Both the position numbers and the translations under genes were made by a program. From assembly GCF_008065115.1 (NCBI RefSeq), contig NZ_CP042913.1:195211-259210 (forward strand): a DNA stretch of 64,000 nt, read 5' to 3'. Shown here piece by piece: positions 1-64,000 of this stretch. Position 1 is the stretch's first letter, and each line of letters begins with the position of its first letter. A model generated the notes under the pieces. The model was not told the DNA's origin, did not search any database, and saw only the letters and a program-made list of their open reading frames with translations. Source of the DNA: Bythopirellula goksoeyrii. GTDB lineage: Bacteria > Planctomycetota > Planctomycetia > Pirellulales > Lacipirellulaceae.

Positions 1-374
1 GCTCCATGCCCTCCGAAACGAATCGAATAGAATTCGGGGCCAGTGCGAATTCCCATGGATCGCCAGCGGACGGCAAAGAGGAGTGCCACGAGCATCCAAG
101 CGAAAGTGAATCGCGATAAGTAGTACCATGCGATCGGAAGTCCGATCACGGCAGTCAAACCACAATAGAGAGGAGCGACATCGGCATTCATGGCCGTGAC
201 TGCATAGGAGATGCCATTGACCCAACCAGGAATTCTCCGCCCCGCCAGGTAATAACCTTCCTCGCCACCGCCAGTATGGAGAATGCGGCTGGCAAAAGCT
301 CCCAGACCAAAACTCACGAGCAGATAGATGCCGATAACCACTGCATCGATCGTATGTGCTGTTGCGAATGGCAT
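1..374 (-). CDS. Sodium:solute symporter (SSS family), N-terminal part
   Basis: Translating the minus strand from the ATG at 374 gives an open frame that runs off the window edge. It begins MPFATAHTIDAVVIGIYLL and has the SSS-family opening: a first membrane helix, then a G-rich segment with EGYYLAGRRIPGW, a second helix with SYAVTAMNADVAP, and a third hydrophobic stretch. The family couples Na+ to uptake of sugars, sialic acid or other small solutes at the inner membrane. A GAAGAAG stretch about 8 bases before the ATG is a plausible ribosome binding site. It lies 78 bases after an oxidoreductase gene on the same strand, so it is probably the transporter of the amino-sugar locus. The substrate is unknown and the C-terminal part is outside the window. 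Confidence 0.8.
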   Translation of the reverse strand, partial: MPFATAHTIDAVVIGIYLLVSFGLGAFASRILHTGGGEEGYYLAGRRIPGWVNGISYAVTAMNADVAPLYCGLTAVIGLPIAWYYLSRFTFAWMLVALLFAVRWRSMGIRTGPEFYSIRFGGHG

Positions 375-452
375 GTTGGCAGCTTCTTCAGTGTCGCCAA
401 TGTATTTCCGCTTGGCGGGATACTGGAGTTTAGATTGTGAGGAAGCAAAAAG

Positions 453-1508
453 TTACAAGGAGAGGGCTGTTTGACGTGTTCTGGAGGAATAGATTGCGTC
501 GACAATCGCCTGCACCGCGCAGGCTTCTTTGTAGTCTGCCCCTTGTACAACACGAGTTTCAACGCTTCGTTGAAAGTCTTGAAACTGTTCGAGGAAAAAG
601 TCGCCATCTTCTACGGTGAGAGACTCGTCTACAACCTTGCCATCGAGTTCTGAGGTGAACTGAACTTCGTTGCCAAACAATTCAAATCCAATGCCCGCTT
701 GATCACCAAAAAATCCCATTACGGAATCAGGAAAGAACTTACGGGGATAATTACCTGCCCATGCCACATGTAGTTCGAGAGTGGAACCGTTCGTGAATCG
801 GACCAGTGCTTGAGCGGCATCTTCCACGTCGCAAATGCCTGACAGGCTGGGGGGGCCAGCCCACATGTCCTCATAATGGTAGGATTCCATCCGGCGCCCA
901 AAAGTTTCGAATGTTTGACCCATTACAGACTCGACCTCTGGAAAATCCATGATGTGACATGCTAAGTCGATAAGATGGACTCCGACGTCAATCATAGCAC
1001 CTCCGCCTGAGAGTTCTTTGGTAGTGAACCACTTACCTAAACCTGGTACATTTCGGCGCAAGAACAGGTTGGCCTTGGCAGAATAGATCTCACCTAGTTT
1101 GCCTGAAACCGATAGTTGCTTCGCCAATTTGCCCACGCCGGTGTAGCGATGTACGAATCCAATTTGCAATACGCGCTGAGATGCTTCAGCTACTTGGGCA
1201 ATTAGCTGACAATCATCGAGCGAGAGGGACATCGGCTTTTCAAGTAGAACATCTTTTCCGGCTTCTAGAGCCTCGATCGCAAATGACTTGTGCAGGAAAT
1301 TAGGCACGCCGATAACGACTGCAGTGAGGGAATCATCTTCCCAAATGCGATCTGGACTTGAACAATAGCTAGCCTGGTATTCTTGGGCCAATGACTGACC
1401 AGCGGCTTCATTCTTATCGACTACCCATGCGATATCAGCTCCGGCTTGCCTGGCGGCGGCGGCATGTTTTTGTCCGATTGTCCCTGCTCCAATAATGCCT
1501 ATCTTCAT
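453..1508 (-). CDS. Gfo/Idh/MocA family oxidoreductase
   Basis: A 351-residue NAD(P)-dependent sugar dehydrogenase-like protein. The N-terminus MKIGIIGAGTIGQKH carries the Rossmann GxGxxG fingerprint; the EKP motif (LLEKPMSLSLDDC, about residue 95) and the C-terminal domain motif GGGAMIDVGVHLIDL follow in the usual order, and the length is typical. The family oxidises or reduces sugars and sugar derivatives, often amino sugars or uronic acids. Its start overlaps the stop of the upstream oxidoreductase gene by 4 bases (ATGA), indicating translational coupling. Context (symporter downstream, AnmK-like kinase upstream) suggests cytoplasmic sugar catabolism. The exact substrate cannot be read from the sequence. 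Confidence 0.88.
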   Translation of the reverse strand: MKIGIIGAGTIGQKHAAAARQAGADIAWVVDKNEAAGQSLAQEYQASYCSSPDRIWEDDSLTAVVIGVPNFLHKSFAIEALEAGKDVLLEKPMSLSLDDCQLIAQVAEASQRVLQIGFVHRYTGVGKLAKQLSVSGKLGEIYSAKANLFLRRNVPGLGKWFTTKELSGGGAMIDVGVHLIDLACHIMDFPEVESVMGQTFETFGRRMESYHYEDMWAGPPSLSGICDVEDAAQALVRFTNGSTLELHVAWAGNYPRKFFPDSVMGFFGDQAGIGFELFGNEVQFTSELDGKVVDESLTVEDGDFFLEQFQDFQRSVETRVVQGADYKEACAVQAIVDAIYSSRTRQTALSL

Positions 1509-2422
1509 CGTTCTCTTACCTTTACTAGTTCAGACTGCTTCCAGTGTGGAGCCGGCAATAAATCTCTTTTCGCTGTGTCGCTGGCAATGAGTGCAAATCT
1601 TGACATAACTTGATCGGACATGGCCAAGTCCAGAATCCGGCGAATCACCATGGTTTCTCGGCGATCGATCAGTGCGGACCCTGCATCAAAGAAATCCAAA
1701 ATTGCGGATGCTGCGTCGACAAACAAAGTATCTGTGTCCACGACTACATGTTCAGTGCCTTCATCGGTTATTAGAAACACGCTGAAGGGAATGTCGGCAG
1801 CTTCGTTGAAGTCGATGATTACCGTGCGATTATCACTGAATTTCAAAACATACTGGGGATGATTCAGGTTGCCTATTCGCATCAGTGCCACAATATCAGG
1901 TCCCATGGTGCTGACTGCTAGCTCCATGGGATGAATGCCGTATTCGGCAAACGAACTTCCTCCAGCGGTAACGAACATGCTCTGTACCGGTGAGGCAAGC
2001 CCTTGAACACGAAGTTGGATATTCGTGTTTCGCAGGGCTGAAGTTGTTTGCACCGGTACACCATATTGGTCCGCAAGCCGAAAGATTTGTTGGGCAGTTT
2101 TCTCATCAGGGGCAAATGTCTTGTCTACAAATGTCGGCTTCTGGTGAGGAAAAACTTGTTGGCAGAGTTCCCAATGAAGTTCGGGATTGGAAGGGGCCAA
2201 GATGGCAAAGTAATCGACCTCGTTAGCTAGTTGCTCCACAGAATCAAAATAGCGTAGATCGTGGGCCGACGCCCATTTTCCACTAGGTTCAGCCAATAAT
2301 GCCGTGGCTCCTTCTACAGTATATCCGCGGCTTGCCAGAGGGCCTCGTAAGGCTTCTAGATAAACCCGCGCATGGAAATTATCCAGGTCATAGTCGACGA
2401 AACCGATGCGTTTGTATGTCAT
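1505..2422 (-). CDS. Divergent Gfo/Idh/MocA-like oxidoreductase
   Basis: A 305-residue protein with a Rossmann-like start (MTYKRIGFVDYDLDNFHARV) and, near residue 115, PTFVDKTFAPDEKTA, which sits where the EKP motif lies in this family but reads VDKTFAP. The glycine motif at the N-terminus is also atypical. It is therefore a divergent dehydrogenase whose cofactor use is uncertain. It overlaps the next gene by 4 bases and starts 19 bases after the AnmK-like gene, so the three genes form one transcription unit. Two neighbouring Gfo/Idh genes could act in sequence on one sugar or form a hetero-oligomer; that is inference. Confidence 0.75.
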   Translation of the reverse strand: MTYKRIGFVDYDLDNFHARVYLEALRGPLASRGYTVEGATALLAEPSGKWASAHDLRYFDSVEQLANEVDYFAILAPSNPELHWELCQQVFPHQKPTFVDKTFAPDEKTAQQIFRLADQYGVPVQTTSALRNTNIQLRVQGLASPVQSMFVTAGGSSFAEYGIHPMELAVSTMGPDIVALMRIGNLNHPQYVLKFSDNRTVIIDFNEAADIPFSVFLITDEGTEHVVVDTDTLFVDAASAILDFFDAGSALIDRRETMVIRRILDLAMSDQVMSRFALIASDTAKRDLLPAPHWKQSELVKVRER

Positions 2423-2441
2423 GCCAAATAATTTCTGAAAG

Positions 2442-3533
2442 CTATTCTTTTGTGGGCAAAGTCATCCAGCCAGCGCAATCTGCGCTGCGACAACCGGTTG
2501 TTTCTGGGGTCGTGATGGGCAAGCCTTTTGTGTGTCGCACTGCGAGCCAAGCGAAACATTCTGCGGCCATCGTGTGCGGATCCAGGCCACGCTCGCTTAC
2601 ATTCTTAACTGCCGAGAAGTGCTTCGAGAGCAGCTTGTTGATAACAGGGTGTTGGCTCCCTGGACCGGTAACCCACAGCAGATCGGGTAAGTCGGGAAGC
2701 TGCTTGACCGCGCACGCGAAGGCTTCAACTGTTATGGCACAAAGCGTGGCCGCACCATCGGGGACACTCAGTCCAGCAAGATCGATATGATCAAACTCAT
2801 AGCGATCGGCAGACTTGGGCAAGTTACGAGAGAAAAACTTTGATTTCAACGCTTGCCGAACCACGCGAGCAACAGCTTTGCCTTCGATAGCCACCCGACC
2901 TTCCAGATCATGGGGCAACTCGGCCATTTCTTGGACCCACTCATTTAGTAGTCCCACTCCCGGGCCTGTATCGCCAGCGATTATATCGTTTTTCTTGCTC
3001 AGCCAGGTTACACTTGCCACGGAATCGAGATTGAGCATCAAGGCTGGTCGGGGCTCCTGGGCCATGAGGGCCCAATGGAACATGGCAACCAGAGGTCCTC
3101 CTTGGCCGCCAATCGCCATGTCATGACGCTGGAAGTCGCTCACGACAGGGAGCTTTGTTGATTCGGTGAGTTGCCAGGCATTACCAATTTGTAGGGTCAA
3201 TCCTTTGCTAGGAATGTGGCGGAGGGTGTGCCCTTGGAAGCCAAGAACCTCTGCCTTTACCATTTCGTCAGAATATTTGTCCTTAAGCAACTCGAAGGCA
3301 CTTATATGGTGCTGAGTGAGCCTGCTTTCGAGTCGCAAAAAATCTGTCAGGGGAAGATCGCTCTGGGTCGCCTCAAGGATTTGCCAGCGAAATTCGCTGT
3401 CGTAGGGCAGAAACAATCCTCCGAGGGGAATTATCTCGTCTCTACCATCGGTATCTATGAGCGCAGCTTCTACCCCATCGCCCGAAGTCGAGCTCGTCAA
3501 ACCAACAGAACGAATAAGCGTGGAACGAGGCAC
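2442..3533 (-). CDS. anmK: Anhydro-N-acetylmuramic acid kinase (AnmK-like)
   Basis: A 363-residue ASKHA-fold kinase. Recognisable AnmK blocks are the phosphate-binding start (SVGLTSSTSGDGVEAALID, where E. coli has GTSLDGVDAA), GFQGHTLRHIP in place of the usual HGQT block, FQRHDMAIGGQGGPLV, and GDTGPGVGLLNEW, matching DTGPGN. AnmK cleaves the 1,6-anhydro ring of anhydroMurNAc and phosphorylates it to MurNAc-6-phosphate in peptidoglycan recycling. The HGQT to QGHT change and the altered N-terminal block are departures, so a related anhydrosugar may be the substrate. It is the first gene of a minus-strand operon with two oxidoreductases and a symporter. No MurQ etherase is visible in the window. 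Confidence 0.78.
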   Translation of the reverse strand: MPRSTLIRSVGLTSSTSGDGVEAALIDTDGRDEIIPLGGLFLPYDSEFRWQILEATQSDLPLTDFLRLESRLTQHHISAFELLKDKYSDEMVKAEVLGFQGHTLRHIPSKGLTLQIGNAWQLTESTKLPVVSDFQRHDMAIGGQGGPLVAMFHWALMAQEPRPALMLNLDSVASVTWLSKKNDIIAGDTGPGVGLLNEWVQEMAELPHDLEGRVAIEGKAVARVVRQALKSKFFSRNLPKSADRYEFDHIDLAGLSVPDGAATLCAITVEAFACAVKQLPDLPDLLWVTGPGSQHPVINKLLSKHFSAVKNVSERGLDPHTMAAECFAWLAVRHTKGLPITTPETTGCRSADCAGWMTLPTKE

Positions 3534-3897
3534 TCTTCACCCTAGGAGGGGAGATTGGATAGGAGTCTCAGGCTTCAGTCTATCAATTGGCTGAGGCCAT
3601 AGGCTCACAAGCAGCGCAGAAATTTCAGTATTTTGCGCATTGCTTGATATTCAGAATGTATAGTGGAATGAACGCTGAATTTTACGAGGAGCCCTTTAAC
3701 CAAGAGGCCTCGAGGCTTGGTCATTCCACGCAAGGCTAAAAGTAATTTTTCATGTAAATTGAAACTGCGGAACCTGAAGAAACAGGGAAAGCACCCACAG
3801 GATTTCGATCTTTTTATCTATGTTTTGCGGAGTCTTTTCTTAATGCGATTGCATTCGGACCGCCCGTTACGAATTCCCTCGACTACGAACGACACAA
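3534..3897. promoter_or_regulatory. Divergent intergenic region between anmK-like operon and XylR-type regulator
   Basis: A 364-base non-coding stretch separating two divergent transcription units. It must hold the promoters of both and probably the operator of the XylR-type regulator. A TATAGT hexamer is at 3659-3664, but no -35 hexamer at proper spacing was found, and no clear long inverted repeat was seen. Short ORFs here have no recognisable features. Confidence 0.4.
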
Positions 3898-5070
3898 ATG
3901 TCTAAGAGAACAAGAAAACGGATCCCTGACGTTGCCGTCCTAGTTGAGACGGATCACAGCTGGGGGAGAGCTGTTGTACGCGGAATCGCGGACTATTGCA
4001 GCAAGTTCGGCCCTTGGAATCTTCTCACGGACCCCCGAGACTACAGCCGCCGCTGGTCAGTACCTGATCGTTGGCGAGGCAACGGCATCATAGCGCGGAT
4101 TAGTACTCCGCCACAACTCGAAGTGATCTCTGAGATGGGGCTTCCGACGGTAGACGTTGATGATGTATTTCCCGATGCACCGGGAATAGGCCATGTCCGC
4201 ACGAACGAGGCCGAGAGGGCTAAGATGGCGGTCAGCCATTTTCAAGGACGTGGGCTAAAACACTTTGCCTACTACGCTCCGCCGAGTAATGAGTACTCCA
4301 AAGAGTGTGAGAAGGCATTCGTTGCGGAATTGCATGCCCAGAATCTCACCTGCCATGTTTATAAGCCTGGCTATCGAGTAACTCGCCGCATTGATCGCGA
4401 TGAACAGCATACGAGGGTACATCGATGGCTTCGTCACCTTCCGCGGCCGGTGGCAATATTTGCCGTCGATGCGCGTCGTGGCCTGGAACTTACAGAGGTT
4501 TGTAACCTTGAAGGAATTCCCGTTCCAGACGAGGTAGCCATCTTGGCAGCCGATACAGATGACCTCATATGCGAGCTAAGTACTCCACCCTTGTCGAGTA
4601 TCTCGGTAGCGAGTCAAAGAATTGGCTACGAAGCTGCCGCCATGTTGCACGTCATGATGCAGGGCGAGGCTCCTCCTCCCAAGCCACGATTGATTTCGCC
4701 CACATGCGTGATAGGCATGCAATCAACCGATGTATTGGCAATAGACGACGTGATGATCATCAAGGCGATGCGATATATCCAGACTCACGTCTTCCAGGGG
4801 ATCGTGGTAGCCGATGTGTTGAGAGAAGTACCTGTTTCGCGGCGATTCTTGGAGATGCAGTTCAAAAAGTATTTTGGTCGTTTGCCTGCAGAAGAGATTC
4901 GCCGGCTTCGACTCGAGCGTGGGAAAGAGTTGCTATCGCAATCAGATCTTTCGGTCGAAGCCATAGCAAACGCATGTGGATACGCGGGAACAACCCAATT
5001 TGGAGTGGCCTTTCGCAAACAATTTGGACAGATGCCACTTGCGTTTCGTAAGAAGTTGCGGGGCAAGTAA
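3898..5070 (+). CDS. XylR-type AraC family transcriptional regulator
   Basis: A 390-residue regulator with the planctomycete XylR layout: an N-terminal periplasmic-binding-protein-like sensor domain (about residues 8-275, starting RIPDVAVLVETDHSWGRAVV) and a C-terminal AraC domain with two helix-turn-helix motifs (VVADVLREVPVSRRFLEMQF and LSVEAIANACGYAGTTQF). Such proteins bind a sugar and switch catabolic genes on or off. It is transcribed divergently from the AnmK-like operon, its likely target, and converges with the acyltransferase gene with only 7 bases between the stops. No good ribosome binding site precedes the ATG, so the start is moderately certain. The ligand is inferred to be an amino sugar from the neighbours. 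Confidence 0.85.
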   Translation: MSKRTRKRIPDVAVLVETDHSWGRAVVRGIADYCSKFGPWNLLTDPRDYSRRWSVPDRWRGNGIIARISTPPQLEVISEMGLPTVDVDDVFPDAPGIGHVRTNEAERAKMAVSHFQGRGLKHFAYYAPPSNEYSKECEKAFVAELHAQNLTCHVYKPGYRVTRRIDRDEQHTRVHRWLRHLPRPVAIFAVDARRGLELTEVCNLEGIPVPDEVAILAADTDDLICELSTPPLSSISVASQRIGYEAAAMLHVMMQGEAPPPKPRLISPTCVIGMQSTDVLAIDDVMIIKAMRYIQTHVFQGIVVADVLREVPVSRRFLEMQFKKYFGRLPAEEIRRLRLERGKELLSQSDLSVEAIANACGYAGTTQFGVAFRKQFGQMPLAFRKKLRGK

Positions 5071-5077
5071 CGGGGTC

Positions 5078-6328
5078 TCACACGCGGATGAATATCCCTC
5101 TTCGATAAAACCACCAGCAAGCCAGCCACCAGATTGCCAGCCAACTGAGCACAAAACTCCAGCCCGCAACGGCTGCAGATCCAGTGGCGTGTTCGGTCCA
5201 AGCGAGAAAACCCGCCGCCAAAGAATCGGATTCGCCGTCGGGGAGTCTGACGAGCCATTTGGTCAGTACCATTTTGAAAGTAACCTCCGCAGCGACATAA
5301 AGAGCCAAAGCGTTCATACCCCAAACACGCAACCACCATGCCGTCGTCCAATGATAGAGGTCGATCACAACAAAGAATCCGACGAACAGAAGCATCGCTG
5401 TACCAGCGGCTAGCAAGCAATAGGCTGGACTAAAGAACCACTTGCTGAAGGGGATCGTAAAATCACCTAAGATTCCTCCCCCAGTAGGTACATAGTCGTA
5501 TTGCAACAGGAAACTGACCAGTACGATCGTTGATCCAGTAAGTACAACTCGGGAGGCACCTCTAAAAGTACGATTTGTCGCCAGAAATGATGACGTGAGA
5601 CCACCCAAAACGGCGATCGCTGCCCCAGGGAGATATTCTTGGCTAGCTCCGAACCAACTGAAAAATGTCTTCCAGTAAGAGGGTTTGAGGTGTTCGAACG
5701 AATATATTTGCCGAAGCGCATCGAAATGCGCCCAGGTATGCGGTCCCATCGGGGCGTCAGTCGGTGCACGGGTTTCGGCAAGTGCGCTCGCCGCCTCCCA
5801 AGAGGGGACCATCATCGTAATCCAGCGGATGGCCAGGATTAGCACTACGAAGCCAATTCTCCAGCAACTGGGCAAGCACCAAATACAAACCGCAATGAAA
5901 TAAGCTGCCCCGATAAGTTGGAGGATGTTCCACTGGAGTAAATTGTTCCAGCTTAGGGGTTGCGTGTAGGCTGAGCCAGCGACGGTCAGCAAGACGCCCA
6001 GAAGGTAGAGCGTTACCGCTCTTTTGGCGGCCGAAACGACAATTCCCGTGTGAGAGATCCCCCGTCGCCGCCGACTTGCTATCGAAAATGGGATTGATGC
6101 ACCGGCAATAAACAAAAACCAGGGAAAGACCAGGTCGGCAAAAGTGGCACCCTGTTGCGGATCATTCCAGGGGACATGAAAGAACTGCTGGGGAAAAACG
6201 GACTCATTCCATGTCATATTGACTAGCAACATGGACCCGATCACGAAGCCACGAAAGGCATCAAGCGACAGCATTCTTTCATGCGTTTTGCCAAAATCGT
6301 CGGGTTCTTGGAGGCTGCGTTTTTCCAT
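5078..6328 (-). CDS. Membrane acyltransferase, NagX/HGSNAT-like (DUF5009/DUF1624 type)
   Basis: A polytopic inner-membrane protein of about 416 residues. The N-terminal MLSLDAFRGFVIGSMLLVN is the signature of the heparan-alpha-glucosaminide N-acetyltransferase and NagX group, followed by PWFLFIAGASIPFS and about ten hydrophobic segments. The family moves acyl groups across membranes or acetylates glucosamine termini. The frame is open further upstream to 6487, but the long N-terminal extension is basic and unlike the family; the ATG at 6328 (MEKRSLQ) starts closer to the conserved block, without a strong ribosome binding site. Next to an AnmK-like kinase it may take part in amino-sugar uptake or acetylation; this is inferred. 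Confidence 0.8.
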   Translation of the reverse strand: MEKRSLQEPDDFGKTHERMLSLDAFRGFVIGSMLLVNMTWNESVFPQQFFHVPWNDPQQGATFADLVFPWFLFIAGASIPFSIASRRRRGISHTGIVVSAAKRAVTLYLLGVLLTVAGSAYTQPLSWNNLLQWNILQLIGAAYFIAVCIWCLPSCWRIGFVVLILAIRWITMMVPSWEAASALAETRAPTDAPMGPHTWAHFDALRQIYSFEHLKPSYWKTFFSWFGASQEYLPGAAIAVLGGLTSSFLATNRTFRGASRVVLTGSTIVLVSFLLQYDYVPTGGGILGDFTIPFSKWFFSPAYCLLAAGTAMLLFVGFFVVIDLYHWTTAWWLRVWGMNALALYVAAEVTFKMVLTKWLVRLPDGESDSLAAGFLAWTEHATGSAAVAGWSFVLSWLAIWWLACWWFYRRGIFIRV

Positions 6329-6726
6329 TTTCGGCTTATGTATCTGAGAGAATCTACAAGGGTCTGAACGGTTCAGGAGCGACCCACGTAGCATAGAGTG
6401 ACTCCGAAAACCCTCTACCCGGTACAAGGGTGAACGCGCTAAAAAAAGTGGAGATTTGAAAGAACGGAGAATTCGATTTGGCCGCATGAAACATAGTGCA
6501 AAAGTGCGTTCTCATGCAGTTTTTTGCTTGCGCTTTCAGTGGATTATTTTGCGCCCGAAGTGTTTGCGGAATTGTCAAATCGCTTTTAGCATAAAGGAAG
6601 TGGACGTTTGTTTTACTCATCTCAGGGTTCACCAAGAATTGGGAAGATTATGAATCGCCGTCCAGTTTGCTTCGTCCACGGCGACTGGGCATCACCCTTA
6701 GTCCCACATCATGGGGAGGTAGTCTA
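6329..6726. other. Divergent intergenic region
   Basis: About 400 bases between the acyltransferase gene and the first PEP-CTERM gene. It is expected to carry two divergent promoters. A strong ribosome binding site (GGGGAGGT, about 6713-6720) serves the PEP-CTERM gene. No repeat, RNA gene or convincing ORF was seen. Confidence 0.4.
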
Positions 6727-7800
6727 ATGGTTTTGAGAAAAAGTTATTTGATGGTCCTATGTGCGCTGATGTTGTTCAGTGCGAGTGAAAGAGCACAGGC
6801 TCTGATTCTGACGCCGCTCAACAGCTTTGGCGGTGGCGATGGATGGCTGGCGCCAGGTGAATCTGGCTTCAATCCTCAGACCAACGCAACTGTACGTGGC
6901 ATCACTTACAATGAAGTCACCAACCGTGTATACGTTGTCGACCGTGACGGCGGCCTCTTCGTCGATGTTCTCGACGGTGACACCGGCCTGCCAGTCGGCT
7001 CGCTCGATGTCACCGGCATCACCGGTGGTACATTCGCCCTGAGCCAGATCGATGTCGCCGACGATGGCGCTATCTACGCTTCCAATCTCTCGACCTCCAC
7101 TACCAGCAATTTCAAGGTCTACCGCTGGGCCAATGAGGCGGCCGTTCCGACTGTTGCTTTTGACGGCCCGGCCAACCGTGTCCGCACCGGCGACTCAATG
7201 GCCGTCATCGGTTCGGGCGCGAACACGCAGATCGTAGCTGCTGGAGGCAGCACCGCCGGCGAGGACTATGTGTTGCTCTCTACTGCTGACGGACTTTCCT
7301 ACACTGCGAGCAATCCCGTCGCCGCAGGAGCTGCCAATGGTGCTTTCCGCCTGGGCATTGACTTCGACGGAGCCGGGAACGTGTTGGGATCGCAAACCGG
7401 CGCTTCCGGCCTGACTCAGGTAGCTACCTCTGGTGGACCCGCTACTGCCTTCGCTCGTACATCCGCTGGCGAAGCCCCAATAGCGTTTGACCCCGTCGAT
7501 CAGCTCCTCGCCACCGTTGACATCAACTCCAGTCTCGTCCGCCTCTACGACGGCTCAGATCTGTCATTGCTATCCACGACTGGGTTAATGGATGACGCGA
7601 ACCTCACCACCGCCTTCGTCAGTAATGGAAATGGCGTCGGAGACCTCAAGTTCGGCCGGCCCGCCTCTGGTGGGCTGCGGCTGTACGCCATGAACGCCAA
7701 CAACGGTATTCAAGCGTTCCAGGTAGTGCCCGAGCCAGCTTCGCTGGGATTGTTGGGACTTTGTATGATTGGCCTAATGGCTGGTCGCCGAAGAATTTAG
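6727..7800 (+). CDS. PEP-CTERM sorting domain protein, NHL/propeller-like
   Basis: An exported protein of 357 residues. The ATG at 6727 is chosen over the longer frame because GGGGAGGT lies just before it and the signal peptide (MVLRKSYLMVLCALMLFSAS, cleavage near RAQA) then starts properly. The body repeats short D/G-rich strands such as VDRDGGLFVDVLDGDTG and VADDGAIYASNL, suggesting a beta-propeller-like fold. The C-terminus VPEPASLGLLGLCMIGLM followed by GRRRI is a classic PEP-CTERM sorting signal, processed by an exosortase during surface or EPS export. The next gene is a clear paralog. The ligand is unknown. Confidence 0.85.
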   Translation: MVLRKSYLMVLCALMLFSASERAQALILTPLNSFGGGDGWLAPGESGFNPQTNATVRGITYNEVTNRVYVVDRDGGLFVDVLDGDTGLPVGSLDVTGITGGTFALSQIDVADDGAIYASNLSTSTTSNFKVYRWANEAAVPTVAFDGPANRVRTGDSMAVIGSGANTQIVAAGGSTAGEDYVLLSTADGLSYTASNPVAAGAANGAFRLGIDFDGAGNVLGSQTGASGLTQVATSGGPATAFARTSAGEAPIAFDPVDQLLATVDINSSLVRLYDGSDLSLLSTTGLMDDANLTTAFVSNGNGVGDLKFGRPASGGLRLYAMNANNGIQAFQVVPEPASLGLLGLCMIGLMAGRRRI

Positions 7801-7832
7801 GCTACCAGAAAGTAGGAAAAAGAACGATTAAT

Positions 7833-7867
7833 GGTTCGCTGCTTCATCGCGAGTGGAGCAGCGAACC
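7833..7867 (+). terminator. GC-rich hairpin after the first PEP-CTERM gene
   Basis: A perfect 11-bp inverted repeat (GGTTCGCTGCT and its complement) with a 13-base loop, 32 bases after the stop codon. No uridine run follows, so it may be a weak terminator or an mRNA 3' stabiliser. Confidence 0.4.
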
Positions 7868-7974
7868 GAGTTGTCATTTGTCGCCGACGTTCAACGCTCA
7901 TACAAAGAGTGTCCGTCGGCGGCAGATTTTTGATAAAGTTTTTTTGCCCCTGAGACTTACGGGAGATGAGGAAG

Positions 7975-9441
7975 ATGCGATACAAGCAACTCAAAATATG
8001 GGGCCTGAGTCTTTGGGCTCTGGTTGCACTTTGTGCTTCATCGGCTACAGCAGCAACACTTAATCCACTCACCACCTTCGGCGGAGCAGACCCTGGTTGG
8101 CGGGCTCCAGCCGAACTTCTTCCCGGCGACGTCGCCAGCGCCGACACTAATTCCGATGGTTTTTACGACTTCCTGTGGGATGTAAACGACGGCATCGGAT
8201 TTCCCGACCTCGAACGGGGCATCGCCTACAATGCAACCACTGGCAATTTGCTGCTCCTGAGCCGCTTTGGAAATCCCGATACGGTAAAAGGACTGCGCAT
8301 TCTCGATGGCTCGACGGGAGTCGATAAGGGTTTCGTCGACTTTGACACGACCAACGTCACGGGTGGTACCTTTACGCGGAACATGATTGGCGTCGCGGAA
8401 GATGGCGCGATCTACATGGCCAACTTAACCACGAACGTCACCAGCAACCCATTCAAGATTTATCGCTGGGATAATGAAGCCGCTGCTTCTCCGACGTTAG
8501 CCTACAGCGGTGCTCCGCTTGCTGGTGCACGTCTGGGAGACACATTCGACGTGATAGGAAGCGGAGCGAACACTCGTTTGGTTGCAGGATATGCCCGCAA
8601 TCCCAGCGTGTCTGGGAACAACAGTTTTGCGATCTTCGACACAATCGATGGCTTGAATTTTACGGCTACGAATGTCAGTGTAGCAAGCACACCGCCTGAT
8701 GGAGGCGATTTCGGATTAGGCATAACCTTTCAAGATGAGGATACAGTCATTGGAATGGGGTCTTTCAGTACGACAACGACCCAACCGCGGATTGTCGACG
8801 TTTCTGGGAGTACAGGCACTCTAACTGACAGTTTCGCAACGGATGGTTTCACGCTACGTCCAATGGATTTTGCTATCATTGATGGTCGGCCAATCTTGGC
8901 GATCATGGAAGCGAGCAACTCGACCGATCCGATCGCACGTGCACGGTTGTTTGTCTACGACATGTCGGATCTTTCGCTCCCATTGGCCGAGAGGAAGATC
9001 GCCGAAGCAAGTGCTTTGCCTACCGGCATGATTCAAAATGCAAACATCAATGGAACTGGACAGGTAAAGTTTGGCCCGATTGAAGGCCGGACGGCGATCA
9101 TCTACGGCCTCAGTACCAACAATGGCATCCAAGCGTTTGAATTAACTATCGATCCTGTCAGTTCCGACGATGCAGATTTCGACGGCGATGGAAATGTCGA
9201 TGGCCAAGATTTTCTTACCTGGCAGCGAAATTTTGGGCTGATAGGTGGTGCTACGCTCATGGATGGCGATGCCAATGGCGACCAGAATGTAGACGGTCTG
9301 GATCTCAGTGTCTGGCAGAACCAATACGGCACAGTACCCCCTCTGTCAGCGGCAGTAGTAGCTGTGCCTGAACCGGCAACGGCTTGGTTGGCATTGAGCG
9401 GCTTGGTCTGCTTCTGGACGAGCCGACGCAACAGTCGATGA
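7975..9441 (+). CDS. PEP-CTERM protein with dockerin-like repeats, paralog of the preceding gene
   Basis: A secreted protein of about 488 residues. The ATG at 7975 has GGGAG 9 bases upstream, while the in-frame ATG at 7966 has it too close. After a signal peptide ending near ATAATL, the body aligns with the preceding gene (EDGAIYMANLTTNVTSNPFK against DDGAIYASNLSTSTTSNFK; both then YRW.NEAA). Near residue 400 two Ca-binding dockerin type I-like repeats appear (DADFDGDGNVDGQDFLTWQ and DANGDQNVDGLDLSVWQ), then VPEPATAWLALSGLV and a basic tail, the PEP-CTERM signal. The first paralog lacks the dockerin part, so the two differ by a domain gain or loss. Function unknown, probably surface or matrix. 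Confidence 0.85.
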   Translation: MRYKQLKIWGLSLWALVALCASSATAATLNPLTTFGGADPGWRAPAELLPGDVASADTNSDGFYDFLWDVNDGIGFPDLERGIAYNATTGNLLLLSRFGNPDTVKGLRILDGSTGVDKGFVDFDTTNVTGGTFTRNMIGVAEDGAIYMANLTTNVTSNPFKIYRWDNEAAASPTLAYSGAPLAGARLGDTFDVIGSGANTRLVAGYARNPSVSGNNSFAIFDTIDGLNFTATNVSVASTPPDGGDFGLGITFQDEDTVIGMGSFSTTTTQPRIVDVSGSTGTLTDSFATDGFTLRPMDFAIIDGRPILAIMEASNSTDPIARARLFVYDMSDLSLPLAERKIAEASALPTGMIQNANINGTGQVKFGPIEGRTAIIYGLSTNNGIQAFELTIDPVSSDDADFDGDGNVDGQDFLTWQRNFGLIGGATLMDGDANGDQNVDGLDLSVWQNQYGTVPPLSAAVVAVPEPATAWLALSGLVCFWTSRRNSR

Positions 9442-9455
9442 GGCAGTGCATTTTT

Positions 9456-9487
9456 GGCGCTGCCGGTAGGGGTAGCTCGGCAGCGCC
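9456..9487 (+). terminator. GC-rich hairpin after the second PEP-CTERM gene
   Basis: A perfect 10-bp stem (GGCGCTGCCG and complement) with a 12-base loop, 14 bases after the stop. As with the hairpin after the previous paralog, no T-run follows. It is probably a transcript-end structure for this gene. Confidence 0.4.
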
Positions 9488-9582
9488 ATATCCGATTCAA
9501 GGCGATTCGTGGCGATGTGAGTTATTCTTCAGTTCAGTCTAGCCACCAATCTGAGGTTACTCTCCATAGGAGCATGTGAACT

Positions 9583-10599
9583 ATGCAAAGATTACCCCGT
9601 ACCAAAACCCACGTAGGGTTCACCTTGGTAGAACTTCTGGTAGTGATTGCGATTATCGGGGTACTGGTGGCTCTTTTGCTCCCCGCAGTGCAAGCAGCAC
9701 GAGAAGCTGCCCGAAGAGTTCAATGCAGCAACAACCTGCATCAATTGGGACTCGGCGCGCAAAACTATGCTTCGACCAAGAATGCACTTCCAATGGGATA
9801 TGGCAGAACCCTTGAGCACGTGGAAGAGAACATAAATTTTGTTAAGCATGGTCTGTTTACCGATATTTTACCATATATGGAACAGGGCAACATCTACGAT
9901 CAGATGGTTTTCAACTATTACGAAACTGGACAGCAATACCATGACGATCCCGTGCGGGACACTGTTATAGACAGTTTTATTTGTCCCTCTTGGCCAGATG
10001 ACAAAGTTACACTCTCTGCAGATCCCGGCTACGAGTACGAATTGGGTGCCCTGAATACTTATACAGGAGTTGGCGGGGCGGTTCGAAATCGTGGTGAAAC
10101 ACTCATCGCTTCCTCGTTCGGTGCGATACCGGACAACGGAGCGTTTCTCTTGGAGGAAATTAGATACGGGGGTGGGGCACGTCCCAGAATTGCAAGAATC
10201 GGCCGGGAGAGAAGGCTTTCAGAGATTCTGGACGGACAAAGCAATACTTTCATGATTGGGGAGTTCGTCCACCGAGCCTGCTGCTTGGGGCAATTGGTAG
10301 AAACACCGCCGGGAAATGTGCGTCCTTGGTATGTTTCAGGTTTCTCTGACGGGCCCTACGGATTTAAGGTCCTGGAGACTTCGCCAAATGCTTGTGTCGT
10401 AAGAAACTCGGGTGACTGCGTGACAGGAAATGCGATAAACTTCAATTATCTTCCATTGGGAAGTTTTCACCCTGGCATTACTCAGATTGTCAATGTGGAT
10501 GGGAGCGTTCACTCGATTGCCGATGAGATCGACATTGAAATTTATAAGGATTTGGCCACTGCAAATGGTGAGGAACCTGTTAATGCTGCGGCTTTCTAG
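9583..10599 (+). CDS. DUF1559 pseudopilin-like protein
   Basis: A 338-residue member of the large planctomycete DUF1559 family. It has a type IV pilin/pseudopilin N-terminus with the prepilin peptidase site ([20 protein letters not shown]), then [20 protein letters not shown], and a C-terminal block ending in [17 protein letters not shown], the usual G-D-G-S-V-H/F signature. After processing such proteins should assemble in or on the cell envelope; their job is not established. The stop overlaps the start of a lipoprotein gene, making a two-gene cassette that recurs in mirror image at 12988-14456. Confidence 0.9.
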
Positions 10600-11053
10600 G
10601 GCAGGGGCGTCTCAACAAGCCTGGTTAGGGTTGCTAATTTCTTTGGCAGCGACCTTAACTGGTTGCGATCATGGTCCTCAGGTGGTTCCAGTCGAAGGCA
10701 CGGTCTACTACAACGACGAACCACTTCCCTTTGGAAGCGTGATGTTCCAACCACAAATGGGCCAGCCCGCGGGAGCAAGGCTCAATGAAGATGGCACGTT
10801 TGAACTAAGTACCTTTTCTGAATTCGATGGAGCAATCGTCGGCCAACACAAGGTGAAAGTCACCTGCTATGCCTCACAAAGTCCTCAAATTGAAAACAAG
10901 AAGTCAGTCGGAGAACAAACACTCGGTCCAAGCTTGATTCCGGAGAAGTACACGTATTCTGATCAAAGTGGGCTTTCTGTAGAAATCCTATCCGTAGGAA
11001 ATCAACCTATCGAACTCCGACTCACAGGTCCACCGCTCAAGTTGCCTCGCTGA
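10583..11053 (+). CDS. Small lipoprotein with beta-sandwich-like domain
   Basis: A 156-residue predicted lipoprotein. The ATG at 10583, preceded by AGGA at 10571-10574, gives a clean signal peptide with a lipobox ending LTGC. The frame is open upstream, but those longer starts lie deep inside the preceding gene. The body ([19 protein letters not shown] ... GTFELSTF ... GQHKVKV) has the VxGxVxxxGxPLxxGxVxF pattern of the carboxypeptidase-regulatory-like/transthyretin-like small lipoproteins that accompany DUF1559 genes in planctomycetes. It overlaps the DUF1559 gene by 17 bases, so the two are probably co-translated partners. Confidence 0.8.
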
Positions 11054-11072
11054 TTAAGCAGTATTTTGCTTC

Positions 11073-12248
11073 ATGATCGCTTTGTATCAGTTTTTTTGTG
11101 CTCGGATGGCGAAGTCCTTCGCAGTACAGCATCTCATCGTTCTAGGACTTCTATCGGTATTGCTCATCCAGAACGGCTACTCTCAGCAATCGTCTAACGA
11201 ACCTTCGCGCACGATCTATCCAGTTCGCGGTGTGTGGGTCGCGAATGTCGGAACCCCGACCCTGACCACTGTCGAGGGAATTCAAGAGTTTGTCGATCTC
11301 GCAGCCAAATGCGGAATAAACACGATCTATGTCGTTACTTGGAACCGCGGGATGACGACCTATCCTAGCGAGATCATGTTGAAGGAATCGGGTATTGTGG
11401 TCGATCCTCGCTACAAAGACTTCGACATGCTGAAGGAAATTATCGATGCGGCCCATACCAAGAATATTCGAGTCATTGGCTGGTTCGAGTTTGGTTTTTC
11501 TTGTTCATACCAACAACCCGATGGTGGCTGGTTGATCCGGAAGCATCCCGAGTGGGCTGCACTGGACGTGAAAGGTAATCTTGTCAGCAAGAATGGCTTT
11601 CAATGGATGAATGGCATGCGGCCAGAGGTGCAAGATTTTGTGCTTTCACTGCTCAAAGAGATACTCACCAAGTACGATATCGATGGTGTCCAAGGAGACG
11701 ATCGGCTACCAGCCTGCCCTAGCATAGGAGGCTATGATCCCTGGACAGTTGCCCTTTACAAAGAACAGCACGAAGGTCGTGAACCACCCAAAAACCACCT
11801 TGACCCCGACTGGATCGATTGGCGAGCCGATTTGCTTAACGACTTTATGGGCAGGATGTACCACGAGCTAAAAGCAATCCGTCCCGAGGCCGTAGTTTCT
11901 GCAGCACCGAGCATTTATCCTTGGTGCAAGCAACAGTATTTGCAGGATTGGCCTATGTGGATTGAAAACGGGTGGGTAGACGAAATATCCCCACAGATTT
12001 ATCGCACGGAGGTAGCAGTCTACGAAGCTGAATTGAAGAAGATCGTTGACCAGTTTGTCGCCCCAGAGAATCATCACCTATTGAGCCCAGGAATCCTGGT
12101 ACTCACAGCGGATAGTGATTTCAACGATGCCGAGCGAGTGCAAGGCATGGTCGACGCCAATCGTGCTGCAGGCATAGATGGGGAAGTTTTCTTCTATGAC
12201 GCCGCCTTAATCGAACACCGGACTTTTTTCGAATCGTTGTACAAGTGA
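11073..12248 (+). CDS. Glycosyl hydrolase-like 10 (GHL10, YngK-type) secreted protein
   Basis: A 391-residue exported TIM-barrel protein. A hydrophobic signal segment (about residues 17-33, ending near NGYSQQ) precedes the GHL10 domain, which shows RGVWVANVG at strand 1, AAKCGINTIYVVTWNRG, AHTKNIRVIGWFEFGFS, YDIDGVQGDDRLPACPSIGGY (seen within residues 203-225) and WIENGWVDEISPQIYR. The family (PF02638) resembles GH10/GH13 barrels and acts on unknown polysaccharides; D/E residues at the strand ends are kept. It lies 19 bases after the lipoprotein gene and may share its transcript. An in-frame ATG at 11106 is an alternative start. The substrate is unknown. Confidence 0.82.
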   Translation: MIALYQFFCARMAKSFAVQHLIVLGLLSVLLIQNGYSQQSSNEPSRTIYPVRGVWVANVGTPTLTTVEGIQEFVDLAAKCGINTIYVVTWNRGMTTYPSEIMLKESGIVVDPRYKDFDMLKEIIDAAHTKNIRVIGWFEFGFSCSYQQPDGGWLIRKHPEWAALDVKGNLVSKNGFQWMNGMRPEVQDFVLSLLKEILTKYDIDGVQGDDRLPACPSIGGYDPWTVALYKEQHEGREPPKNHLDPDWIDWRADLLNDFMGRMYHELKAIRPEAVVSAAPSIYPWCKQQYLQDWPMWIENGWVDEISPQIYRTEVAVYEAELKKIVDQFVAPENHHLLSPGILVLTADSDFNDAERVQGMVDANRAAGIDGEVFFYDAALIEHRTFFESLYK

Positions 12249-12469
12249 GCCCAGTCTACCATAGTTCAAAGTTTTACTCCCAAACCCTATTTATGGCGCT
12301 TCGAATTAAGCTTAGAGATTGACTGTGCCAAAAACATCAGCGGACATAGCAGTTCAATTAATTGCACTAACTCACCGAAACATGTGTACTATACGCTTTC
12401 TAATCTGAATCAAGATGTTCCAAAGTGATGCTCGATCAGGCTTCTTTAGAAAAGTCTTCACTCACAAGG

Positions 12470-12690
12470 ATGGGGCCTGCCCCAGCGAGATGCGGTCGGT
12501 AACCAGTTGTAGTCTTCCTCCCAGGCCGTAGTCAGCTTCCTTACTGCGGATAAACTTTCAGAATTCCTCCCGAGCCAGGAACTCAACCCCCAGGCAGCTA
12601 TGAAAGCTCTCCGCGTAGCCGTTCTCCCAGGGACTCCCTGGCTCAATGTATAGCGTCTCGATGGCAACCCGCGTCCTCCACCGCTGGATT
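12470..12690 (-). pseudogene. IS3-family transposase (OrfB integrase core) C-terminal remnant
   Basis: Minus-strand translation gives ETLYIEPGSPWENGYAESFH followed by SCLGVEFLAREEF and a stop. This is the well-known C-terminal integrase core block of IS3 transposases around the catalytic Glu (PGSPWENGYxESF). After a frame change the sequence continues as LSAVRKLTTAWEEDYNWLP, matching the EARxLxxxWxxDYN block that normally follows. The N-terminal two thirds, OrfA and both ends are absent, and there is a frameshift, so this is a dead fragment. It joins the response regulator fragment near 12690. Confidence 0.75.
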
Positions 12691-12692
12691 GC

Positions 12693-12842
12693 CTGGGCGA
12701 TGTCGCCATCGTATTTGAGAGCACGATCAATATGCATATCCGCTCTTTGCGGAAAAAGCTTGCTGCCCACGCCGATTTGATCCAAACGGTTCGCGGCATT
12801 GGGTATCGCCTACGCGATCCGACTGATCTCGTGCTGACATGA
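12693..12842 (+). pseudogene. OmpR/PhoB-type response regulator, C-terminal winged-helix remnant
   Basis: Plus-strand reading ending at the TGA at 12840-12842 gives VFESTINMHIRSLRKKL then AAHADLIQTVRGIGYRLRDP. This is the recognition-helix and wing of the OmpR family (xxVDVHIRxLRKKL...LIxTVRGxGYRF). Reading upstream in frame, similarity ends near 12690, exactly where the IS3 fragment starts on the other strand, and no receiver domain is present. It is interpreted as the tail of a response regulator gene cut by an insertion or deletion event. No sensor kinase gene lies next to it. Confidence 0.72.
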
Positions 12843-12987
12843 GATAAGTGCTTGGGGAGTCGAAAATTACACAGACTTCCGAGGAGCAAACCACACGTAT
12901 TGAAAATCACTGGAGTGGCCAGCTTCATTCTGCTATTTTTTCCACCCACTTTACTCTGTGGGTCTTCACCCCATGACGGAGGGAAAG

Positions 12988-13401
12988 CTAGTTCGCCAAT
13001 GCAACCCAATCTCCGGATGAGAGCTCAATCACGAATTCGTTCACCGTCTCCGGCTCCACAACAATCCATTGCCCTTCAGATCGTCGGAAAGCAAGACTTT
13101 CATCTCTAGCTTTATCGAAAACGGCACGCACAATCATTGCCTGATGATTTCCTACTAAAGCGCCGTCGTTCTTAGCAAATGTTCCAAGCTCGAATGTGCC
13201 GTCGGAACGAATTGTGCCTATCCCCTGCTTGCCACCCCCCACAGGAAGAAACAGTATCCGCCCTCCTATTGCCTGTTGGCCGTTGTAGGTCACCTTACCG
13301 TTTACTTTTGCCACAGGTGGATGAGCGGTGCCACATCCAACCAGAAATACACAAACGAGGAAGCTGAGAAACTGGAGAATTCCAGAAAGTTTTGTTGTCA
13401 T
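12988..13401 (-). CDS. Small lipoprotein partnered with DUF1559 gene
   Basis: A 137-residue predicted lipoprotein. From the ATG at 13401 the signal peptide MTTKLSGILQFLSFLVCVFL ends in lipobox LVGC. The frame is also open to a TTG at 13431 that overlaps the upstream stop (TTGA), so coupling from that codon is possible. The mature part, VAKVNGKVTYNGQQAIGGRI ... GTFELGTF ... GNHQAMIV, follows the same pattern as the lipoprotein at 10583-11053, although sequence identity is modest. It is the second gene of a DUF1559-lipoprotein cassette in inverted orientation to the first. Confidence 0.78.
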   Translation of the reverse strand: MTTKLSGILQFLSFLVCVFLVGCGTAHPPVAKVNGKVTYNGQQAIGGRILFLPVGGGKQGIGTIRSDGTFELGTFAKNDGALVGNHQAMIVRAVFDKARDESLAFRRSEGQWIVVEPETVNEFVIELSSGDWVALAN

Positions 13402-13427
13402 TATGTTCAATGATTTAATACTTACTC

Positions 13428-14456
13428 TCAAAATTGCACATCGGAAATCAGGTTGCCGTCGTCGATATTTCCCAGATAGCGATAGGTCTGAAAATCAATT
13501 GTTTCATTCACAAAATGGACTGAGGCATCTCCAAAGCAGAAATAGGCTCCACCATCATGCCAACTGAATGCACACGCATCATCTGTTGCGAGCCCAAAGT
13601 TTTCAACCGACTTGGGGCTGATTCCGCAGTTTATGATGTTTTGGTTCTTCGTCTCGAAGTGAGCCGATTCGTCCTCCTCGACCCCTCCGATCCATACAGG
13701 CCATTTGCTTGGCTCCTGACCAATCACATAAGCCGATTCGCCCAGGGCAATTGTATTGCTTAGGCCATCCGTCACATCTTTCATGCGAACGAAACTCTTG
13801 CCGCTGACCTTCTTGAGTTCGCTAGAGGTAGCAAACATACCATTTCCCGGGATTCCTCCAGCACTATCTTGGGCTCCGGCGCATGCGCGATAGTCGCTCG
13901 TGGCGTATCCGACCATATGCTCGGGAACTGGAAAGTCTCTTGTATTTTGATATTGTGGTGCTTCCAAAGCACTAAACACATTGGGCACATGAGATGGCAT
14001 CGCCGAAGAAGGGCATCGAAAGACCGAAATTTCGCTTTCACCAGCAGGAATGATTTTGCCTGTTTGGTAGAAGGCTACTAGAAACGGGCTCGGCTTCCAA
14101 TCGGGGTTGATTTGTTCATAAAGCGGATTGAGTTCCAGATGAGGCAATAAAGCTACCGACCAGCCGTATCCTTGTTCTTCACTTTCTGGAAAACCAGTGG
14201 TTGAATTAATGCCACTCTTGTCTGCCCCGTAGACTGAAAGCGGAAAGTGACGATAGGCACTGTGATAATTCTGCAGTGCGAGTCCCATCTGCTTGAGATT
14301 ATTCTGACACTGCATCCGCCGGGCTGCCTCACGTGCCGCTTGCACTGCAGGTAGCAAGAGCGCGACCAACGCCCCGATGATGGCAATCACTACTAAGAGT
14401 TCAACCAAGGTAAATGCTCGGCGGACTGAATATCGGCAGTAATTCCATTTCTTCAT
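13428..14456 (-). CDS. DUF1559 pseudopilin-like protein
   Basis: A 342-residue DUF1559 protein. Its N-terminus [20 protein letters not shown] is the prepilin-type cleavage and methylation site, followed by [20 protein letters not shown]. The C-terminal signature is FSWHDGGAYFCFGDASVHFV. Length and order of blocks match the family and the paralog at 9583-10599, but the middle differs. It is transcribed toward the GHL10 gene, opposite to the first cassette. It probably acts in the envelope as a processed pseudopilin; its partner is the following lipoprotein. Confidence 0.9.
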   Translation of the reverse strand: MKKWNYCRYSVRRAFTLVELLVVIAIIGALVALLLPAVQAAREAARRMQCQNNLKQMGLALQNYHSAYRHFPLSVYGADKSGINSTTGFPESEEQGYGWSVALLPHLELNPLYEQINPDWKPSPFLVAFYQTGKIIPAGESEISVFRCPSSAMPSHVPNVFSALEAPQYQNTRDFPVPEHMVGYATSDYRACAGAQDSAGGIPGNGMFATSSELKKVSGKSFVRMKDVTDGLSNTIALGESAYVIGQEPSKWPVWIGGVEEDESAHFETKNQNIINCGISPKSVENFGLATDDACAFSWHDGGAYFCFGDASVHFVNETIDFQTYRYLGNIDDGNLISDVQF

Positions 14457-14528
14457 TTTTTTATCTTCCTGAAACAGAGGATCGGAATGGTAAGCTCAAG
14501 ATCACTTTTTGTCGTAAGCTGCTCCGAA

Positions 14529-15773
14529 CTAGCGGATCTCAAATGCTCCTAAGTCGGGCGCACTGCCACGAAATGCCTGTGGATGGACAACGTTTTTCTG
14601 CGATCTCAGCTCAATCTGAGTCGTTCCACGATCAATGCACAAACTACCGACGAATGGCTTATATGTTTCGTCAAGCTGCGGATCCTCGCGAATTAGCAAG
14701 CCTGATTTCAGATCGCTATCTATTGGTTCTGCTCCGTTTTCCCATAAGAGGTTGTGACTCAGTTTGGCTGTGCCATTCACGTTTTTCAGGGGTGTGTGCA
14801 GGTTTTCGACAAACAGATTATTGATAACTTGAACATTGCCTCCGCCGGAAAGCCCGTAGGAATTTCGGCAGATTGTGTTATTGATCAGTGCAATGGGTTC
14901 AGGTATCGTCGTGCCACGATAGTCTTCCAGGGTGATGCCATCGGACATGAAGCCTATCCCCGCCATCGCATTCTCGGCGATTAGATTGCGCTCAATCGTA
15001 ATCCTACGATCCGAATGCCCTGGATAGTCGATCACCTGAATTCCATCCTCGCCGTTGCCTGTGATCGTGTTATCCCGAATGATAATTTCGAGCGTTGGCC
15101 CCTCGTAATCATGAAGCCGAATTTCAATGCCGTCGTCGTCGTTGTCACGTAGGATGTTGTTTGAGACTAGCACTTCACAAGCCAAGTCCAAGTCGATGGC
15201 ATCGTCGTCATTGGCAACAAACGTGTTGAAACGACATTCGCCACCACCCCCTTCGTAATCAATCGCGTCTTTATTGTTTACAAAATGATTGAACAAGATT
15301 CGCGATTTTGCATGACATGAGATACCATCGTCGCCGTCTCGAATCGTAAATCCCAGAATAGTCGTCTGTGGACCTGCATCGGGCTCAATTAGAATCACAG
15401 CATCGACGACCGCATCGATATCGTCTTCCGGATCGGGGTCAGGCACGATTGAGCCGTCCAGAACTGTCTGCTTGATGTATTTCGTCTCTTTCGTGGTGAG
15501 ATACCAAGAGGCGAGGATTACCGATTTTCCAGAGATCCTGAGCGACTCGTGATAAACGCCAGGAGCGATCAGAATTGTTTCTCCATCCTCTGCGGCATCA
15601 ATCGCAGCCTGTATCGACGGATACTCTTCAGGCACTTCCAGACACTTGATCGCCACTTCTGCTAGATTTTCACACCAGGAAACCGAACCGCATCCGATGA
15701 ACCCGATCACATAGCAGAATATCTGACAAGCACATTTCGGCAGGTTAGTCCAATGCATCGTGAGAATAGACAT
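14529..15773 (-). CDS. Right-handed parallel beta-helix repeat protein, exported
   Basis: A 414-residue protein with a short hydrophobic leader (CACQIFCYVIGFIGCG, a possible lipobox IGC). It then reads CLEVPEEYPSIQAAIDAAED followed by GETILIAPGVYHESLRISGK, the classic start of pectate-lyase-like beta-helix proteins. Repeating coils follow, many with an N-x-(I/F) turn and acidic DDDxI segments (VANDDDAIDLDLA, LRDNDDDGIEIRL, TGNGEDGIQVIDY). The C-terminus (LCIDRGT ... APDLGAFEIR) is also typical. Such proteins bind or cleave acidic polysaccharides. Catalytic residues cannot be assigned. It lies 72 bases upstream of the DUF1559 cassette on the same strand. Confidence 0.82.
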   Translation of the reverse strand: MSILTMHWTNLPKCACQIFCYVIGFIGCGSVSWCENLAEVAIKCLEVPEEYPSIQAAIDAAEDGETILIAPGVYHESLRISGKSVILASWYLTTKETKYIKQTVLDGSIVPDPDPEDDIDAVVDAVILIEPDAGPQTTILGFTIRDGDDGISCHAKSRILFNHFVNNKDAIDYEGGGGECRFNTFVANDDDAIDLDLACEVLVSNNILRDNDDDGIEIRLHDYEGPTLEIIIRDNTITGNGEDGIQVIDYPGHSDRRITIERNLIAENAMAGIGFMSDGITLEDYRGTTIPEPIALINNTICRNSYGLSGGGNVQVINNLFVENLHTPLKNVNGTAKLSHNLLWENGAEPIDSDLKSGLLIREDPQLDETYKPFVGSLCIDRGTTQIELRSQKNVVHPQAFRGSAPDLGAFEIR

Positions 15774-16055
15774 GTTTTTATATCTGAGTTTTTGTCGTTT
15801 GGAACAAATTGATTCGGGTACTTTTCACGTCCGCCCCCAGTCTAGACATCTGTTTGAAGAACTGATGAAGATTTCGTGAGTCTTATTTTCTTCTCCTGAG
15901 GAGTAGCTGTGGAATGTGAATTAGCACGTCGTCATTCCTTAACATTTCTTTAATCTGAAGCACTTCCATTGTTCATCAATTCCTCACATGTTCTCTTAGA
16001 CTTGGAAAACATCACGAAATCAAAATATCCACAACTGCTTTCGAAAGTGTGACTT

Positions 16056-17408
16056 GTGAACGAATCACTACTAAAGTCCCCTATAGGTCGCGAACCAACA
16101 TTTCTATTGATAGCGGTAATTTGTTGTGCTATCTCTTCTACTTCCGCAGCGATTCGCTTCAACGAGATCTATTATTCTCCTGAAGTCCCCGAAGATGGAC
16201 GGCAGTTTATCGAATTGCAGAGCACGACAGGCGGGATCGAATCGCTGGCGAATCTCTCGATTCTGGAGATTGACGGCGATCTCGTTCCAAGTCTGATGGA
16301 CAATCCAGGCACGATCCTATCTGTGATTGACCTAAGCAGTTTATCCACGGGTTCCAATGGTCTGTTCATGTGGAGAGACTCGGCATCGATCGTTCTCGAC
16401 AATTCCAAAGCTCCAGGCGTCCAGGGTCCTGGTGCCACGACCGTTTTGGGACTCGATCTCTTCCCCGGCAGAGTCGACCTCGGCTACGAGGGGGACGAGA
16501 ACGGTGGGACAAAGATCTATGAGAACGATGTTTCTAACTTCCTGTTGGTGAGCAACTTTTCGGGGACACTAGGAATGGACCTCGACCCCGGCAACGACGG
16601 GATTTTCGATTCAACACCGTGGACGAGTGTAATAGACGCGTTGAGCGTAAAAGAACCGGCCGATCCAGGCTTTCAATATGCCGAGTCAGTAGGAGGTGTT
16701 AATGCCGTCTTGCCGTTCGGTGCCGATGTTTTTAGTTGGGACCCTGTTGAGAACATGTGGTCATTCTTCGACAGCGGTAGTGGAGAAGACGATAGTGGCT
16801 ATGTTGGTCCCTTCTTTGCCAATGATGGACAGGGTTTCTATGGTAATAATGATGCTGCTTTTCAAGATGGACGTACCATTCATGTAACTGCAAGCTCCGA
16901 ATTCCTTTTTGCAACTCCAGGTGCTGAAAACATATCAGGCGTTGGGGGACTGTACAGAGGAGATACGGACCAGGATGGTGATGTCGATGCTGCCGATATA
17001 GATTTTCTTTATTCAAATCTAGGCGTTGTCGGACCAAGGTTCGACGTTGCACTCAATTTCGGAGCGGCTAGCCAAATCGATGTCGACGCCCTCGTGCAGG
17101 GAGATACTGGAGTCCGTTCGGAGGATTTGTTTTTTACCGATTACGGCGATGCCGACCTCGATGGCGACGTCGATGGACACGACTTTTTCGCTTGGCAGCG
17201 AGGCCACGGTACCAACAGCGGCTGGGCACTCGGTGATTTCAACGGGGACATGATCATCAACCAAATCGATCTGGCCACCTGGCAAAACAAGTATGGATTT
17301 GTCCGGCCACTGTCCGCCGTGACCGCCGTCCCCGAACCGACTACGACAATGCTCATTGCCATCGGTTTGGTTCTAATTAGCAGTGCTTTGAATCGTAAGC
17401 CAGCCTGA
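16056..17408 (+). CDS. PEP-CTERM protein with dockerin-like repeats
   Basis: A 450-residue secreted protein starting at a GTG. After a signal peptide ending near SSTSAA, the N-terminal domain (IRFNEIYYSPEVPEDGRQFI ... STGSNGLFMWRDSA) resembles lamin-tail-like extracellular modules. Near residue 308 is GDTDQDGDVDAADIDFLYSN, and near 365-415 are two more Ca-binding repeats (GDADLDGDVDGHDFFAWQ and GDFNGDMIINQIDLATWQ), all dockerin type I-like. It ends VPEPTTTMLIAIGLVLI with a short basic tail, the exosortase signal. The downstream gene is a paralog lacking the dockerin part. Function unknown. Confidence 0.83.
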   Translation: MNESLLKSPIGREPTFLLIAVICCAISSTSAAIRFNEIYYSPEVPEDGRQFIELQSTTGGIESLANLSILEIDGDLVPSLMDNPGTILSVIDLSSLSTGSNGLFMWRDSASIVLDNSKAPGVQGPGATTVLGLDLFPGRVDLGYEGDENGGTKIYENDVSNFLLVSNFSGTLGMDLDPGNDGIFDSTPWTSVIDALSVKEPADPGFQYAESVGGVNAVLPFGADVFSWDPVENMWSFFDSGSGEDDSGYVGPFFANDGQGFYGNNDAAFQDGRTIHVTASSEFLFATPGAENISGVGGLYRGDTDQDGDVDAADIDFLYSNLGVVGPRFDVALNFGAASQIDVDALVQGDTGVRSEDLFFTDYGDADLDGDVDGHDFFAWQRGHGTNSGWALGDFNGDMIINQIDLATWQNKYGFVRPLSAVTAVPEPTTTMLIAIGLVLISSALNRKPA

Positions 17409-17470
17409 ATATTGCCTTTGTTCGATGTAAATTTGTTTGTCTCAACAACATGTAAAATGGAGAAGTACTA

Positions 17471-18388
17471 ATGAAGTCGAAAATCATGTTAACAATCGCA
17501 GCAATTCTAATTTGCTGCCAATCGGCGTTTGCCGCATTGCAAATCAACGAGATATATGTCAGTCCCGAGGACCCGAAAGACGACCGTCAGTTTTTTGAAC
17601 TCTTTAGCTCGACGGGAACAACCTCCCTCAACAATGTGTGGTTTCTAGAAATCGAAGGTGACTTGCCGATTGAACCCACCCAACTCGACAACCCGGGCCA
17701 AGTTCTCAATGCCTTCGATCTCAGTGCTTTTTCCACAGGTTCCAATGGCTTGTTCCTCCGCAGAGATTCTGCCACCGTCATTGATATCGATCCGTTGACA
17801 TCTGGCGTCCAGGGACCTGATGGGGCTACCACGGTTGATGTTGGAGGCTTCAGCCAGATTTTTGGCTACGATGAAGAAGACATTAATGAAGATCCCATCT
17901 TTGAAAACAATGTCCATAGTTATCTTCTCGTAGAAGGGTTCACCGGTGCCATAGGGGACGATCTTGATGGCGATGATGATGGAGTTCTCGATGTTGCTTG
18001 GACAGGATTTCACGATGGGGTTTCCCAAGCCGAGACTGGTGATGCCGGTTATCAATATGCCAGCCAGTTTGGCGGCAATGATATACTACTTGGGTTCGGC
18101 GCAGATGTTTATCAAAGGCGACCGAGTGATGGTCTCTGGATGTTCTTCGACTCGAGCAGCGGGGACGGTGAGCCCGCCGGGTTCAATGGACCATTCTTCG
18201 CTAATGATGGTTCTGGACCTGGCGACAGCGATGCTGCCTTCGAAGATGGTACTGAGATCACTGTGAATCCTAGTTCGATGTACCTCTTCGCCACGCCTGG
18301 TGGAGCGAATGTGCAGATACCTGAGCCAACCAGCGTAGTATTGTTGACTCTGCTAACAATGGCAGGGTTTTTCCGTCGGAGCTATTGA
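17471..18388 (+). CDS. PEP-CTERM protein, paralog of the preceding gene
   Basis: A 305-residue exported protein. GGAG lies 8 bases before the ATG. Signal peptide MKSKIMLTIAAILICCQSAF is followed by a domain collinear with the preceding protein: LQINEIYVSPEDPKDDRQFF against IRFNEIYYSPEVPEDGRQFI, and the shared block FSTGSNGLFLRRDSA. It contains an acidic DDLDGDDDGVLDVAW loop, likely Ca-binding, and ends IPEPTSVVLLTLLTMAGFFR. It lacks the dockerin repeats seen upstream. It is the last gene of a two-gene unit, closed by a strong terminator. Confidence 0.83.
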   Translation: MKSKIMLTIAAILICCQSAFAALQINEIYVSPEDPKDDRQFFELFSSTGTTSLNNVWFLEIEGDLPIEPTQLDNPGQVLNAFDLSAFSTGSNGLFLRRDSATVIDIDPLTSGVQGPDGATTVDVGGFSQIFGYDEEDINEDPIFENNVHSYLLVEGFTGAIGDDLDGDDDGVLDVAWTGFHDGVSQAETGDAGYQYASQFGGNDILLGFGADVYQRRPSDGLWMFFDSSSGDGEPAGFNGPFFANDGSGPGDSDAAFEDGTEITVNPSSMYLFATPGGANVQIPEPTSVVLLTLLTMAGFFRRSY

Positions 18389-18420
18389 ATTCCTGAATTT
18401 TCAACCATCAAGGCCGGCTT

Positions 18421-18461
18421 GCCGCGCCGAGAAACTCATTCTCGGAGCGGCTTTTTCTTTT
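18421..18461 (+). terminator. Rho-independent terminator
   Basis: A hairpin GCCGCgCCGAGAA / TTCTCGGaGCGGC (13-bp stem with one mismatch, 5-base loop) is followed directly by TTTTTCTTTT. It lies 33 bases after the PEP-CTERM gene stop and 54 bases before the convergent proB stop. Confidence 0.85.
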
Positions 18462-18515
18462 GGGAAATCACTGCAGGCCTTGTAAGCAAAAAGCATGTGG
18501 GCAACGGCGAACCGG

Positions 18516-19667
18516 TTAACCCAGCACAATTAGATTATTTCGATGCACTACTTCATAGTACGGTCGACGGCCCAGGAGTTCGGCAATACGCTCGCTCGGT
18601 TGCCGGGCAATCACACGCATTTCGTCAGCCGGGTAATTGCTCAGTCCTCGAGCAAACTCTACTCCTGCCTCGTCACAAAGCGAGACGACGTCCCCCTTGA
18701 CAAAATTCCCTTCCACCTCGGCAACCCCCACGGCCAGGAGGCTCCGCCCGTCGGCTGAAATTGCCTGACAGGCCCCCGCGTCAAGCAATAGCCGTCCGTT
18801 GGGGCTGGCACTCCACCCGATCCAGCGCTTGCGAGAGTCGACCGCAGGGCCTTCGGCCAGAAACAACGTCCCTACCTCTTTGCCTGCTAAAATATCCACG
18901 AGAACATTCTCCCGGTGACCATTCGCGATAACCACATTTTCACCAGCGGAGGTGGCAATCCTGGCCGCAATCAGTTTGCTCGTCATCCCTCCAGTACTCA
19001 ACCGCATTCCCGGACGGCGCGGATCATCGCGTACCAACTCAGCTTGTGCTGCGGTCAAATCGGTAATCACCGAGAGTACTTCCGAAGCCGCATCGTGTGG
19101 ATCGCCCGAGAATACTCCTTCGATATCTGAGAGCAGCACCAAGAGTGGAGAGCGAATAAGGTTTGTAACCAAGGCGGCCAGTCTATCATTGTCCCCAAAG
19201 CTCAACTTCAATTCTTCGACACTCACGGTATCGTTTTCGTTGATGATAGGCACGGCATTCGATTCAAACAGCGCAAAGAGCGTGTTGCGAACATTAAGAT
19301 AGCGGGTGCGGTCCTTGAGGTCCTCGGCAGTGAGCAACATTTGGGCTGCATGTAATTGATGCGGTTCCAAGGCTCGATTGTAAGACTCAATAAGAACGCT
19401 CTGACCAATTGCCGCGGCGGCCTGCAGTTGGGCCAAATCGGTTGGTCGCTGTTTAAGACCTAGTCGCCCTAGTCCCGCTCCGACGGCCCCGCTACTGACC
19501 AGAACACATTTCTTGCCAGCCTGCCATAGCTGGGCAACCTGCCCGGCGATACTCTCGATGCGATTCTTGTCGAGCATACCGTCGGAGTTGGTCAGCACGC
19601 GGGTACCGACCTTTACGACGACCAAATCGGCGTTGGACATTATTTCTTGCCGCACGAGTTCCGACAT
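18516..19667 (-). CDS. proB: Glutamate 5-kinase
   Basis: A 383-residue enzyme that phosphorylates glutamate, the first step of proline synthesis in the cytoplasm. The amino acid kinase domain shows VVVKVGTRVL, VLVSSGAVGAGLGRLGL, IINENDTVS, FGDNDRLAALV and LLSDIEGVFSGDP, all canonical. Residues from about 285 form the C-terminal PUA domain typical of full-length ProB (RKRWIGWSASPNGRLLLDAG). Length matches E. coli ProB (367). It stands alone here; proA and proC are not in the window. Confidence 0.95.
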   Translation of the reverse strand: MSELVRQEIMSNADLVVVKVGTRVLTNSDGMLDKNRIESIAGQVAQLWQAGKKCVLVSSGAVGAGLGRLGLKQRPTDLAQLQAAAAIGQSVLIESYNRALEPHQLHAAQMLLTAEDLKDRTRYLNVRNTLFALFESNAVPIINENDTVSVEELKLSFGDNDRLAALVTNLIRSPLLVLLSDIEGVFSGDPHDAASEVLSVITDLTAAQAELVRDDPRRPGMRLSTGGMTSKLIAARIATSAGENVVIANGHRENVLVDILAGKEVGTLFLAEGPAVDSRKRWIGWSASPNGRLLLDAGACQAISADGRSLLAVGVAEVEGNFVKGDVVSLCDEAGVEFARGLSNYPADEMRVIARQPSERIAELLGRRPYYEVVHRNNLIVLG

Positions 19668-19795
19668 AGAGCATCAGGCTAAGGCTGGAGGAAGTACAGT
19701 TATTGTGAGTGGATTGGCGGTTGCCACCGGTATTCACGCTCTCGCCGGCGGTTGGCGCCGCTCCGCTCATGGTACTCCAGCAGGCACCAACGGCA

Positions 19796-19861
19796 CTAGC
19801 GGGCTTTCTTGCGGACGCGCTTCTTTTTCTCCCACCGAGTTTTTATCGGCCTCAGAGCCAT
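19796..19861 (-). CDS. Possible 21-residue basic peptide
   Basis: A 66-base ORF starting ATG at 19861, 3 bases after the stop of the triad-altered HtrA-like gene, encodes a very basic peptide ending KTRWEKKKRVRKKAR. The composition resembles small ribosome-associated or nucleic-acid-binding peptides, but no family is recognised and no Shine-Dalgarno sequence is clear. It may be chance. Confidence 0.25.
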   Translation of the reverse strand: MALRPIKTRWEKKKRVRKKAR

Positions 19862-19864
19862 CGA

Positions 19865-20929
19865 TCACTCTGGCTCTGGTTTCAGATTGCCAGACATCAA
19901 CTCATAAAGGAGCTTGGAGATCGATGCAGCTGTGATCGCATAGGTTTCCGTCCGCCCCGAGCGGGCAATATTGAACCCGACTACTTCGCCGTCCAAATTG
20001 ACCACTGGTCCGCCACAGTCGGTTGCGTTGATAACCGTATCGTGCTGAAAAGCGCTGGGAAACCCAAATCTCCTCTCGCTCAAGCCGCTACCAAGCCGGT
20101 TTTGAAACTCGTTCCTGGAAGGCTGAAGTCCAGGGAATCTCCCCATCAAGACCGCTTCCACGTCAAGTTGCTCTCCGTCTCGCTGAATCTTCAAGGAAAC
20201 TCGATCTCCCGGATTGAACTCCTGAACACGTTGAATCAATGCCTCGCGACTAGGCGTCGGCACGCGGTCGATCTCCAAGATAGTGTCGTTGACCAACAAT
20301 CCAGCCTTGGATGCTGCCGAACCAGGAAATACCCGTACAATCAACGCACGATTTGCCACCGCATCAAGCTGAATCCCCAGGATACCCGCCTGATGGGGAA
20401 TCTCGCGAGGCTCGACACTTACAATCCCCACTGCGATTGGGTAACTGTCCATTCCCGCCGAAGCAAGCCACGAACCCACCACGGGTACGACGCTATCCGA
20501 AATCGCAAGGGTAGGCAATTGTTTGGCATCAACTTTGAGCATGGCAACGTCAAATTCGCGACTCGCACCTACGACGCGGGCGTCCAACTCACGACCATCA
20601 TGGAGCCGACAGGTGATTGGTCCCACCAAGGCACTCCCCTTGGTTAGTATCCACCCGTCCGGTCCCACGATGCCCCCCAGAGCAACCTGGCGCCCTTCGC
20701 ACTTGATTTCGACAATGGCCTTCCTCACACCAGCCACAACCTCTTGAAACGCGGCCCGCACATGGGGGCCATGGGCAAAGCGCCAACTAGGAACCGTAAT
20801 CCGTTCGGTGGGATAGTTGTGAGCAGCCACTCCCAATTCATCAGAGGACTGCGCGAGTAGTGTCTCACCCGATTCGCAGCACAACAGCAAAATTCCTACT
20901 AGCGTACAAGCCTGTATTTTTCTTTGCAT
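19865..20929 (-). CDS. HtrA/DegP-like protein with altered catalytic triad and internal PDZ domain
   Basis: A 354-residue exported trypsin-fold protein (signal peptide to about residue 27). The chymotrypsin-like half has VALGGIVGPDGWILTKGSAL, where the position of the catalytic His (TNNHV in DegP) is Ser99; the Asp is kept (EFDVAMLKVD, Asp127); and the nucleophile loop reads ATDCGGPVV, with Cys305 in place of Ser. A PDZ domain (about 180-262) sits before this loop rather than after it, so the PDZ is inserted within the protease fold. It is probably a non-proteolytic partner or a Cys-variant of the neighbouring active HtrA. The upstream stop and this start overlap (TAATG), so the two are co-translated. 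Confidence 0.8.
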   Translation of the reverse strand: MQRKIQACTLVGILLLCCESGETLLAQSSDELGVAAHNYPTERITVPSWRFAHGPHVRAAFQEVVAGVRKAIVEIKCEGRQVALGGIVGPDGWILTKGSALVGPITCRLHDGRELDARVVGASREFDVAMLKVDAKQLPTLAISDSVVPVVGSWLASAGMDSYPIAVGIVSVEPREIPHQAGILGIQLDAVANRALIVRVFPGSAASKAGLLVNDTILEIDRVPTPSREALIQRVQEFNPGDRVSLKIQRDGEQLDVEAVLMGRFPGLQPSRNEFQNRLGSGLSERRFGFPSAFQHDTVINATDCGGPVVNLDGEVVGFNIARSGRTETYAITAASISKLLYELMSGNLKPEPE

Positions 20930-22005
20930 TAAGGTTGCTCTCGCGATTCGGGTTGGGCTTCACTGGAGGAAGGGTCAAAACTGCCGGGCAAGGGCTCACC
21001 AATTGAGCTCAGCATAACGTCGAGTTCCATCACGTGGGCATTGCGCATAAGCTCAAGATGGATCGTATCACCAGGGGATTTGCGTGAAATGGTCTCTGTG
21101 AGTTGAAGTATCGATGCAATTGCCTGACCATCGACTGCCACTATCTGATCTCCAGGCAAGACTCCGGCTGCCTCTGCAGGAAATCCTCCAAAAACCTGCG
21201 TGACTACTGTTCGCTCATTGATCGTGCGACCTGCCAGCCCCAATACGGCCCAGTTGCCATCGTGGTCACGCTCGGCGACTTCTCCTCCCCAAACTTCACC
21301 CTGAAGCATTTTCTCCCAGACGGGCCGAATTTCGGTCACAGGGACATGAAAATTGTGAACGACTTCCGGTCCAATGCTCATGTGAATCGCCATCACCTCC
21401 CCTCTCATGTTGAACAATGGCCCCCCTGAATCGCCACCAACCAAGGTGCAATCTGTGCAGATCCATTGATCATCGGCCGCCAACACCCGCCCCAACCTCA
21501 CCGGCGGAGAACGATCATCAAGAATCCCCCCGGGTTGACCGGTTGCTACAACCCACTGCCCAATTTCAACAGCCTCTTCCGGAGCAAGTGGTGCAAACGG
21601 CAAGTCCCCAGGCGGATCGGTTATCTGGACCATTCCCGCGTCCATCCAATGATGGGCTCCTAGGGTGCGTCCCTTCAGACGCCGACCATCAGCCAAGACC
21701 AAGGTAGCTCGGCGCCCTGGCCGACCAATCACATGAGCCGCTGTTAAGACAAGCCCCTCCTTGGAAATGATCACCCCACTGCCGATACTCCGCCCAATTT
21801 CCACTTCCACCGTTGCAGGAACGGCCTGCGCGGCGACAAGCTGAACCTGTTCTTCGAGCAGTTTAAGGTCCTCCACCCCGTGGGGATAGCGATCACTCAA
21901 TACGGTGGTCAACTCGGACGAGAAGGGTAGGGGTTCGGCGGCGCGCAGTAGTCCAAAAGTCGATAGGCATGTCAAAAACATCGATACAAAATGAAGAGGT
22001 TTCAT
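20929..22005 (-). CDS. HtrA/DegP-like serine protease with C-terminal PDZ domain
   Basis: A 358-residue periplasmic protease from the ATG at 22005, which gives a proper signal peptide (MKPLHFVSMFLTCLSTFGLL); the longer frame starts upstream without reason. The trypsin fold holds an intact triad: GLVLTAAHVIG (His91), HWMDAGMVQI (Asp122) and VGGDSGGPLF (Ser193). A PDZ domain follows (about 255-340, GGFPAEAAGVLPGDQIVAVD). Such enzymes degrade or refold damaged envelope proteins. Its stop overlaps the start of a triad-altered paralog, suggesting that they work as a hetero-complex. Confidence 0.88.
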   Translation of the reverse strand: MKPLHFVSMFLTCLSTFGLLRAAEPLPFSSELTTVLSDRYPHGVEDLKLLEEQVQLVAAQAVPATVEVEIGRSIGSGVIISKEGLVLTAAHVIGRPGRRATLVLADGRRLKGRTLGAHHWMDAGMVQITDPPGDLPFAPLAPEEAVEIGQWVVATGQPGGILDDRSPPVRLGRVLAADDQWICTDCTLVGGDSGGPLFNMRGEVMAIHMSIGPEVVHNFHVPVTEIRPVWEKMLQGEVWGGEVAERDHDGNWAVLGLAGRTINERTVVTQVFGGFPAEAAGVLPGDQIVAVDGQAIASILQLTETISRKSPGDTIHLELMRNAHVMELDVMLSSIGEPLPGSFDPSSSEAQPESREQP

Positions 22006-22140
22006 GTGAATGAGATCAATCCAATTTACAACCCACAAAAGGTAATACAACGAACACTATTCTCCACGTACCGATGATTATCTATGGAACTTATTACCGA
22101 ATAATTGTCGCGAGATCGGTCTTGGCAAGAGACCCGATTC

Positions 22141-24642
22141 CTAGTCGCCTTCTTTGGGGGTTAGCAGATTGAGAGCCGCATGAATCTCTTCATGAAACTT
22201 CTCATCATTTATAAGCATCTCTGTCGGATAGCGAAGCGGACTTAAGATTATGCGAAGAATCGCGTCAGGTTCCTGGATATAAGACGCCAAGCCCGCCATG
22301 TATTCCAGCTTAAGATTGGATTCGCGATTGATCTGGGCATCTTGCAAGATGGTATCTAGATCCTTGCCGCAACCGACATAATGCTTGAACAGATCGACAA
22401 CCGAACCCAAATGGACTTCGTCAAGCGCTGACTTAAGTTTCTTGTTGCTATCAATACGATCCTGGACCGCCTGAAGATCTATCGGAACCTCATCTACTTG
22501 AGCGACTGCGATGATATCATAACCAAACATACGATCAGCTCCGCTTGACCAGAGGGTGGCTGCAGGAAAAACTTTTAGAAAAGTCGCCAATTCACAAGAA
22601 ACCGTCGACCAATCGGTCTGATAAAGTGGAATCCATTGTACCATGATGCCACCGGGTTTAAGTCTTGTCTTGCAAAGCTCGTAGTATTCCTGCGAGTAGA
22701 GGATTGCTGAGCCGCGGACCCAGGGATGGATGGAATCAGAGGAGATAATGTCAAATTTCTCCTGAGTCGTCGCCATATAGTGTCGGGCATCATCAATGAC
22801 AATTTCTGTCCGAGGGTCAGCGACCACATTGTGATTCTCTTCAGAAAAAAACTCGGCAGCTTCGATTACAGCTGGCTCAATTTCGCAAATCTTGATGCTC
22901 TCCACTTGTGGGTAAAGCACAAAACTACCGGTGGTGGTCCCTGCACCCAAACCGACCGTCAAAGTTTTCTCCGGATTAGGATGAAACAAAGCGGGTAAGT
23001 GGCCCAAAAGGCGCTGACAGCGCAGGTCGTCTACATTATTCGAAGCCTCTACTTTTCCCGAGACACACAGCGACCGAGAATCTGTCGCTTTCTCTTCCAA
23101 GACGACGACTGCTGTATTTAAGCTTTCGACTTCGTACAAATGTCGAAAGCGATTCCACATTGGCGGCATGATCGAGTTGCCCAAGAGGCCGTGGGGCGGG
23201 GGAATCAGCATCGAAATAGTCGCAAAGGCTAGAAGGCCTACTATCCAGAAACTACGGGGAAAAGTCAACAATTCAGGATCAAAAGTCTCAATTGGATTAC
23301 TTCTGTTTGGGTTTACTGTGGAGACATTCGATGTCATCCTGCCACGTTCTGCCCAGAGTGCTATCAGCGCCGTCACTGCCGCCACAAAGATCATTAATTG
23401 TTGTGTCAGTTGAGAACCAAGCGAGGGAACCAACAGCATCGTGGTCATCAGCGAGCCTAGAATTGCCCCCAATGTGTTGGCCGCATAGGCCTGACCGACT
23501 AATCGACCTGCATCCGGCTGACCGCGACTAGCGGCAACCAATCCGATAGAGAAAGTTGCGCCCCAGATGATAGCAGAAGGAAAGACAGCGATTGCCGCTC
23601 GGATCGTATCGTGAAGAAAAACACCGTAAACGTGGAAGGGGCCTCCAGCTCTTGGTAGCCAGAAAGGGTTGATTCGAGTGATTGCCAGATTCGCCAACAC
23701 CAAAGTCAACATAAGTAGCAATTGCCCTAGCGCCAACAAGCGGAGCGGTCGCGATGCCCTGGCCGCGAACTTGGAAGCAAAGGCGCTGCCGATGCCGATA
23801 CCGGACAGGAATACCATCAAGATAATAGCAAACGTGTAAGTGGTCGCACCAAACAAGAGTGACAAGAGTCTCGTCCAGACAACTTCCGCCGCCAAAGCCG
23901 TGAAACCTGACAACGCCATAACGATAGCAATCAGCAGAGGCACATTTTCAACAGCACTCCGCTGATCGGCACCCTTCTCTTGAAGCTGATCGGGATTGTA
24001 TGCCATTCGTTGGGCCAAGGAAAACGCCTGGAGTGCAACGAGCACATTGATTCCCGCTGCGACGTAACTCGCATAAGTAACATCGGTTTGGGGCAGCAAC
24101 AAGAAACCAGCAATGAAACAACCCAAGACAGCTCCGAGCGTGTTTGCACCGTAGAAGAAACCCAGATCAGCCAACCCGGTGGGCGTGGATGCTACGGATC
24201 TAGCTACAGCTGGCAATGTGGCCCCCATTAGAATCGTCCCAGGCACCAGACAGCCTCCCGCGACGATTGCCCGAATGAATAGGTCTTGCCCTGTGGCATC
24301 CGACTGAGCGATGTACCAATTCTGGAGAGCGGGCATCCACCAGGGGAGCGTTGCCCCGACGAGACCAATTGCCAGCTCCAGAGCAGCATATACCTTCAGT
24401 GGGTGCCATCGAGTGGCAATCAAGTGGGGAGCCAAGAGACTCCCTAGACACATGCCCCCCATAAACGTGGACAAGACGATTCCCATGGAAATCGCCGAAC
24501 CACCGATCACCAAACGTAGCAGATGAAACCAAATCACTTCGTAGATAAGCGCTGCACAACCGCTACCGACAAACAAGAAGGTGATGCTCGTAAAACGCAG
24601 TGAAAGTGGTGGAGAAGGCATTGATTGGCGTTTGTGAGGCAT
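22141..24642 (-). CDS. Membrane-fused spermidine synthase-like protein
   Basis: An 833-residue protein with an N-terminal membrane part of about 14 hydrophobic segments (start FLFVGSGCAALIYEVIWFHL, MFS/SpeE-fusion type, with an internal repeat near residue 245: GFTALAAEVVWTRLL) and a C-terminal spermidine synthase-like methyltransferase fold from about residue 540. The latter has TVGLGAGTTTGSFVLYP (SAM/dcSAM-binding loop), ICEIEPAVIEAA and IVIDDARHYMATT, then DIISSDSIHPW. The family is widespread but its reaction is rarely known; polyamine synthesis is possible. Neighbours (HtrA pair, divergent lexA) give no functional hint. A short TPR-like C-terminal tail follows. Confidence 0.85.
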   Translation of the reverse strand: MPHKRQSMPSPPLSLRFTSITFLFVGSGCAALIYEVIWFHLLRLVIGGSAISMGIVLSTFMGGMCLGSLLAPHLIATRWHPLKVYAALELAIGLVGATLPWWMPALQNWYIAQSDATGQDLFIRAIVAGGCLVPGTILMGATLPAVARSVASTPTGLADLGFFYGANTLGAVLGCFIAGFLLLPQTDVTYASYVAAGINVLVALQAFSLAQRMAYNPDQLQEKGADQRSAVENVPLLIAIVMALSGFTALAAEVVWTRLLSLLFGATTYTFAIILMVFLSGIGIGSAFASKFAARASRPLRLLALGQLLLMLTLVLANLAITRINPFWLPRAGGPFHVYGVFLHDTIRAAIAVFPSAIIWGATFSIGLVAASRGQPDAGRLVGQAYAANTLGAILGSLMTTMLLVPSLGSQLTQQLMIFVAAVTALIALWAERGRMTSNVSTVNPNRSNPIETFDPELLTFPRSFWIVGLLAFATISMLIPPPHGLLGNSIMPPMWNRFRHLYEVESLNTAVVVLEEKATDSRSLCVSGKVEASNNVDDLRCQRLLGHLPALFHPNPEKTLTVGLGAGTTTGSFVLYPQVESIKICEIEPAVIEAAEFFSEENHNVVADPRTEIVIDDARHYMATTQEKFDIISSDSIHPWVRGSAILYSQEYYELCKTRLKPGGIMVQWIPLYQTDWSTVSCELATFLKVFPAATLWSSGADRMFGYDIIAVAQVDEVPIDLQAVQDRIDSNKKLKSALDEVHLGSVVDLFKHYVGCGKDLDTILQDAQINRESNLKLEYMAGLASYIQEPDAILRIILSPLRYPTEMLINDEKFHEEIHAALNLLTPKEGD

Positions 24643-24735
24643 GATTGTATCTTATCAAAATGTGACGCTAATGTCCGCCAAGTGAATATTCAATTTTTCC
24701 CGCCAAACTGCCACTATTCCCATCCTCCACTAAAT

Positions 24736-24751
24736 AGTGTACAGATGCACT
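24736..24751. promoter_or_regulatory. Candidate LexA operator palindrome
   Basis: An imperfect palindrome AGTGTACAGATGCACT lies 95 bases before the lexA start, with arms AGTG.A / T.CACT. A second short palindromic block (TACGAACGTA, 24761-24770) lies just downstream, as does a TTGTAG/TAAGAT promoter-like pair with a 17-base spacer (24751-24779). Position suggests autoregulation by LexA; the planctomycete SOS-box consensus was not available for comparison. Confidence 0.35.
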
Positions 24752-24845
24752 TGTAGTCTGTACGAACGTATATTAAGATGATGCTAGCTCGTCAGGGCTC
24801 ATAAGTTTGATCATTCCGGTAGAATTCCGCAGAAAGAGTTTACCC

Positions 24846-25445
24846 ATGTCCCTCGACCAACTCACTCAACGCCAACGCAAGGTGTTCGATTTCATCCGTG
24901 ACAAGATCGATGGGAGGGGCTACGGCCCTACTGTCCGGGAGATTGGCGAGCAATTTAAGATCAATTCTCCCAACGGGGTCATGTGCCACCTCAAGGCCCT
25001 TGAGAAAAAGGGGCTCATTACCCGTGAACCTAACATGTCGCGTGCGATTCAGCTCACCGACGAAGCTCGCGTAGATCGGGGGATGCCGCTAGTTGGTCAG
25101 ATCGCGGCTGGTAGCTTAAGCGAAGCAATCGAACAATCTGAGCGTTTTGAGTTTACCGACTGGTTTAGCCAAAAGAATCTGTTCGCCCTCCGAGTGAAGG
25201 GGGACTCGATGATTGAGGCGGCTATCGCCGACGGCGATCTTGTTATCTGCCGAAAGGCGCGCACTGCCGACAAGGGAGACATCGTCGTGGCACTCACCGA
25301 TGAAGGGGAAGCCACGCTCAAATATTGGTACCCTGAGGCCAACCGCATCCGACTGCAACCAGCTAATTCCTCGATGAAACCGATCTATAGCCGCAACGTC
25401 AAAGTGCTTGGCGTGGTAACCGGAGTCGTGCGCAAAGTAGGATAA
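24846..25445 (+). CDS. lexA: LexA repressor
   Basis: A 199-residue SOS repressor from the ATG at 24846 (MSLDQLTQRQRKVFDFIRD); the frame is open for 13 more codons, but these are unlike LexA. The N-terminal winged helix (YGPTVREIGEQFKINSPNGV) is followed by the cleavage site region (VGQIAAGSLSEA, Ala-Gly bond), the catalytic serine in LRVKGDSMIEA and the catalytic lysine in EATLKYWYP. RecA-stimulated self-cleavage relieves repression of DNA-damage genes. It stands alone, divergent from the spermidine synthase-like gene and convergent with the NtrC-type regulator. Confidence 0.95.
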   Translation: MSLDQLTQRQRKVFDFIRDKIDGRGYGPTVREIGEQFKINSPNGVMCHLKALEKKGLITREPNMSRAIQLTDEARVDRGMPLVGQIAAGSLSEAIEQSERFEFTDWFSQKNLFALRVKGDSMIEAAIADGDLVICRKARTADKGDIVVALTDEGEATLKYWYPEANRIRLQPANSSMKPIYSRNVKVLGVVTGVVRKVG

Positions 25446-25463
25446 GTCGCCTGCTTACCTCGC

Positions 25464-26849
25464 TCACGCCGACTGCTCTAGGTTGCTAACTTGGTTGAGC
25501 TTGTTGTAGAGCGTCTTGAGACTAATACCCAGTTCTTCGGCTGCCTTGGGTTTGTTGCCGTCGTTGCGTTCTAAGGATTCTTGAATCGCCTCCATCTCCA
25601 AATCGCGGAGGCTGATGGCCCCGCGGCGAAGCTTGGCCGCTCCTTGCAGTTGCCGCGATGAGAGTTGCTGGGGCAAATGCTCTGCGCGAATGGGACCCGA
25701 GTCGCATAGTATCGTCGCGTGTTCGATCACATTGGCCAGTTCACGCACATTACCAGGCCAAACATGTGAAAGCAACACATCGATTGCATCCGGTGCGATC
25801 AGTGACTCGTCCCCTTGAGGCTTGCCACGGTGTCGCGCAAGAAGGTGTCTCGCCAAATTGGGCACATCCTGAATGCGCTCCCGTAATGATGGGAGGTAGA
25901 TTTCAAACGGGTTGATGCGATACATCAGGTCCTCGCGAAATTCTTCCTCGGCAACCATCGCCTGGAGATCGCGGTGTGTCGCACAAATTACCCGCACATC
26001 TACCTGAGTAGTTTTGTTTTCACCAACGCGACGGATCTCTCCGCTTTCTAGGACGCGCAACAATTTCGCCTGCATCGATTTGGGAAGTTCACCAATCTCG
26101 TCGAGGAAGATTGTCCCCCCGTTCGCAACCTCAAAGAGACCCACACGATGGTCATCGGCACCGGTAAAAGCTCCTTTGCGATGTCCAAACAACTCACTTT
26201 CGATGAGGGTTTCCGGCAACGCGCCACAATTGATCGCAACAAACGGATTGCTAGCTCGGGTGCTTTGTTCGTGGAGCGCACGAGCCACCAACTCTTTACC
26301 GGTGCCTGTTTCACCAAGAATAAGCACGGTCGAATTCGAGGGAGCTACTTTTTCGATTAACAGGCGCACCTTCTGCATCGCCGGGGTGTTACCAATAAGT
26401 CGCGGGGTTCCTTCAAGGCTCTGAACACGGTGCTGCAACGCGCGACACTTCTGCGTGAGCTGCCGCTTTTCGGTGACCCGTTTCAGCAGTGCTTGGATCT
26501 CAACCAACTTGCAAGGCTTTGTAAGATAGTCAAAAGCACCATGGCGTAGGGCTGCAATGGCAGTCTCCATCGACGATTTCCCAGTAAGAACCACGGCCTC
26601 GGTCTCGGGAGATACGTCTTTGCAGTGGGAGATCACACCGATGCCGTCGCGGCCAGGCATATCGAGATCGACGATAATACAGTCATAGGTATTTTTATCT
26701 AGGGCGGCTATGGCTGTCAGACCATCGGGGCATACCGTCACACGATGTCCCAATCGCGGCAGTTCGAGCTTCATCAGCTCCTGCAGCGAGGGCTCGTCGT
26801 CGGCAAACAACAGGGTCAATCCTTGACCGTTAGGCTGCTTGGTAGCGAT
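25464..26849 (-). CDS. NtrC-family sigma-54-dependent response regulator
   Basis: A regulator of about 451-461 residues. Counting from the TTG at 26819, the receiver domain has FADDEP and the phospho-acceptor Asp51 (IIVDLDMPG); the AAA+ domain has Walker A GETGTGKE (169-176) and the sigma-54 contact loop GAFTGA (216-221); the Fis-type helix-turn-helix is AAEELGISLKTLYNKL. The start is odd: the only good ribosome binding site (AAAGGAG) lies 7 bases before an in-frame ATC at 26849, whereas the TTG at 26819 has AAGGA directly against it. The end given here is that ATC; if it is not used, the gene begins at or below 26819. It follows and overlaps or abuts its sensor kinase gene. Confidence 0.88.
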   Translation of the reverse strand: MATKQPNGQGLTLLFADDEPSLQELMKLELPRLGHRVTVCPDGLTAIAALDKNTYDCIIVDLDMPGRDGIGVISHCKDVSPETEAVVLTGKSSMETAIAALRHGAFDYLTKPCKLVEIQALLKRVTEKRQLTQKCRALQHRVQSLEGTPRLIGNTPAMQKVRLLIEKVAPSNSTVLILGETGTGKELVARALHEQSTRASNPFVAINCGALPETLIESELFGHRKGAFTGADDHRVGLFEVANGGTIFLDEIGELPKSMQAKLLRVLESGEIRRVGENKTTQVDVRVICATHRDLQAMVAEEEFREDLMYRINPFEIYLPSLRERIQDVPNLARHLLARHRGKPQGDESLIAPDAIDVLLSHVWPGNVRELANVIEHATILCDSGPIRAEHLPQQLSSRQLQGAAKLRRGAISLRDLEMEAIQESLERNDGNKPKAAEELGISLKTLYNKLNQVSNLEQSA

Positions 26850-28521
26850 GGTTCTTCTCCTTTGTCGTATGCTGTGACGGCAGTGATACTACAAACCGCG
26901 AGCCACATCCTGCGCCCGCGCTAGTCGCTTCAATATTGCCATCATGTTCTTCCACGATGCGATAGGTAATCGAAAGACCAAGTCCCGTTCCTTGACCTCC
27001 ACGGCGACGGGTGAAAAACGGTTCGAATAGATGCTTGCGCACTTCGTCACTCATGCCGCAACCGTCATCCTCAACGATGATCTTTGCCAAATCACCTTCT
27101 TGCTCGACGGCCACGAGGACTGTACCACTTGAGTCAAGACTTTCAAGACCATTCGTGATGAGATTTAAAACTACCTGCTTGATTTCCTGGGCATTTATTT
27201 CGACAACCACTGGAGGACCAGCGGCGAGTTCCAGATTCTTATCCTTGTGTTTCCCGAGATGTTGCACCATGTCGATCACGCCTGCAACCAATTCCCGCAA
27301 GTCGGTCCGCACTCGCTGAGAGTCTCCCATCCGGGCAAAATCGAGGAGCTTCTCAGTGATCTGCTTACAGCGGAAAGCCTCGCGCTGAATCATCTGCAAA
27401 TAGTTGTGTATGACTGGAGCGTCCTCTTTGCAAGGTGAATCTGCATTTGCCATCATCTCTTCAATGCGTGAATCGAGCGATTCGCTGCACAACGCAATCG
27501 AAGCGAGTGGATTATTGATTTCATGGGCTACCCCTGCGGCTAAGAACCCCACACTGGCAAGCTGCTCGCTCCGTACCACTTGGCTGGTGCGTTCGCGAAC
27601 TTGCCGATCCAGATCATCGCGAATTTCTTGAAAGCGGGCCGTCATATTATTCATTGCAACGGCAAGTTCACCCATCTCATCCGACGACTCCAGGTGGATA
27701 CGATGGTCGAATTTCCCTAGAGCCACTTGACGGGAACCATTAACCAAGGTTTGCAAAGGCTCGGCGAACCAGCGAATGAATCCGCGAATGGAAACGAAAA
27801 TCAGTACGAGAGCGATTCCAGCGTTAACCCAAGCTATGAAGATTGCTGTGCGATACTGGGCGCGCACATTGTCCGAAAGATCTTCGAGTCGCCCATGGAG
27901 ATAACTTGGCAAGTCCTCCACCTTGTCTCGCATTTCATCGAGTTGACCACGAATGTATTCAATTCGGTTGGGGCGCAGTACCCAGTCCTCGCCTAGTTCG
28001 GATCCAGAATCTTTGCCTCCGAGCTCATCGATTAACTGGTCGATCTCGGCCAGGGTTTGGCGTTCCAAGCTGTCGTCACCAAGTTGCAAGTCGCGATCGA
28101 GGCTGCTTACATCTAGTTGGAGGCGGTAGCGGTCAATCGCTTCCACCAATCGGACAAATGTATCTCGATAGTCGTTTCGCAGCCATTTTGCATCCCACGG
28201 CAAGGATTGAGGCTCATCATTTTCTGATGGAACTTCCGTAAAGGATTGGATACTTTGGGGAAACTCAGCACGTTCATTTGCCTGGCTGAGAATCACACGT
28301 AGGTCGTTAACACGCTGCTGGATCTCGCTAGCAAGTGGAAGCTCAGCTGACCGACCACTGAGACTCATCACCAAACCGCGATAGGCGTAGAGGCCGTAGA
28401 CTGCGCTTCCAAATAGCGCAAGAAAGGAAATTAGGAATACTCCTAATCCCAACTTGAGCTTCGTGCGTAAGGGCCATTGAGAAGGCACCAACGACCTCCT
28501 TGTCGTGGGTGATACAGTCAA
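26830..28521 (-). CDS. Sensor histidine kinase with HAMP domain
   Basis: A 563-residue inner-membrane kinase. Transmembrane helices at about 27-48 and 226-247 enclose a helical periplasmic sensor of about 175 residues. A HAMP domain (250-302) leads to the H-box GVAHEINNPLASIAL with His333, the N-box KQVVLNLITNGLESL, and the ATP-lid blocks VEDDGCGM and GTGLGLSI. It is of the NtrB/ZraS-like type that pairs with sigma-54 activators, in accord with the next gene. The signal is unknown. No sigma-54-type target promoter was identified next to the pair. Confidence 0.9.
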   Translation of the reverse strand: MTVSPTTRRSLVPSQWPLRTKLKLGLGVFLISFLALFGSAVYGLYAYRGLVMSLSGRSAELPLASEIQQRVNDLRVILSQANERAEFPQSIQSFTEVPSENDEPQSLPWDAKWLRNDYRDTFVRLVEAIDRYRLQLDVSSLDRDLQLGDDSLERQTLAEIDQLIDELGGKDSGSELGEDWVLRPNRIEYIRGQLDEMRDKVEDLPSYLHGRLEDLSDNVRAQYRTAIFIAWVNAGIALVLIFVSIRGFIRWFAEPLQTLVNGSRQVALGKFDHRIHLESSDEMGELAVAMNNMTARFQEIRDDLDRQVRERTSQVVRSEQLASVGFLAAGVAHEINNPLASIALCSESLDSRIEEMMANADSPCKEDAPVIHNYLQMIQREAFRCKQITEKLLDFARMGDSQRVRTDLRELVAGVIDMVQHLGKHKDKNLELAAGPPVVVEINAQEIKQVVLNLITNGLESLDSSGTVLVAVEQEGDLAKIIVEDDGCGMSDEVRKHLFEPFFTRRRGGQGTGLGLSITYRIVEEHDGNIEATSAGAGCGSRFVVSLPSQHTTKEKNHRYQAA

Positions 28522-28730
28522 TCAAAACGGGCTTTTCGAACCCGACGGGAGCGGGAGTTTAGCAGCTAGATTGTAAATCTGACAAGAACAGATATTCCGT
28601 GATAGCATGGCATTGTGTCGTGCACGAAAACTCTACACTCTCCTAGCTCGCTTGCCGTAGGTTGCAATGATCCCTGCGAGATCGCAAGCTAGTCCAGCGA
28701 CAGACGTGTCTGAATAGGACTTCTAAGGAG

Positions 28731-29918
28731 CTAGAATCTCACAACGCGCCGCATCAACCAGATTCCCCATCCCGCTAGCACCAAATTACCGAGCCAGACC
28801 GCAGGGGCGGGAAACACGCCTGCCTTGGCTTGGTCGAGGCAGCCCACCAGCATGGGGTAGTAGATTAAGAGAATCGGCAGAAAACAGGCGAAAAAGCTCC
28901 CCCAGAATTCGCCGTGGCGACGGCGGATCGCCATAGGTGCGCCAATCATGACAAAGCATAGACAACTGAAGCCGTTCGCCCAGCGGCGATGTGGCTCTGT
29001 GTAGAAGCGATGTGTAGTATTTTGAGCGTTCTCGACGGCTCGACGACGGCTATGCCAATCACTTTCGGCAAGTTCGAACATTCGCCCTGTCATTATGGCA
29101 TGGGAGGCATCCGCTGCCATCTCTTGTTCCATTGTTTCGATAAGCCGGGCTTGCTCTACTTTTTTTGGCCCGATTTCACGCAGAGCGTAGTTAGCAGGGC
29201 TACGCGAGTGACCTGATTCTCCTGTGAACTGGCTAAAGGAAATTGGTAGCTCCCACGATCCAGGATGAGAAATCGCACCTCCCCCTCCGAAGTCGATTTC
29301 GGCGTTTACCAATGTGAGTAAAATCCTTTCCTCAGCGGCATCCGAACGAATCTCGGCCTCGTCAGCGGTCACCGTCCAAGCAGGTTTGTCAGGGGCAGAA
29401 TAAAACAGGAACGTAGGGTCAATGAGCCGTTTCCCATAGACCCGCTGGACCGTCAATTTCAATTGGTCATTGCTATAGGATCGTGTTGTACGCAACCGGC
29501 CGTAGATGATTTCTTCGAGTGATTCTAGAACCACCTTTTGCACTCCCCCGTGCCCCCAGGAGACGGCCATGTCGTTGATCCAAACTGTGGCAAAGCTCGC
29601 CAAAGTCGCCAAGATTAGCGTGGGCCAAACTAGAACCAAAGGAGAAATACCGAGTGACTTGATCGCCACAATTTCGTTGGAGGAAGAAATGCGGCCATAG
29701 ATTGTCGTCGACGCCAACAGCATCGTACCTGGCACTGCAAAAAGCATCGCCTGCGGAAGCATGTAGGGCAGTAGCCGCAACAACGGTACGAGTCCCAATC
29801 CTTTTTCAACAGCCTCCTTCCCGACGAGAATAAGAAACACGATAGCCGTCATCGCAGTTAGCGTCAGCAGAAATACTGACAGCATTTCAAAAACGATATA
29901 TCGCGTTAGAATGCGCAT
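28731..29918 (-). CDS. LptF/LptG family permease
   Basis: A 395-residue permease from the ATG at 29918 (MRILTRYIVFEMLSVFLL). Three membrane helices at the N-terminus, a large periplasmic beta-jellyroll segment (about 135-275) and three helices at the C-terminus (residues 310-395, VMIGAPMAIRRRHGEFWGSF) match LptF/G of the LPS export ABC transporter. The conserved first helix pattern (LTLTAMTAIVFLILVGKEAV) and NEIVAIKSLGIS are present. The ATPase LptB and a second permease are not in the window. Planctomycetes with an outer membrane commonly carry this system. Confidence 0.85.
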   Translation of the reverse strand: MRILTRYIVFEMLSVFLLTLTAMTAIVFLILVGKEAVEKGLGLVPLLRLLPYMLPQAMLFAVPGTMLLASTTIYGRISSSNEIVAIKSLGISPLVLVWPTLILATLASFATVWINDMAVSWGHGGVQKVVLESLEEIIYGRLRTTRSYSNDQLKLTVQRVYGKRLIDPTFLFYSAPDKPAWTVTADEAEIRSDAAEERILLTLVNAEIDFGGGGAISHPGSWELPISFSQFTGESGHSRSPANYALREIGPKKVEQARLIETMEQEMAADASHAIMTGRMFELAESDWHSRRRAVENAQNTTHRFYTEPHRRWANGFSCLCFVMIGAPMAIRRRHGEFWGSFFACFLPILLIYYPMLVGCLDQAKAGVFPAPAVWLGNLVLAGWGIWLMRRVVRF

Positions 29919-30133
29919 CAAGCTGGCGTTACAAATGGGCAAGGGGAGTAGTCTGCCACACTGTACCAATCCCGGCCAGACTGCGAAACGACACTTATGG
30001 CAGACTCTCCTACTCGTGCCGCCAATCGATTCAAATAGCCCTCTGCGGCAGCCGGTGGTTTCCCTGACCTACTGCCATCGGCCTAGCGACAACTACTAGA
30101 ACGATTCGCCGCTTTCAGCTAGCACGCCCCCAC

Positions 30134-31456
30134 TTAACACAGGTCAACTGTCGAATCACTTGTTCCAGGGTGCTTAGAATTGCGGAGCGCTTGCATCAAC
30201 CGCCTGACGGCGCTACAGTAGGCGATCACCGCCTCTTGATAATTGCCCTGTGTGATAGCCTCATGGGCTGTATTGCGGTCACGATGAATCGTCGGCCAGT
30301 CAACTTCCCAATTGTTTTGGCCTTCGAGATCTTCCAACTGTCGCACAATGTCCCCCAACGTACCGATGCTGGCAGGACCTGGCTGGCAATCGTGCCTTCG
30401 ATAGGGAGCCTTACCATGGAGTCCCAATATGGCACCTGTGTTGCAGGCACCCGGATCGGTGCTTCGTTGTGTCCAGGCAACGATCGCAGCAACAAGGAAT
30501 GCAGCCAAAGCCAAAAATGCCCCCCCAAATTGATGAGTAGCCATCAAAGCCCCTGCCAAGACAGCGCTCAAAATCATCGCCATCCAAGAAAAAGGGTGAA
30601 CCGACTTACGACGCATCGATCGACGAGGCGGTAATTCGGATTCTTCAGGCGGAGCAGCAAGCCCCAATTTATCTGACTCGGCAATCTCAACGACGATCGT
30701 CGTGATGTTGTCAGGCCCACCCAACAAATTGGCCAAATCGATAAGCGTTTGCGCGGCGTCTGAGAGTGGCAAGCAGCCAATGACTGCACCAATCAGCTCC
30801 GGTTTCAATGGTCCAGTAAGCCCATCACTACACAGTAGAAACCGATCACCTGTTTGAACCGAAAATGGACCCTCGACATCCACCGACACCGTTGGGTGCG
30901 GACCTAACGATCGCGTAATTACATTTTTGGGGACATACGCAGGAATCTCGTCTTCGCTAGCATGTCCAGCGGCGGCCATCTCCCAGACCAAGCTATGATC
31001 GAAAGTCAGCTGCTCAAAACAATTCCCTCTGAGCCGATAAACTCGACTATCTCCCACATGAGCTGCCAAAGCACCCTGAGGCAAGACCAACAAGCAACTG
31101 CAGGTTGTCCCCATCCCTTGGAAGTCGACGCTGTTGGAACCTTTATTGTAGATCACACTGTTGGCTTCTCGGACCGCCTCTACAATGGCCTCACTCGGCG
31201 AAACTTCCGATCGCTTGTGATAGCTGTGGGGCACGGTATCGGTCGCGAGCTTGCTGGCGAGTTCCCCCGCGGCATGAGCTCCCATCCCATCAGCCACCAT
31301 GAACAAGTGCCCATGTGATTGCCACTGGCGACTCCCCTCTGCAAGGGACACCGCCATTGAATCCTGATTGCTCGACCGGCGCATACCCACATCGCTAACC
31401 GCAGTACAGCGCAGCCCCCCGATGGAGCGTTCCAACTTGCTGGAGGGGCTACTCAT
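30134..31456 (-). CDS. PP2C-type serine/threonine phosphatase with C-terminal membrane anchor
   Basis: A 440-residue protein. The N-terminal PPM/PP2C domain has the metal-binding motifs VSDVGMRRSSNQD, FMVADGMGAHAAGE, HVGDSRVYRLR, LLCSDGLTG and GGPDNITTIVV. Two hydrophobic segments near residues 290-335 follow (SWMAMILSAVLAGALM and AFLALAAFLVAAIVAW), then a soluble tail of about 100 residues with helical character. It should reverse Ser/Thr phosphorylation by Hanks-type kinases at the membrane; no kinase gene is adjacent. The tail may sense or bind a partner. Confidence 0.88.
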   Translation of the reverse strand: MSSPSSKLERSIGGLRCTAVSDVGMRRSSNQDSMAVSLAEGSRQWQSHGHLFMVADGMGAHAAGELASKLATDTVPHSYHKRSEVSPSEAIVEAVREANSVIYNKGSNSVDFQGMGTTCSCLLVLPQGALAAHVGDSRVYRLRGNCFEQLTFDHSLVWEMAAAGHASEDEIPAYVPKNVITRSLGPHPTVSVDVEGPFSVQTGDRFLLCSDGLTGPLKPELIGAVIGCLPLSDAAQTLIDLANLLGGPDNITTIVVEIAESDKLGLAAPPEESELPPRRSMRRKSVHPFSWMAMILSAVLAGALMATHQFGGAFLALAAFLVAAIVAWTQRSTDPGACNTGAILGLHGKAPYRRHDCQPGPASIGTLGDIVRQLEDLEGQNNWEVDWPTIHRDRNTAHEAITQGNYQEAVIAYCSAVRRLMQALRNSKHPGTSDSTVDLC

Positions 31457-31779
31457 ACGCGATGCAGATTCTCACAAAGTGCTGAACTGTTGGAGTGAAG
31501 ACCTGAGAATTCTAGTAGCAGAACTTGAACGCTACCCTCCGAAGGGGATGGTAGAGGCCGCCTGGTACCAGAGAACAATCAATTCCAATCTCTTTACCTT
31601 ACCTGCAGGCGATTGCCAGCAGAGCAAGCAGCCATTCTAACGACGAAATCTCAGAATTGATAGCGGGGCAGGGGGATTCAAGCAGATGGCTCGACAAAGT
31701 CGCTGTAGCTCAATTCATGCAGGCCCCCTATAGTTCCTCCCGCTTTTCTGTGCAGAATCCGCGCTCCTCGGACCACGGC
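31457..31779. other. Divergent intergenic region
   Basis: 323 bases between the phosphatase gene and the PEGA lipoprotein gene. It is open in some frames, but no gene-like feature was seen. It is likely to hold both promoters. Confidence 0.35.
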
Positions 31780-32406
31780 ATGACCAATACGGCCATAAAT
31801 CCATATTTGAAGCAATTGGCTATTTGCCTTGCCCTTGTCTGCCTGGTGTTATTGCCGGGATGTGTGAGGCGTCGGCTCATGGTCCGCAGCAACCCTCCCG
31901 GTGCGATGGTCTATGTCGATAATCAACTGATTGGCACAACGCCCTGTGCTACTGATTTTATTTACTATGGCACGCGCGAAGTGCGCCTCGTGAAACCCGG
32001 GTTCGAAACGCTGACAGTAAGCCAGCCAATTCCCACGCCATGGTATGAGATTCCACCATTGGACTTTGTGAGCGAAAATCTTTGCCCCAAGAAGATTCAA
32101 GACTTTCGCACAGTCTCGTACAACCTCGTTCCACAAGTGATCGTGCCGACCGAACAACTCCTAGGCCGTGCCGAAGAGTTGCGGCGAAGCACGGAACAAG
32201 GTGCCGTGTTGCCGCCAGCAGTAATTGGTCCGCCAGGGTCTGGTGGCCCTGTCTTACCTCCTGGCGCGGCTCCCGTATTCTCCCCAGGCACGCAACCTGT
32301 GCTGACTTTGCCACCAGAATCGGAAACCCTGGTCCCCTCGGGAGCCCTCCCAGCCCCTCCAGGCTCACTCCCCTCAGGTGGACAACCGCTGGTGCCATTG
32401 CCATAA
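31780..32406 (+). CDS. PEGA-domain lipoprotein
   Basis: A 208-residue predicted lipoprotein from the ATG at 31780; upstream codons of the longer frame do not look like a signal peptide. The leader QLAICLALVCLVLLPGC ends in lipobox LPGC. A PEGA domain follows (RRLMVRSNPPGAMVYVDNQL, then GTTPCATDFIYYGTREVRLV). The C-terminal 70 residues are Pro/Gly-rich (VLPPGAAPVFSPGTQP), likely a cell-wall- or envelope-spanning linker. PEGA domains bind surface polymers or proteins; the role here is unknown. Confidence 0.8.
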   Translation: MTNTAINPYLKQLAICLALVCLVLLPGCVRRRLMVRSNPPGAMVYVDNQLIGTTPCATDFIYYGTREVRLVKPGFETLTVSQPIPTPWYEIPPLDFVSENLCPKKIQDFRTVSYNLVPQVIVPTEQLLGRAEELRRSTEQGAVLPPAVIGPPGSGGPVLPPGAAPVFSPGTQPVLTLPPESETLVPSGALPAPPGSLPSGGQPLVPLP

Positions 32407-32458
32407 AGGAAACTACTACCGAGGCCAGATTACACGCTACTAGCACAAAGTTCTCTCC

Positions 32459-33463
32459 ATGCCGAATTCCCCTTCTTCAGAAGTGAGTCTTATCACAGGG
32501 GGAACCGGATTGATTGGTGGCCATCTCGTCAGACGCCTGTGTACGAAAGGCCAGAAAGTGCGAGCTCTTGTCCGCACTCCAAACAAAGCGACTTGGTTGG
32601 CGGATCTTGGTGCTGAACTTTTTCAAGGGGATCTCTTCGACGCGACAAGTGTCTCCCAGGCAGTTGAAGGCGCCTCACATGTGTTCCATTGCGGCGGACT
32701 CGTTTCCGATTGGGGTTCTCGCCAGGAATTTCATAAATCCAATGTGATTGGGACCCGGAATGTCGCGAGGGCAGCGGCGGCAGCGGATGTACATTGTATG
32801 GTTCACCTCAGTTCAGCCTCAGTGTACGGCTATCCTGTAACAAACAACATCACAGAAAAAACACCTCTCTCTTCGCGCAACATTCCCTACATCGATTCTA
32901 AGATTCAAGCAGAGCAAGAAATCAGGCATGCCATCCAGGACGACGGTTTGCGAGCAACCTTGCTTCGACCGGTCATGGTCTTTGGACCAGAGTGTCAAAA
33001 CTATGTCGGCGAAATTGCCAATCACCTCCGATCTGGATCCATGTTGCTCCTAGACAGCGGGCGCCACATTGCGGGGCTAGTCTATGTCGAAAATGTCGTC
33101 GATGCGATCTTGCAGGCTGCTGCGACTCCGGCGGCCCTTGGTCAATCGATGAACATTTGCGACGACTTGCCGGTCACCTGGAAGGACTATATCGACGCTT
33201 TAGCGGACGGAATTGGCGCCCGGCGTGTGCGATTTTCTTTGCCGACTCGCGTGGCGTATCCTTTGGCGATGACGATGGAAGCCGCAGCGAAAGCCCTTCG
33301 TAGCCAGAAGCGGCCTCTGCTGACTCGACTCGCCGTATTGGAACTTGGACAGCCTCAAGTTTATGATATCAGCCTGGCCCGCCGGGTACTTGGATTTTCT
33401 CCCCGTGTATCATTCGAAGATGCGATGAGCACAACTCTCGATTGGATCAACCGACACCTGTGA
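32459..33463 (+). CDS. NAD-dependent epimerase/dehydratase (3-beta-HSD-like)
   Basis: A 334-residue extended short-chain dehydrogenase. The nucleotide-binding motif is LITGGTGLIGGHLVRRL, the catalytic motif YIDSK (YxxxK, near residue 143), with HLSSASVYGYP before it and TLLRPVMVFGP after it. The C-terminal half matches the 3-beta-hydroxysteroid dehydrogenase/sterol C4-decarboxylase-like group rather than sugar epimerases. It overlaps the next gene by 22 bases, so the two are probably translated together. The substrate is unknown; a hopanoid, lipid or nucleotide sugar are options. Confidence 0.85.
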   Translation: MPNSPSSEVSLITGGTGLIGGHLVRRLCTKGQKVRALVRTPNKATWLADLGAELFQGDLFDATSVSQAVEGASHVFHCGGLVSDWGSRQEFHKSNVIGTRNVARAAAAADVHCMVHLSSASVYGYPVTNNITEKTPLSSRNIPYIDSKIQAEQEIRHAIQDDGLRATLLRPVMVFGPECQNYVGEIANHLRSGSMLLLDSGRHIAGLVYVENVVDAILQAAATPAALGQSMNICDDLPVTWKDYIDALADGIGARRVRFSLPTRVAYPLAMTMEAAAKALRSQKRPLLTRLAVLELGQPQVYDISLARRVLGFSPRVSFEDAMSTTLDWINRHL

Positions 33464-34602
33464 CAGTTACAATCCTGCCAGTTCAGACCCAGTCACAACG
33501 GCGCGAATTCGTGCGCGTTGCTCGACGCATCAATGCCGACAAGCCGCTTTGGGTTCCCAACCTGGAAAGTGAATCACTCAAAGAAATCACGCCAGCAAAA
33601 AATCCCTTCTACGAACATGCCACGGCGCAGCTATTCCTGGCTTCTCACAATGGCCAAGCGGTCGGTCGCATTGCCGCGATTGAGAACCCTCGGCACAACG
33701 AGCACTGGAAAGATCGCGTAGGTTTTTTTGGACACTATGAATGCATCGATGATCTTGAAGTCAGCCAAGCGCTCTATTCGACCGCCGAACAGTGGCTCCG
33801 CGAACGCAATCTGACCAGCATGCGAGGCCCTACCAACCCAGCGATGAATACAAGTGCCGGTTTTCTATCGGGCGGATTCGAGTATACTCCCACGATTCCG
33901 ATGCCATATACGCCAGCCTACTACCTCCATCAGGCAGAAGCCTACGGCTTACGGCCAGCGATGGAACTTCTTGTTTACGGCTTCAAGTTCGAAGAACATT
34001 CACAGGCAGAAAAAGACAACACCTGGGAACGGGTACAGCGCATGAGCAACTTTGTTCAAAAGCGCGCAAATGTCAGAGTTCGTACCGTGCAGATGGATGC
34101 CATCAGCGAAGAACTCGAGCACGTTCGTTCAATCTGCAACATTTCTCTGAAGGACAACTGGGGATACATTCCCATGACTCCTGCCGAACTCGAGGCGGCG
34201 CGCGATGAACTACAGGGCATCGTAGATCCCGCCTTGTTTCTGTTTGCTGAAATCGACGGGCAGCCCGAAGCGGTTTTCATCGCATGCCCCGACTACAACG
34301 AACTACTCAAGAAAATGGATGGACGTCTCTTTCCCACCGGTTGGTGGACCTATCTTCGACAGCGCCGCCACATCAAGAAACACGTCATTTATGTTTATGC
34401 TGCAACCCCCAAAGCATATGCCGTCGGAGCAGGTGCCGTGCTCTATGAGAATTTTTTCGGCGAGTGTTTGCGTCGGGGAATCGCGCATTTGGAGACAGGC
34501 TATATCTTGGATTCCAATACGAAAATGCGTAACTCGATAGAAAAATTCGGTGCTGAAATCTGGAAACGCTATCAATTGTTTGAAAAGGATTTCAAAGTCT
34601 GA
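33442..34602 (+). CDS. GNAT-like N-acetyltransferase family protein
   Basis: A 386-residue cytoplasmic protein. The N-terminal half reads like a GNAT fold (SQRREFVRVARRINADKPLW ... GQAVGRIAAIENPRHNEH, where VGRIAAI fits strand 4), and the C-terminal half (AVGAGAVLYENFFGECLRRG) looks like a second acyl-CoA-binding lobe. Such long proteins are common beside epimerase genes in diverse bacteria and have no established reaction. It overlaps the epimerase gene by 22 bases, suggesting a shared pathway, perhaps lipid modification. The exact fold is my inference from motif pattern. Confidence 0.65.
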   Translation: MDQPTPVTVTILPVQTQSQRREFVRVARRINADKPLWVPNLESESLKEITPAKNPFYEHATAQLFLASHNGQAVGRIAAIENPRHNEHWKDRVGFFGHYECIDDLEVSQALYSTAEQWLRERNLTSMRGPTNPAMNTSAGFLSGGFEYTPTIPMPYTPAYYLHQAEAYGLRPAMELLVYGFKFEEHSQAEKDNTWERVQRMSNFVQKRANVRVRTVQMDAISEELEHVRSICNISLKDNWGYIPMTPAELEAARDELQGIVDPALFLFAEIDGQPEAVFIACPDYNELLKKMDGRLFPTGWWTYLRQRRHIKKHVIYVYAATPKAYAVGAGAVLYENFFGECLRRGIAHLETGYILDSNTKMRNSIEKFGAEIWKRYQLFEKDFKV

Positions 34603-34641
34603 ATAGAGTATTACAGCTTCGTAGCATTTGATCTCTGGAAA

Positions 34642-36024
34642 CTAATCTCGACGAGTTGCTGTTTGATTCGTTCCATTCTGGTTCAAAACGAGATACTTTG
34701 GCTTGCCACTCTTGTCGGCGACGAAAAAAAGACGGGCATCGACAGCCTTGCAATAGAATCTTGTCTCCGATTCTGGAGAGGTCTGGAGTTTTGGCTGGCC
34801 AGTCCCCTGAACCATTAAATCATCCTTTTCGAACGTGATCGTAAGGGCGAATTGTGGCGTGATCTCATAGACACCTTCGTAAGATTTAAGTACTTCCGGA
34901 GTGACTTTCGCGAGAGGCGCTGCTGCAGCTGATTCGGCATTCGCTTCGACAGCGATTTGTGTGATTTTCGCGCCGAGTTCAGTGACTTGCAAGGCGGCCG
35001 TGTTGGAAAGTATGACGACGCCAACATCGCGACTGGGCACGACAGCTAACCAAGCTGCATATCCCCCCGTCATACCGTCGAGACAGCGAGTCATGCCGTC
35101 CGGCCAAATGAGCCAGCCAAGGCCCATCGACAATCCATCTGGCATCGTTTGGTGTTTTTTATGCGAAAGCTGCAGAGCTTTCGTTAGAGGTTTGTCGTCG
35201 TCGGCAAGATTGGCAGCGATGAACTTGAGCATGTCATTGGTAGTCGAACGAATGCCCCCAGCACCAGCGAAAGTCGGCATGTCCCAATTCTTAGCTGCCC
35301 GTAGAGAAGCATCGTAGGGCGGGGCAAGCCGCCGGCGCTGCTTGCCGGAAAGCTTGACGCATGTATCGTTCATTCCGCAAGGAATTGCGATATGCTCGAC
35401 TAACAACTCTTCATAGGGTGTCTTTTCTCGACCAGCCATTAGAACACCTAGTAGGCCCATGCCATACATCGAGAATTCATACTCACCGGGTGCTCGGCGC
35501 AGTTCGTGCTCTTTCAAGAAGGTATGCATTTGCCGATACGAATAGCCTGCGTACGGGTTTTTAGGATCTGCCGGCTGCAAATCGTCAGGCAACTTCGGCA
35601 GCCCCGACACGTGAGTAGCAAGATGCCCGAAAGTAATGTTTGAGAGATTCTTTATTTGTTTTCTTGCCGCTTGGGGCAAATACTTTTGCATAGGATCAGC
35701 AAGATTCACCCTGCCTTGCTCGACCAGGTCGGCGAGGATTGCTCCCGTAAAAGCCATGCTGGCCGAGCCAATTTCATAAATTGTGTCGCCGTCGGGCACG
35801 ATGCCTTTGCCCTTTCTTGTTTCGCCGTAACCGATCACTTGTGTTTCGCCATCCTTATAGATTCCGACGACGAAGCCGACCGCAAGATCATCGTCGAGTA
35901 ATTGCTTAGCGAGCGGATCAATCTCTGGTTTGAGATCGAAGGCACCTGCTATCGGTGAACTCGCTAGTAAGTGGATTGAGAGCAACGAGGTAATTATTCT
36001 TGAGGTTGGTCCAAATAACGACAT
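34642..36024 (-). CDS. Serine hydrolase (beta-lactamase class C/DD-peptidase fold), probably inactive
   Basis: A 460-residue exported protein (signal peptide to about residue 28, IAGAFD) with the fold landmarks of the AmpC/EstB group. The SxxK motif reads S87-A-S-M90 in YEIGSASMAFTGAIL, so the general-base Lys is Met; the YxN motif reads F184-S-M186 in EYEFSMYGMGLLG; and the HxG/KTG-like motif reads L315-D-G before MTGGY. Only the nucleophile Ser survives. The fold appears intact with no frameshift, so it is likely a kept pseudo-enzyme that binds a ligand. It lies 54 bases after the sigma-factor-linked fusion gene on the same strand. Confidence 0.82.
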   Translation of the reverse strand: MSLFGPTSRIITSLLSIHLLASSPIAGAFDLKPEIDPLAKQLLDDDLAVGFVVGIYKDGETQVIGYGETRKGKGIVPDGDTIYEIGSASMAFTGAILADLVEQGRVNLADPMQKYLPQAARKQIKNLSNITFGHLATHVSGLPKLPDDLQPADPKNPYAGYSYRQMHTFLKEHELRRAPGEYEFSMYGMGLLGVLMAGREKTPYEELLVEHIAIPCGMNDTCVKLSGKQRRRLAPPYDASLRAAKNWDMPTFAGAGGIRSTTNDMLKFIAANLADDDKPLTKALQLSHKKHQTMPDGLSMGLGWLIWPDGMTRCLDGMTGGYAAWLAVVPSRDVGVVILSNTAALQVTELGAKITQIAVEANAESAAAAPLAKVTPEVLKSYEGVYEITPQFALTITFEKDDLMVQGTGQPKLQTSPESETRFYCKAVDARLFFVADKSGKPKYLVLNQNGTNQTATRRD

Positions 36025-36078
36025 GGTTTCATCCCTTTGGTCAGATATGATTTTTCAGATTATTCGCGGCAGTTCGTC

Positions 36079-38307
36079 TCAGGACTCCGTATCCGCTCGG
36101 GCTTGAGCTGCCGCCTTTATTGCCCTTCGATTTTCCGAGGTCATGGGGACTTTGTTGAGGGTGCGCGTATCGATTGGGTGGATCAGTGTTTGGACCACGA
36201 GTTGGACCGTCTCTTTGGGAGGGTGGCCCATGCGGGTGAGGATCTCGACGAGGTCTTCTTCGAATCGCTTTTGCCAGAGTTTGCCGTAGGTATTCTTGCT
36301 GAAGGCAAGGATGTCGTCGGTTAAGAGGCCGTCGATTGCGAAGAGGCGGAACCACTGGCCGTCGAGCTCGACCTCCGGTTGGGAATCTTGCCAACGCACT
36401 GCGGCAAAGGGAGATTTCTTGAGAAAGTCTGTCCCCTGTGTGGGTTGAGCTATTGCGTAGCTCCGGTTCACACTGGCCCTCACAATATCCAAGGCGGCTG
36501 TTTGGGCACTCTCGATATCGCCGTCATTCGAGGTGACTGCGATCACCATGTTCTTCTCGGGGATGAACACAACCATCGCGTACCACATCGTGTTCGAGCC
36601 GTTGTGCCAGTACTGCGCATAGGGGTGTTCCTTATTTGGTTCTTTCTTGATCCAGCCGAAGGCATAGTAGCTGAACTCGGGTGTGTGTAGCAGTTGATAA
36701 GTCTCGGTGGAAAGTAGCTTCCCCTCGCCAAGCTCACCGCGCATTTGGTCCGTTGCGTAAGTGCAAAGGTCGCTCAGGGTCATGTGAACGATGCCTGAGG
36801 GACCCATGATAGTAGTGTTATCTGCCTCGTCATCCACCGAGACTTTTCCGCCAAGAACCGCTCGGTGACCGCGCGGCTCAGGTAGCGTACGATCCGGGCT
36901 CTTCGGCGGGCCGAACCCTGCGGTGATGAGAACCAGTGGCTCATATACTTCTCGTATGACGAGATCCTTCCAGGAGGCACCGGTCACTTTCTCGGCCATC
37001 GCACTCGCTATCGTGCAGCCAACATTCGAGTAGACATACTTCTCACCTGGTGGGTATTCAGGTTGATTGGCGATTACCTCAAACACTGCCTCTCGACGTG
37101 CCAGGGTGCATTCCGGGCCGAGTGGAGGCCTTATGCGTCGTACTTCAATGGGAAAATTTGCTGGCGCGCCCGCTGTGTCCGTCAGCAGTTGTTTGAGCGT
37201 CACCGGCTTCCAGTCTTCGTGTAGGGATGCATCAGGGAAGCAATCGCCTAGGGTGTCGGTCCACTGCATCTGGCCTGACTCGACCAATCGCGCGATCATC
37301 GTGGCCGTGATCGATTTTGCGATTCCCCCCAAATGCCAGCGGTCACCGATCTCAACCGGCACGCTGCTCCCTTTCATCCGTTCCCCGTTGGCGGCAGCAG
37401 CCTCGACTTCGCCGTCGACAACGACCATGGCTGCAAGACCGACAAGGTCCTTCTCATTGCGCAGATTAGTAACCAAACCCGCTAACGATTCTCCTGCTGG
37501 GCCGATGCTTTGAGGAGGCCCTTCATAGCTGGAGTCGAATAACCCGCCCGCCAGGGCTACCACCACAAGTGTCAAGAAGCATGAAACAGCGACGAGGAAC
37601 CATCGTCCGATCTTCCCCAAGCATTCGTCACTCTTGGCAAGGTTAGTCGTATCAAGTTTTTCAGGCGAATCGTCCGTTTTCTCGGTACCGAGACTGGATA
37701 ATAGCGCGAGCAACTCGCGGCGTCGCGGCTCCAACTCCACGCGTACGGCGCGTTGATTGATGAAATAGAGGAAATAGAAAACCGCCAAGATAAATACAAA
37801 AACAAAGACGTTCGCATCGCTGAGAGCGTCCAACGAGTTATTAGACTTTAGCCAGGAAAGATGGGCTATGAATGCCAGCATGGGAATCGCAGGCGGCAGC
37901 AGATACCACCAGAAAACATTCCGCAGCAACCAGATTTGATCCTCCACTTCGGTCAACGAACACTCCACACACCTAAGCAGGGGATTGTCCGATGGGATGG
38001 GTTGCGGCTTGTGACGCAATCGATATATAAGGAGGAATCCAGCAATCCAAATAAGGGCCGGCACGGTCAAATACCACGTCCACGGCGAAGCCGTTGCAAC
38101 GCCCATATAGATCCACACGGGCAACAACAGCAACGAGATTCCTATTTCAGCGAAATCCCGACGGTTGATGGTCGCTCGAAAATCTCGTTGGTTACGCTGC
38201 ACTTGTTGGAACAACAAGTCGGCATCAACCGTGACAGGGGCCTGAGACGATTGTGCACGCCATGCCTGCTGATAAAAGTCAGGGCCCAACTGATCATCAG
38301 AATTCAT
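36079..38307 (-). CDS. Membrane (anti-sigma-like) domain fused to serine-hydrolase-fold domain
   Basis: A 742-residue fusion. Residues 1-55 (DADLLFQQVQRNQRDFRATI then RRDFAEI) resemble the cytosolic start of membrane proteins that sit beside ECF sigma factors. Hydrophobic segments at about 53-73, 77-96, 131-150, 165-184 and 234-256 follow. Residues from about 270 form a beta-lactamase-fold domain: the SxxK site reads G328-I-A-K331 (WHLGGIAKSITA), so the nucleophile Ser is Gly, while Y426-S-N428 and H568-N-G570 are kept. It overlaps the sigma gene by 11 bases. It is proposed as a membrane sensor controlling that sigma factor. Confidence 0.8.
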   Translation of the reverse strand: MNSDDQLGPDFYQQAWRAQSSQAPVTVDADLLFQQVQRNQRDFRATINRRDFAEIGISLLLLPVWIYMGVATASPWTWYLTVPALIWIAGFLLIYRLRHKPQPIPSDNPLLRCVECSLTEVEDQIWLLRNVFWWYLLPPAIPMLAFIAHLSWLKSNNSLDALSDANVFVFVFILAVFYFLYFINQRAVRVELEPRRRELLALLSSLGTEKTDDSPEKLDTTNLAKSDECLGKIGRWFLVAVSCFLTLVVVALAGGLFDSSYEGPPQSIGPAGESLAGLVTNLRNEKDLVGLAAMVVVDGEVEAAAANGERMKGSSVPVEIGDRWHLGGIAKSITATMIARLVESGQMQWTDTLGDCFPDASLHEDWKPVTLKQLLTDTAGAPANFPIEVRRIRPPLGPECTLARREAVFEVIANQPEYPPGEKYVYSNVGCTIASAMAEKVTGASWKDLVIREVYEPLVLITAGFGPPKSPDRTLPEPRGHRAVLGGKVSVDDEADNTTIMGPSGIVHMTLSDLCTYATDQMRGELGEGKLLSTETYQLLHTPEFSYYAFGWIKKEPNKEHPYAQYWHNGSNTMWYAMVVFIPEKNMVIAVTSNDGDIESAQTAALDIVRASVNRSYAIAQPTQGTDFLKKSPFAAVRWQDSQPEVELDGQWFRLFAIDGLLTDDILAFSKNTYGKLWQKRFEEDLVEILTRMGHPPKETVQLVVQTLIHPIDTRTLNKVPMTSENRRAIKAAAQARADTES

Positions 38308-38926
38308 GCTTGTGGCCTTTCATCAGCTCGCTCAGAGACTTCTTCGCTCGATTGAGTTTCACGCCCACGTTGCTTTCGGAGATGCCCAATACTTCAGCCA
38401 TTTCTCGATAACTCAATTGATCAAGGTAAAGCAGCACCAATGCAGCATCTGTTTTCGGTAACTGATGAATAGCATTGTAAAGCTGCACGACGGTCTCTTG
38501 ATATTGGACTTGCTTGACTCCATTCATCGATTCGGGTGCTAAGGCATCCACCTCCATTAGTGGTTGCTGCCTGGACCGGCGAGGCTTGTCATTTCTTTGC
38601 CAATTCATCGCGGTGTGTAAAGCCACTCGATAAAACCACGTCGCCGCGCTTGCCTTCGCTTCAAACTTCGGCAATGACCGCCAGGCCTGTAGCATGATTT
38701 CCTGTGCAAGATCCTGACATTCCTCGCTTGTAAGGGTATATGCGCGCGCAACCTTAATGACTGATGAACCATGCTCCTCAAGCCAAGTCATGAACAGCGT
38801 TTTTTGATCTTCTTCACGCAATGCAAAACCATCTTCTATAGGTATTGGTAACGCGAGCAAGTGTTGACTTACAGAATACTCAAAAAAAAGCTCGTGAAGT
38901 TGCTTTTCTCTCATTGCGCGTGCCAT
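38297..38926 (-). CDS. ECF-type RNA polymerase sigma factor
   Basis: A sigma-70 family protein of about 209 residues. Region 2 shows TSEECQDLAQEIMLQAWRSL and TWFYRVALHTAMNWQR, and region 4 shows YLDQLSYREMAEVLGISESN followed by VGVKLNRAKKSLSEL, the typical ECF helix-turn-helix. The N-terminus carries about 40 more residues than usual ECF factors. The frame is open to 38983 with TTG/GTG codons; the ATG at 38926 is chosen without a strong ribosome binding site, so the start is unsure. Its stop region overlaps the start of the membrane-hydrolase fusion gene by 11 bases, which marks that protein as its likely regulator. Confidence 0.85.
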   Translation of the reverse strand: MARAMREKQLHELFFEYSVSQHLLALPIPIEDGFALREEDQKTLFMTWLEEHGSSVIKVARAYTLTSEECQDLAQEIMLQAWRSLPKFEAKASAATWFYRVALHTAMNWQRNDKPRRSRQQPLMEVDALAPESMNGVKQVQYQETVVQLYNAIHQLPKTDAALVLLYLDQLSYREMAEVLGISESNVGVKLNRAKKSLSELMKGHKHEF

Positions 38927-39131
38927 ATCAAGCCGCGCAGTTACCAAGATAAACTTTGCATACTGTGTGCGGAGACTCACCAATTAGATGAACGGCACCC
39001 GAAATAGCCTCTTTGAAAGGAGGCAGAAAAGAAAATGCTATGCTCGCCGCATATTAACTTCGACAACGAAATAGCCGAGTAGTTGGCATCGTTAGCAAGG
39101 AACGATTGCGGGCCTTCGAAAGAAGGCACGC

Positions 39132-39614
39132 TCAGTAGCAAAACGCCAACATATAAAACTCCCACCCCGTTAGCGTACTGATAAACAATTGCAAACCAAG
39201 CAACACGAGCCAGAACACATAAGTGGGACCAAACTCGCAAGGACCAGGCGGTGAAGGAATCTTGTTCAAAGCATTAAGAAACAATACGAGCCAGATCAAA
39301 GCCGTAATGGTTAGGAATGCGAGGTGGATCGTCAGTGTCATGTAAGTAATGCGAGGGATGGCATCCGCTTCTACACCGACTCGCGTCCGCCAGTCATAGG
39401 CAAAGAACTCAAACGCAAACAAGCCGACGGCAACAGCAAACATACCAGTAACAATTAACTGCAACCGTTTGTGAGCCTGGTAGTCATGGCGAACCAACAG
39501 CAGCAGCAAACTGTGAATGAATAGCGGAATGACAGCCAACTCGAGTAGAAATGCAACGTCATAGGCCAACGAAGCACGAGATCCAAGGAAACCCTCAATG
39601 CCATGATAGTCCAT
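39132..39614 (-). CDS. DUF420 family membrane protein
   Basis: A 160-residue inner-membrane protein with about five hydrophobic helices. LAYDVAFLLELAVIPLFIHS, HKRLQLIVTGMFAVAVGLFA and the C-terminal LTGWEFYMLAFCY fit DUF420 (YozB-like), a family often found near cytochrome oxidase assembly genes. Two conserved His (HDYQAHKRLQ and LTIHLAF) are present and may bind metal or haem; that is inference. No respiratory genes are nearby. It lies upstream of the sigma gene on the same strand with a gap of over 200 bases, so linkage is doubtful. Confidence 0.7.
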   Translation of the reverse strand: MDYHGIEGFLGSRASLAYDVAFLLELAVIPLFIHSLLLLLVRHDYQAHKRLQLIVTGMFAVAVGLFAFEFFAYDWRTRVGVEADAIPRITYMTLTIHLAFLTITALIWLVLFLNALNKIPSPPGPCEFGPTYVFWLVLLGLQLFISTLTGWEFYMLAFCY

Positions 39615-39906
39615 AGATGATCTGAGTCCGGTTCACATTCGCAGGGCGAATTCGCTACAAGGGGAGGGCGGTTCACGATGAGAGTGCCCTGGGATGTGCC
39701 TATAATCTAACAGATCTCAGTTTTCTCGAAACTGGCGTTGGCCACGATTCCTCAGGAAAAACTTGAACTGGTCCAGTTATTGACTCCCTAATCTGGTTTT
39801 CTAGAATGCTGTCGGATGCAACGTACTGCCAGAGGCTTACCATTTCGACAAGATTGTGCGCAGGTCCTGTGAGCAAGTTCACTTTCCCCTCCCAAAGGAA
39901 ACGTAC

Positions 39907-41169
39907 TTGACTAGACCCAATATTTTAGGAGAGAGAAAACTGGACCTGTCCTCATTTTCCCTGGCGCAAGAGTTTGGCACCCCGCTGTACGTCTACGACT
40001 CATGCATCATTAAAGAACGGATCCGTGAGTTTGCGGCGTTCGATGTAGTGCGGTTTGCCCAAAAGGCGTGCTCTAACTTGGCGATTCTTGATCTGATGCG
40101 TCGCACCGGTGTGTTGGTGGATGCTGTTAGCGCAGGAGAGATTCGGCGGGCTCTCGCTGCCGGCTATCTGCCTGCTAGAGGCGAACATCCGGAGATCGTC
40201 TATACAGCCGACATCTTTGACCGCGAAGCACTTGATCTAGTCGTCGAGCACAGCCTTCCGGTCAACTGCGGATCGCCTGTGATGATCGACCAACTTGGCG
40301 AGCGGAGCCCTGGGTGCGGAGTCACGTTGCGGATTAATCCTGGGTTCGGGCATGGACATAGTCAAAAAACCAATACCGGCGGCGCTGGCTCCAAGCATGG
40401 AATCTGGCATACTCAAGTTGCTGAGTGTATCGAGCGAGGGGCCAGATATGGCATTACCGTCACTGGGCTCCACATGCACATTGGGTCGGGTACCGACATG
40501 GAGCACCTAAGCCAAGTCTGTCATGCCATGGAAACAACCGCCCTAGAAGTCGGTCCAACTCTCCGATCGATCAGCGCAGGAGGAGGTCTCTCGGTTCCCT
40601 ATCGAGAAGGTGAACAGCGGGTCGATGTTGCCGCCTATTTTGAGATGTGGGATGCGACTCGCCAAAAGCTCGCTTCATTGCTCGGTATCCCGCTCACATT
40701 AGAAATCGAGCCGGGACGCTATCTGGTCGCTGAAGCTGGCAGGCTGCTGACTGAACTTCGCGCCGTTAAACAAATGGGTGAGAATCTCTACTATCTGGTC
40801 GACGCGGGATTCAATAACCTTGCACGACCGATTCTCTATGGGGCTTACCATCCTATGAAGATCTATCAGCGAGACCATCAGTCGAACAAGCTCGTTGATG
40901 TCGTGGTGGGAGGACCCCTGTGCGAATCAGGCGATATCTTTACCCAGGAAGAGGGCGGTTTCGTGAGCACTCGGCGGCTAACCGAGGCTCAAGTTGGCGA
41001 TCTGCTCGAAATCGGCTGTGCAGGTGCCTACGGTGCAGTGATGGGAAGCAACTACAACACGAAACCGCTGGCAGCCGAAGTCCTTGTCGAAGATTCAACT
41101 GCCCACCTGATCCGCGCCCGGCAATCGTTTGAAGAAATCATTCGAGGGGAAAGAATTCCCACTTCGTAG
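39907..41169 (+). CDS. lysA: Diaminopimelate decarboxylase
   Basis: A 420-residue fold-III PLP enzyme that converts meso-diaminopimelate to L-lysine in the cytoplasm. Start TTG at 39907 is chosen because AAAGGAAA lies about 5-12 bases before it; an upstream in-frame GTG (39856) has none. Motifs: RFAQKACSNLAIL (PLP lysine), LHMHIGSGTD (the usual HxHIGS), SISAGGGLSVPY, EIEPGRYLVAEAG, GPLCESGDIF (catalytic Cys from the other subunit) and the C-terminal GAYGAVMGSNYN (usual GAYxxxMxSNYN). It stands alone between convergent minus-strand units. It supplies lysine, the substrate of the KamA encoded at 60.6-62.0 kb. Confidence 0.92.
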   Translation: MTRPNILGERKLDLSSFSLAQEFGTPLYVYDSCIIKERIREFAAFDVVRFAQKACSNLAILDLMRRTGVLVDAVSAGEIRRALAAGYLPARGEHPEIVYTADIFDREALDLVVEHSLPVNCGSPVMIDQLGERSPGCGVTLRINPGFGHGHSQKTNTGGAGSKHGIWHTQVAECIERGARYGITVTGLHMHIGSGTDMEHLSQVCHAMETTALEVGPTLRSISAGGGLSVPYREGEQRVDVAAYFEMWDATRQKLASLLGIPLTLEIEPGRYLVAEAGRLLTELRAVKQMGENLYYLVDAGFNNLARPILYGAYHPMKIYQRDHQSNKLVDVVVGGPLCESGDIFTQEEGGFVSTRRLTEAQVGDLLEIGCAGAYGAVMGSNYNTKPLAAEVLVEDSTAHLIRARQSFEEIIRGERIPTS

Positions 41170-41173
41170 TAGC

Positions 41174-41192
41174 TCCTCTCTGCCTGAGAGGA
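41174..41192. terminator. Short inverted repeat after lysA
   Basis: TCCTCTC / GAGAGGA with a 5-base loop, 5 bases after the lysA stop and before the convergent mlaD stop. No T-run follows on either strand, so its role as a terminator is doubtful. Confidence 0.25.
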
Positions 41193-41225
41193 CTTCTAAG
41201 GAAAGTGATGTTTCGCAAGTAGAAC

Positions 41226-42341
41226 CTATTTCAATGGCACTTCGCGATTTTTGGGGATAATCCCTCGTGCCACTCGTGCCGGATCTCGGGCCAACTTGTC
41301 GGTCAACACCCAGATATTGTCCAAAATCTGACGAATGCGTCGTTGGATTTGATTATCATTGATCAAGCACCGTACGTCGGTGATCGCTGCCGTTGCCTCA
41401 TTAATCGTCCTACCCAAGCGGTCATAGAGTTCGCGATCACGGAGCAAGAGCCCAACCGTTCCCTCGCTGGCGTTTACGCTCTTGACCAATAATGCCGCCT
41501 CCTCGAATAGGACACCCAGATTATCGATACTCCCTTCAAGTCGATTGACCAATTCCGGTCCGCGATCCCCCAAGGGACCGGTGAGCCCCTGCAAGTTCTG
41601 CAGGTTCCTATCAGCAGAAGCCAGCGTCCGTTCAAGCACCTGAAGGATCTGCCGGGCATCGGCCACTACCGAAGGCAACTGGGACAGCCCGCGTTTGAGC
41701 TCGTCCTTAAACTGCTCGTCACCCAATACATCTTCTACGTCGATCATCACACGATTGAAATTTGCCAGAGCTGAATCGGCGTTTGCCATCATCCGGTTAA
41801 CTCGTTCAGTGTCAGTGTCCCCCAGCACGGCATTGAGTTTGTCAGCCAGTTGAGCAACCTCCTCACCCGCAGATCCGAGCGATTGAATCGTAACCTTGAG
41901 GTCTCCTTGAAGGTTCGCAATCAGATCAAGCGGGCTTGGATTGTAGAAACCACGCAAGGGAGGTCCCCCCGGCTGAACAATCTGCGCCGAAGCCTGACCA
42001 CTGGCAGGTGCAAATTCGATTACAGCATCACCAATCAGCGATGTCTGGATGCGAGCAACTTCGTTCGTTTTCAAGTGTTTGTCGTCGTCAATGTTGAGTG
42101 TGATCAAAGCACCTGAATCGGTATCCTCGACCTTATCTACTCGACCAATAAGAATGCCGCGTCGACGGACCGGTGTGTCTGGTGCGACCCCAGGGGCCTG
42201 ATCCACGAGCAACTGCAACTGATAGTGATGGCTGAATGGAGACCAGGTTAAGTCACTGCTCATCAAGGTCAAGACAACCGAAGCGATGCCGGTGAAAAAC
42301 ACCATCGCCCCAACACGGAATTTCTTTGTTCGCTCATCCAT
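41226..42341 (-). CDS. mlaD: MCE-domain substrate-binding protein of an Mla-type lipid transporter
   Basis: A 371-residue membrane-anchored protein. One N-terminal helix (FRVGAMVFFTGIASVVLTLM) precedes the MCE/MlaD domain (GVAPDTPVRRRGILIGRVDK ... LIGDAVIEF) and a long helical tail (about 150-340) that could form a channel or tether to the outer membrane. The ATG at 42341 has a perfect AGGAGG 7 bases upstream inside the ATPase gene, and its first bases overlap the ATPase stop (TGATG). It holds lipids in the periplasm and passes them to or from the MlaE permease. It is the last gene of the mlaE-mlaF-mlaD operon. Confidence 0.9.
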   Translation of the reverse strand: MDERTKKFRVGAMVFFTGIASVVLTLMSSDLTWSPFSHHYQLQLLVDQAPGVAPDTPVRRRGILIGRVDKVEDTDSGALITLNIDDDKHLKTNEVARIQTSLIGDAVIEFAPASGQASAQIVQPGGPPLRGFYNPSPLDLIANLQGDLKVTIQSLGSAGEEVAQLADKLNAVLGDTDTERVNRMMANADSALANFNRVMIDVEDVLGDEQFKDELKRGLSQLPSVVADARQILQVLERTLASADRNLQNLQGLTGPLGDRGPELVNRLEGSIDNLGVLFEEAALLVKSVNASEGTVGLLLRDRELYDRLGRTINEATAAITDVRCLINDNQIQRRIRQILDNIWVLTDKLARDPARVARGIIPKNREVPLK

Positions 42342-43156
42342 CACACTACCTCCTCAGCAAGTTCGTTCATTTCCATCAACCGGTCCCCCGCCTCGCCGCG
42401 AATGAATTGAGTCACGCGCCGATCCTTTGCGCCCTCAATTTCCTCGGGAGTCCCGTCAAATAGTATTTGCGGTTCGTTCTCCGCAAGTCTGGTGAGCGGG
42501 TAGAGCATCACAATCCGGTCAGCCACTTTCTGCGCTGTCTTCATGTCGTGGGTAACAATGATGCTTGTCACGGCATTTTTCTTGCGAGTGCGCATCATCA
42601 ATTCATTGATCACGTCACTCACAATTGGATCCAGTCCAGTGGTCGGTTCGTCGTAGAGTAGCACCTCGGGATTCATGACCAGAGCTCGCGCTAGACCAAC
42701 CCTTTTGCGCATCCCGCCCGATAACTCCGCTGGATGCTTTCGTAGCACGGCAGTGGGGAGCCCCACTTCTGCAAGCCGAGCTAACATCGCTTCGTCATGA
42801 CTTGCTCGCTGCTCAGGGTGATGTTGTCTCAAAGGAAACGAAATATTCTCGGCCACGGTCATGCTGTCGAACAAAGCGGCATTTTGAAACACAAACCCGA
42901 ATCGGGTTCGTTGCCGCGTCAGTTCCTGGTCCGTGAGTTGATCGATACGCTGTCCATCAAACTTCACGAATCCACTTGTCGGCCGCACCAAACCGATTAT
43001 CGTCTTCAGCAAGACTGTCTTGCCGCAACCACTCTCGCCAATGATCGCCAGTGTCTGGCCAGCGGGTACGGAGAGCGAAATATCGCGCAGCACAACCTGT
43101 CGTCCGAATCTGACGTTGAGCTTGTCGATCTCAATGATTGTGTTCGAATCTGCCAT
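42341..43156 (-). CDS. mlaF: ABC transporter ATP-binding protein, Mla type
   Basis: A 271-residue ATPase. Walker A GESGCGKT, Q-loop VFQNAALFDSMTVAENI, signature ELSGGMRKRVGLARAL, Walker B VLLYDEPTTGLDP and the H-loop VTHD are all present and canonical for MlaF. It powers lipid transport through the MlaE permease. The start overlaps the permease stop (TAATG), and the stop overlaps the mlaD start, so the three are tightly coupled. A C-terminal tail of about 20 residues after residue 250 is longer than the core. Confidence 0.93.
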   Translation of the reverse strand: MADSNTIIEIDKLNVRFGRQVVLRDISLSVPAGQTLAIIGESGCGKTVLLKTIIGLVRPTSGFVKFDGQRIDQLTDQELTRQRTRFGFVFQNAALFDSMTVAENISFPLRQHHPEQRASHDEAMLARLAEVGLPTAVLRKHPAELSGGMRKRVGLARALVMNPEVLLYDEPTTGLDPIVSDVINELMMRTRKKNAVTSIIVTHDMKTAQKVADRIVMLYPLTRLAENEPQILFDGTPEEIEGAKDRRVTQFIRGEAGDRLMEMNELAEEVV

Positions 43157-44028
43157 TACCCGTTGAGCAACATGGGACTAGTTGGCCAGAGATAGGAATA
43201 GATGTTGTCCAGCATGATGCTCAGAAACAGGTCGAGGACAATGATCACAACGAAAGATTGAACGAAAGCACTCGTCGCAGCCTGTCCCACACCTTCGGCC
43301 CCTGCTTTGCAGTGAAAGCCCCGGTAGCAACTTACCAATCCAATCGTTGCACCGAAAAAGATGCTCTTGATCACACCGTAGATCAAATCCCAGGTTTCGA
43401 CATAGGTCTTAGAGTTGGCAGAGTAGTGGTGAACATCGATATCCAACAAGAAGACACAATAGGCCGCCCCACCAACCACACCCATGAACACGGCCATGAT
43501 CGTGAGTGAGGGAATCAACAAGAGGCAACTTAAAAATCGTGGCACGACAAGATATTGAATAGGATTGGCTCCCATGCTCGACAAGGCGTCAATCTGCTCG
43601 GTCACTCGCATCGTGCCAAGTTCCGCCGCCATTGCACTACCGACGCGACCTGCAAGCATCGTGGCAGCAAGCACAGGTCCTAGTTCACGAAACATTGTGC
43701 GGTTGATCACGCCACCTAGTTGCGTTTCCAGGCCAAAGGCGCGAAACTGCGAATAGGACTGCACGGCGAGCACCATCCCGATGAAGGTCCCCGTCAGGGC
43801 CACCACCGGCAAACTCATCACGCCGATCTGATACATGTTCGAGTAGAGAGAATCCCTGCTCGGCAGGCGAGCAACAAGCCAGCGAATCGTTTGCCATGCG
43901 AAGAGCGTCATGTCTCCCAGGGTCTCAAACGAGCGCAGCACGACTCCCCCCAAATCCACAAAGGGATCTTTTAGCGCCGCAAACACCCCACGGCGTGGCC
44001 GCGGCGAGTATTCTATACCTGTTGACAT
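43156..44028 (-). CDS. mlaE: ABC transporter permease, Mla type
   Basis: A 290-residue inner-membrane permease with five to six helices. The conserved MlaE block is visible: VALTGTFIGMVLAVQSYSQF, RELGPVLAATMLAGRVGSAM, AAELGTMRVTEQIDAL and SMGANPIQYLVVPR. Residues 1-35 are a cytoplasmic tail. It forms the lipid path of the MlaFEDB-like complex. It is the first gene of the operon; MlaB, MlaC and MlaA equivalents are not seen in the window. Confidence 0.93.
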   Translation of the reverse strand: MSTGIEYSPRPRRGVFAALKDPFVDLGGVVLRSFETLGDMTLFAWQTIRWLVARLPSRDSLYSNMYQIGVMSLPVVALTGTFIGMVLAVQSYSQFRAFGLETQLGGVINRTMFRELGPVLAATMLAGRVGSAMAAELGTMRVTEQIDALSSMGANPIQYLVVPRFLSCLLLIPSLTIMAVFMGVVGGAAYCVFLLDIDVHHYSANSKTYVETWDLIYGVIKSIFFGATIGLVSCYRGFHCKAGAEGVGQAATSAFVQSFVVIIVLDLFLSIMLDNIYSYLWPTSPMLLNG

Positions 44029-44563
44029 AAATGCCTACCAATTTCCACATAGCCGTCGGCGGAAGCCGATGGCTCTCACTTGGCCCCGAGATCTTTAACA
44101 CTAGGCGCGCACCACGACTCATAACTCTGTTTCGACTGGGAGGAGATTGCCACTTGAGCAAAGCTTGTCAATGAAACATTGTTAGCAAGCTGGGGGAAGA
44201 TTAGCGGCGCCAGCGTACGCCGCCTTTGACAGAAAGGAACCGGTTGGCCCTGCGAGGGATGCCAACCGGTTCCTCAGCTTCTAGTCCTGCTCGTTGTTGC
44301 CCGTAACGGGATAAGTAGCGTCCTACACCGACGCACTGTGACGAGAGGCAACGCCTGGGTCAGAGCTACGCCTTCAAGATGCGGGAGAGAAGACTTTGCC
44401 ACTGCGTGCCTGGCGGACTGGTATAAGAGTAATGCACACCGCGTACCAAATCGTGAAAGACTCACGAAGTCTGCGAAATAAGCACCGATCATAATGGTGC
44501 GATAGCACTGCGAGTTGCAAGTCTTACAAGATCGGGTTCGGGGACGACCCGGCTCACTTTCCT
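44029..44563. other. Intergenic region upstream of mla operon with long hairpin
   Basis: 535 bases without a convincing gene. A minus-strand ORF in 44274-44567 has no family features, biased composition and overlaps the hairpin, so it is not called. The stretch near 44029-44200 should contain the mla promoter. The hairpin at 44235-44274 is listed separately. Confidence 0.45.
44235..44274 (-). terminator. Perfect 14-bp inverted repeat
   Basis: AGGAACCGGTTGGC and its exact complement flank a 12-base loop. Read on the minus strand the hairpin is followed by TTTCTGTC, a weak T-tract, so it may end the transcript of the gene at 44564-45007 and insulate the mla operon. The arms contain a nested palindrome (AACCGGTT). 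Confidence 0.5.
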
Positions 44564-45007
44564 TCATTGCTCTATTTTTTGCTGATTCCTCAGCACACTT
44601 GCTAGCATAGCTTCGAACACGAGATGCACTTGTTCAAACTCACGATCCTCAGCCTGAGATATTACTAGGAAGTTATATTCAGGGGACTCAATTCCTCTGA
44701 TCCAACATGTGCTAGTCAAATCGAGAGAGAAGAAGTTGACTGTGTAGCCTTCAATCAAGTTTCCTTCCAGGATTTCGTTAGTCGGTTCGACATCAAGGTC
44801 CTGGTAGACGCTCCGCAATGCCGCCAATGCTTCGTCGAACAGCGGTTCCAACTCCGTTCCGGGGGGGTGTATGCTCAATTGCCAGAAAGCCGTGTGGGGG
44901 CTCGAAACCACCACTTGGCTAGTTGCAGACAGATCCTCCTGAATCTCGACAGACCAATTCTCAGGATATTCAAATCGAATGCCGAGATTATCAAAGGTAG
45001 CGGGCAT
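44564..45007 (-). CDS. Conserved hypothetical protein, DcrB/DUF1795-like
   Basis: A 147-residue soluble protein without a signal peptide. The N-terminus FDNLGIRFEYPENWSVEI is the typical start of PsbP/DcrB/DUF1795-like domains (F-x-Y-P-x-x-W), followed by alternating beta strands (SQVVVSSPHTAFWQLSIHPP) and a final helix. Such domains are found in immunity proteins and small stress proteins, with no common activity. It stands alone, divergent from the TPR lipoprotein gene. Confidence 0.6.
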   Translation of the reverse strand: MPATFDNLGIRFEYPENWSVEIQEDLSATSQVVVSSPHTAFWQLSIHPPGTELEPLFDEALAALRSVYQDLDVEPTNEILEGNLIEGYTVNFFSLDLTSTCWIRGIESPEYNFLVISQAEDREFEQVHLVFEAMLASVLRNQQKIEQ

Positions 45008-45227
45008 GAAAATAGAGGTTAGTGGCTGATGGTTCGAGGCTAGAGTGAGCAGAAGGGCTTGGTTGTCTGGTTCATCACATCGTTTTCACAATGCACTACT
45101 TTCTCAAGTGCTAGCACCCAATTCTATCACCCTCTATTGCTAAGTACCACTGCCGTTGCCAACCAAAAGCCATGCTTGCTACGATTCCGAACCACTTGTC
45201 CTTTCCAATTCCTCAATTGGGCAAAAG

Positions 45228-46139
45228 GTGCGTTTGACTTCTCGGCAGACATCGCTGGTTTCTCTTTGCTGCGCTCTTGCGTTTGCCGTGGGTGGCTGCG
45301 CGCTGGGCAAGAAGAATCTCGTTCCCGAATCCGTTGCCACCTGCCGAGAACTTTCGCGCGAAGGGGTGAGCGCCATGGAAACCGGACAGTGGAGTCGCGC
45401 GCAAACCCTTCTCTCTGATGCAGTCGAAGCCAGCCCCAGCGACGCCGAAGCACGACGTAATCTTGCCGAGGCTTTGTGGCAACAAGGCTCATATCGCGAT
45501 GCCGTCGTTCACATGGAAACTGCCGTCCAAATCGACCCACGTCACGTACCTACGATCGTCCGTTCTGGAGAGATGCTCCTCGCGGTCGGTGCAACGGATA
45601 AAGCCATGCAACGTGCCGAAGAAGCGATCAAGCTCGATGCCACTCTTTCGGGCAGTTGGGCACTGCGGGGTCGCGTCTATCGCCAACGCGGCGAACTCGA
45701 ACGTGGCCTAGCCGATATGCAACAATCGCTGCGATTCTCACCACATGATACTGGCGCGCTGCTGGAAGTGGCTCAGATCCAGCACGAGCTCGGCAATCCG
45801 CAGCGCAGCTTGTCGACGTTACACTATCTGCTCGACATCTATCCCCCTGGCGAGGAACCACAGCAAGTATTGTGGCTCGAAGGTTTGGCCTACGACTCCC
45901 TGGGGAGACATCAAGAGGCCGTCGAAAGTCTCTACGCTGCCAGTCTGTGTGGGGAACCTCCCGCCGAACTACTATTCCAACTTGCTCAAGCAGAACAAGC
46001 TGTTGGCCAGCGTGATGCAGCGGCAAATACGTTGCAACGAGCAATTGCGATCGATGCTGGACATCAGCCGAGCCGCATAATGCTCACCCAACTGCAAGAA
46101 CTTGAGAGTGTCGCCGGCCAACCCATTCTCCGTCGCTAG
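45228..46139 (+). CDS. TPR-repeat lipoprotein
   Basis: A predicted lipoprotein of about 303 residues. Start GTG at 45228 gives a standard leader (VRLTSRQTSLVSLCCALAFA) with lipobox ending VGGC; the frame is open to a TTG at 45156. The rest is built of about seven tetratricopeptide repeats (for example AEARRNLAEALWQQGSYRDA, then AVQIDPRHVPTIVRSGEML), folding as a right-handed superhelix for protein-protein contacts in the envelope. No partner is evident next to it. Confidence 0.82.
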   Translation: MRLTSRQTSLVSLCCALAFAVGGCALGKKNLVPESVATCRELSREGVSAMETGQWSRAQTLLSDAVEASPSDAEARRNLAEALWQQGSYRDAVVHMETAVQIDPRHVPTIVRSGEMLLAVGATDKAMQRAEEAIKLDATLSGSWALRGRVYRQRGELERGLADMQQSLRFSPHDTGALLEVAQIQHELGNPQRSLSTLHYLLDIYPPGEEPQQVLWLEGLAYDSLGRHQEAVESLYAASLCGEPPAELLFQLAQAEQAVGQRDAAANTLQRAIAIDAGHQPSRIMLTQLQELESVAGQPILRR

Positions 46140-46279
46140 TCAAATATAATCGTTGCAACCGACACGACTCGAACTCGGCCCAGAATCCCCTCGGAAGGTT
46201 GGCGCCTCCTTGGATAGCGTAAGGTATGTTTCAGTGGCTTCGCCTCCTACCTACAAACTAACCTGCCAGGAACGTGCCC

Positions 46280-46519
46280 ATGTCCGCAATTGCCGAAATC
46301 GCCAATCCAACCGAGTTTATTGACCGCCGCGCTTCTTATGAGAACGGGTCTGCTCCCGATCGGGAACGGCGCCAGTTTGCCAACAGTCATTCAGAGCTTT
46401 CGCCACCGGCTGCCGAATTAGCCCGTTCCATTGATCAATACAAATTGGTCCATCGTCGCCGTTTTATTGATTTCGAAGAGATGCTAGGCATCATCAAATC
46501 ACTTGGCTACAGCAAATAG
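46280..46519 (+). CDS. Small conserved-looking hypothetical protein
   Basis: A 79-residue protein. AGGA lies 8 bases before the ATG at 46280, and a good terminator follows the stop, so this is a real monocistronic gene. The first half is polar and rich in Arg/Glu (FIDRRASYENG), and the second half forms predicted helices (PAAELARSIDQYKLVHRRRF then IDFEEMLGIIKSLGYSK). No known motif or membrane segment. Function unknown. Confidence 0.7.
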   Translation: MSAIAEIANPTEFIDRRASYENGSAPDRERRQFANSHSELSPPAAELARSIDQYKLVHRRRFIDFEEMLGIIKSLGYSK

Positions 46520-46552
46520 CCTTGTCGAAACACTACAGACGACTCGACTGAT

Positions 46553-46583
46553 AACCCTCGCCGGGAGGTGAGGGTTTTTCTTT
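46553..46583 (+). terminator. Rho-independent terminator
   Basis: AACCCTC / GAGGGTT stem (7 bp, loop about 10 bases, GC-rich) followed by TTTCTTT, 33 bases after the small gene's stop and just before the convergent CNNM-like gene. Confidence 0.75.
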
Positions 46584-46604
46584 GATTTCGAAGACCGAGT
46601 CTTT

Positions 46605-47570
46605 CTAAGTCGCCCGCAGGAATGCCATTCGCAATTCGCGCCCCGTGACGAAACCTACTGTCTTGCCGTCTTTGCTCGTCACGTGTCCCAAAGCATCATC
46701 TGCCTGGCCTAGTTTGCGTAACGCGGCCAGACATGACATGTTCTCTCTCAATTCCACCATTGGCAACGGCTCAGGCAGAGTCGGAGAATCGCTCAGATAG
46801 AGATCCATCATTCGCAGATAACCTACCAATTGACGCTTGTTCTGCGGATCCTCCACGGGCAATAACGCCCGATGGTGGTGCTGGGCGATCCGCAGCACAT
46901 CGCTCTTGCTCATTGTGGTGGTCACTCGCACCACGCGACCCTGGTGCAACACAATCGTCTTAAGCGGCAGCCCCGCAACCGCCAACATCGCTTGGGCCAG
47001 CGTTTGTTGAGCGGGCCTCAAGATACCAGCTTCATGTCCCTCGGTGATCAACTCCGCCAGCTCACGCCGGGCCAGCCGTAGTCGCAACTCTTGTGGAGAA
47101 CGACGGGTCACGAATTGCACGGTGCGACTAAATGCCCACAACAAAGCTGTCACCGGAAAAAAAAGAACCGTACAACCCAACAACGGGGCAGTGCACCGTT
47201 TCAACAGCCTATTGGGCGCATCATAGAAGATGTTTTTCGGTAAAAGTTCCCCTAACAAGAAAACCACAGGAGCAAGAACAATGGGCCCTAGAACATCAAC
47301 AAGCGTACCCCCTTTGGGAAAAAGTCGTTGGGAGCCAATCACGACGCTTAGCGAAACCAGATAGTTGGCCAAATTGTTTCCTACCAACGTCGTACCTACA
47401 AACACCGTCGGCTGGTTGCCAAGCCACAGCAGAGCCTTTGAGTTCCAGTTCCCAGCTAGTGCTTCAATCGCCAATCTTACGCGTGTAATGCGATAAAAGC
47501 CGGTCTCACATCCGCTAAAAAAGGCACTCAACGACACCCCCAAGAAAAACAAGAAAACAGCAACTATCAT
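46605..47570 (-). CDS. CNNM/DUF21 transmembrane domain protein
   Basis: A 321-residue protein from the ATG at 47570, which overlaps the stop of the upstream paralog (ATGA); the longer frame adds a region unlike the family. The DUF21 membrane domain starts FLFFLGVSLSAFFSGCETGF with the FFSGxE motif and continues through NNLANYLVSL and LLGELLPKNIFYD. A divergent CBS-pair region follows (LKTIVLHQGRVVRVTTTMSK). The CorC-like C-terminal domain is missing. The family acts in Mg2+/Co2+ or Na+-coupled ion handling. It is translated together with the full-length paralog upstream. Confidence 0.85.
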   Translation of the reverse strand: MIVAVFLFFLGVSLSAFFSGCETGFYRITRVRLAIEALAGNWNSKALLWLGNQPTVFVGTTLVGNNLANYLVSLSVVIGSQRLFPKGGTLVDVLGPIVLAPVVFLLGELLPKNIFYDAPNRLLKRCTAPLLGCTVLFFPVTALLWAFSRTVQFVTRRSPQELRLRLARRELAELITEGHEAGILRPAQQTLAQAMLAVAGLPLKTIVLHQGRVVRVTTTMSKSDVLRIAQHHHRALLPVEDPQNKRQLVGYLRMMDLYLSDSPTLPEPLPMVELRENMSCLAALRKLGQADDALGHVTSKDGKTVGFVTGRELRMAFLRAT

Positions 47571-48826
47571 TGTCCCTCCTCCGAGTGTTGGAAAAGTTCC
47601 AATTCTAAAAGCATCTTCGGTTGACTTTCCAGCACGCGAAACCGAAATGGAGGCCAAGCTACCTCGTCTCCAACATCGGGCAATCGCTGGAGCACTTCCT
47701 GCAAGACACCCGCCACGGTTGTGCTCTTGCATTTGGGGAGAGTCACTTCAAAGAACCGACTTAGCCGTCGCATGCTTGTCATGCCTGTAACTTGCCACAA
47801 ATTCTCACCCATAGGATGTATCGACGCGGTGGCCAGCATCCGTGCACTGCGACTCGAATCGTCTTCAAAAACCGTATGCAGCAAATCTTCGAGTGTAACG
47901 ATACCAATCGTCTCACCGAATTCATTAACGACTGCTGCTACCTCCCGGTCTTCCGCGTTCAAGGTGTCGAATACGGAGGCAACTGTGGCGCACCAAGGCA
48001 CGTAAACCACTGGCTTGGCGAAATGCTCTAGATTGTTTCGCGGAATCGTCGAAAGCAGTTTCAAGGCAATCGCACCAGCAATCTCTTCACTCTCTGGCTC
48101 TGTAACGAGCAAGTATCCACTCCGAGGAAACTCCCCCCCCAAATCAGTCAATTGAACCGGCGGCGCAAATTTCTGGTACAGAGTACGTGGACGCATCAAC
48201 TCTTCTGCCGTCAGATCTGACAGTAGCACAATATTCTGCAAAGCCGAGCGCTCCTGAGCAGCAAGTTCCTCATCGGGCGTCGAGATAGAGATCGCTTGCT
48301 CCAAGTCGGCCAACTCCAAGTATTGTTCTTTCTGGAAATGTGGAAACAACAGACGTCGTAACGCATGGTTGACTGCCGAAAACATCGGAGAAAGCGGACG
48401 GAAAACTCGCACGGCCACCGTCAACGGAAAACTCACGATACTCGACACGAATCGTGGCGCAAGAACCCCAATCGTCTTCGGCAACATCTCGCCAAAAATA
48501 ATCAGGCCAAGCAGTGCAACGAAAGCCACCAATCCCGCCTCGGCATGATGACGTTCGCTTTGGAGTCGAATACTAACCACCGACGCGATAGCGAAATACC
48601 CGATGTTCAAGATTAGATTCCAGAACAGAATCGCCATCAACAACTGTTCTGGATGTGCTAGTAGTCTCACAGCAACCCGCTGAAGGTGAGTCCCTCGCTT
48701 GAGTTGCCGACGATCCTCAGGTTGAAGGGAGAAGAGCGCTGCCTCACTACAAGAAAAGAATCCCGATGCGACAATGATCAACGCCATCGCGGCAAAAGCA
48801 GGACCAAAATTCTGGAGCAGAGTCAC
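47567..48826 (-). CDS. CNNM/CorC-HlyC family protein (DUF21-CBS-CorC)
   Basis: A 419-residue protein. DUF21 membrane part (ASGFFSCSEAALFSLQPEDR, then GLIIFGEMLPKTIGVLAP), CBS pair (ELMRPRTLYQKFAPPVQLTD ... VAAVVNEFGETIGIVTLEDL) and a C-terminal CorC_HlyC domain (ENLWQVTGMTSMRRLSRFFE). This is the standard YtfL/YhdP-like layout of bacterial CNNM transporters. The stop overlaps the start of the next CNNM-like gene, so a heteromeric pair is likely. Confidence 0.9.
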   Translation of the reverse strand: MTLLQNFGPAFAAMALIIVASGFFSCSEAALFSLQPEDRRQLKRGTHLQRVAVRLLAHPEQLLMAILFWNLILNIGYFAIASVVSIRLQSERHHAEAGLVAFVALLGLIIFGEMLPKTIGVLAPRFVSSIVSFPLTVAVRVFRPLSPMFSAVNHALRRLLFPHFQKEQYLELADLEQAISISTPDEELAAQERSALQNIVLLSDLTAEELMRPRTLYQKFAPPVQLTDLGGEFPRSGYLLVTEPESEEIAGAIALKLLSTIPRNNLEHFAKPVVYVPWCATVASVFDTLNAEDREVAAVVNEFGETIGIVTLEDLLHTVFEDDSSRSARMLATASIHPMGENLWQVTGMTSMRRLSRFFEVTLPKCKSTTVAGVLQEVLQRLPDVGDEVAWPPFRFRVLESQPKMLLELELFQHSEEGQ

Positions 48827-48938
48827 TGAAAGTTCTCACGCAAAGCAAATGGATCTAGCAATCAATCTGAGGGTCAAGCGACCAAGTTAGAACTATGTAT
48901 CTCTTGAGTCTTGACTCTCAGCTCTCGACTTCCACCTC

Positions 48939-50714
48939 TTAATCCTGTCCAGTCGTCCGCCCCGTAGCAACATCGAATTCATATACAGCTGGCACCAGCA
49001 TTGCAGCGGTGATAAACACATAGGTAACGACCGTGATCAAGAAAGCAGCTCCGAAGCTCTGCTGAAAATAGTTGGTTATTACAATGTAGGTAGCAAAGGG
49101 AGTAACTCCTGAGGCCAAGGCAATCGCCCGCGAGGGATTGCGAATCCCCAACGCATAGAACATACCCGCCCCCCCGCAAACCATGAATGCAATGAACGCC
49201 TGAAGCTGATAGGTAAACGAATTCTGAAAAGCCATCATCATCCGCATACATACTCCAATCCCCAAAAGCAAAAACAACACAGTGCTCAAGCTAACTCCTA
49301 CGGCTGTCTGTGAAACAGCGTAGGTCATTCCGCAATGCACCCCGAGCATCGCTACGAAACAGTTCATTACCAAGAAAGCCAGTGTCAGAAAAACTATATT
49401 CTCCGTACTCAATTCACCGGTAAACCAAAGTATCCCACTCAGTGCCAGCGGTAGGAGAATCATCTCCTTGGAGTTATAGAAGGTGCCTAGAAGCTTCCCG
49501 TAAATGATTTCCTTAGGGCTCAAGTCGGTCACCAGCAACAGGTCCAGAGCGCGCAGATCGCGTTCATTCGTGAGGGACGTCACCGCCAAGGCATTCACCA
49601 GCACCAACCCCAGCACCATCAAAGGTAATAGCGGCTTTGCCATCACGGGCAGGCTGGCCGCATAGCGTGAACCGGAGCTTGTTTCGGGATCAAGCATCGC
49701 CACCAACGCCACCGCGCAAATAGCAAAAATCACAAGATACGCCGCCTTTACCACCACGATTTTCTTCCCATAGGCCCACGTACACACCTCTCGCCACAGA
49801 ATCGGGTTGTCCCACACTTGCTTAGAGGTCTTTTCCTTGGGATTCGCGGCAGCCTGAGAGGCGAGCTTCTCGGCTTGCTCGTCGGTGAGTCGAGGCTGCA
49901 GTTCTTGTGATGGATTCCAAACTCGCATCCTCAAGATAGCCCACAAGTTCAACAACACCGCTGCCGCAATTGAGAGCAGCATGAACAAGTTCACCGCCCC
50001 ACCACACCACTCAAAGAGCGGATTTGTGTCCCTCAAAGGTTGGATCGCAGCCAGAATTGCTCGCAAGGGGGAGAGAGCAATTGCCCAAGTCTCGGCAGGT
50101 GCCCCCAGCCATTCGCTTTCCAAACGGCCACTAGCCAGCACTTCACCCCCAACTACCCACAGCACCAATCCCAGTGCTGTCATCGCCAATGACTGGAATG
50201 TCTTTTCTCGCCACAGCGCGAGTGTCGAACCCAAACTCCCTGCTACGGCAGCCGCCGCAAGAGTGACGCCCACCACTCGAAAGACTTGCCCGTAGGATAC
50301 ACCGCCCAACAGGGTCAGCAGCATGAGCAACGGAACCGCCGCAATGATCAATACAAACACACTCAAGGAACTGGCGAGCAACTTCCCCAAAACCAACTCG
50401 GCATTGGTCATGCGGGTCATCAGCAACAAATCGAGCGTACGGCGATCTTTTTCTTGCGCCACCGCAGCAGTCGTCAGCAGCGCCGCGAATGCCACCGCCA
50501 TCGCCATTTGCAGTGGAGCGAGCAAGCCAAACACAGCCGAGCCAAACCGTGCCAAGTCACTTAGGCTCCGCACACTTTGCGACCCAAGCAGGATGAGCCA
50601 TGCCGTGAGCACTAGGCCAAACAACGCTGCCACATAAACGGCCCGTTGTAGGTAAAGTCGCAAATTGCGAACACTCGTGGTGACTTCTCGTGAAAAAACC
50701 GGACCGATGAGCAA
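48939..50714 (-). CDS. ABC-2 type transporter permease, internally duplicated
   Basis: A 591-residue membrane protein starting at a TTG with AAAGGAA about 8 bases upstream. Two similar halves are visible: EKDRRTLDLLLMTRMTNAEL then VLGKLLAS in the first, and NERDLRALDLLLVTDLSPKE then IIYGKLLGTF in the second, each with about six hydrophobic helices. This EKExGTLExLLxTP-like block is the hallmark of ABC-2/ABC-3-type permeases such as NatB and GldF. The halves are joined by a charged linker (near 270-300). No ATPase gene is adjacent, so the partner must be encoded elsewhere. The substrate is unknown. Confidence 0.82.
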   Translation of the reverse strand: MLIGPVFSREVTTSVRNLRLYLQRAVYVAALFGLVLTAWLILLGSQSVRSLSDLARFGSAVFGLLAPLQMAMAVAFAALLTTAAVAQEKDRRTLDLLLMTRMTNAELVLGKLLASSLSVFVLIIAAVPLLMLLTLLGGVSYGQVFRVVGVTLAAAAVAGSLGSTLALWREKTFQSLAMTALGLVLWVVGGEVLASGRLESEWLGAPAETWAIALSPLRAILAAIQPLRDTNPLFEWCGGAVNLFMLLSIAAAVLLNLWAILRMRVWNPSQELQPRLTDEQAEKLASQAAANPKEKTSKQVWDNPILWREVCTWAYGKKIVVVKAAYLVIFAICAVALVAMLDPETSSGSRYAASLPVMAKPLLPLMVLGLVLVNALAVTSLTNERDLRALDLLLVTDLSPKEIIYGKLLGTFYNSKEMILLPLALSGILWFTGELSTENIVFLTLAFLVMNCFVAMLGVHCGMTYAVSQTAVGVSLSTVLFLLLGIGVCMRMMMAFQNSFTYQLQAFIAFMVCGGAGMFYALGIRNPSRAIALASGVTPFATYIVITNYFQQSFGAAFLITVVTYVFITAAMLVPAVYEFDVATGRTTGQD

Positions 50715-51071
50715 GCAAATATTCCTTTGTTGGAAGCGAAAACTAAGCTACCTCCGATAACCGTGACACGACGAGTCGCCGGTATTCCCCCCACTATAAG
50801 CCCCACAACAGGCAGAGTCGAGTCTGGGGCCCCCAACGATTTTACCAGTCGTTGGCTGTAGCCTGCGGTTTCTTGCCCCTTCAATGGTCATTTTTCCCAA
50901 ACAGCGACTGGCTACTCAGCACGAAATGTCTAAAATGAATTCGGCAGCAGCGCGGGCAGATAGTGATCTCCCGTTGGTTTACGCTTCCGTTCCTAATTTC
51001 GTCCTATTGCCAGGCTCTATTTCCTTAAACGCCGTAGCATAAGCGACCCACATTAAGGCAAAATAAAAATC
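50715..51071. other. Divergent intergenic region
   Basis: 357 bases between the ABC-2 permease gene and the TPR gene. No gene-like ORF, repeat or RNA was recognised. It is likely to carry both promoters. Confidence 0.35.
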
Positions 51072-52502
51072 ATGAATTTCAGCAAGTCTCTTCGTCCTCT
51101 AGTACTCGCCAACACCATCCACTACGTGGTAATCGCCACAATCTCATTTACTGCGTCGTTTGCCCAGGCACAAGACCCTACGAGTCCCACTGCAGAGCCT
51201 ACATCGGCCCTGGGTGCTGCCGAAGATGCCAGCATGCAACCAACCGTCGAGGCTTTAATCGGCTCGGCTGTCTCGCTTTCAAACCAGAAATATCCCGAAA
51301 TCGAGAAAGCAATTCAGCGATTCAAGAACGGTGACGTCGAAGGGGCGCTTGAATTCCTCAAACAAGCTAAGGAAAAATACCCCAAGCTACCACCGACCTA
51401 TATTACTCTCGCCAAATTGCATGTCATGGCAAAGAACAACCAGGGTGCCTACAATCTGCTCGAACTCCAGGTCGCCGAAGATCCCACCGATCCCGAGGCC
51501 TATTTATTGCTGGCTGATCAATCCTTTGCTGGCAATCGCACCGCGGAAGCCGAGGCCTTGTTTGAAAAAGCAGAACCGCTTGTTGAGAAGTTCGAAGGGA
51601 GTGCCAAGAGAAAACGCGATATGGAAATCCGCGTTCTAGCCGGTAAGGCGGCGGTGCAAGAACGCCGTGGAAAGTGGGAAGCTGCCCTGGAGTTACTCAA
51701 TCAATGGGTAGAGACCGATCCTGACAATGCTATGTCCCATGCTCGACTTGGTGTTACCCTCTTCCGCTTGGATAAGTCCAAGGAAGCCTACGACGAATTC
51801 ACCAAAGCACGAAAACTAAACCCCGAACTCCCTCACCCCTACGCTTCCCTTGGACAGCTTTTCACCCAAACCGGAGATATGGATAACGCTCGCAAGGCAT
51901 TCGAACGGGCTTACAAAGAAGACAGTCAGGATCCCACAACTGTCCGTACTTATGCCGAATGGTTGTTGCAACAAGGCGAACTAGAAAAGGCCCAGGAAGT
52001 CTCCACAGCACTATTGAAACTAACTCCCTCGGCACCTGTGGCGGTCCTCTTGGATGGTGTCGTCGCCCTGATGCTCAATCAAGACGACCGAGCCGAACAG
52101 GCTTTCAACAAAGTGTTGAGTCTTGATCCAGGCAACGCCCGCGCCAATGACCTTATGGCGTTGCTATTGATCGAAAGCGCCGACGCGGCCGATCAAGAAC
52201 GAGCCCTTCGGTTTGCGGAGCAGAACGCCAAGCTGTTTCCTCAGAATTCCCAGGCCAACATCACCAAGGCCTACGTGCTCTACAAGCTGGGCCGCATGAA
52301 CGAAGCCCAAGAGCCGCTCCAGATTGGCGCCCGCGGCCAACTTCAAACCGACTCCGCCTACTTGATCGCCCGCATCATGGCTGACCAAGGCCAAAAAGAC
52401 AAAGCCCGCCAGGCGCTCGAGCAAGTTCTTCAACAGAAACAGGGGCTCTTCGTATTCCGCGAACAAGCCGAGGAGCTACTCAACGAACTAAAATCCGAAT
52501 AG
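51072..52502 (+). CDS. Exported TPR-repeat protein
   Basis: A 476-residue secreted protein (signal peptide ending near FAQAQDP at residue 32). After an acidic linker, about ten tetratricopeptide repeats fill residues 70-470 (KNGDVEGALEFLKQAKEKYP, SHARLGVTLFRLDKSKEAYD, PYASLGQLFTQTGDMDNARK and others). It should act as a periplasmic scaffold. The C-terminus ends in a helix QAEELLNELKSE. It is the only gene of its transcription unit and converges with the small membrane protein gene. Confidence 0.85.
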   Translation: MNFSKSLRPLVLANTIHYVVIATISFTASFAQAQDPTSPTAEPTSALGAAEDASMQPTVEALIGSAVSLSNQKYPEIEKAIQRFKNGDVEGALEFLKQAKEKYPKLPPTYITLAKLHVMAKNNQGAYNLLELQVAEDPTDPEAYLLLADQSFAGNRTAEAEALFEKAEPLVEKFEGSAKRKRDMEIRVLAGKAAVQERRGKWEAALELLNQWVETDPDNAMSHARLGVTLFRLDKSKEAYDEFTKARKLNPELPHPYASLGQLFTQTGDMDNARKAFERAYKEDSQDPTTVRTYAEWLLQQGELEKAQEVSTALLKLTPSAPVAVLLDGVVALMLNQDDRAEQAFNKVLSLDPGNARANDLMALLLIESADAADQERALRFAEQNAKLFPQNSQANITKAYVLYKLGRMNEAQEPLQIGARGQLQTDSAYLIARIMADQGQKDKARQALEQVLQQKQGLFVFREQAEELLNELKSE

Positions 52503-52560
52503 CTGCCGCTTGCGGCTTGGCGCTTTCCACGTTTGGCAGCAACACGAATTGGAGCATACC

Positions 52561-52950
52561 TCACATCGCTTCCACGTCTCCTACCTTGAAAAAGGCAACA
52601 AGAAACAGAACGCCTAGAATGAGGTCAATTCCAGCGAACAATCCGAAAACCCCCGGAACGCGCGACAACATTAGCAGCGTAAATGTCGAGGCTGCAAAGA
52701 AAAACTTTTCAGCCACCCCCGCCAGCATCATCGGCCGCAGCCGCCGCGGATCGCTGGCGATGATCAAGAACCCAATCTGCCAAGCCAACGCTACTCCCAC
52801 GAACCCGTAGAAATTCTCCGGATGGGTCATCGGTGGCGGATAGTCACGTCCGATGCGCGATTCAAGAAAGTACTGGGGTACGAGTAGAATTAGCCCATAG
52901 ACCCCGGCCCAAAAGAACACTCGTTTTGCAAAAGCTTCACCAGGAGCCAT
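52561..52950 (-). CDS. Small integral membrane protein, four helices
   Basis: A 129-residue protein with four hydrophobic segments (VFFWAGVYGLILLVPQYFL, YGFVGVALAWQIGFLIIAS, FFFAASTFTLLMLSRVPGVF, DLILGVLFLVAFFKV). The segment lengths and the short loops suggest a compact bundle, somewhat like DoxX or DUF4345 proteins. No catalytic motif is seen. Convergent with the TPR gene. Confidence 0.6.
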   Translation of the reverse strand: MAPGEAFAKRVFFWAGVYGLILLVPQYFLESRIGRDYPPPMTHPENFYGFVGVALAWQIGFLIIASDPRRLRPMMLAGVAEKFFFAASTFTLLMLSRVPGVFGLFAGIDLILGVLFLVAFFKVGDVEAM

Positions 52951-53442
52951 CTAATTTCTATCCTACTCTCAAGCGGGCCATGCAATAGCAGACTCTTAAA
53001 TGACCCGTGAAGTTGATCCCAAAAACTAGCCAGCTTGATAAGGTGTTGATGCCTCGGTTGACCTTGTCCCTAAGTTTTATCCACTTGGAACGCCAGGAAA
53101 CAAGAGGTTTTTGGCTCGCAAACGCAAATTTTCCTCAGAAGAGTTTTTCTTGTCGTTAAAGTTTGCCAGACCAGATTTTTTTCTGCAACGGTATTGACCG
53201 GTGCTCCTCTTTGTATTTCGTATTAATCTGACTGTATGGTCGATAGTAACGGTAAGCAATTTTTCTGCTGAACGAATTGTAAGACGTGTAGCTCTTCGAG
53301 GGGTTTGAGCGGATTATGTTGGGAAGGAACAATTCGGGCAATTGACAGATCTGCTCAAACAAGAGCTCTCTCGTGACAATATGTGCCGAATAAGTAATTT
53401 CAAAAATACATACTAGACTTCCGATCCATTAGGCGAAAAACC
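52951..53442. other. Intergenic region upstream of the outer-membrane barrel gene
   Basis: 492 bases, AT-richer than the flanking genes, with only short unconvincing minus-strand ORFs. It probably carries the promoter of the barrel gene and a long 5' leader. No strong hairpin or repeat was seen. Confidence 0.35.
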
Positions 53443-54822
53443 ATGAAAATGTCGACTATTTCTCTCGCAGTCTTCGTCGGTTTACTTCTACCGATACAGG
53501 CAAACGCAGAAGAAAACAGCCAAGAGGTTGAAGAGACTCTAATGTCCCCCGAAAGCTGTGAGCTGAGTAACATGGACTTCTATGAAGCCAAGAGCATTGC
53601 GACAAAGGAGTTGGTTGTCGAGCAAGGCGAGTTAGTCGCTTCTGCGAGTGCGGTGACGCCTTGTCGGTGTGATTCAGAAGACTCCTGTTGTGGTTGCAAT
53701 AATCCATCCGGATGTAGCTGTAGTACTTCCGTTTGTGATGAAGACGAAATTGGACTTCTTCAGGGCATGTTGGACCCATGCTCACCATTCGTGATCGGTG
53801 GCTGGACCACATTTGGTTACTACAACAAGAACACCAGGCAGTCCTTTGATAAAGGAGATCTCCTCTCCTACAACGATGTTCCTAACCGTCTGAATATCCC
53901 CCAGTCCTGGCTCTACTTAGGCAAGGAAGCTGACGGATCTCAAGGCCTTGATTTTGGTTTTCGCGTCGATGCTGTCTATGGAACTGATGCCCAAAGCCTG
54001 CAAGCGACTGGGAACCCCGGTGCTCAAATTGTAAACTCAGGCACGTTTGATGCCTCTTGGGACCACGGCGTCTATGGTTGGGCTATGCCGCAGCTTTATG
54101 GCGAGGTCGCCTATGAAGATTGGTCAGTCATTGCCGGCTATTTCCTTTCGCCGATCGGATATGAGTCCTCCAGGGCGATAGACAACTTCTTTTTTAGCCA
54201 CTCGCTTACCATGTTTAATAGTGAACCCTTTACCAACACAGGCGTACTAGCAAAGAACACTGCCTATGAGGGAGTGACATTCTATGCTGGTTGGACCCTG
54301 GGCTGGGATACGGCATTTGACCAAAACCTTGGTGGCAACAGCGGAATCGGCGGCTTCGTCATCGAACCAAATGATCTCGTCACATTTACTTACCTAGCAT
54401 CTGCGGGAGATTTTGGCTTTCGAGGTGACGACGGCTACAACCATAGTATTGTGCTCGAACTCTTATTAACGGACAAACTGGAGTATGCCTTGCAAAGCGA
54501 TTACGTTCGTACCAACAATAGCTTTGCAACTCCAGGGTTCTCAGTTGAAGAGTTTGGCGTTGTCCAATACGTATACTACCAATTAAACGACAAGTGGTGG
54601 GCTGGAGGCCGCGCTGAATGGTGGAAGAGTAACTCAAGCACGCCAGATCAGCAGTCCTACAATGACATTACACTCGGGCTCAATTACGAACCGCGTTCCA
54701 ATATCGTTTTCCGCCCAGAAATTCGATATGACTGGACACCCGCTGAGGACAACTTCGCAGCAGCAGTTGCCCCCAACTACAATCAGTGGGTTACTGCTAT
54801 CGACTGTGTGATTACTTATTAG
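53443..54822 (+). CDS. BBP2-like outer-membrane beta-barrel protein with Cys-rich insert
   Basis: A 459-residue outer-membrane protein. Signal peptide MKMSTISLAVFVGLLLPIQA is followed by a polar linker with eight cysteines in 25 residues (positions 74-98, PCRCDSEDSCCGCNNPSG and CSCSTSVC), then the barrel from about residue 116 (VIGGWTTFGYYNKNTRQSF) with alternating aromatic strands (FGFRVDAVYGTDAQ, WSVIAGYFLSPIGYESS, YALQSDYVRTNN) to the C-terminal VTAIDCVITY. This matches BBP2/putative porin families of planctomycetes. The Cys-rich part may cross-link or bind metal; not seen in typical porins. A strong terminator follows. Confidence 0.85.
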   Translation: MKMSTISLAVFVGLLLPIQANAEENSQEVEETLMSPESCELSNMDFYEAKSIATKELVVEQGELVASASAVTPCRCDSEDSCCGCNNPSGCSCSTSVCDEDEIGLLQGMLDPCSPFVIGGWTTFGYYNKNTRQSFDKGDLLSYNDVPNRLNIPQSWLYLGKEADGSQGLDFGFRVDAVYGTDAQSLQATGNPGAQIVNSGTFDASWDHGVYGWAMPQLYGEVAYEDWSVIAGYFLSPIGYESSRAIDNFFFSHSLTMFNSEPFTNTGVLAKNTAYEGVTFYAGWTLGWDTAFDQNLGGNSGIGGFVIEPNDLVTFTYLASAGDFGFRGDDGYNHSIVLELLLTDKLEYALQSDYVRTNNSFATPGFSVEEFGVVQYVYYQLNDKWWAGGRAEWWKSNSSTPDQQSYNDITLGLNYEPRSNIVFRPEIRYDWTPAEDNFAAAVAPNYNQWVTAIDCVITY

Positions 54823-54842
54823 CCAACTTCTAAAGATGTCAT

Positions 54843-54884
54843 ACTCCGCACGAGTATCCGTAAGCAACTCGTGCGGAGTTTTTC
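54843..54884 (+). terminator. Rho-independent terminator
   Basis: A perfect 13-bp hairpin ACTCCGCACGAGT / ACTCGTGCGGAGT with an 11-base loop followed by TTTTC, 20 bases after the barrel gene stop. The T-run overlaps the stem end. Confidence 0.85.
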
Positions 54885-54971
54885 AGATAGTAAATGCTCG
54901 GGAAGCAATCATTGTGCATCACTTGTCGCCTTCAGATTTCATGCTGAGGTGAAAACTGCACCTCAGTCGCC

Positions 54972-55490
54972 TTAAGAGGCGTTCCCGGCTTCTCCCGACG
55001 AGCTTTCAGGTAGAGTCTGAGTCTCAACTTGTCCAGAATCTTGGCTTGATTCAACGGTAATCGGATCCCAAGAACCTGACATTCCTTGATAGCTCCAAGA
55101 GTTTCCATCGACAAAGTCTACTCGCACAAAAAGTTCGAGTTCTCTACCCAACTGATCTCGATAAACGTGAGATATCAATTCGTAACGGCTTTCGCCGCTG
55201 GAAATAGGCAAGATGCTATTATCCGGTTCAGATATCGGAGACCATGCGGATTGGCTAGCATGATATCGCCAAGTTTCTCCGGTGAAGCGGTCGAGGCGAA
55301 GAAGTATCTCTAACTGCCGTCCATTCTGCAGAAACACGTGGTCTGTAAACTGGTATCGCATGCTATCGAGATTCTCGCTCGATGAGGTTTCAGCAAGCAA
55401 ATTCTGGAAATCTTGGGCACCAACATAAAGTGCCCAACTCCCAGAAGCCAGCATCATCATCAACATCGTCGTCCAAAAAGTTCTTTTCAT
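54972..55490 (-). CDS. Exported protein with two copies of an unknown domain
   Basis: A 172-residue secreted protein (leader MKRTFWTTMLMMMLASGSWA). It contains an obvious internal duplication: MRYQFTDHVFLQNGRQLEIL ... RFTGETWRYHASQSAWSPI and SRYELISHVYRDQLGRELEL ... DFVDGNSWSYQGMSGSWDPI. Each copy is a beta hairpin set with a W-x-Y and S-x-W-x-P-I end. No known family is recognised. It starts 94 bases after the C45 gene on the same strand, so co-transcription with the kamA-pls-C45 operon is possible but not shown. Confidence 0.6.
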   Translation of the reverse strand: MKRTFWTTMLMMMLASGSWALYVGAQDFQNLLAETSSSENLDSMRYQFTDHVFLQNGRQLEILLRLDRFTGETWRYHASQSAWSPISEPDNSILPISSGESRYELISHVYRDQLGRELELFVRVDFVDGNSWSYQGMSGSWDPITVESSQDSGQVETQTLPESSSGEAGNAS

Positions 55491-55584
55491 TGCATAGTTC
55501 CCTTCATAGGTTTGTCACAGGTATTTAGTGAAATCATAAACCAGAAAAACCGTGAGATCTTCACTGCTGAAGACTCCTGAATCA

Positions 55585-56568
55585 TTAATTCATTTCATAG
55601 GACAACCATCCCTTTTTGCTTTCACGGCGCAGCCAGACCATCGCTTGCATATGATCGACATCGACAATCATTCCGCCAATGGTACGGTTACTGTGAATAC
55701 TCCTTCGTTTACCTTGGGACGAATCTCCCAAAATCTTTCTCGCCTTCTCTATCGACATCGTTTCAGAGACATTCTCTGATGCACGACTTAATCTGCCAAA
55801 TGTACCAAAGCGATTGCTATTCCCTTCCAGAACAGCCATCTCAGGCATCAAATAGTGATTGGTATGCACGAAAGGAATAGCGGGGGTTGTTATGATGTGA
55901 CTTTTTGCAGAACACTCGACACTCCAAACATTGCCCAACGAATTAACGATTACGTGGTGAAATCCAGATGCACGTCGTAGCCGCCCTAGCATTTCCAAAT
56001 CTCGCTCGGGCGCACTCGTATCGGAAAGCCATCTTGCAACCACACATTTGGGTATGCCCATCTGATGATCGTAATGGTTCAAACTATTGATTGCTTGCAA
56101 AATACCGTGGGAATTAATTGAAATTGCATTTCCACCCAAAGTATTCACATAGAATAGCTCGAGCGTCGTGGCGTCCCCAATGGTTCTTTTAAGAACGCAA
56201 AGTTCATCCTCCGCATCGGCTGACCAATCTTCATTATGCGCTACAAGGAATCCGTTGTTTGTGACGAATGTCGTACATTTTTCCTGGACGTCTTGCGTGA
56301 GCTCATCGAGGAGATTCAGAGTCCAGAGTTCCTCGAAGGAGGTCCCCGCCCCATGAGCGTAGCCTTTGAGCTCAGCAACTAACTCGGGAAAAACTTTTTC
56401 TGTGGGCGTTAGATATTCACGCGACCGACGGACATATTCACTCCATACCTTGCCTTTTCTTTCTTCGTTCAAGGACTGAAGTAGGGACTCACCGAAGAGT
56501 TTGCCCTTTTGAAGACCAAGCTCGTAGGTATTGTCTGCCTCGATTTCAAAGTAATTCTTATGAGTCAT
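55585..56568 (-). CDS. C45-family Ntn hydrolase/acyltransferase (IAT/Tan-like)
   Basis: A 327-residue protein from the ATG at 56568; AGGA lies 10 bases upstream, and the start overlaps the end of the pls-like gene by 11 bases. Residues 10-95 are the N-terminal part of C45 proteins (YELGLQKGKLFGESLLQSLN, PELVAELKGYAHGAG). Cys98 in QEKCTTFVTNNGFLVAHNED is the conserved self-processing nucleophile and is followed by the NxDW element. C45 enzymes are made as a single chain that cleaves itself before this Cys and then breaks or makes amide bonds: fungal IAT swaps acyl groups on 6-APA; insect Tan splits beta-alanyl-amines. No signal peptide, so it is probably cytoplasmic. It likely processes the amide bond made by the NRPS. 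Confidence 0.82.
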   Translation of the reverse strand: MTHKNYFEIEADNTYELGLQKGKLFGESLLQSLNEERKGKVWSEYVRRSREYLTPTEKVFPELVAELKGYAHGAGTSFEELWTLNLLDELTQDVQEKCTTFVTNNGFLVAHNEDWSADAEDELCVLKRTIGDATTLELFYVNTLGGNAISINSHGILQAINSLNHYDHQMGIPKCVVARWLSDTSAPERDLEMLGRLRRASGFHHVIVNSLGNVWSVECSAKSHIITTPAIPFVHTNHYLMPEMAVLEGNSNRFGTFGRLSRASENVSETMSIEKARKILGDSSQGKRRSIHSNRTIGGMIVDVDHMQAMVWLRRESKKGWLSYEMN

Positions 56569-59500
56569 GCGAGGAGTTTCCTGGATCACGCAATTGATTG
56601 ATGGGAATACCAATCCATCGTGTCTTTTCAGGCAATGAGTCGCCCTTCATCAACAATGACAGCGGGCCAATTGAGGAGCCTTGTTGCATTTCTGAGTCGT
56701 ACAATACTATTGACATATTTCCTACGGAACATTCATCACCTACCACCAACGACGAGGATTTCATAATGCGGTCTTCGAAGAGGTGATTCTGGATTACTGC
56801 CCCGGAATTCAGCGCAGCGTAGTTGCCAATACTGACCAAATCAAATTCCGAAAAGAGCTCCGTTTCGATGAAGGCCCCTTTTCCTATTTTACATCCCAGT
56901 AATCGCAAATACGAGCTAAAAAATGGAGTGCCGAACAGTGGCCACGCGAGCGACATAGTGATCATCTCGAAAACGGCATTCGTCAACTCGTTCAGCCAGA
57001 TATAGACGCACCATAGTGGCTTGATGACGGGCTTAATTGTTCCCATGCAGATTTGCTTAATGGCCACTACTAGGAGCAAGGAAAAGACTACGAGAAAGGA
57101 AACGAGTACGGGGACAAGCGCAAGAATTGCCCCAGGTGAGAACCTAGACACGCCGGCGACAACGCAGACACTAAACAATGCCAATGCGAGCATACCGATG
57201 TAATAAGGGAGCAACACTCTCAGCCCGTCGATGAAAATCCGCGTTACGTAGAGCCTCAAGGTAGGCCGAAATATTGTCGCATCGTCAAATCCTTGCACCT
57301 TCTCCCGATGCGGCAGTCTGAATGGTGGAGAGCCAAGCCACTCCGTGTTGTCCGTAAACTCGGAAGCGTTCGAAGTGGGGGGAACCGAAAGGACACCCAC
57401 AAGACAATTGCTACCAAGTTCAATCCCATCAGGAAGCAGAGCCCCGTTGCCTAGAAAAGTCCGAGAGCCAATGCGATTGAAACTGACCTGAAAATGCCCT
57501 CGATAGAGACGCCTGCCACCGATCATCGAGCCGTCAGCCAGAAAACTCTCTTGCCCGATTGTTACTAAGTCAGGAGTAACATGAGTGACTGTAGATATCT
57601 CTGCTCGAGAGCCGATATTGGCACCAAGCATACGGAGCCAACTGGGGAGAAAAATTGTCGAGTAAACAGGGTAGACGATTGATGAGGCGTACCTCAGAAA
57701 TAGATCAGCTGACCATCTCTTCAGATAAACCCAACTCTCGAGGGAATGGACGCCGGTATCCGATTTTGGCAGCAGTGTACGCTTAACAGCCGCTACAAAA
57801 AGACAGAACCAGACCAGGCAAAGTGGAAGACCCATGAATAACGAAGTGATGCTCCCTGCAGCACCTCCATACCGAAAGCCAGCAATCAGCAACAAAGCGA
57901 TCGGCATGATAATACCCAACAGCAGAATTTCACCGAAGATCTCGCTGCTGATGAAGTGCAACATGCAATACAACCCTGTTCGCCTAGAACTAACTTGCTT
58001 CCCAATGTCAATGTCAGGAACCTTGACCGTAGCGGGCTGTGCCGGAGATCCAGCAAATGCTTCACCACTGCCAATGGTCGAGTTGTCTGGCAACAACGAC
58101 ATGTCATCGAGTAGGGCGTCGTCTTCCATCCGTGTATTAATACCCAAAGCACATTGGGTGCCTACAAAACATCTGCTTCCAATCTCAATAGAACCAATTT
58201 TCAATAAGCCATCTTCGACTCGATAACCCAAAAAATGAGTTTCCGATCCAATACACGTGTCGTCTCCAACGGAAAGCAGATCAAATATCACACAATTGTT
58301 CGAATCAAAAAGGCTATTCTTCCCGACCTGTGCACCCATCAATCGGTAGTAGAAACTCATGAGGGGGGAGCCAATGTAAATATCTGTCCACGCCAAAAAC
58401 TGAGTTCGAGTAACCAACCACCAGCGGAAGTAATAGAAACCCCAGACAGGGTATTCGCCAGGCTTATATCTCCCAATGACCACCCATTTCACAGCAATCG
58501 AGAGTAGAATCCCAACTAGAGGGGCAAAGAAGACGGCTGCTGACATGGACCAAATGTAGGCATTCAGCGATACCTTCGCTGTGAGCAGCGCAAATGTAAG
58601 AAGAATGCCTATCAACAGGGGAGTCGCGGCTAAACTGTAGATCACAGCCACTGAAACCGCTTGAAGACAGTAGCAAATGTATCGAGTTAAGCGGGGTACA
58701 CTCTGGAAGACTTCTCGACTTGTCACGGGCGCAGGTGAGGCTACCGAACTCTCAAGCGATGCTTCCGATTCATTGACCACCGAACTGGATACATGCTCAG
58801 CAAGCTGAACTACCGTTGGATTCATGTAGACATCGCGAATCGCAACGTCATAACCGTACTCTTTCCGCAGCAGCAATGCCATCTCCACTGCTAGTAAGGA
58901 GTAGCCACCAAGGTCTAGAAAGAAATCGTCCTCGATTGAGATAGAGGACACGCTAAACAACTTCTCCCATACGCTTACGATCCTAGATTCCAACTCATTT
59001 CGAGGTTCTACAACAGATCGTTTGACCGGCACCAGCGGAAGCTTCGGGGCCGGGAGACGATTACGGTCAACTTTGCCACTATCCAACGTGGGCAGGACAT
59101 CCAAATTGTCGAGAAAACTTGGAATCATGTAATGAGGCACGTGGTCTTTGAGCCAATTCAAAATCTCGTCTCGATCGATAGATTCCACCGAGTTGGCTGG
59201 AACAACGTAAGCAGCGAGTTCCTTTTGACCACCTTTATCAACGATATTTACTACCGCCTGATCGATGGCTGAGTGTCCACGTAGTACCGACTCTATCTCA
59301 GCAAGCTCGATACGGTATCCACGCACTTTCACTTGTCGGTCGATCCGACCGTGAAACACTAAATCACCGGTAGCAGTTCTTTCGACCAGATCTCCCGTAC
59401 GGTAGAGTTTCGAGCTATGGCCGTTGCTACGCAGGGGATTGTCGACAAACTGCCTTATGGTTTGGTCTGGTTGTCCTAGGTATCCCCGTGCAAGGCCAAC

Positions 59501-60553
59501 ACCGCCGATGTAGAGTTCGCCTCTGTTTCCTGGAGGCACTGGTTGCATATTGCGGTCTAGAATCAAGGCTTCATACCCGTTCAACGGACGCCCAATAGTC
59601 ACCTGTTCATTAGGCACACATTCGGCCACTGTCGCATTGACTGTTGTTTCAGTCGGTCCGTAGACATTGAGCATTCGACGGTTGTTTGTGGCCCATTTGT
59701 TCACCAACGCAGCCGGGCACGGCTCGCCACTTACGATAATCAGGCGCAGACTCGGAATGTCGTCATGAATCATTCCCAAACAGGTCGGGACCGTCGAGAG
59801 GACGCTGATACCCAAATCGCAGAGCAACTTGGCTGCTTCGTTGCCAACATGTGCGATCTCTGTGGTTCCTACCACCAAACACGCGCCATTGGAAAAGGCC
59901 ATCCACATTTCTTCGACGGAACCGTCAAATCCAAGCGCGAAGCCATGGTAGACGCGGTCCTCAGAAGTGAGTCGCAATTCCTCGTTGAAAGCCTGCACAA
60001 AGCGGACAACATTCCGATGCTCGGTCATCACGCCCTTGGGGCGCCCTGTACTGCCAGAAGTGTAAAGAACGTAGCAGAGGTCTTCTGCTGTCACGCCCGT
60101 CTCATCAATTGACAATCGATCAGTGGATTGAGCTGAAATGTCAGGACTGCTATCGTCACAAATGATGCATAGTCCACCGAAATAGGTTTTTGCTCTGGAT
60201 GCGTGGGCTTGTTCGGTCAGAAGTGCTGTCACTTCGGCTTCTTCGAGAATGTGCCCAATGCGCATGTCGGGGAAGGCCGGGTCAATTGGAACATAAGCGG
60301 CACCTGCCTTGAGCACCGCCAGAATGGCAAGAATCGAGTTCTCAGAACGGCGCATGAAGAGACCAACGAAATTCCCAGGTCCGATACCGCAAGACTTGAG
60401 ATGCCGGGCAAGCTGATTCGCGCGTCGGTCAAGTTCTTCGTACGACCACTCAACTTCACCGCAAACCAACGCCGTTTGACAGGGGTTCTGCTCTACGTGA
60501 GATTCAAACAGCTCATGAACACACAGTGTGTCCGATATCGTCAGGTTGGCCAT
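56558..60553 (-). CDS. Pls-like NRPS (A-PCP-membrane/beta-helix), probable poly-lysine or poly-beta-lysine synthetase
   Basis: A 1331-residue single-module NRPS. Adenylation domain about 12-505, with YTSGSTGRPKG (164-174), YGPTETT and SGKVDRNRLP (Lys494). Carrier protein about 515-590, with LGGYSLL (phosphopantetheine Ser552). The remainder alternates hydrophobic helices (near 628-690, 872-922, 1110-1165) with three left-handed beta-helix hexapeptide domains (about 736-840, 975-1075, 1215-1315), exactly the C-terminal layout of Streptomyces epsilon-poly-L-lysine synthetase Pls, where the tandem domains act iteratively. GRYKPGEYPVWGFYYFRWW is the family's signature. No condensation or thioesterase domain. 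The pocket residues include Asp210 and Glu214, compatible with a cationic amino acid. Stops 11 bases into the C45 gene and starts 15 bases after kamA. Confidence 0.88.
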   Translation of the reverse strand: MANLTISDTLCVHELFESHVEQNPCQTALVCGEVEWSYEELDRRANQLARHLKSCGIGPGNFVGLFMRRSENSILAILAVLKAGAAYVPIDPAFPDMRIGHILEEAEVTALLTEQAHASRAKTYFGGLCIICDDSSPDISAQSTDRLSIDETGVTAEDLCYVLYTSGSTGRPKGVMTEHRNVVRFVQAFNEELRLTSEDRVYHGFALGFDGSVEEMWMAFSNGACLVVGTTEIAHVGNEAAKLLCDLGISVLSTVPTCLGMIHDDIPSLRLIIVSGEPCPAALVNKWATNNRRMLNVYGPTETTVNATVAECVPNEQVTIGRPLNGYEALILDRNMQPVPPGNRGELYIGGVGLARGYLGQPDQTIRQFVDNPLRSNGHSSKLYRTGDLVERTATGDLVFHGRIDRQVKVRGYRIELAEIESVLRGHSAIDQAVVNIVDKGGQKELAAYVVPANSVESIDRDEILNWLKDHVPHYMIPSFLDNLDVLPTLDSGKVDRNRLPAPKLPLVPVKRSVVEPRNELESRIVSVWEKLFSVSSISIEDDFFLDLGGYSLLAVEMALLLRKEYGYDVAIRDVYMNPTVVQLAEHVSSSVVNESEASLESSVASPAPVTSREVFQSVPRLTRYICYCLQAVSVAVIYSLAATPLLIGILLTFALLTAKVSLNAYIWSMSAAVFFAPLVGILLSIAVKWVVIGRYKPGEYPVWGFYYFRWWLVTRTQFLAWTDIYIGSPLMSFYYRLMGAQVGKNSLFDSNNCVIFDLLSVGDDTCIGSETHFLGYRVEDGLLKIGSIEIGSRCFVGTQCALGINTRMEDDALLDDMSLLPDNSTIGSGEAFAGSPAQPATVKVPDIDIGKQVSSRRTGLYCMLHFISSEIFGEILLLGIIMPIALLLIAGFRYGGAAGSITSLFMGLPLCLVWFCLFVAAVKRTLLPKSDTGVHSLESWVYLKRWSADLFLRYASSIVYPVYSTIFLPSWLRMLGANIGSRAEISTVTHVTPDLVTIGQESFLADGSMIGGRRLYRGHFQVSFNRIGSRTFLGNGALLPDGIELGSNCLVGVLSVPPTSNASEFTDNTEWLGSPPFRLPHREKVQGFDDATIFRPTLRLYVTRIFIDGLRVLLPYYIGMLALALFSVCVVAGVSRFSPGAILALVPVLVSFLVVFSLLLVVAIKQICMGTIKPVIKPLWCVYIWLNELTNAVFEMITMSLAWPLFGTPFFSSYLRLLGCKIGKGAFIETELFSEFDLVSIGNYAALNSGAVIQNHLFEDRIMKSSSLVVGDECSVGNMSIVLYDSEMQQGSSIGPLSLLMKGDSLPEKTRWIGIPINQLRDPGNSSHDS

Positions 60554-60568
60554 TTATGTCAGACTCGA

Positions 60569-62038
60569 TTAGGCAAGATCCACGGTAGAAGAGGAGGTCT
60601 TCGATTCGCGAATGGCTTCGTCGAGCATTCTTTGTCCCTCGACTGGATCACTCCATCTTAACCTCGATTGCTCGCTCAAGCTATGAATCGGATCAAAGTA
60701 GAAGAACAACTTTCCCGCTTTAACCGAAGGAGCCGTATAAACGGCTATTCCAGTATCTTGATTGTAGTATTCATAGGAATGAATCGAGCGTTTCCCCCCC
60801 CCGCCGGGTAGATCACAGACAAACGTAGGTGTATTAAACCCTGCAGTCGAACCTCGGACATGCTTTTCTATGTTGAGTGCCGTCGACAAGCTGGTGCGCA
60901 GGTCCTCTATTCCGCTCACCATGTCGCAAACATAAACATAGTAGGGATGAACGTTGATATAGCTTAAACGACGCACCAATTGAATCATTGTATCGACTTC
61001 ATCGTTTACTCCTCGCTGCATGACTGCTTGGTTACGCACAGTAATGCCTCGCTCGTGCAACACGCCTAATGCTTGCTGAGAAATCCAGGTCATCTCCTTG
61101 GGGTGATTGAAATGGGTATGAATCGCCATGTCTTTATGGTTCTTACGAGCGTGATTACCAACGGTAGTGAGCGCCTGCAGCCACTTTTTATCCGAAAGTA
61201 TTTTCTGTGGCATGACCGCCAATCCTTTGGTCGCAACTCGGATCCGGCGAACGTTCGGAATCGCAAGTAATGTTAAGCCGATTTCTTCTAGTTGGTCAGC
61301 ACGCAGATTGTAGGCATCGCCCCCACTAATAACGATGTCTTCAAGCTCCGGCCGCGATTCGATATACTCAAAAGCTTTTTTCCATCGCTCGTAGTCGACG
61401 CGAAGCGAAACCTTAGATACTTCCTCCGTATCCATGCCGACAGAGTAACTCCGTGTGCAAAAGCGGCAATACACTGGACAGGTATTAATGGGAAGGAAGA
61501 GCGCTTTGTCGAAGTAGCGATGAGTAAGGCCTGGGGTCGGCGAATCGCCTTGCTCGTTGAGAGAATCGAGATGCGTATTGGGATGGTCTTCGAGAAGTCT
61601 ATTGCCTATTGGAACAAATTGAATGCGCAAAGGGCAATTATATGGATCTTCCCAATCGATGAGCGAGATGATGTAAGGAGAAATGCGTAGCGCCATGGGG
61701 GCCTTACTAAGTCCCTGCTCCAAATCGGTGAAGAATTCTGCGGGCGCAAAATCTCCGATCAATTTTTTTAGTCGCCCAGCACTGGTTTTTGAATTTCGCG
61801 ACTGCCACTTGTAGTCTAGGAATGTCTCACGGTCGATATCCGCATATGCCGGAAGCTTGCGCCAGAATTCCTCCTCAGGGAACTGGCCATGAGTTAAAGA
61901 CTCGAAGGAAACCGGCGGACGAACATGCTGTAAACTCTGGTATTCTCGACGAGGCGTTTGCTCTAATGTCGATTGACCTTTGCCAGGCAGGGATATTTTC
62001 GATATCTCGCGCCGTTCGGTCGTCGCAGTATCAATCAT
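60569..62038 (-). CDS. kamA: Lysine 2,3-aminomutase (KamA, radical SAM, PLP)
   Basis: A 489-residue radical SAM enzyme turning L-lysine into beta-lysine. CxxxCxxC is Cys187/191/194 (NTCPVYCRFCTRSYS). The PLP lysine is Lys416 in DLPGGGGK. Two aspartates, Asp372 (CDMVSGIED) and Asp409 (CDLPGGGGK), lie 37 residues apart, as do Asp293 and Asp330 that bind the lysine side chain in the Clostridium enzyme (recalled spacing). Arg/Glu aminomutases and EpmB do not keep both. An N-terminal extension of about 50 residues and a C-terminal tail (SLSEQSRLRWSDP) are extra. It is the first gene of the operon, 15 bases ahead of the pls-like gene. The promoter is in the 970-base region upstream. Not linked to elongation factor P. 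Confidence 0.88.
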   Translation of the reverse strand: MIDTATTERREISKISLPGKGQSTLEQTPRREYQSLQHVRPPVSFESLTHGQFPEEEFWRKLPAYADIDRETFLDYKWQSRNSKTSAGRLKKLIGDFAPAEFFTDLEQGLSKAPMALRISPYIISLIDWEDPYNCPLRIQFVPIGNRLLEDHPNTHLDSLNEQGDSPTPGLTHRYFDKALFLPINTCPVYCRFCTRSYSVGMDTEEVSKVSLRVDYERWKKAFEYIESRPELEDIVISGGDAYNLRADQLEEIGLTLLAIPNVRRIRVATKGLAVMPQKILSDKKWLQALTTVGNHARKNHKDMAIHTHFNHPKEMTWISQQALGVLHERGITVRNQAVMQRGVNDEVDTMIQLVRRLSYINVHPYYVYVCDMVSGIEDLRTSLSTALNIEKHVRGSTAGFNTPTFVCDLPGGGGKRSIHSYEYYNQDTGIAVYTAPSVKAGKLFFYFDPIHSLSEQSRLRWSDPVEGQRMLDEAIRESKTSSSTVDLA

Positions 62039-63006
62039 CAGATGTTTCTACCAAGCTGCTAGATTTCAATTGTCTTTATTGTGTCTCTCACTGGAGAATC
62101 ACTAAAACGTTCTCAGACTCAATGAATTTTGAATGAACCTCCCGTGGTCTTTCGAGTACCAACCAGTGAGTTCGATTTGCTGCCATGCGATAAGATCTAA
62201 ATCCATAGGATGATCTCGACATACAGCCGGTCTCTGGTTTTAAATTCACATAAGACGGAGAAGAGTCAGATTCTTAGTGGAGTTTGAATGAACCGCAGGA
62301 CAACGCATCACATCAGGGTTGTCGGTAATTAGTGGGCATATGGGTTATATGTGACATTAAGCTAGCTTAAGTGCTTTGCGAGTTTTGTCAATATTGGGCT
62401 ATATAAGAAGAAAGGGAAGGCATCAGCTATGATCCAATTCCAACTTTATGAAGGTTGGGATTGTCCCAAGAAATGAACTACATAAAGTCTTTTAGGGAAA
62501 TGAGTTAGGGCTCTGCACTCAGATTCGACAAGCGTCCTTGAAGAAACCAATAGCCTATCCAAACACCTAGCAAAAGTTACTTCCAACGCTCCCATTCCAG
62601 CGCCATCACAGTAGGTAAAGGGATAGGATCTAGGCTCCCTTCAGCTCAGATTGCTCGGAATGGATAGGAGAGAATGGTTTCTCTTGGTGCCACTAGAATT
62701 AACTGACCTAACCCCTAGGGCTAAATGACATGCACTGCCGGTATTGACCACAAAAAGCGCCCAGCCTTTCTCGCACTGCATAAAGAATGCACTTAGAATA
62801 ACTAGCGATTCTTGGCTCTCAATAGCAAATCTCGGTTATAGCCACAGGAGTTGCAGGGGCTCCCGACTGCTAGCTCACCTTCACCCTAGATAAAAGGTGT
62901 GTGAACTTGACGGCGTACGATGGTCCCCCTAGTCTTCGCCCCGGTTTCTAGGCCCGTGCGCGCCTCTGCGCACAGGCTTCGCCAGCCTTTTCCGGGGACA
63001 ATTCCT
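62039..63006. promoter_or_regulatory. Long gene-free region upstream of the kamA operon
   Basis: 968 bases with no convincing gene on either strand; a minus-strand ORF at 62886-63203 is low-complexity-like and antisense to the lipoprotein gene. The region separates the divergent kamA operon and the lipoprotein gene and should hold both promoters. It is AT-rich around 62040-62460 and contains a perfect 14-base palindrome (listed separately). An sRNA or a small undetected gene is possible but no evidence for one was seen. Confidence 0.4.
62357..62370. repeat. Perfect palindrome, possible operator
   Basis: TTAAGCTAGCTTAA, a 14-base perfect palindrome about 320 bases upstream of kamA. It could bind a dimeric regulator. 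It is AT-rich and may be chance. Confidence 0.3.
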
Positions 63007-64000
63007 TTGCAGGAAAAACCAGCCATCCAACCCGCAACGATACGGCAGCCGCCCGGGCAGTGTCGCTCATCGTTCGTATTGCTGTTGCTGTTTTGCCTGG
63101 TAACTGGTTGTGCTACCTCAACCAACAAATGGGTAGCTCTGCGTTCCACTCCTCGCAATCCTCTCACCGAGTCCCTTGGACTACTAACCAAACAAGGCCC
63201 CAAACCGACCGAGCGAACTCTCCAACTGCTCCGTCGCTATAACTTGCATGAAGATCTGGAAGGTGATCGCCGAGAGTTGCTCGTCAAACTAGGCGAGATT
63301 GAAAAACGGAGTCCTAATCGCGAGAACGTCTACGCCCAAGCAGAATTGGCCTACGTCGTCGGCAAACGAGCCGAAAGAGGCTCGCATTCAGAAAAAGCTT
63401 TAGAGTACTATGGTGCTGCCGTGTTGCATTCCTATAGTTATCTCTTCGACGAGAAGTATGCGACCGTATCCAACCCCTACGATCCTGAATTCCGCCGCGC
63501 ATGTGATCTCTACAATGCGGCTTTAGAAGGGACCCTCCGGATTGTCCAAGAACAAAACTCCTTGCAACCCGGCACCACGCAACATATCAAAACAGCGAAT
63601 CACGACTGCCGGCTCGAAGTGCGCCTGCAGAGTAACGATTGGCACGCCGACGACATCGATCATTTCGAGTTTGTCACTGATTACGAAGTGCATGGATTAC
63701 GTAATCACTATCACAACTTCGGCTTGGGCGTTCCACTAATCGCGGTGCGCCGCAAGCACGAGGGAGAAGATCCCCGTGAAGAATATTATCCCGAGGATCT
63801 CTCCTTTCCCGTTACTGCGTTTCTGCGTGTTAACCTGGCAGCAGCCAACGAGAGTACGGTCCAAACTGCCGTCTTGGAACTCTTTGATCCACTCAACCAA
63901 CCGATGGTCCAGGTAGCAAGTCACAATGTCCCGCTGGAGACGGATCTAAGCACTCCTCTGGCACATACGCTCAGCCAGCCTGCATTGGACGACACACGCC
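63007..64000 (+). CDS. Predicted lipoprotein, C-terminus outside the window
   Basis: An open frame from TTG 63007 (GGGGA 8 bases upstream) to the window end, at least 331 residues. A hydrophobic leader (SSFVLLLLFCLVTGCATSTN) has lipobox VTGC. The mature part is helical at first (LTESLGLLTKQGPKPTERTL, LQLLRRYNLHEDLEGDRREL), with AEKALEYYGAAVLHSYSYLF-like repeat helices, then beta-rich (FRVNLAAANESTVQTAVLEL). It resembles planctomycete lipoproteins that continue into an alpha/beta hydrolase, but that part is not in the window, so no function is assigned. The start codon is uncertain. Confidence 0.7.
   Translation, partial: MQEKPAIQPATIRQPPGQCRSSFVLLLLFCLVTGCATSTNKWVALRSTPRNPLTESLGLLTKQGPKPTERTLQLLRRYNLHEDLEGDRRELLVKLGEIEKRSPNRENVYAQAELAYVVGKRAERGSHSEKALEYYGAAVLHSYSYLFDEKYATVSNPYDPEFRRACDLYNAALEGTLRIVQEQNSLQPGTTQHIKTANHDCRLEVRLQSNDWHADDIDHFEFVTDYEVHGLRNHYHNFGLGVPLIAVRRKHEGEDPREEYYPEDLSFPVTAFLRVNLAAANESTVQTAVLELFDPLNQPMVQVASHNVPLETDLSTPLAHTLSQPALDDTR

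Follow-up and report, generated by a model that had tools for sequence, protein, structure and literature searches.

A candidate epsilon-poly-L-beta-lysine operon with a C45-family gene overlapping the synthetase gene in the planctomycete Bythopirellula goksoeyrii

Epsilon-poly-beta-lysine is an antibiotic polymer that was recently reported from an actinomycete. An epsilon-poly-beta-lysine synthetase with an adjacent lysine 2,3-aminomutase has been described in Streptoalloteichus hindustanus (Yamanaka 2022, cited in PMC10522769), and the available text of PMC10522769 gives the adenylation-domain pocket code of this synthetase as DGESISVVNK. The locus described here resembles that of S. hindustanus in its Pls homologue, its adjoining aminomutase gene and its code, but has a planctomycete host and carries a C45-family gene, a small gene and a porin gene in the same block, S. 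hindustanus being compared by code and pairing only. Because the KamA-Pls pairing was published in 2022, the core idea is not new. The preliminary description of this DNA regarded the three-gene unit as undescribed in planctomycetes, which holds at most for the host group and the C45 gene but not for the pairing itself; new here at most are the planctomycete host, the C45 gene overlapping pls and the probable export genes. Among the texts available from open-licence PMC literature, queries combining planctomycetes with NRPS/aminomutase, poly-lysine synthetase or adenylation domains returned nothing related.

The window, by which we mean the whole 64,000-nucleotide stretch analysed (contig NZ_CP042913.1, positions 195,211 to 259,210), comes from a host genome that consists of a single contig of 6.47 Mb. 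Three open frames follow one another on its minus strand: kamA (60569..62038), encoding a 489-aa lysine 2,3-aminomutase-like radical SAM protein; pls (56558..60553), encoding a 1331-aa Pls/PosA-family synthetase with A, carrier and membrane polymerisation domains; and a gene for a 327-aa C45-family Ntn hydrolase/acyltransferase (55585..56568). The 15-base gap between kamA and pls and the 11-base overlap between pls and the C45 gene, which starts within the last 11 bases of pls, were confirmed as originally reported. The extent of the unit was not: the three genes are present, but the block is larger, and two members had been overlooked. A small gene (54972..55490, minus strand, 172 aa) lies 94 bases after the C45 gene and is faced from the plus strand by a gene for a BBP2 (OmpL-like) porin (53443..54822; PF07642, 209 bits), which is convergent with the operon. 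Rfam gave no match at the gathering score between 52000 and 64000, and promoter and terminator scans gave nothing above chance.

All five genes fall within a variable block (52954..62905) that was delimited by flank alignment to the nearest genus member. The alignment, in which the two flanking proteins are 91 and 87% identical, ends at window position 52953 and restarts at 62906. No simple empty site was found: the same flanks enclose ~72 kb of other DNA in this relative, compared with 10 kb carrying the five genes here. The GC content of the block is 48.1%, versus 51.5% for the window. Judged from the sequence, the five-gene block is a self-contained unit that is held sporadically.

The synthetase matched TIGR02353 over its full length (positions 2-695 of 695; 574.4 bits against a cut-off of 423.1). 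Pfam detected AMP-binding, AMP-binding_C, PP-binding and Hexapep domains, while condensation and thioesterase domains were absent. The carrier (T) domain (58790..58984, minus strand; PF00550) contains Ser552 in the motif GGYSLL. In the TIGR02353 membrane domain (56600..58666, minus strand), hydropathy peaks form three groups, at about residues 629-695, 867-925 and 1129-1177, that fit three pairs of hydrophobic helices. These data uphold the A-PCP-membrane layout proposed earlier. As for the three beta-helix domains proposed with it, a single Hexapep stretch exceeds the Pfam threshold, so it is membership of the family that points to three left-handed beta-helices, the published beta-helix model being that of PosA (PMC10522769, available text). 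PosA of Acinetobacter baumannii and other Pls/PosA enzymes share with this synthetase the A-T-membrane layout, TIGR02353 and the Asp and Glu at code positions 1 and 3; these enzymes differ at other code positions and come without an aminomutase, and PosA is presented in the same text as a single-gene operon.

The ten positions of the pocket code were mapped by motif; nine of them (D210, G211, E214, S253, I273, S275, V297, V305 and N306) lie at 59636..59926 on the minus strand, with K494 as the tenth. The resulting code, DGESISVVNK, is identical to that published for the S. hindustanus enzyme, compared here by its code. The choice of pocket columns was checked by the codes that other rows reproduce: the same columns yield DSECYGGVTK, a Bdellovibrionales code according to the available part of PMC10522769, in all seven readable Pls from other planctomycetes, and a PosA-like DMEHNGTVTK in a Sphingomonas Pls. 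An A domain selecting a neutral amino acid had been envisaged as a result that would count against the pathway; the pocket instead contains the Asp and Glu typical of diamino-acid activators, and its code is the beta-lysine code.

We then asked how this code is distributed. Twenty-two Pls were assembled and 20 gave readable codes (left out were L038, whose A domain is cut off, and L176); L034 and L041, with the A domain off or cut, stand outside the 22. DGES(I/V)SVVNK was found in 4 of the 20, with DGESVSVVNK in the Citricoccus enzyme, and all four adjoin kamA. No kamA was seen beside the remaining 16 in the flanks examined. The association of code with KamA linkage (4/4 vs. 0/16, Fisher test, p 2e-4) is not clean, because three of the four Pls were recruited by the KamA bait and linkage was thereby selected. 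Free of this selection are the common code of the four KamA-linked Pls and their grouping as a single clade (support 100/100). Monomer genes can track codes: of the five Pls with a DF-type code, two are encoded in operons that also carry a diaminobutyrate transaminase gene, and for the other three, one of them from an unannotated record, no such gene is listed. We consider beta-lysine very probable as the monomer.

The kamA product scored 230 bits with TIGR00238 (cut-off 199) and aligned with the solved lysine 2,3-aminomutase 2a5h across residues 61-420 (8.7e-66). C187, C191 and C194 of the CxxxCxxC motif, D372, D409 and K416 are in place in the alignments with 2a5h and with ten relatives, and PGGGGK is kept in the former. 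D372 and D409 align with the two lysine-reading aspartates of 2a5h, which we take to be D293 and D330. The protein therefore shares with AblA and KamA the cluster cysteines, the PLP lysine and both lysine-reading residues, but it falls under every equivalog cut-off (264 vs. 525 bits for the AblA model), lacks most of LAM_C and forms a separate branch. The LAM_C match covers 27 of 127 positions at the start of the domain and scores 26.6 bits on the protein against a cut-off of 26.7, although it passes when scored on DNA (28.1 bits). The statement that gene 1 has every KamA motif is accordingly correct for the catalytic motifs and both aspartates, and fails for LAM_C and the AblA score. By alignment and model score, KamA is a side branch of the lysine 2,3-aminomutases. 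It is not the sole KamA-type protein of the genome: a second copy was assigned to EpmB (431.7 vs. 369.3 bits), and EF-P-like and EpmA-like frames were recognised by eye nearby.

In a tree of 20 rows, KamA clusters with its counterparts from two planctomycete metagenome-assembled genomes (MAGs), L054 and L050 (support 95/97). The wider clade (100/98) includes genes of other settings, among them one adjoining an ablB-like gene (L138), one from rhizobial plasmids near PKS and adenylation genes (L045) and one from a Klebsiella plasmid (L047); another close relative (L150) lies inside a CoA-transferase/thiolase cluster. Such settings, the ablB-like neighbour and the CoA-transferase/thiolase cluster in particular, would suit a separate use of beta-lysine, for example as an osmolyte or in catabolism, with Pls making alpha-lysine or another polymer. 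We regard this as very unlikely: pls starts 15 bases after the end of kamA, the two genes adjoin in three other genomes, and the code is the beta-lysine code, unlike DAESIGTVVK, whose second residue is Ala and which the literature available gives for a Streptomyces Pls. The Citricoccus kamA groups with rhizobial kamA (96/94), and the kamA genes of these clusters therefore lack the one common history that their pls genes share.

A KamA protein scan of 84,980 species genomes returned 125 relatives, of which 80 loci were kept, five of them at 47-72% identity to KamA. Comparative genomics could have found the three genes adjacent only here, as the preliminary description had allowed. They are neighbours, however, in two further genomes, with kamA, pls and C45 in the same order: L054, from the same family as the host (72, 58 and 53% identity, respectively), and L050 (69, 58 and 54%), whose contig stops within the C45 gene and whose kamA has one in-frame stop. 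In Citricoccus (L053), kamA diverges from dapA-pls, and kamA and pls are each 47% identical to those of the host; dapA in this position suits lysine supply. No C45 gene was found near this pair in the 21 kb examined, which argues that C45 is dispensable for the pathway. Elsewhere in the Citricoccus genome there is a C45 gene of 30% identity. Neither deltaproteobacterial locus, L051 (on a contig of 5 kb) or L052, carries pls. A check of 11 other kamA loci found no Pls.

Within the phylum, kamA of the close type (54% or more) occurs in 6 of 392 genomes, and no Pls was found near the five others in the stretches examined, one of only 3.3 kb. At 1e-80, KamA was detected in 3 of 146 genomes of the order sample, namely the host, G519 (source of the L054 contig) and G475 (50%, without Pls), and in none of the four other genus members of that sample. 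C45 at 1e-20 is confined to the host and G284 (31%) among 392 phylum genomes. The Pls domain reaches 1e-98 or better in 11 of 294, two of these above cut-off, and neither KamA nor C45 was matched near the ten other planctomycete Pls (E <= 1e-98), two of which are on contigs under 9 kb.

The product of gene 3 is a C45 Ntn hydrolase with Cys98, as first proposed: both family models score above cut-off (NF040521, 143 vs. 85 bits; PF03417, 65 vs. 23 bits), and Cys98 is present and invariant in 3 of 3 sequences (gene 3, L050 and L054). A PDB search with the single sequence gave no match. With a three-sequence profile, the best solved relative was fungal isopenicillin N acyltransferase (2x1d, 5.4e-10), Cys98 falling on the nucleophile position, which is presumably the Cys of 2x1d, with the HTNH motif also aligned. 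The similarity to this C45-family enzyme (2x1c/2x1d) is weak, and the fungal enzyme has Gly before the nucleophile, whereas the three relatives have Lys, Asp-Lys or His. An AlphaFold model built from three sequences had a pLDDT of 42, too low for a fold search. Hydropathy revealed no signal peptide or hydrophobic N-terminus. A second C45 gene is present in the host genome, distant from the locus.

Three observations bear on the reaction of this enzyme. The first is PldII, the main polylysine-degrading enzyme of Streptomyces albulus, which is translationally coupled to pls according to the available text of PMC9223678. Like the gene for PldII, the C45 gene lies next to pls and is coupled to it (by translation there, by an 11-base overlap here), and polymer cutting is proposed for C45 by analogy; PldII is described in that text as a metallo-aminopeptidase outside the membrane, whereas C45 is of the cysteine Ntn type and lacks a signal peptide. 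The second comes from eight annotated plasmid loci, three of which have a peptidase gene (S8, S41 or M1) after pls; the remaining five have none there, and two additional plasmid pls loci are unannotated and outside the eight. The third is that C45 and aminomutase genes also occur together elsewhere: G475 has both in one cluster alongside genes for an aminotransferase, a CoA-transferase, a thiolase and an aldehyde dehydrogenase, and a Rhizobium plasmid has both inside an 18-kb stretch, although these C45 proteins are distant relatives (27% over 114 residues and 28.5%, respectively) and the aminomutase of the Rhizobium plasmid shows just 30% identity to KamA. On these grounds we favour a hydrolase, with some confidence, by analogy with these systems. 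The C45 family, however, also includes acyltransferases: NF040521 is named "autoproteolytic acyltransferase/hydrolase", and the best solved relative, 2x1d (5.4e-10), is a fungal enzyme that exchanges side chains. C45 could then be an acyl- or aminoacyl-transferase that caps a beta-lysine chain or transfers the chain to a different molecule. This seems unlikely, as hydrolase genes recur next to pls elsewhere and the block has no acyl donor gene. Our literature search found no report of a C45 beta-isopeptidase acting on such polymers, and no paper in open-licence PMC literature on insect Tan relatives of C45.

Taken together, these data argue for a probable epsilon-poly-(or oligo-)L-beta-lysine operon in which beta-lysine from KamA is built into a polymer by Pls, and C45 cuts the resulting chains. 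Protein families, pocket code, gene order, recurrence and block boundaries are read directly from the DNA; we infer the reactions, the polymer, the role of C45 and those of the small protein and porin. Using SAM, PLP and an iron-sulphur cluster, KamA would convert L-lysine to L-beta-lysine. The A domain of Pls would activate beta-lysine and load it onto Ser552 of the carrier domain, and the membrane domain would link the units via epsilon-isopeptide bonds without a condensation domain. C45 is predicted to cleave itself ahead of Cys98 and then to hydrolyse beta-lysyl isopeptide bonds within the cell, a step that might shield the producing cell, control chain length or return monomer for reuse. 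The enzyme would be a counterpart of Streptomyces PldII from a different enzyme family.

The making and polymerisation of beta-lysine, as originally put forward, is supported by the pocket code, the kept aminomutase residues and the neighbours in two genomes, and a polymer is the quite probable product. The alternative offered at the same time, conjugation, found no support. Streptothricins do bear scaffold-attached beta-lysine oligomers, as described in the available portion of PMC9606270, and beta-lysine units could likewise be placed on a scaffold or a cell-surface molecule, giving a conjugate and not a free polymer; but the five-gene block has no scaffold-making gene, and Pls-family enzymes with a reported product make homopolymers, according to the accessible part of PMC10522769, and we consider a conjugate very unlikely. 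If a planctomycete does produce epsilon-poly-beta-lysine, the pathway crosses phyla and has a new source. Cutting of beta-lysyl isopeptides by C45, if it occurs, would be a new way for producers to tolerate the polycation they make, and would also offer a tool with which to trim such polymers.

The small gene product has a hydrophobic N-terminus by hydropathy and is probably exported. It had no Pfam match over its 172 aa, and an AlphaFold model from two sequences reached a pLDDT of 50, too low for a fold search. The gene was found in 1 of 14 genus genomes, that of the host, and L054 carries copies of both outer genes in the same places, the small gene at 45% identity and the porin at 61% over residues 106-459. 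Of the 13 other genomes of the genus, 11 have a best porin match of 46-53%, and a paralogue in the host genome is 40-50% identical. Together with the BBP2 porin, the small protein would probably take care of the polycation in the periplasm and of its transfer across the outer membrane. Tentatively, the five genes may be a transferable polycation module of Gram-negative cells that includes a route of its own through the outer membrane: a beta-lysine polymer would arise at the inner membrane, a cytosolic C45 beta-isopeptidase would cut it, the small protein would meet it in the periplasm and a dedicated BBP2 porin would let it out. Because genes for monomer supply, Pls, a hydrolase, a small protein and a porin recur together, the export of such polymers by Gram-negative cells becomes testable. 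A parallel gene set, with ectB, pls, small protein, S41 peptidase and porin in this order, is carried by a Skermanella plasmid and, if the module exists, would be another instance of its design assembled from other parts.

The block that holds kamA (the lysine 2,3-aminomutase-like gene), pls and the C45 hydrolase gene (52954-62905 of the window) occupies a variable site; at the equivalent site of G507, the nearest genus member, contig 6 carries about 72 kb of other DNA (134960-206954). The window's genome encodes a second KamA-family protein, EpmB (C1:5848081-5849046), and inspection by eye identified EF-P-like and EpmA-like frames close to its gene. Beta-lysine is therefore probably used on EF-P as well in this organism.

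In other genomes, kamA was found in several settings. In G475, which belongs to the same family as the window's genome, kamA is enclosed by two CoA-transferase subunits in a cluster (L150, 6496-14605) with a distant C45 gene, a class III aminotransferase, a thiolase and an aldehyde dehydrogenase; this cluster probably serves the breakdown of lysine or beta-lysine. In G237, kamA is followed by an ablB-like acetyltransferase that scored over the cut-off (L138, 2712-5110), and the same arrangement was recognised by eye at loci L139 and L140. The product at these three loci is probably N-acetyl-beta-lysine.

Peptidase family S58 counts beta-aminopeptidases among its members. In a deltaproteobacterial MAG (L052, 3120-6760), a kamA with 51% identity to that of the window precedes two genes, one for a D-Ala-D-Ala-ligase-like ATP-grasp protein and one for an S58 peptidase, and because of this family's membership the locus may represent a beta-lysine dipeptide pathway. 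On the Klebsiella oxytoca plasmid CP026284 (L047, 8512-13888), a kamA with 46% identity is flanked by a 472-aa protein without a Pfam family and a methionyl-tRNA-synthetase-like gene, with an MFS transporter next; perhaps these genes form a pathway in which a tRNA-synthetase relative acts on a beta-amino acid. The kamA of a Rhizobium sp. BT03 plasmid (48% identity; L045, 3197-14474) lies close to genes that encode aminotransferase, type I PKS and adenylation-domain proteins.

Among other planctomycete Pls, the pocket code DSECYGGVTK was found in all seven that were readable (L035, L036, L037, L039, L040, L042 and L043). In the PosA paper (PMC10522769), this code is listed for a protein from Bdellovibrionales whose substrate is unknown.

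A Skermanella rosea plasmid carries ectB, pls, a small protein gene, an S41 peptidase gene and a porin gene (L179, 6334-16010), a set that shares the design of the block in the window and is built from other families.
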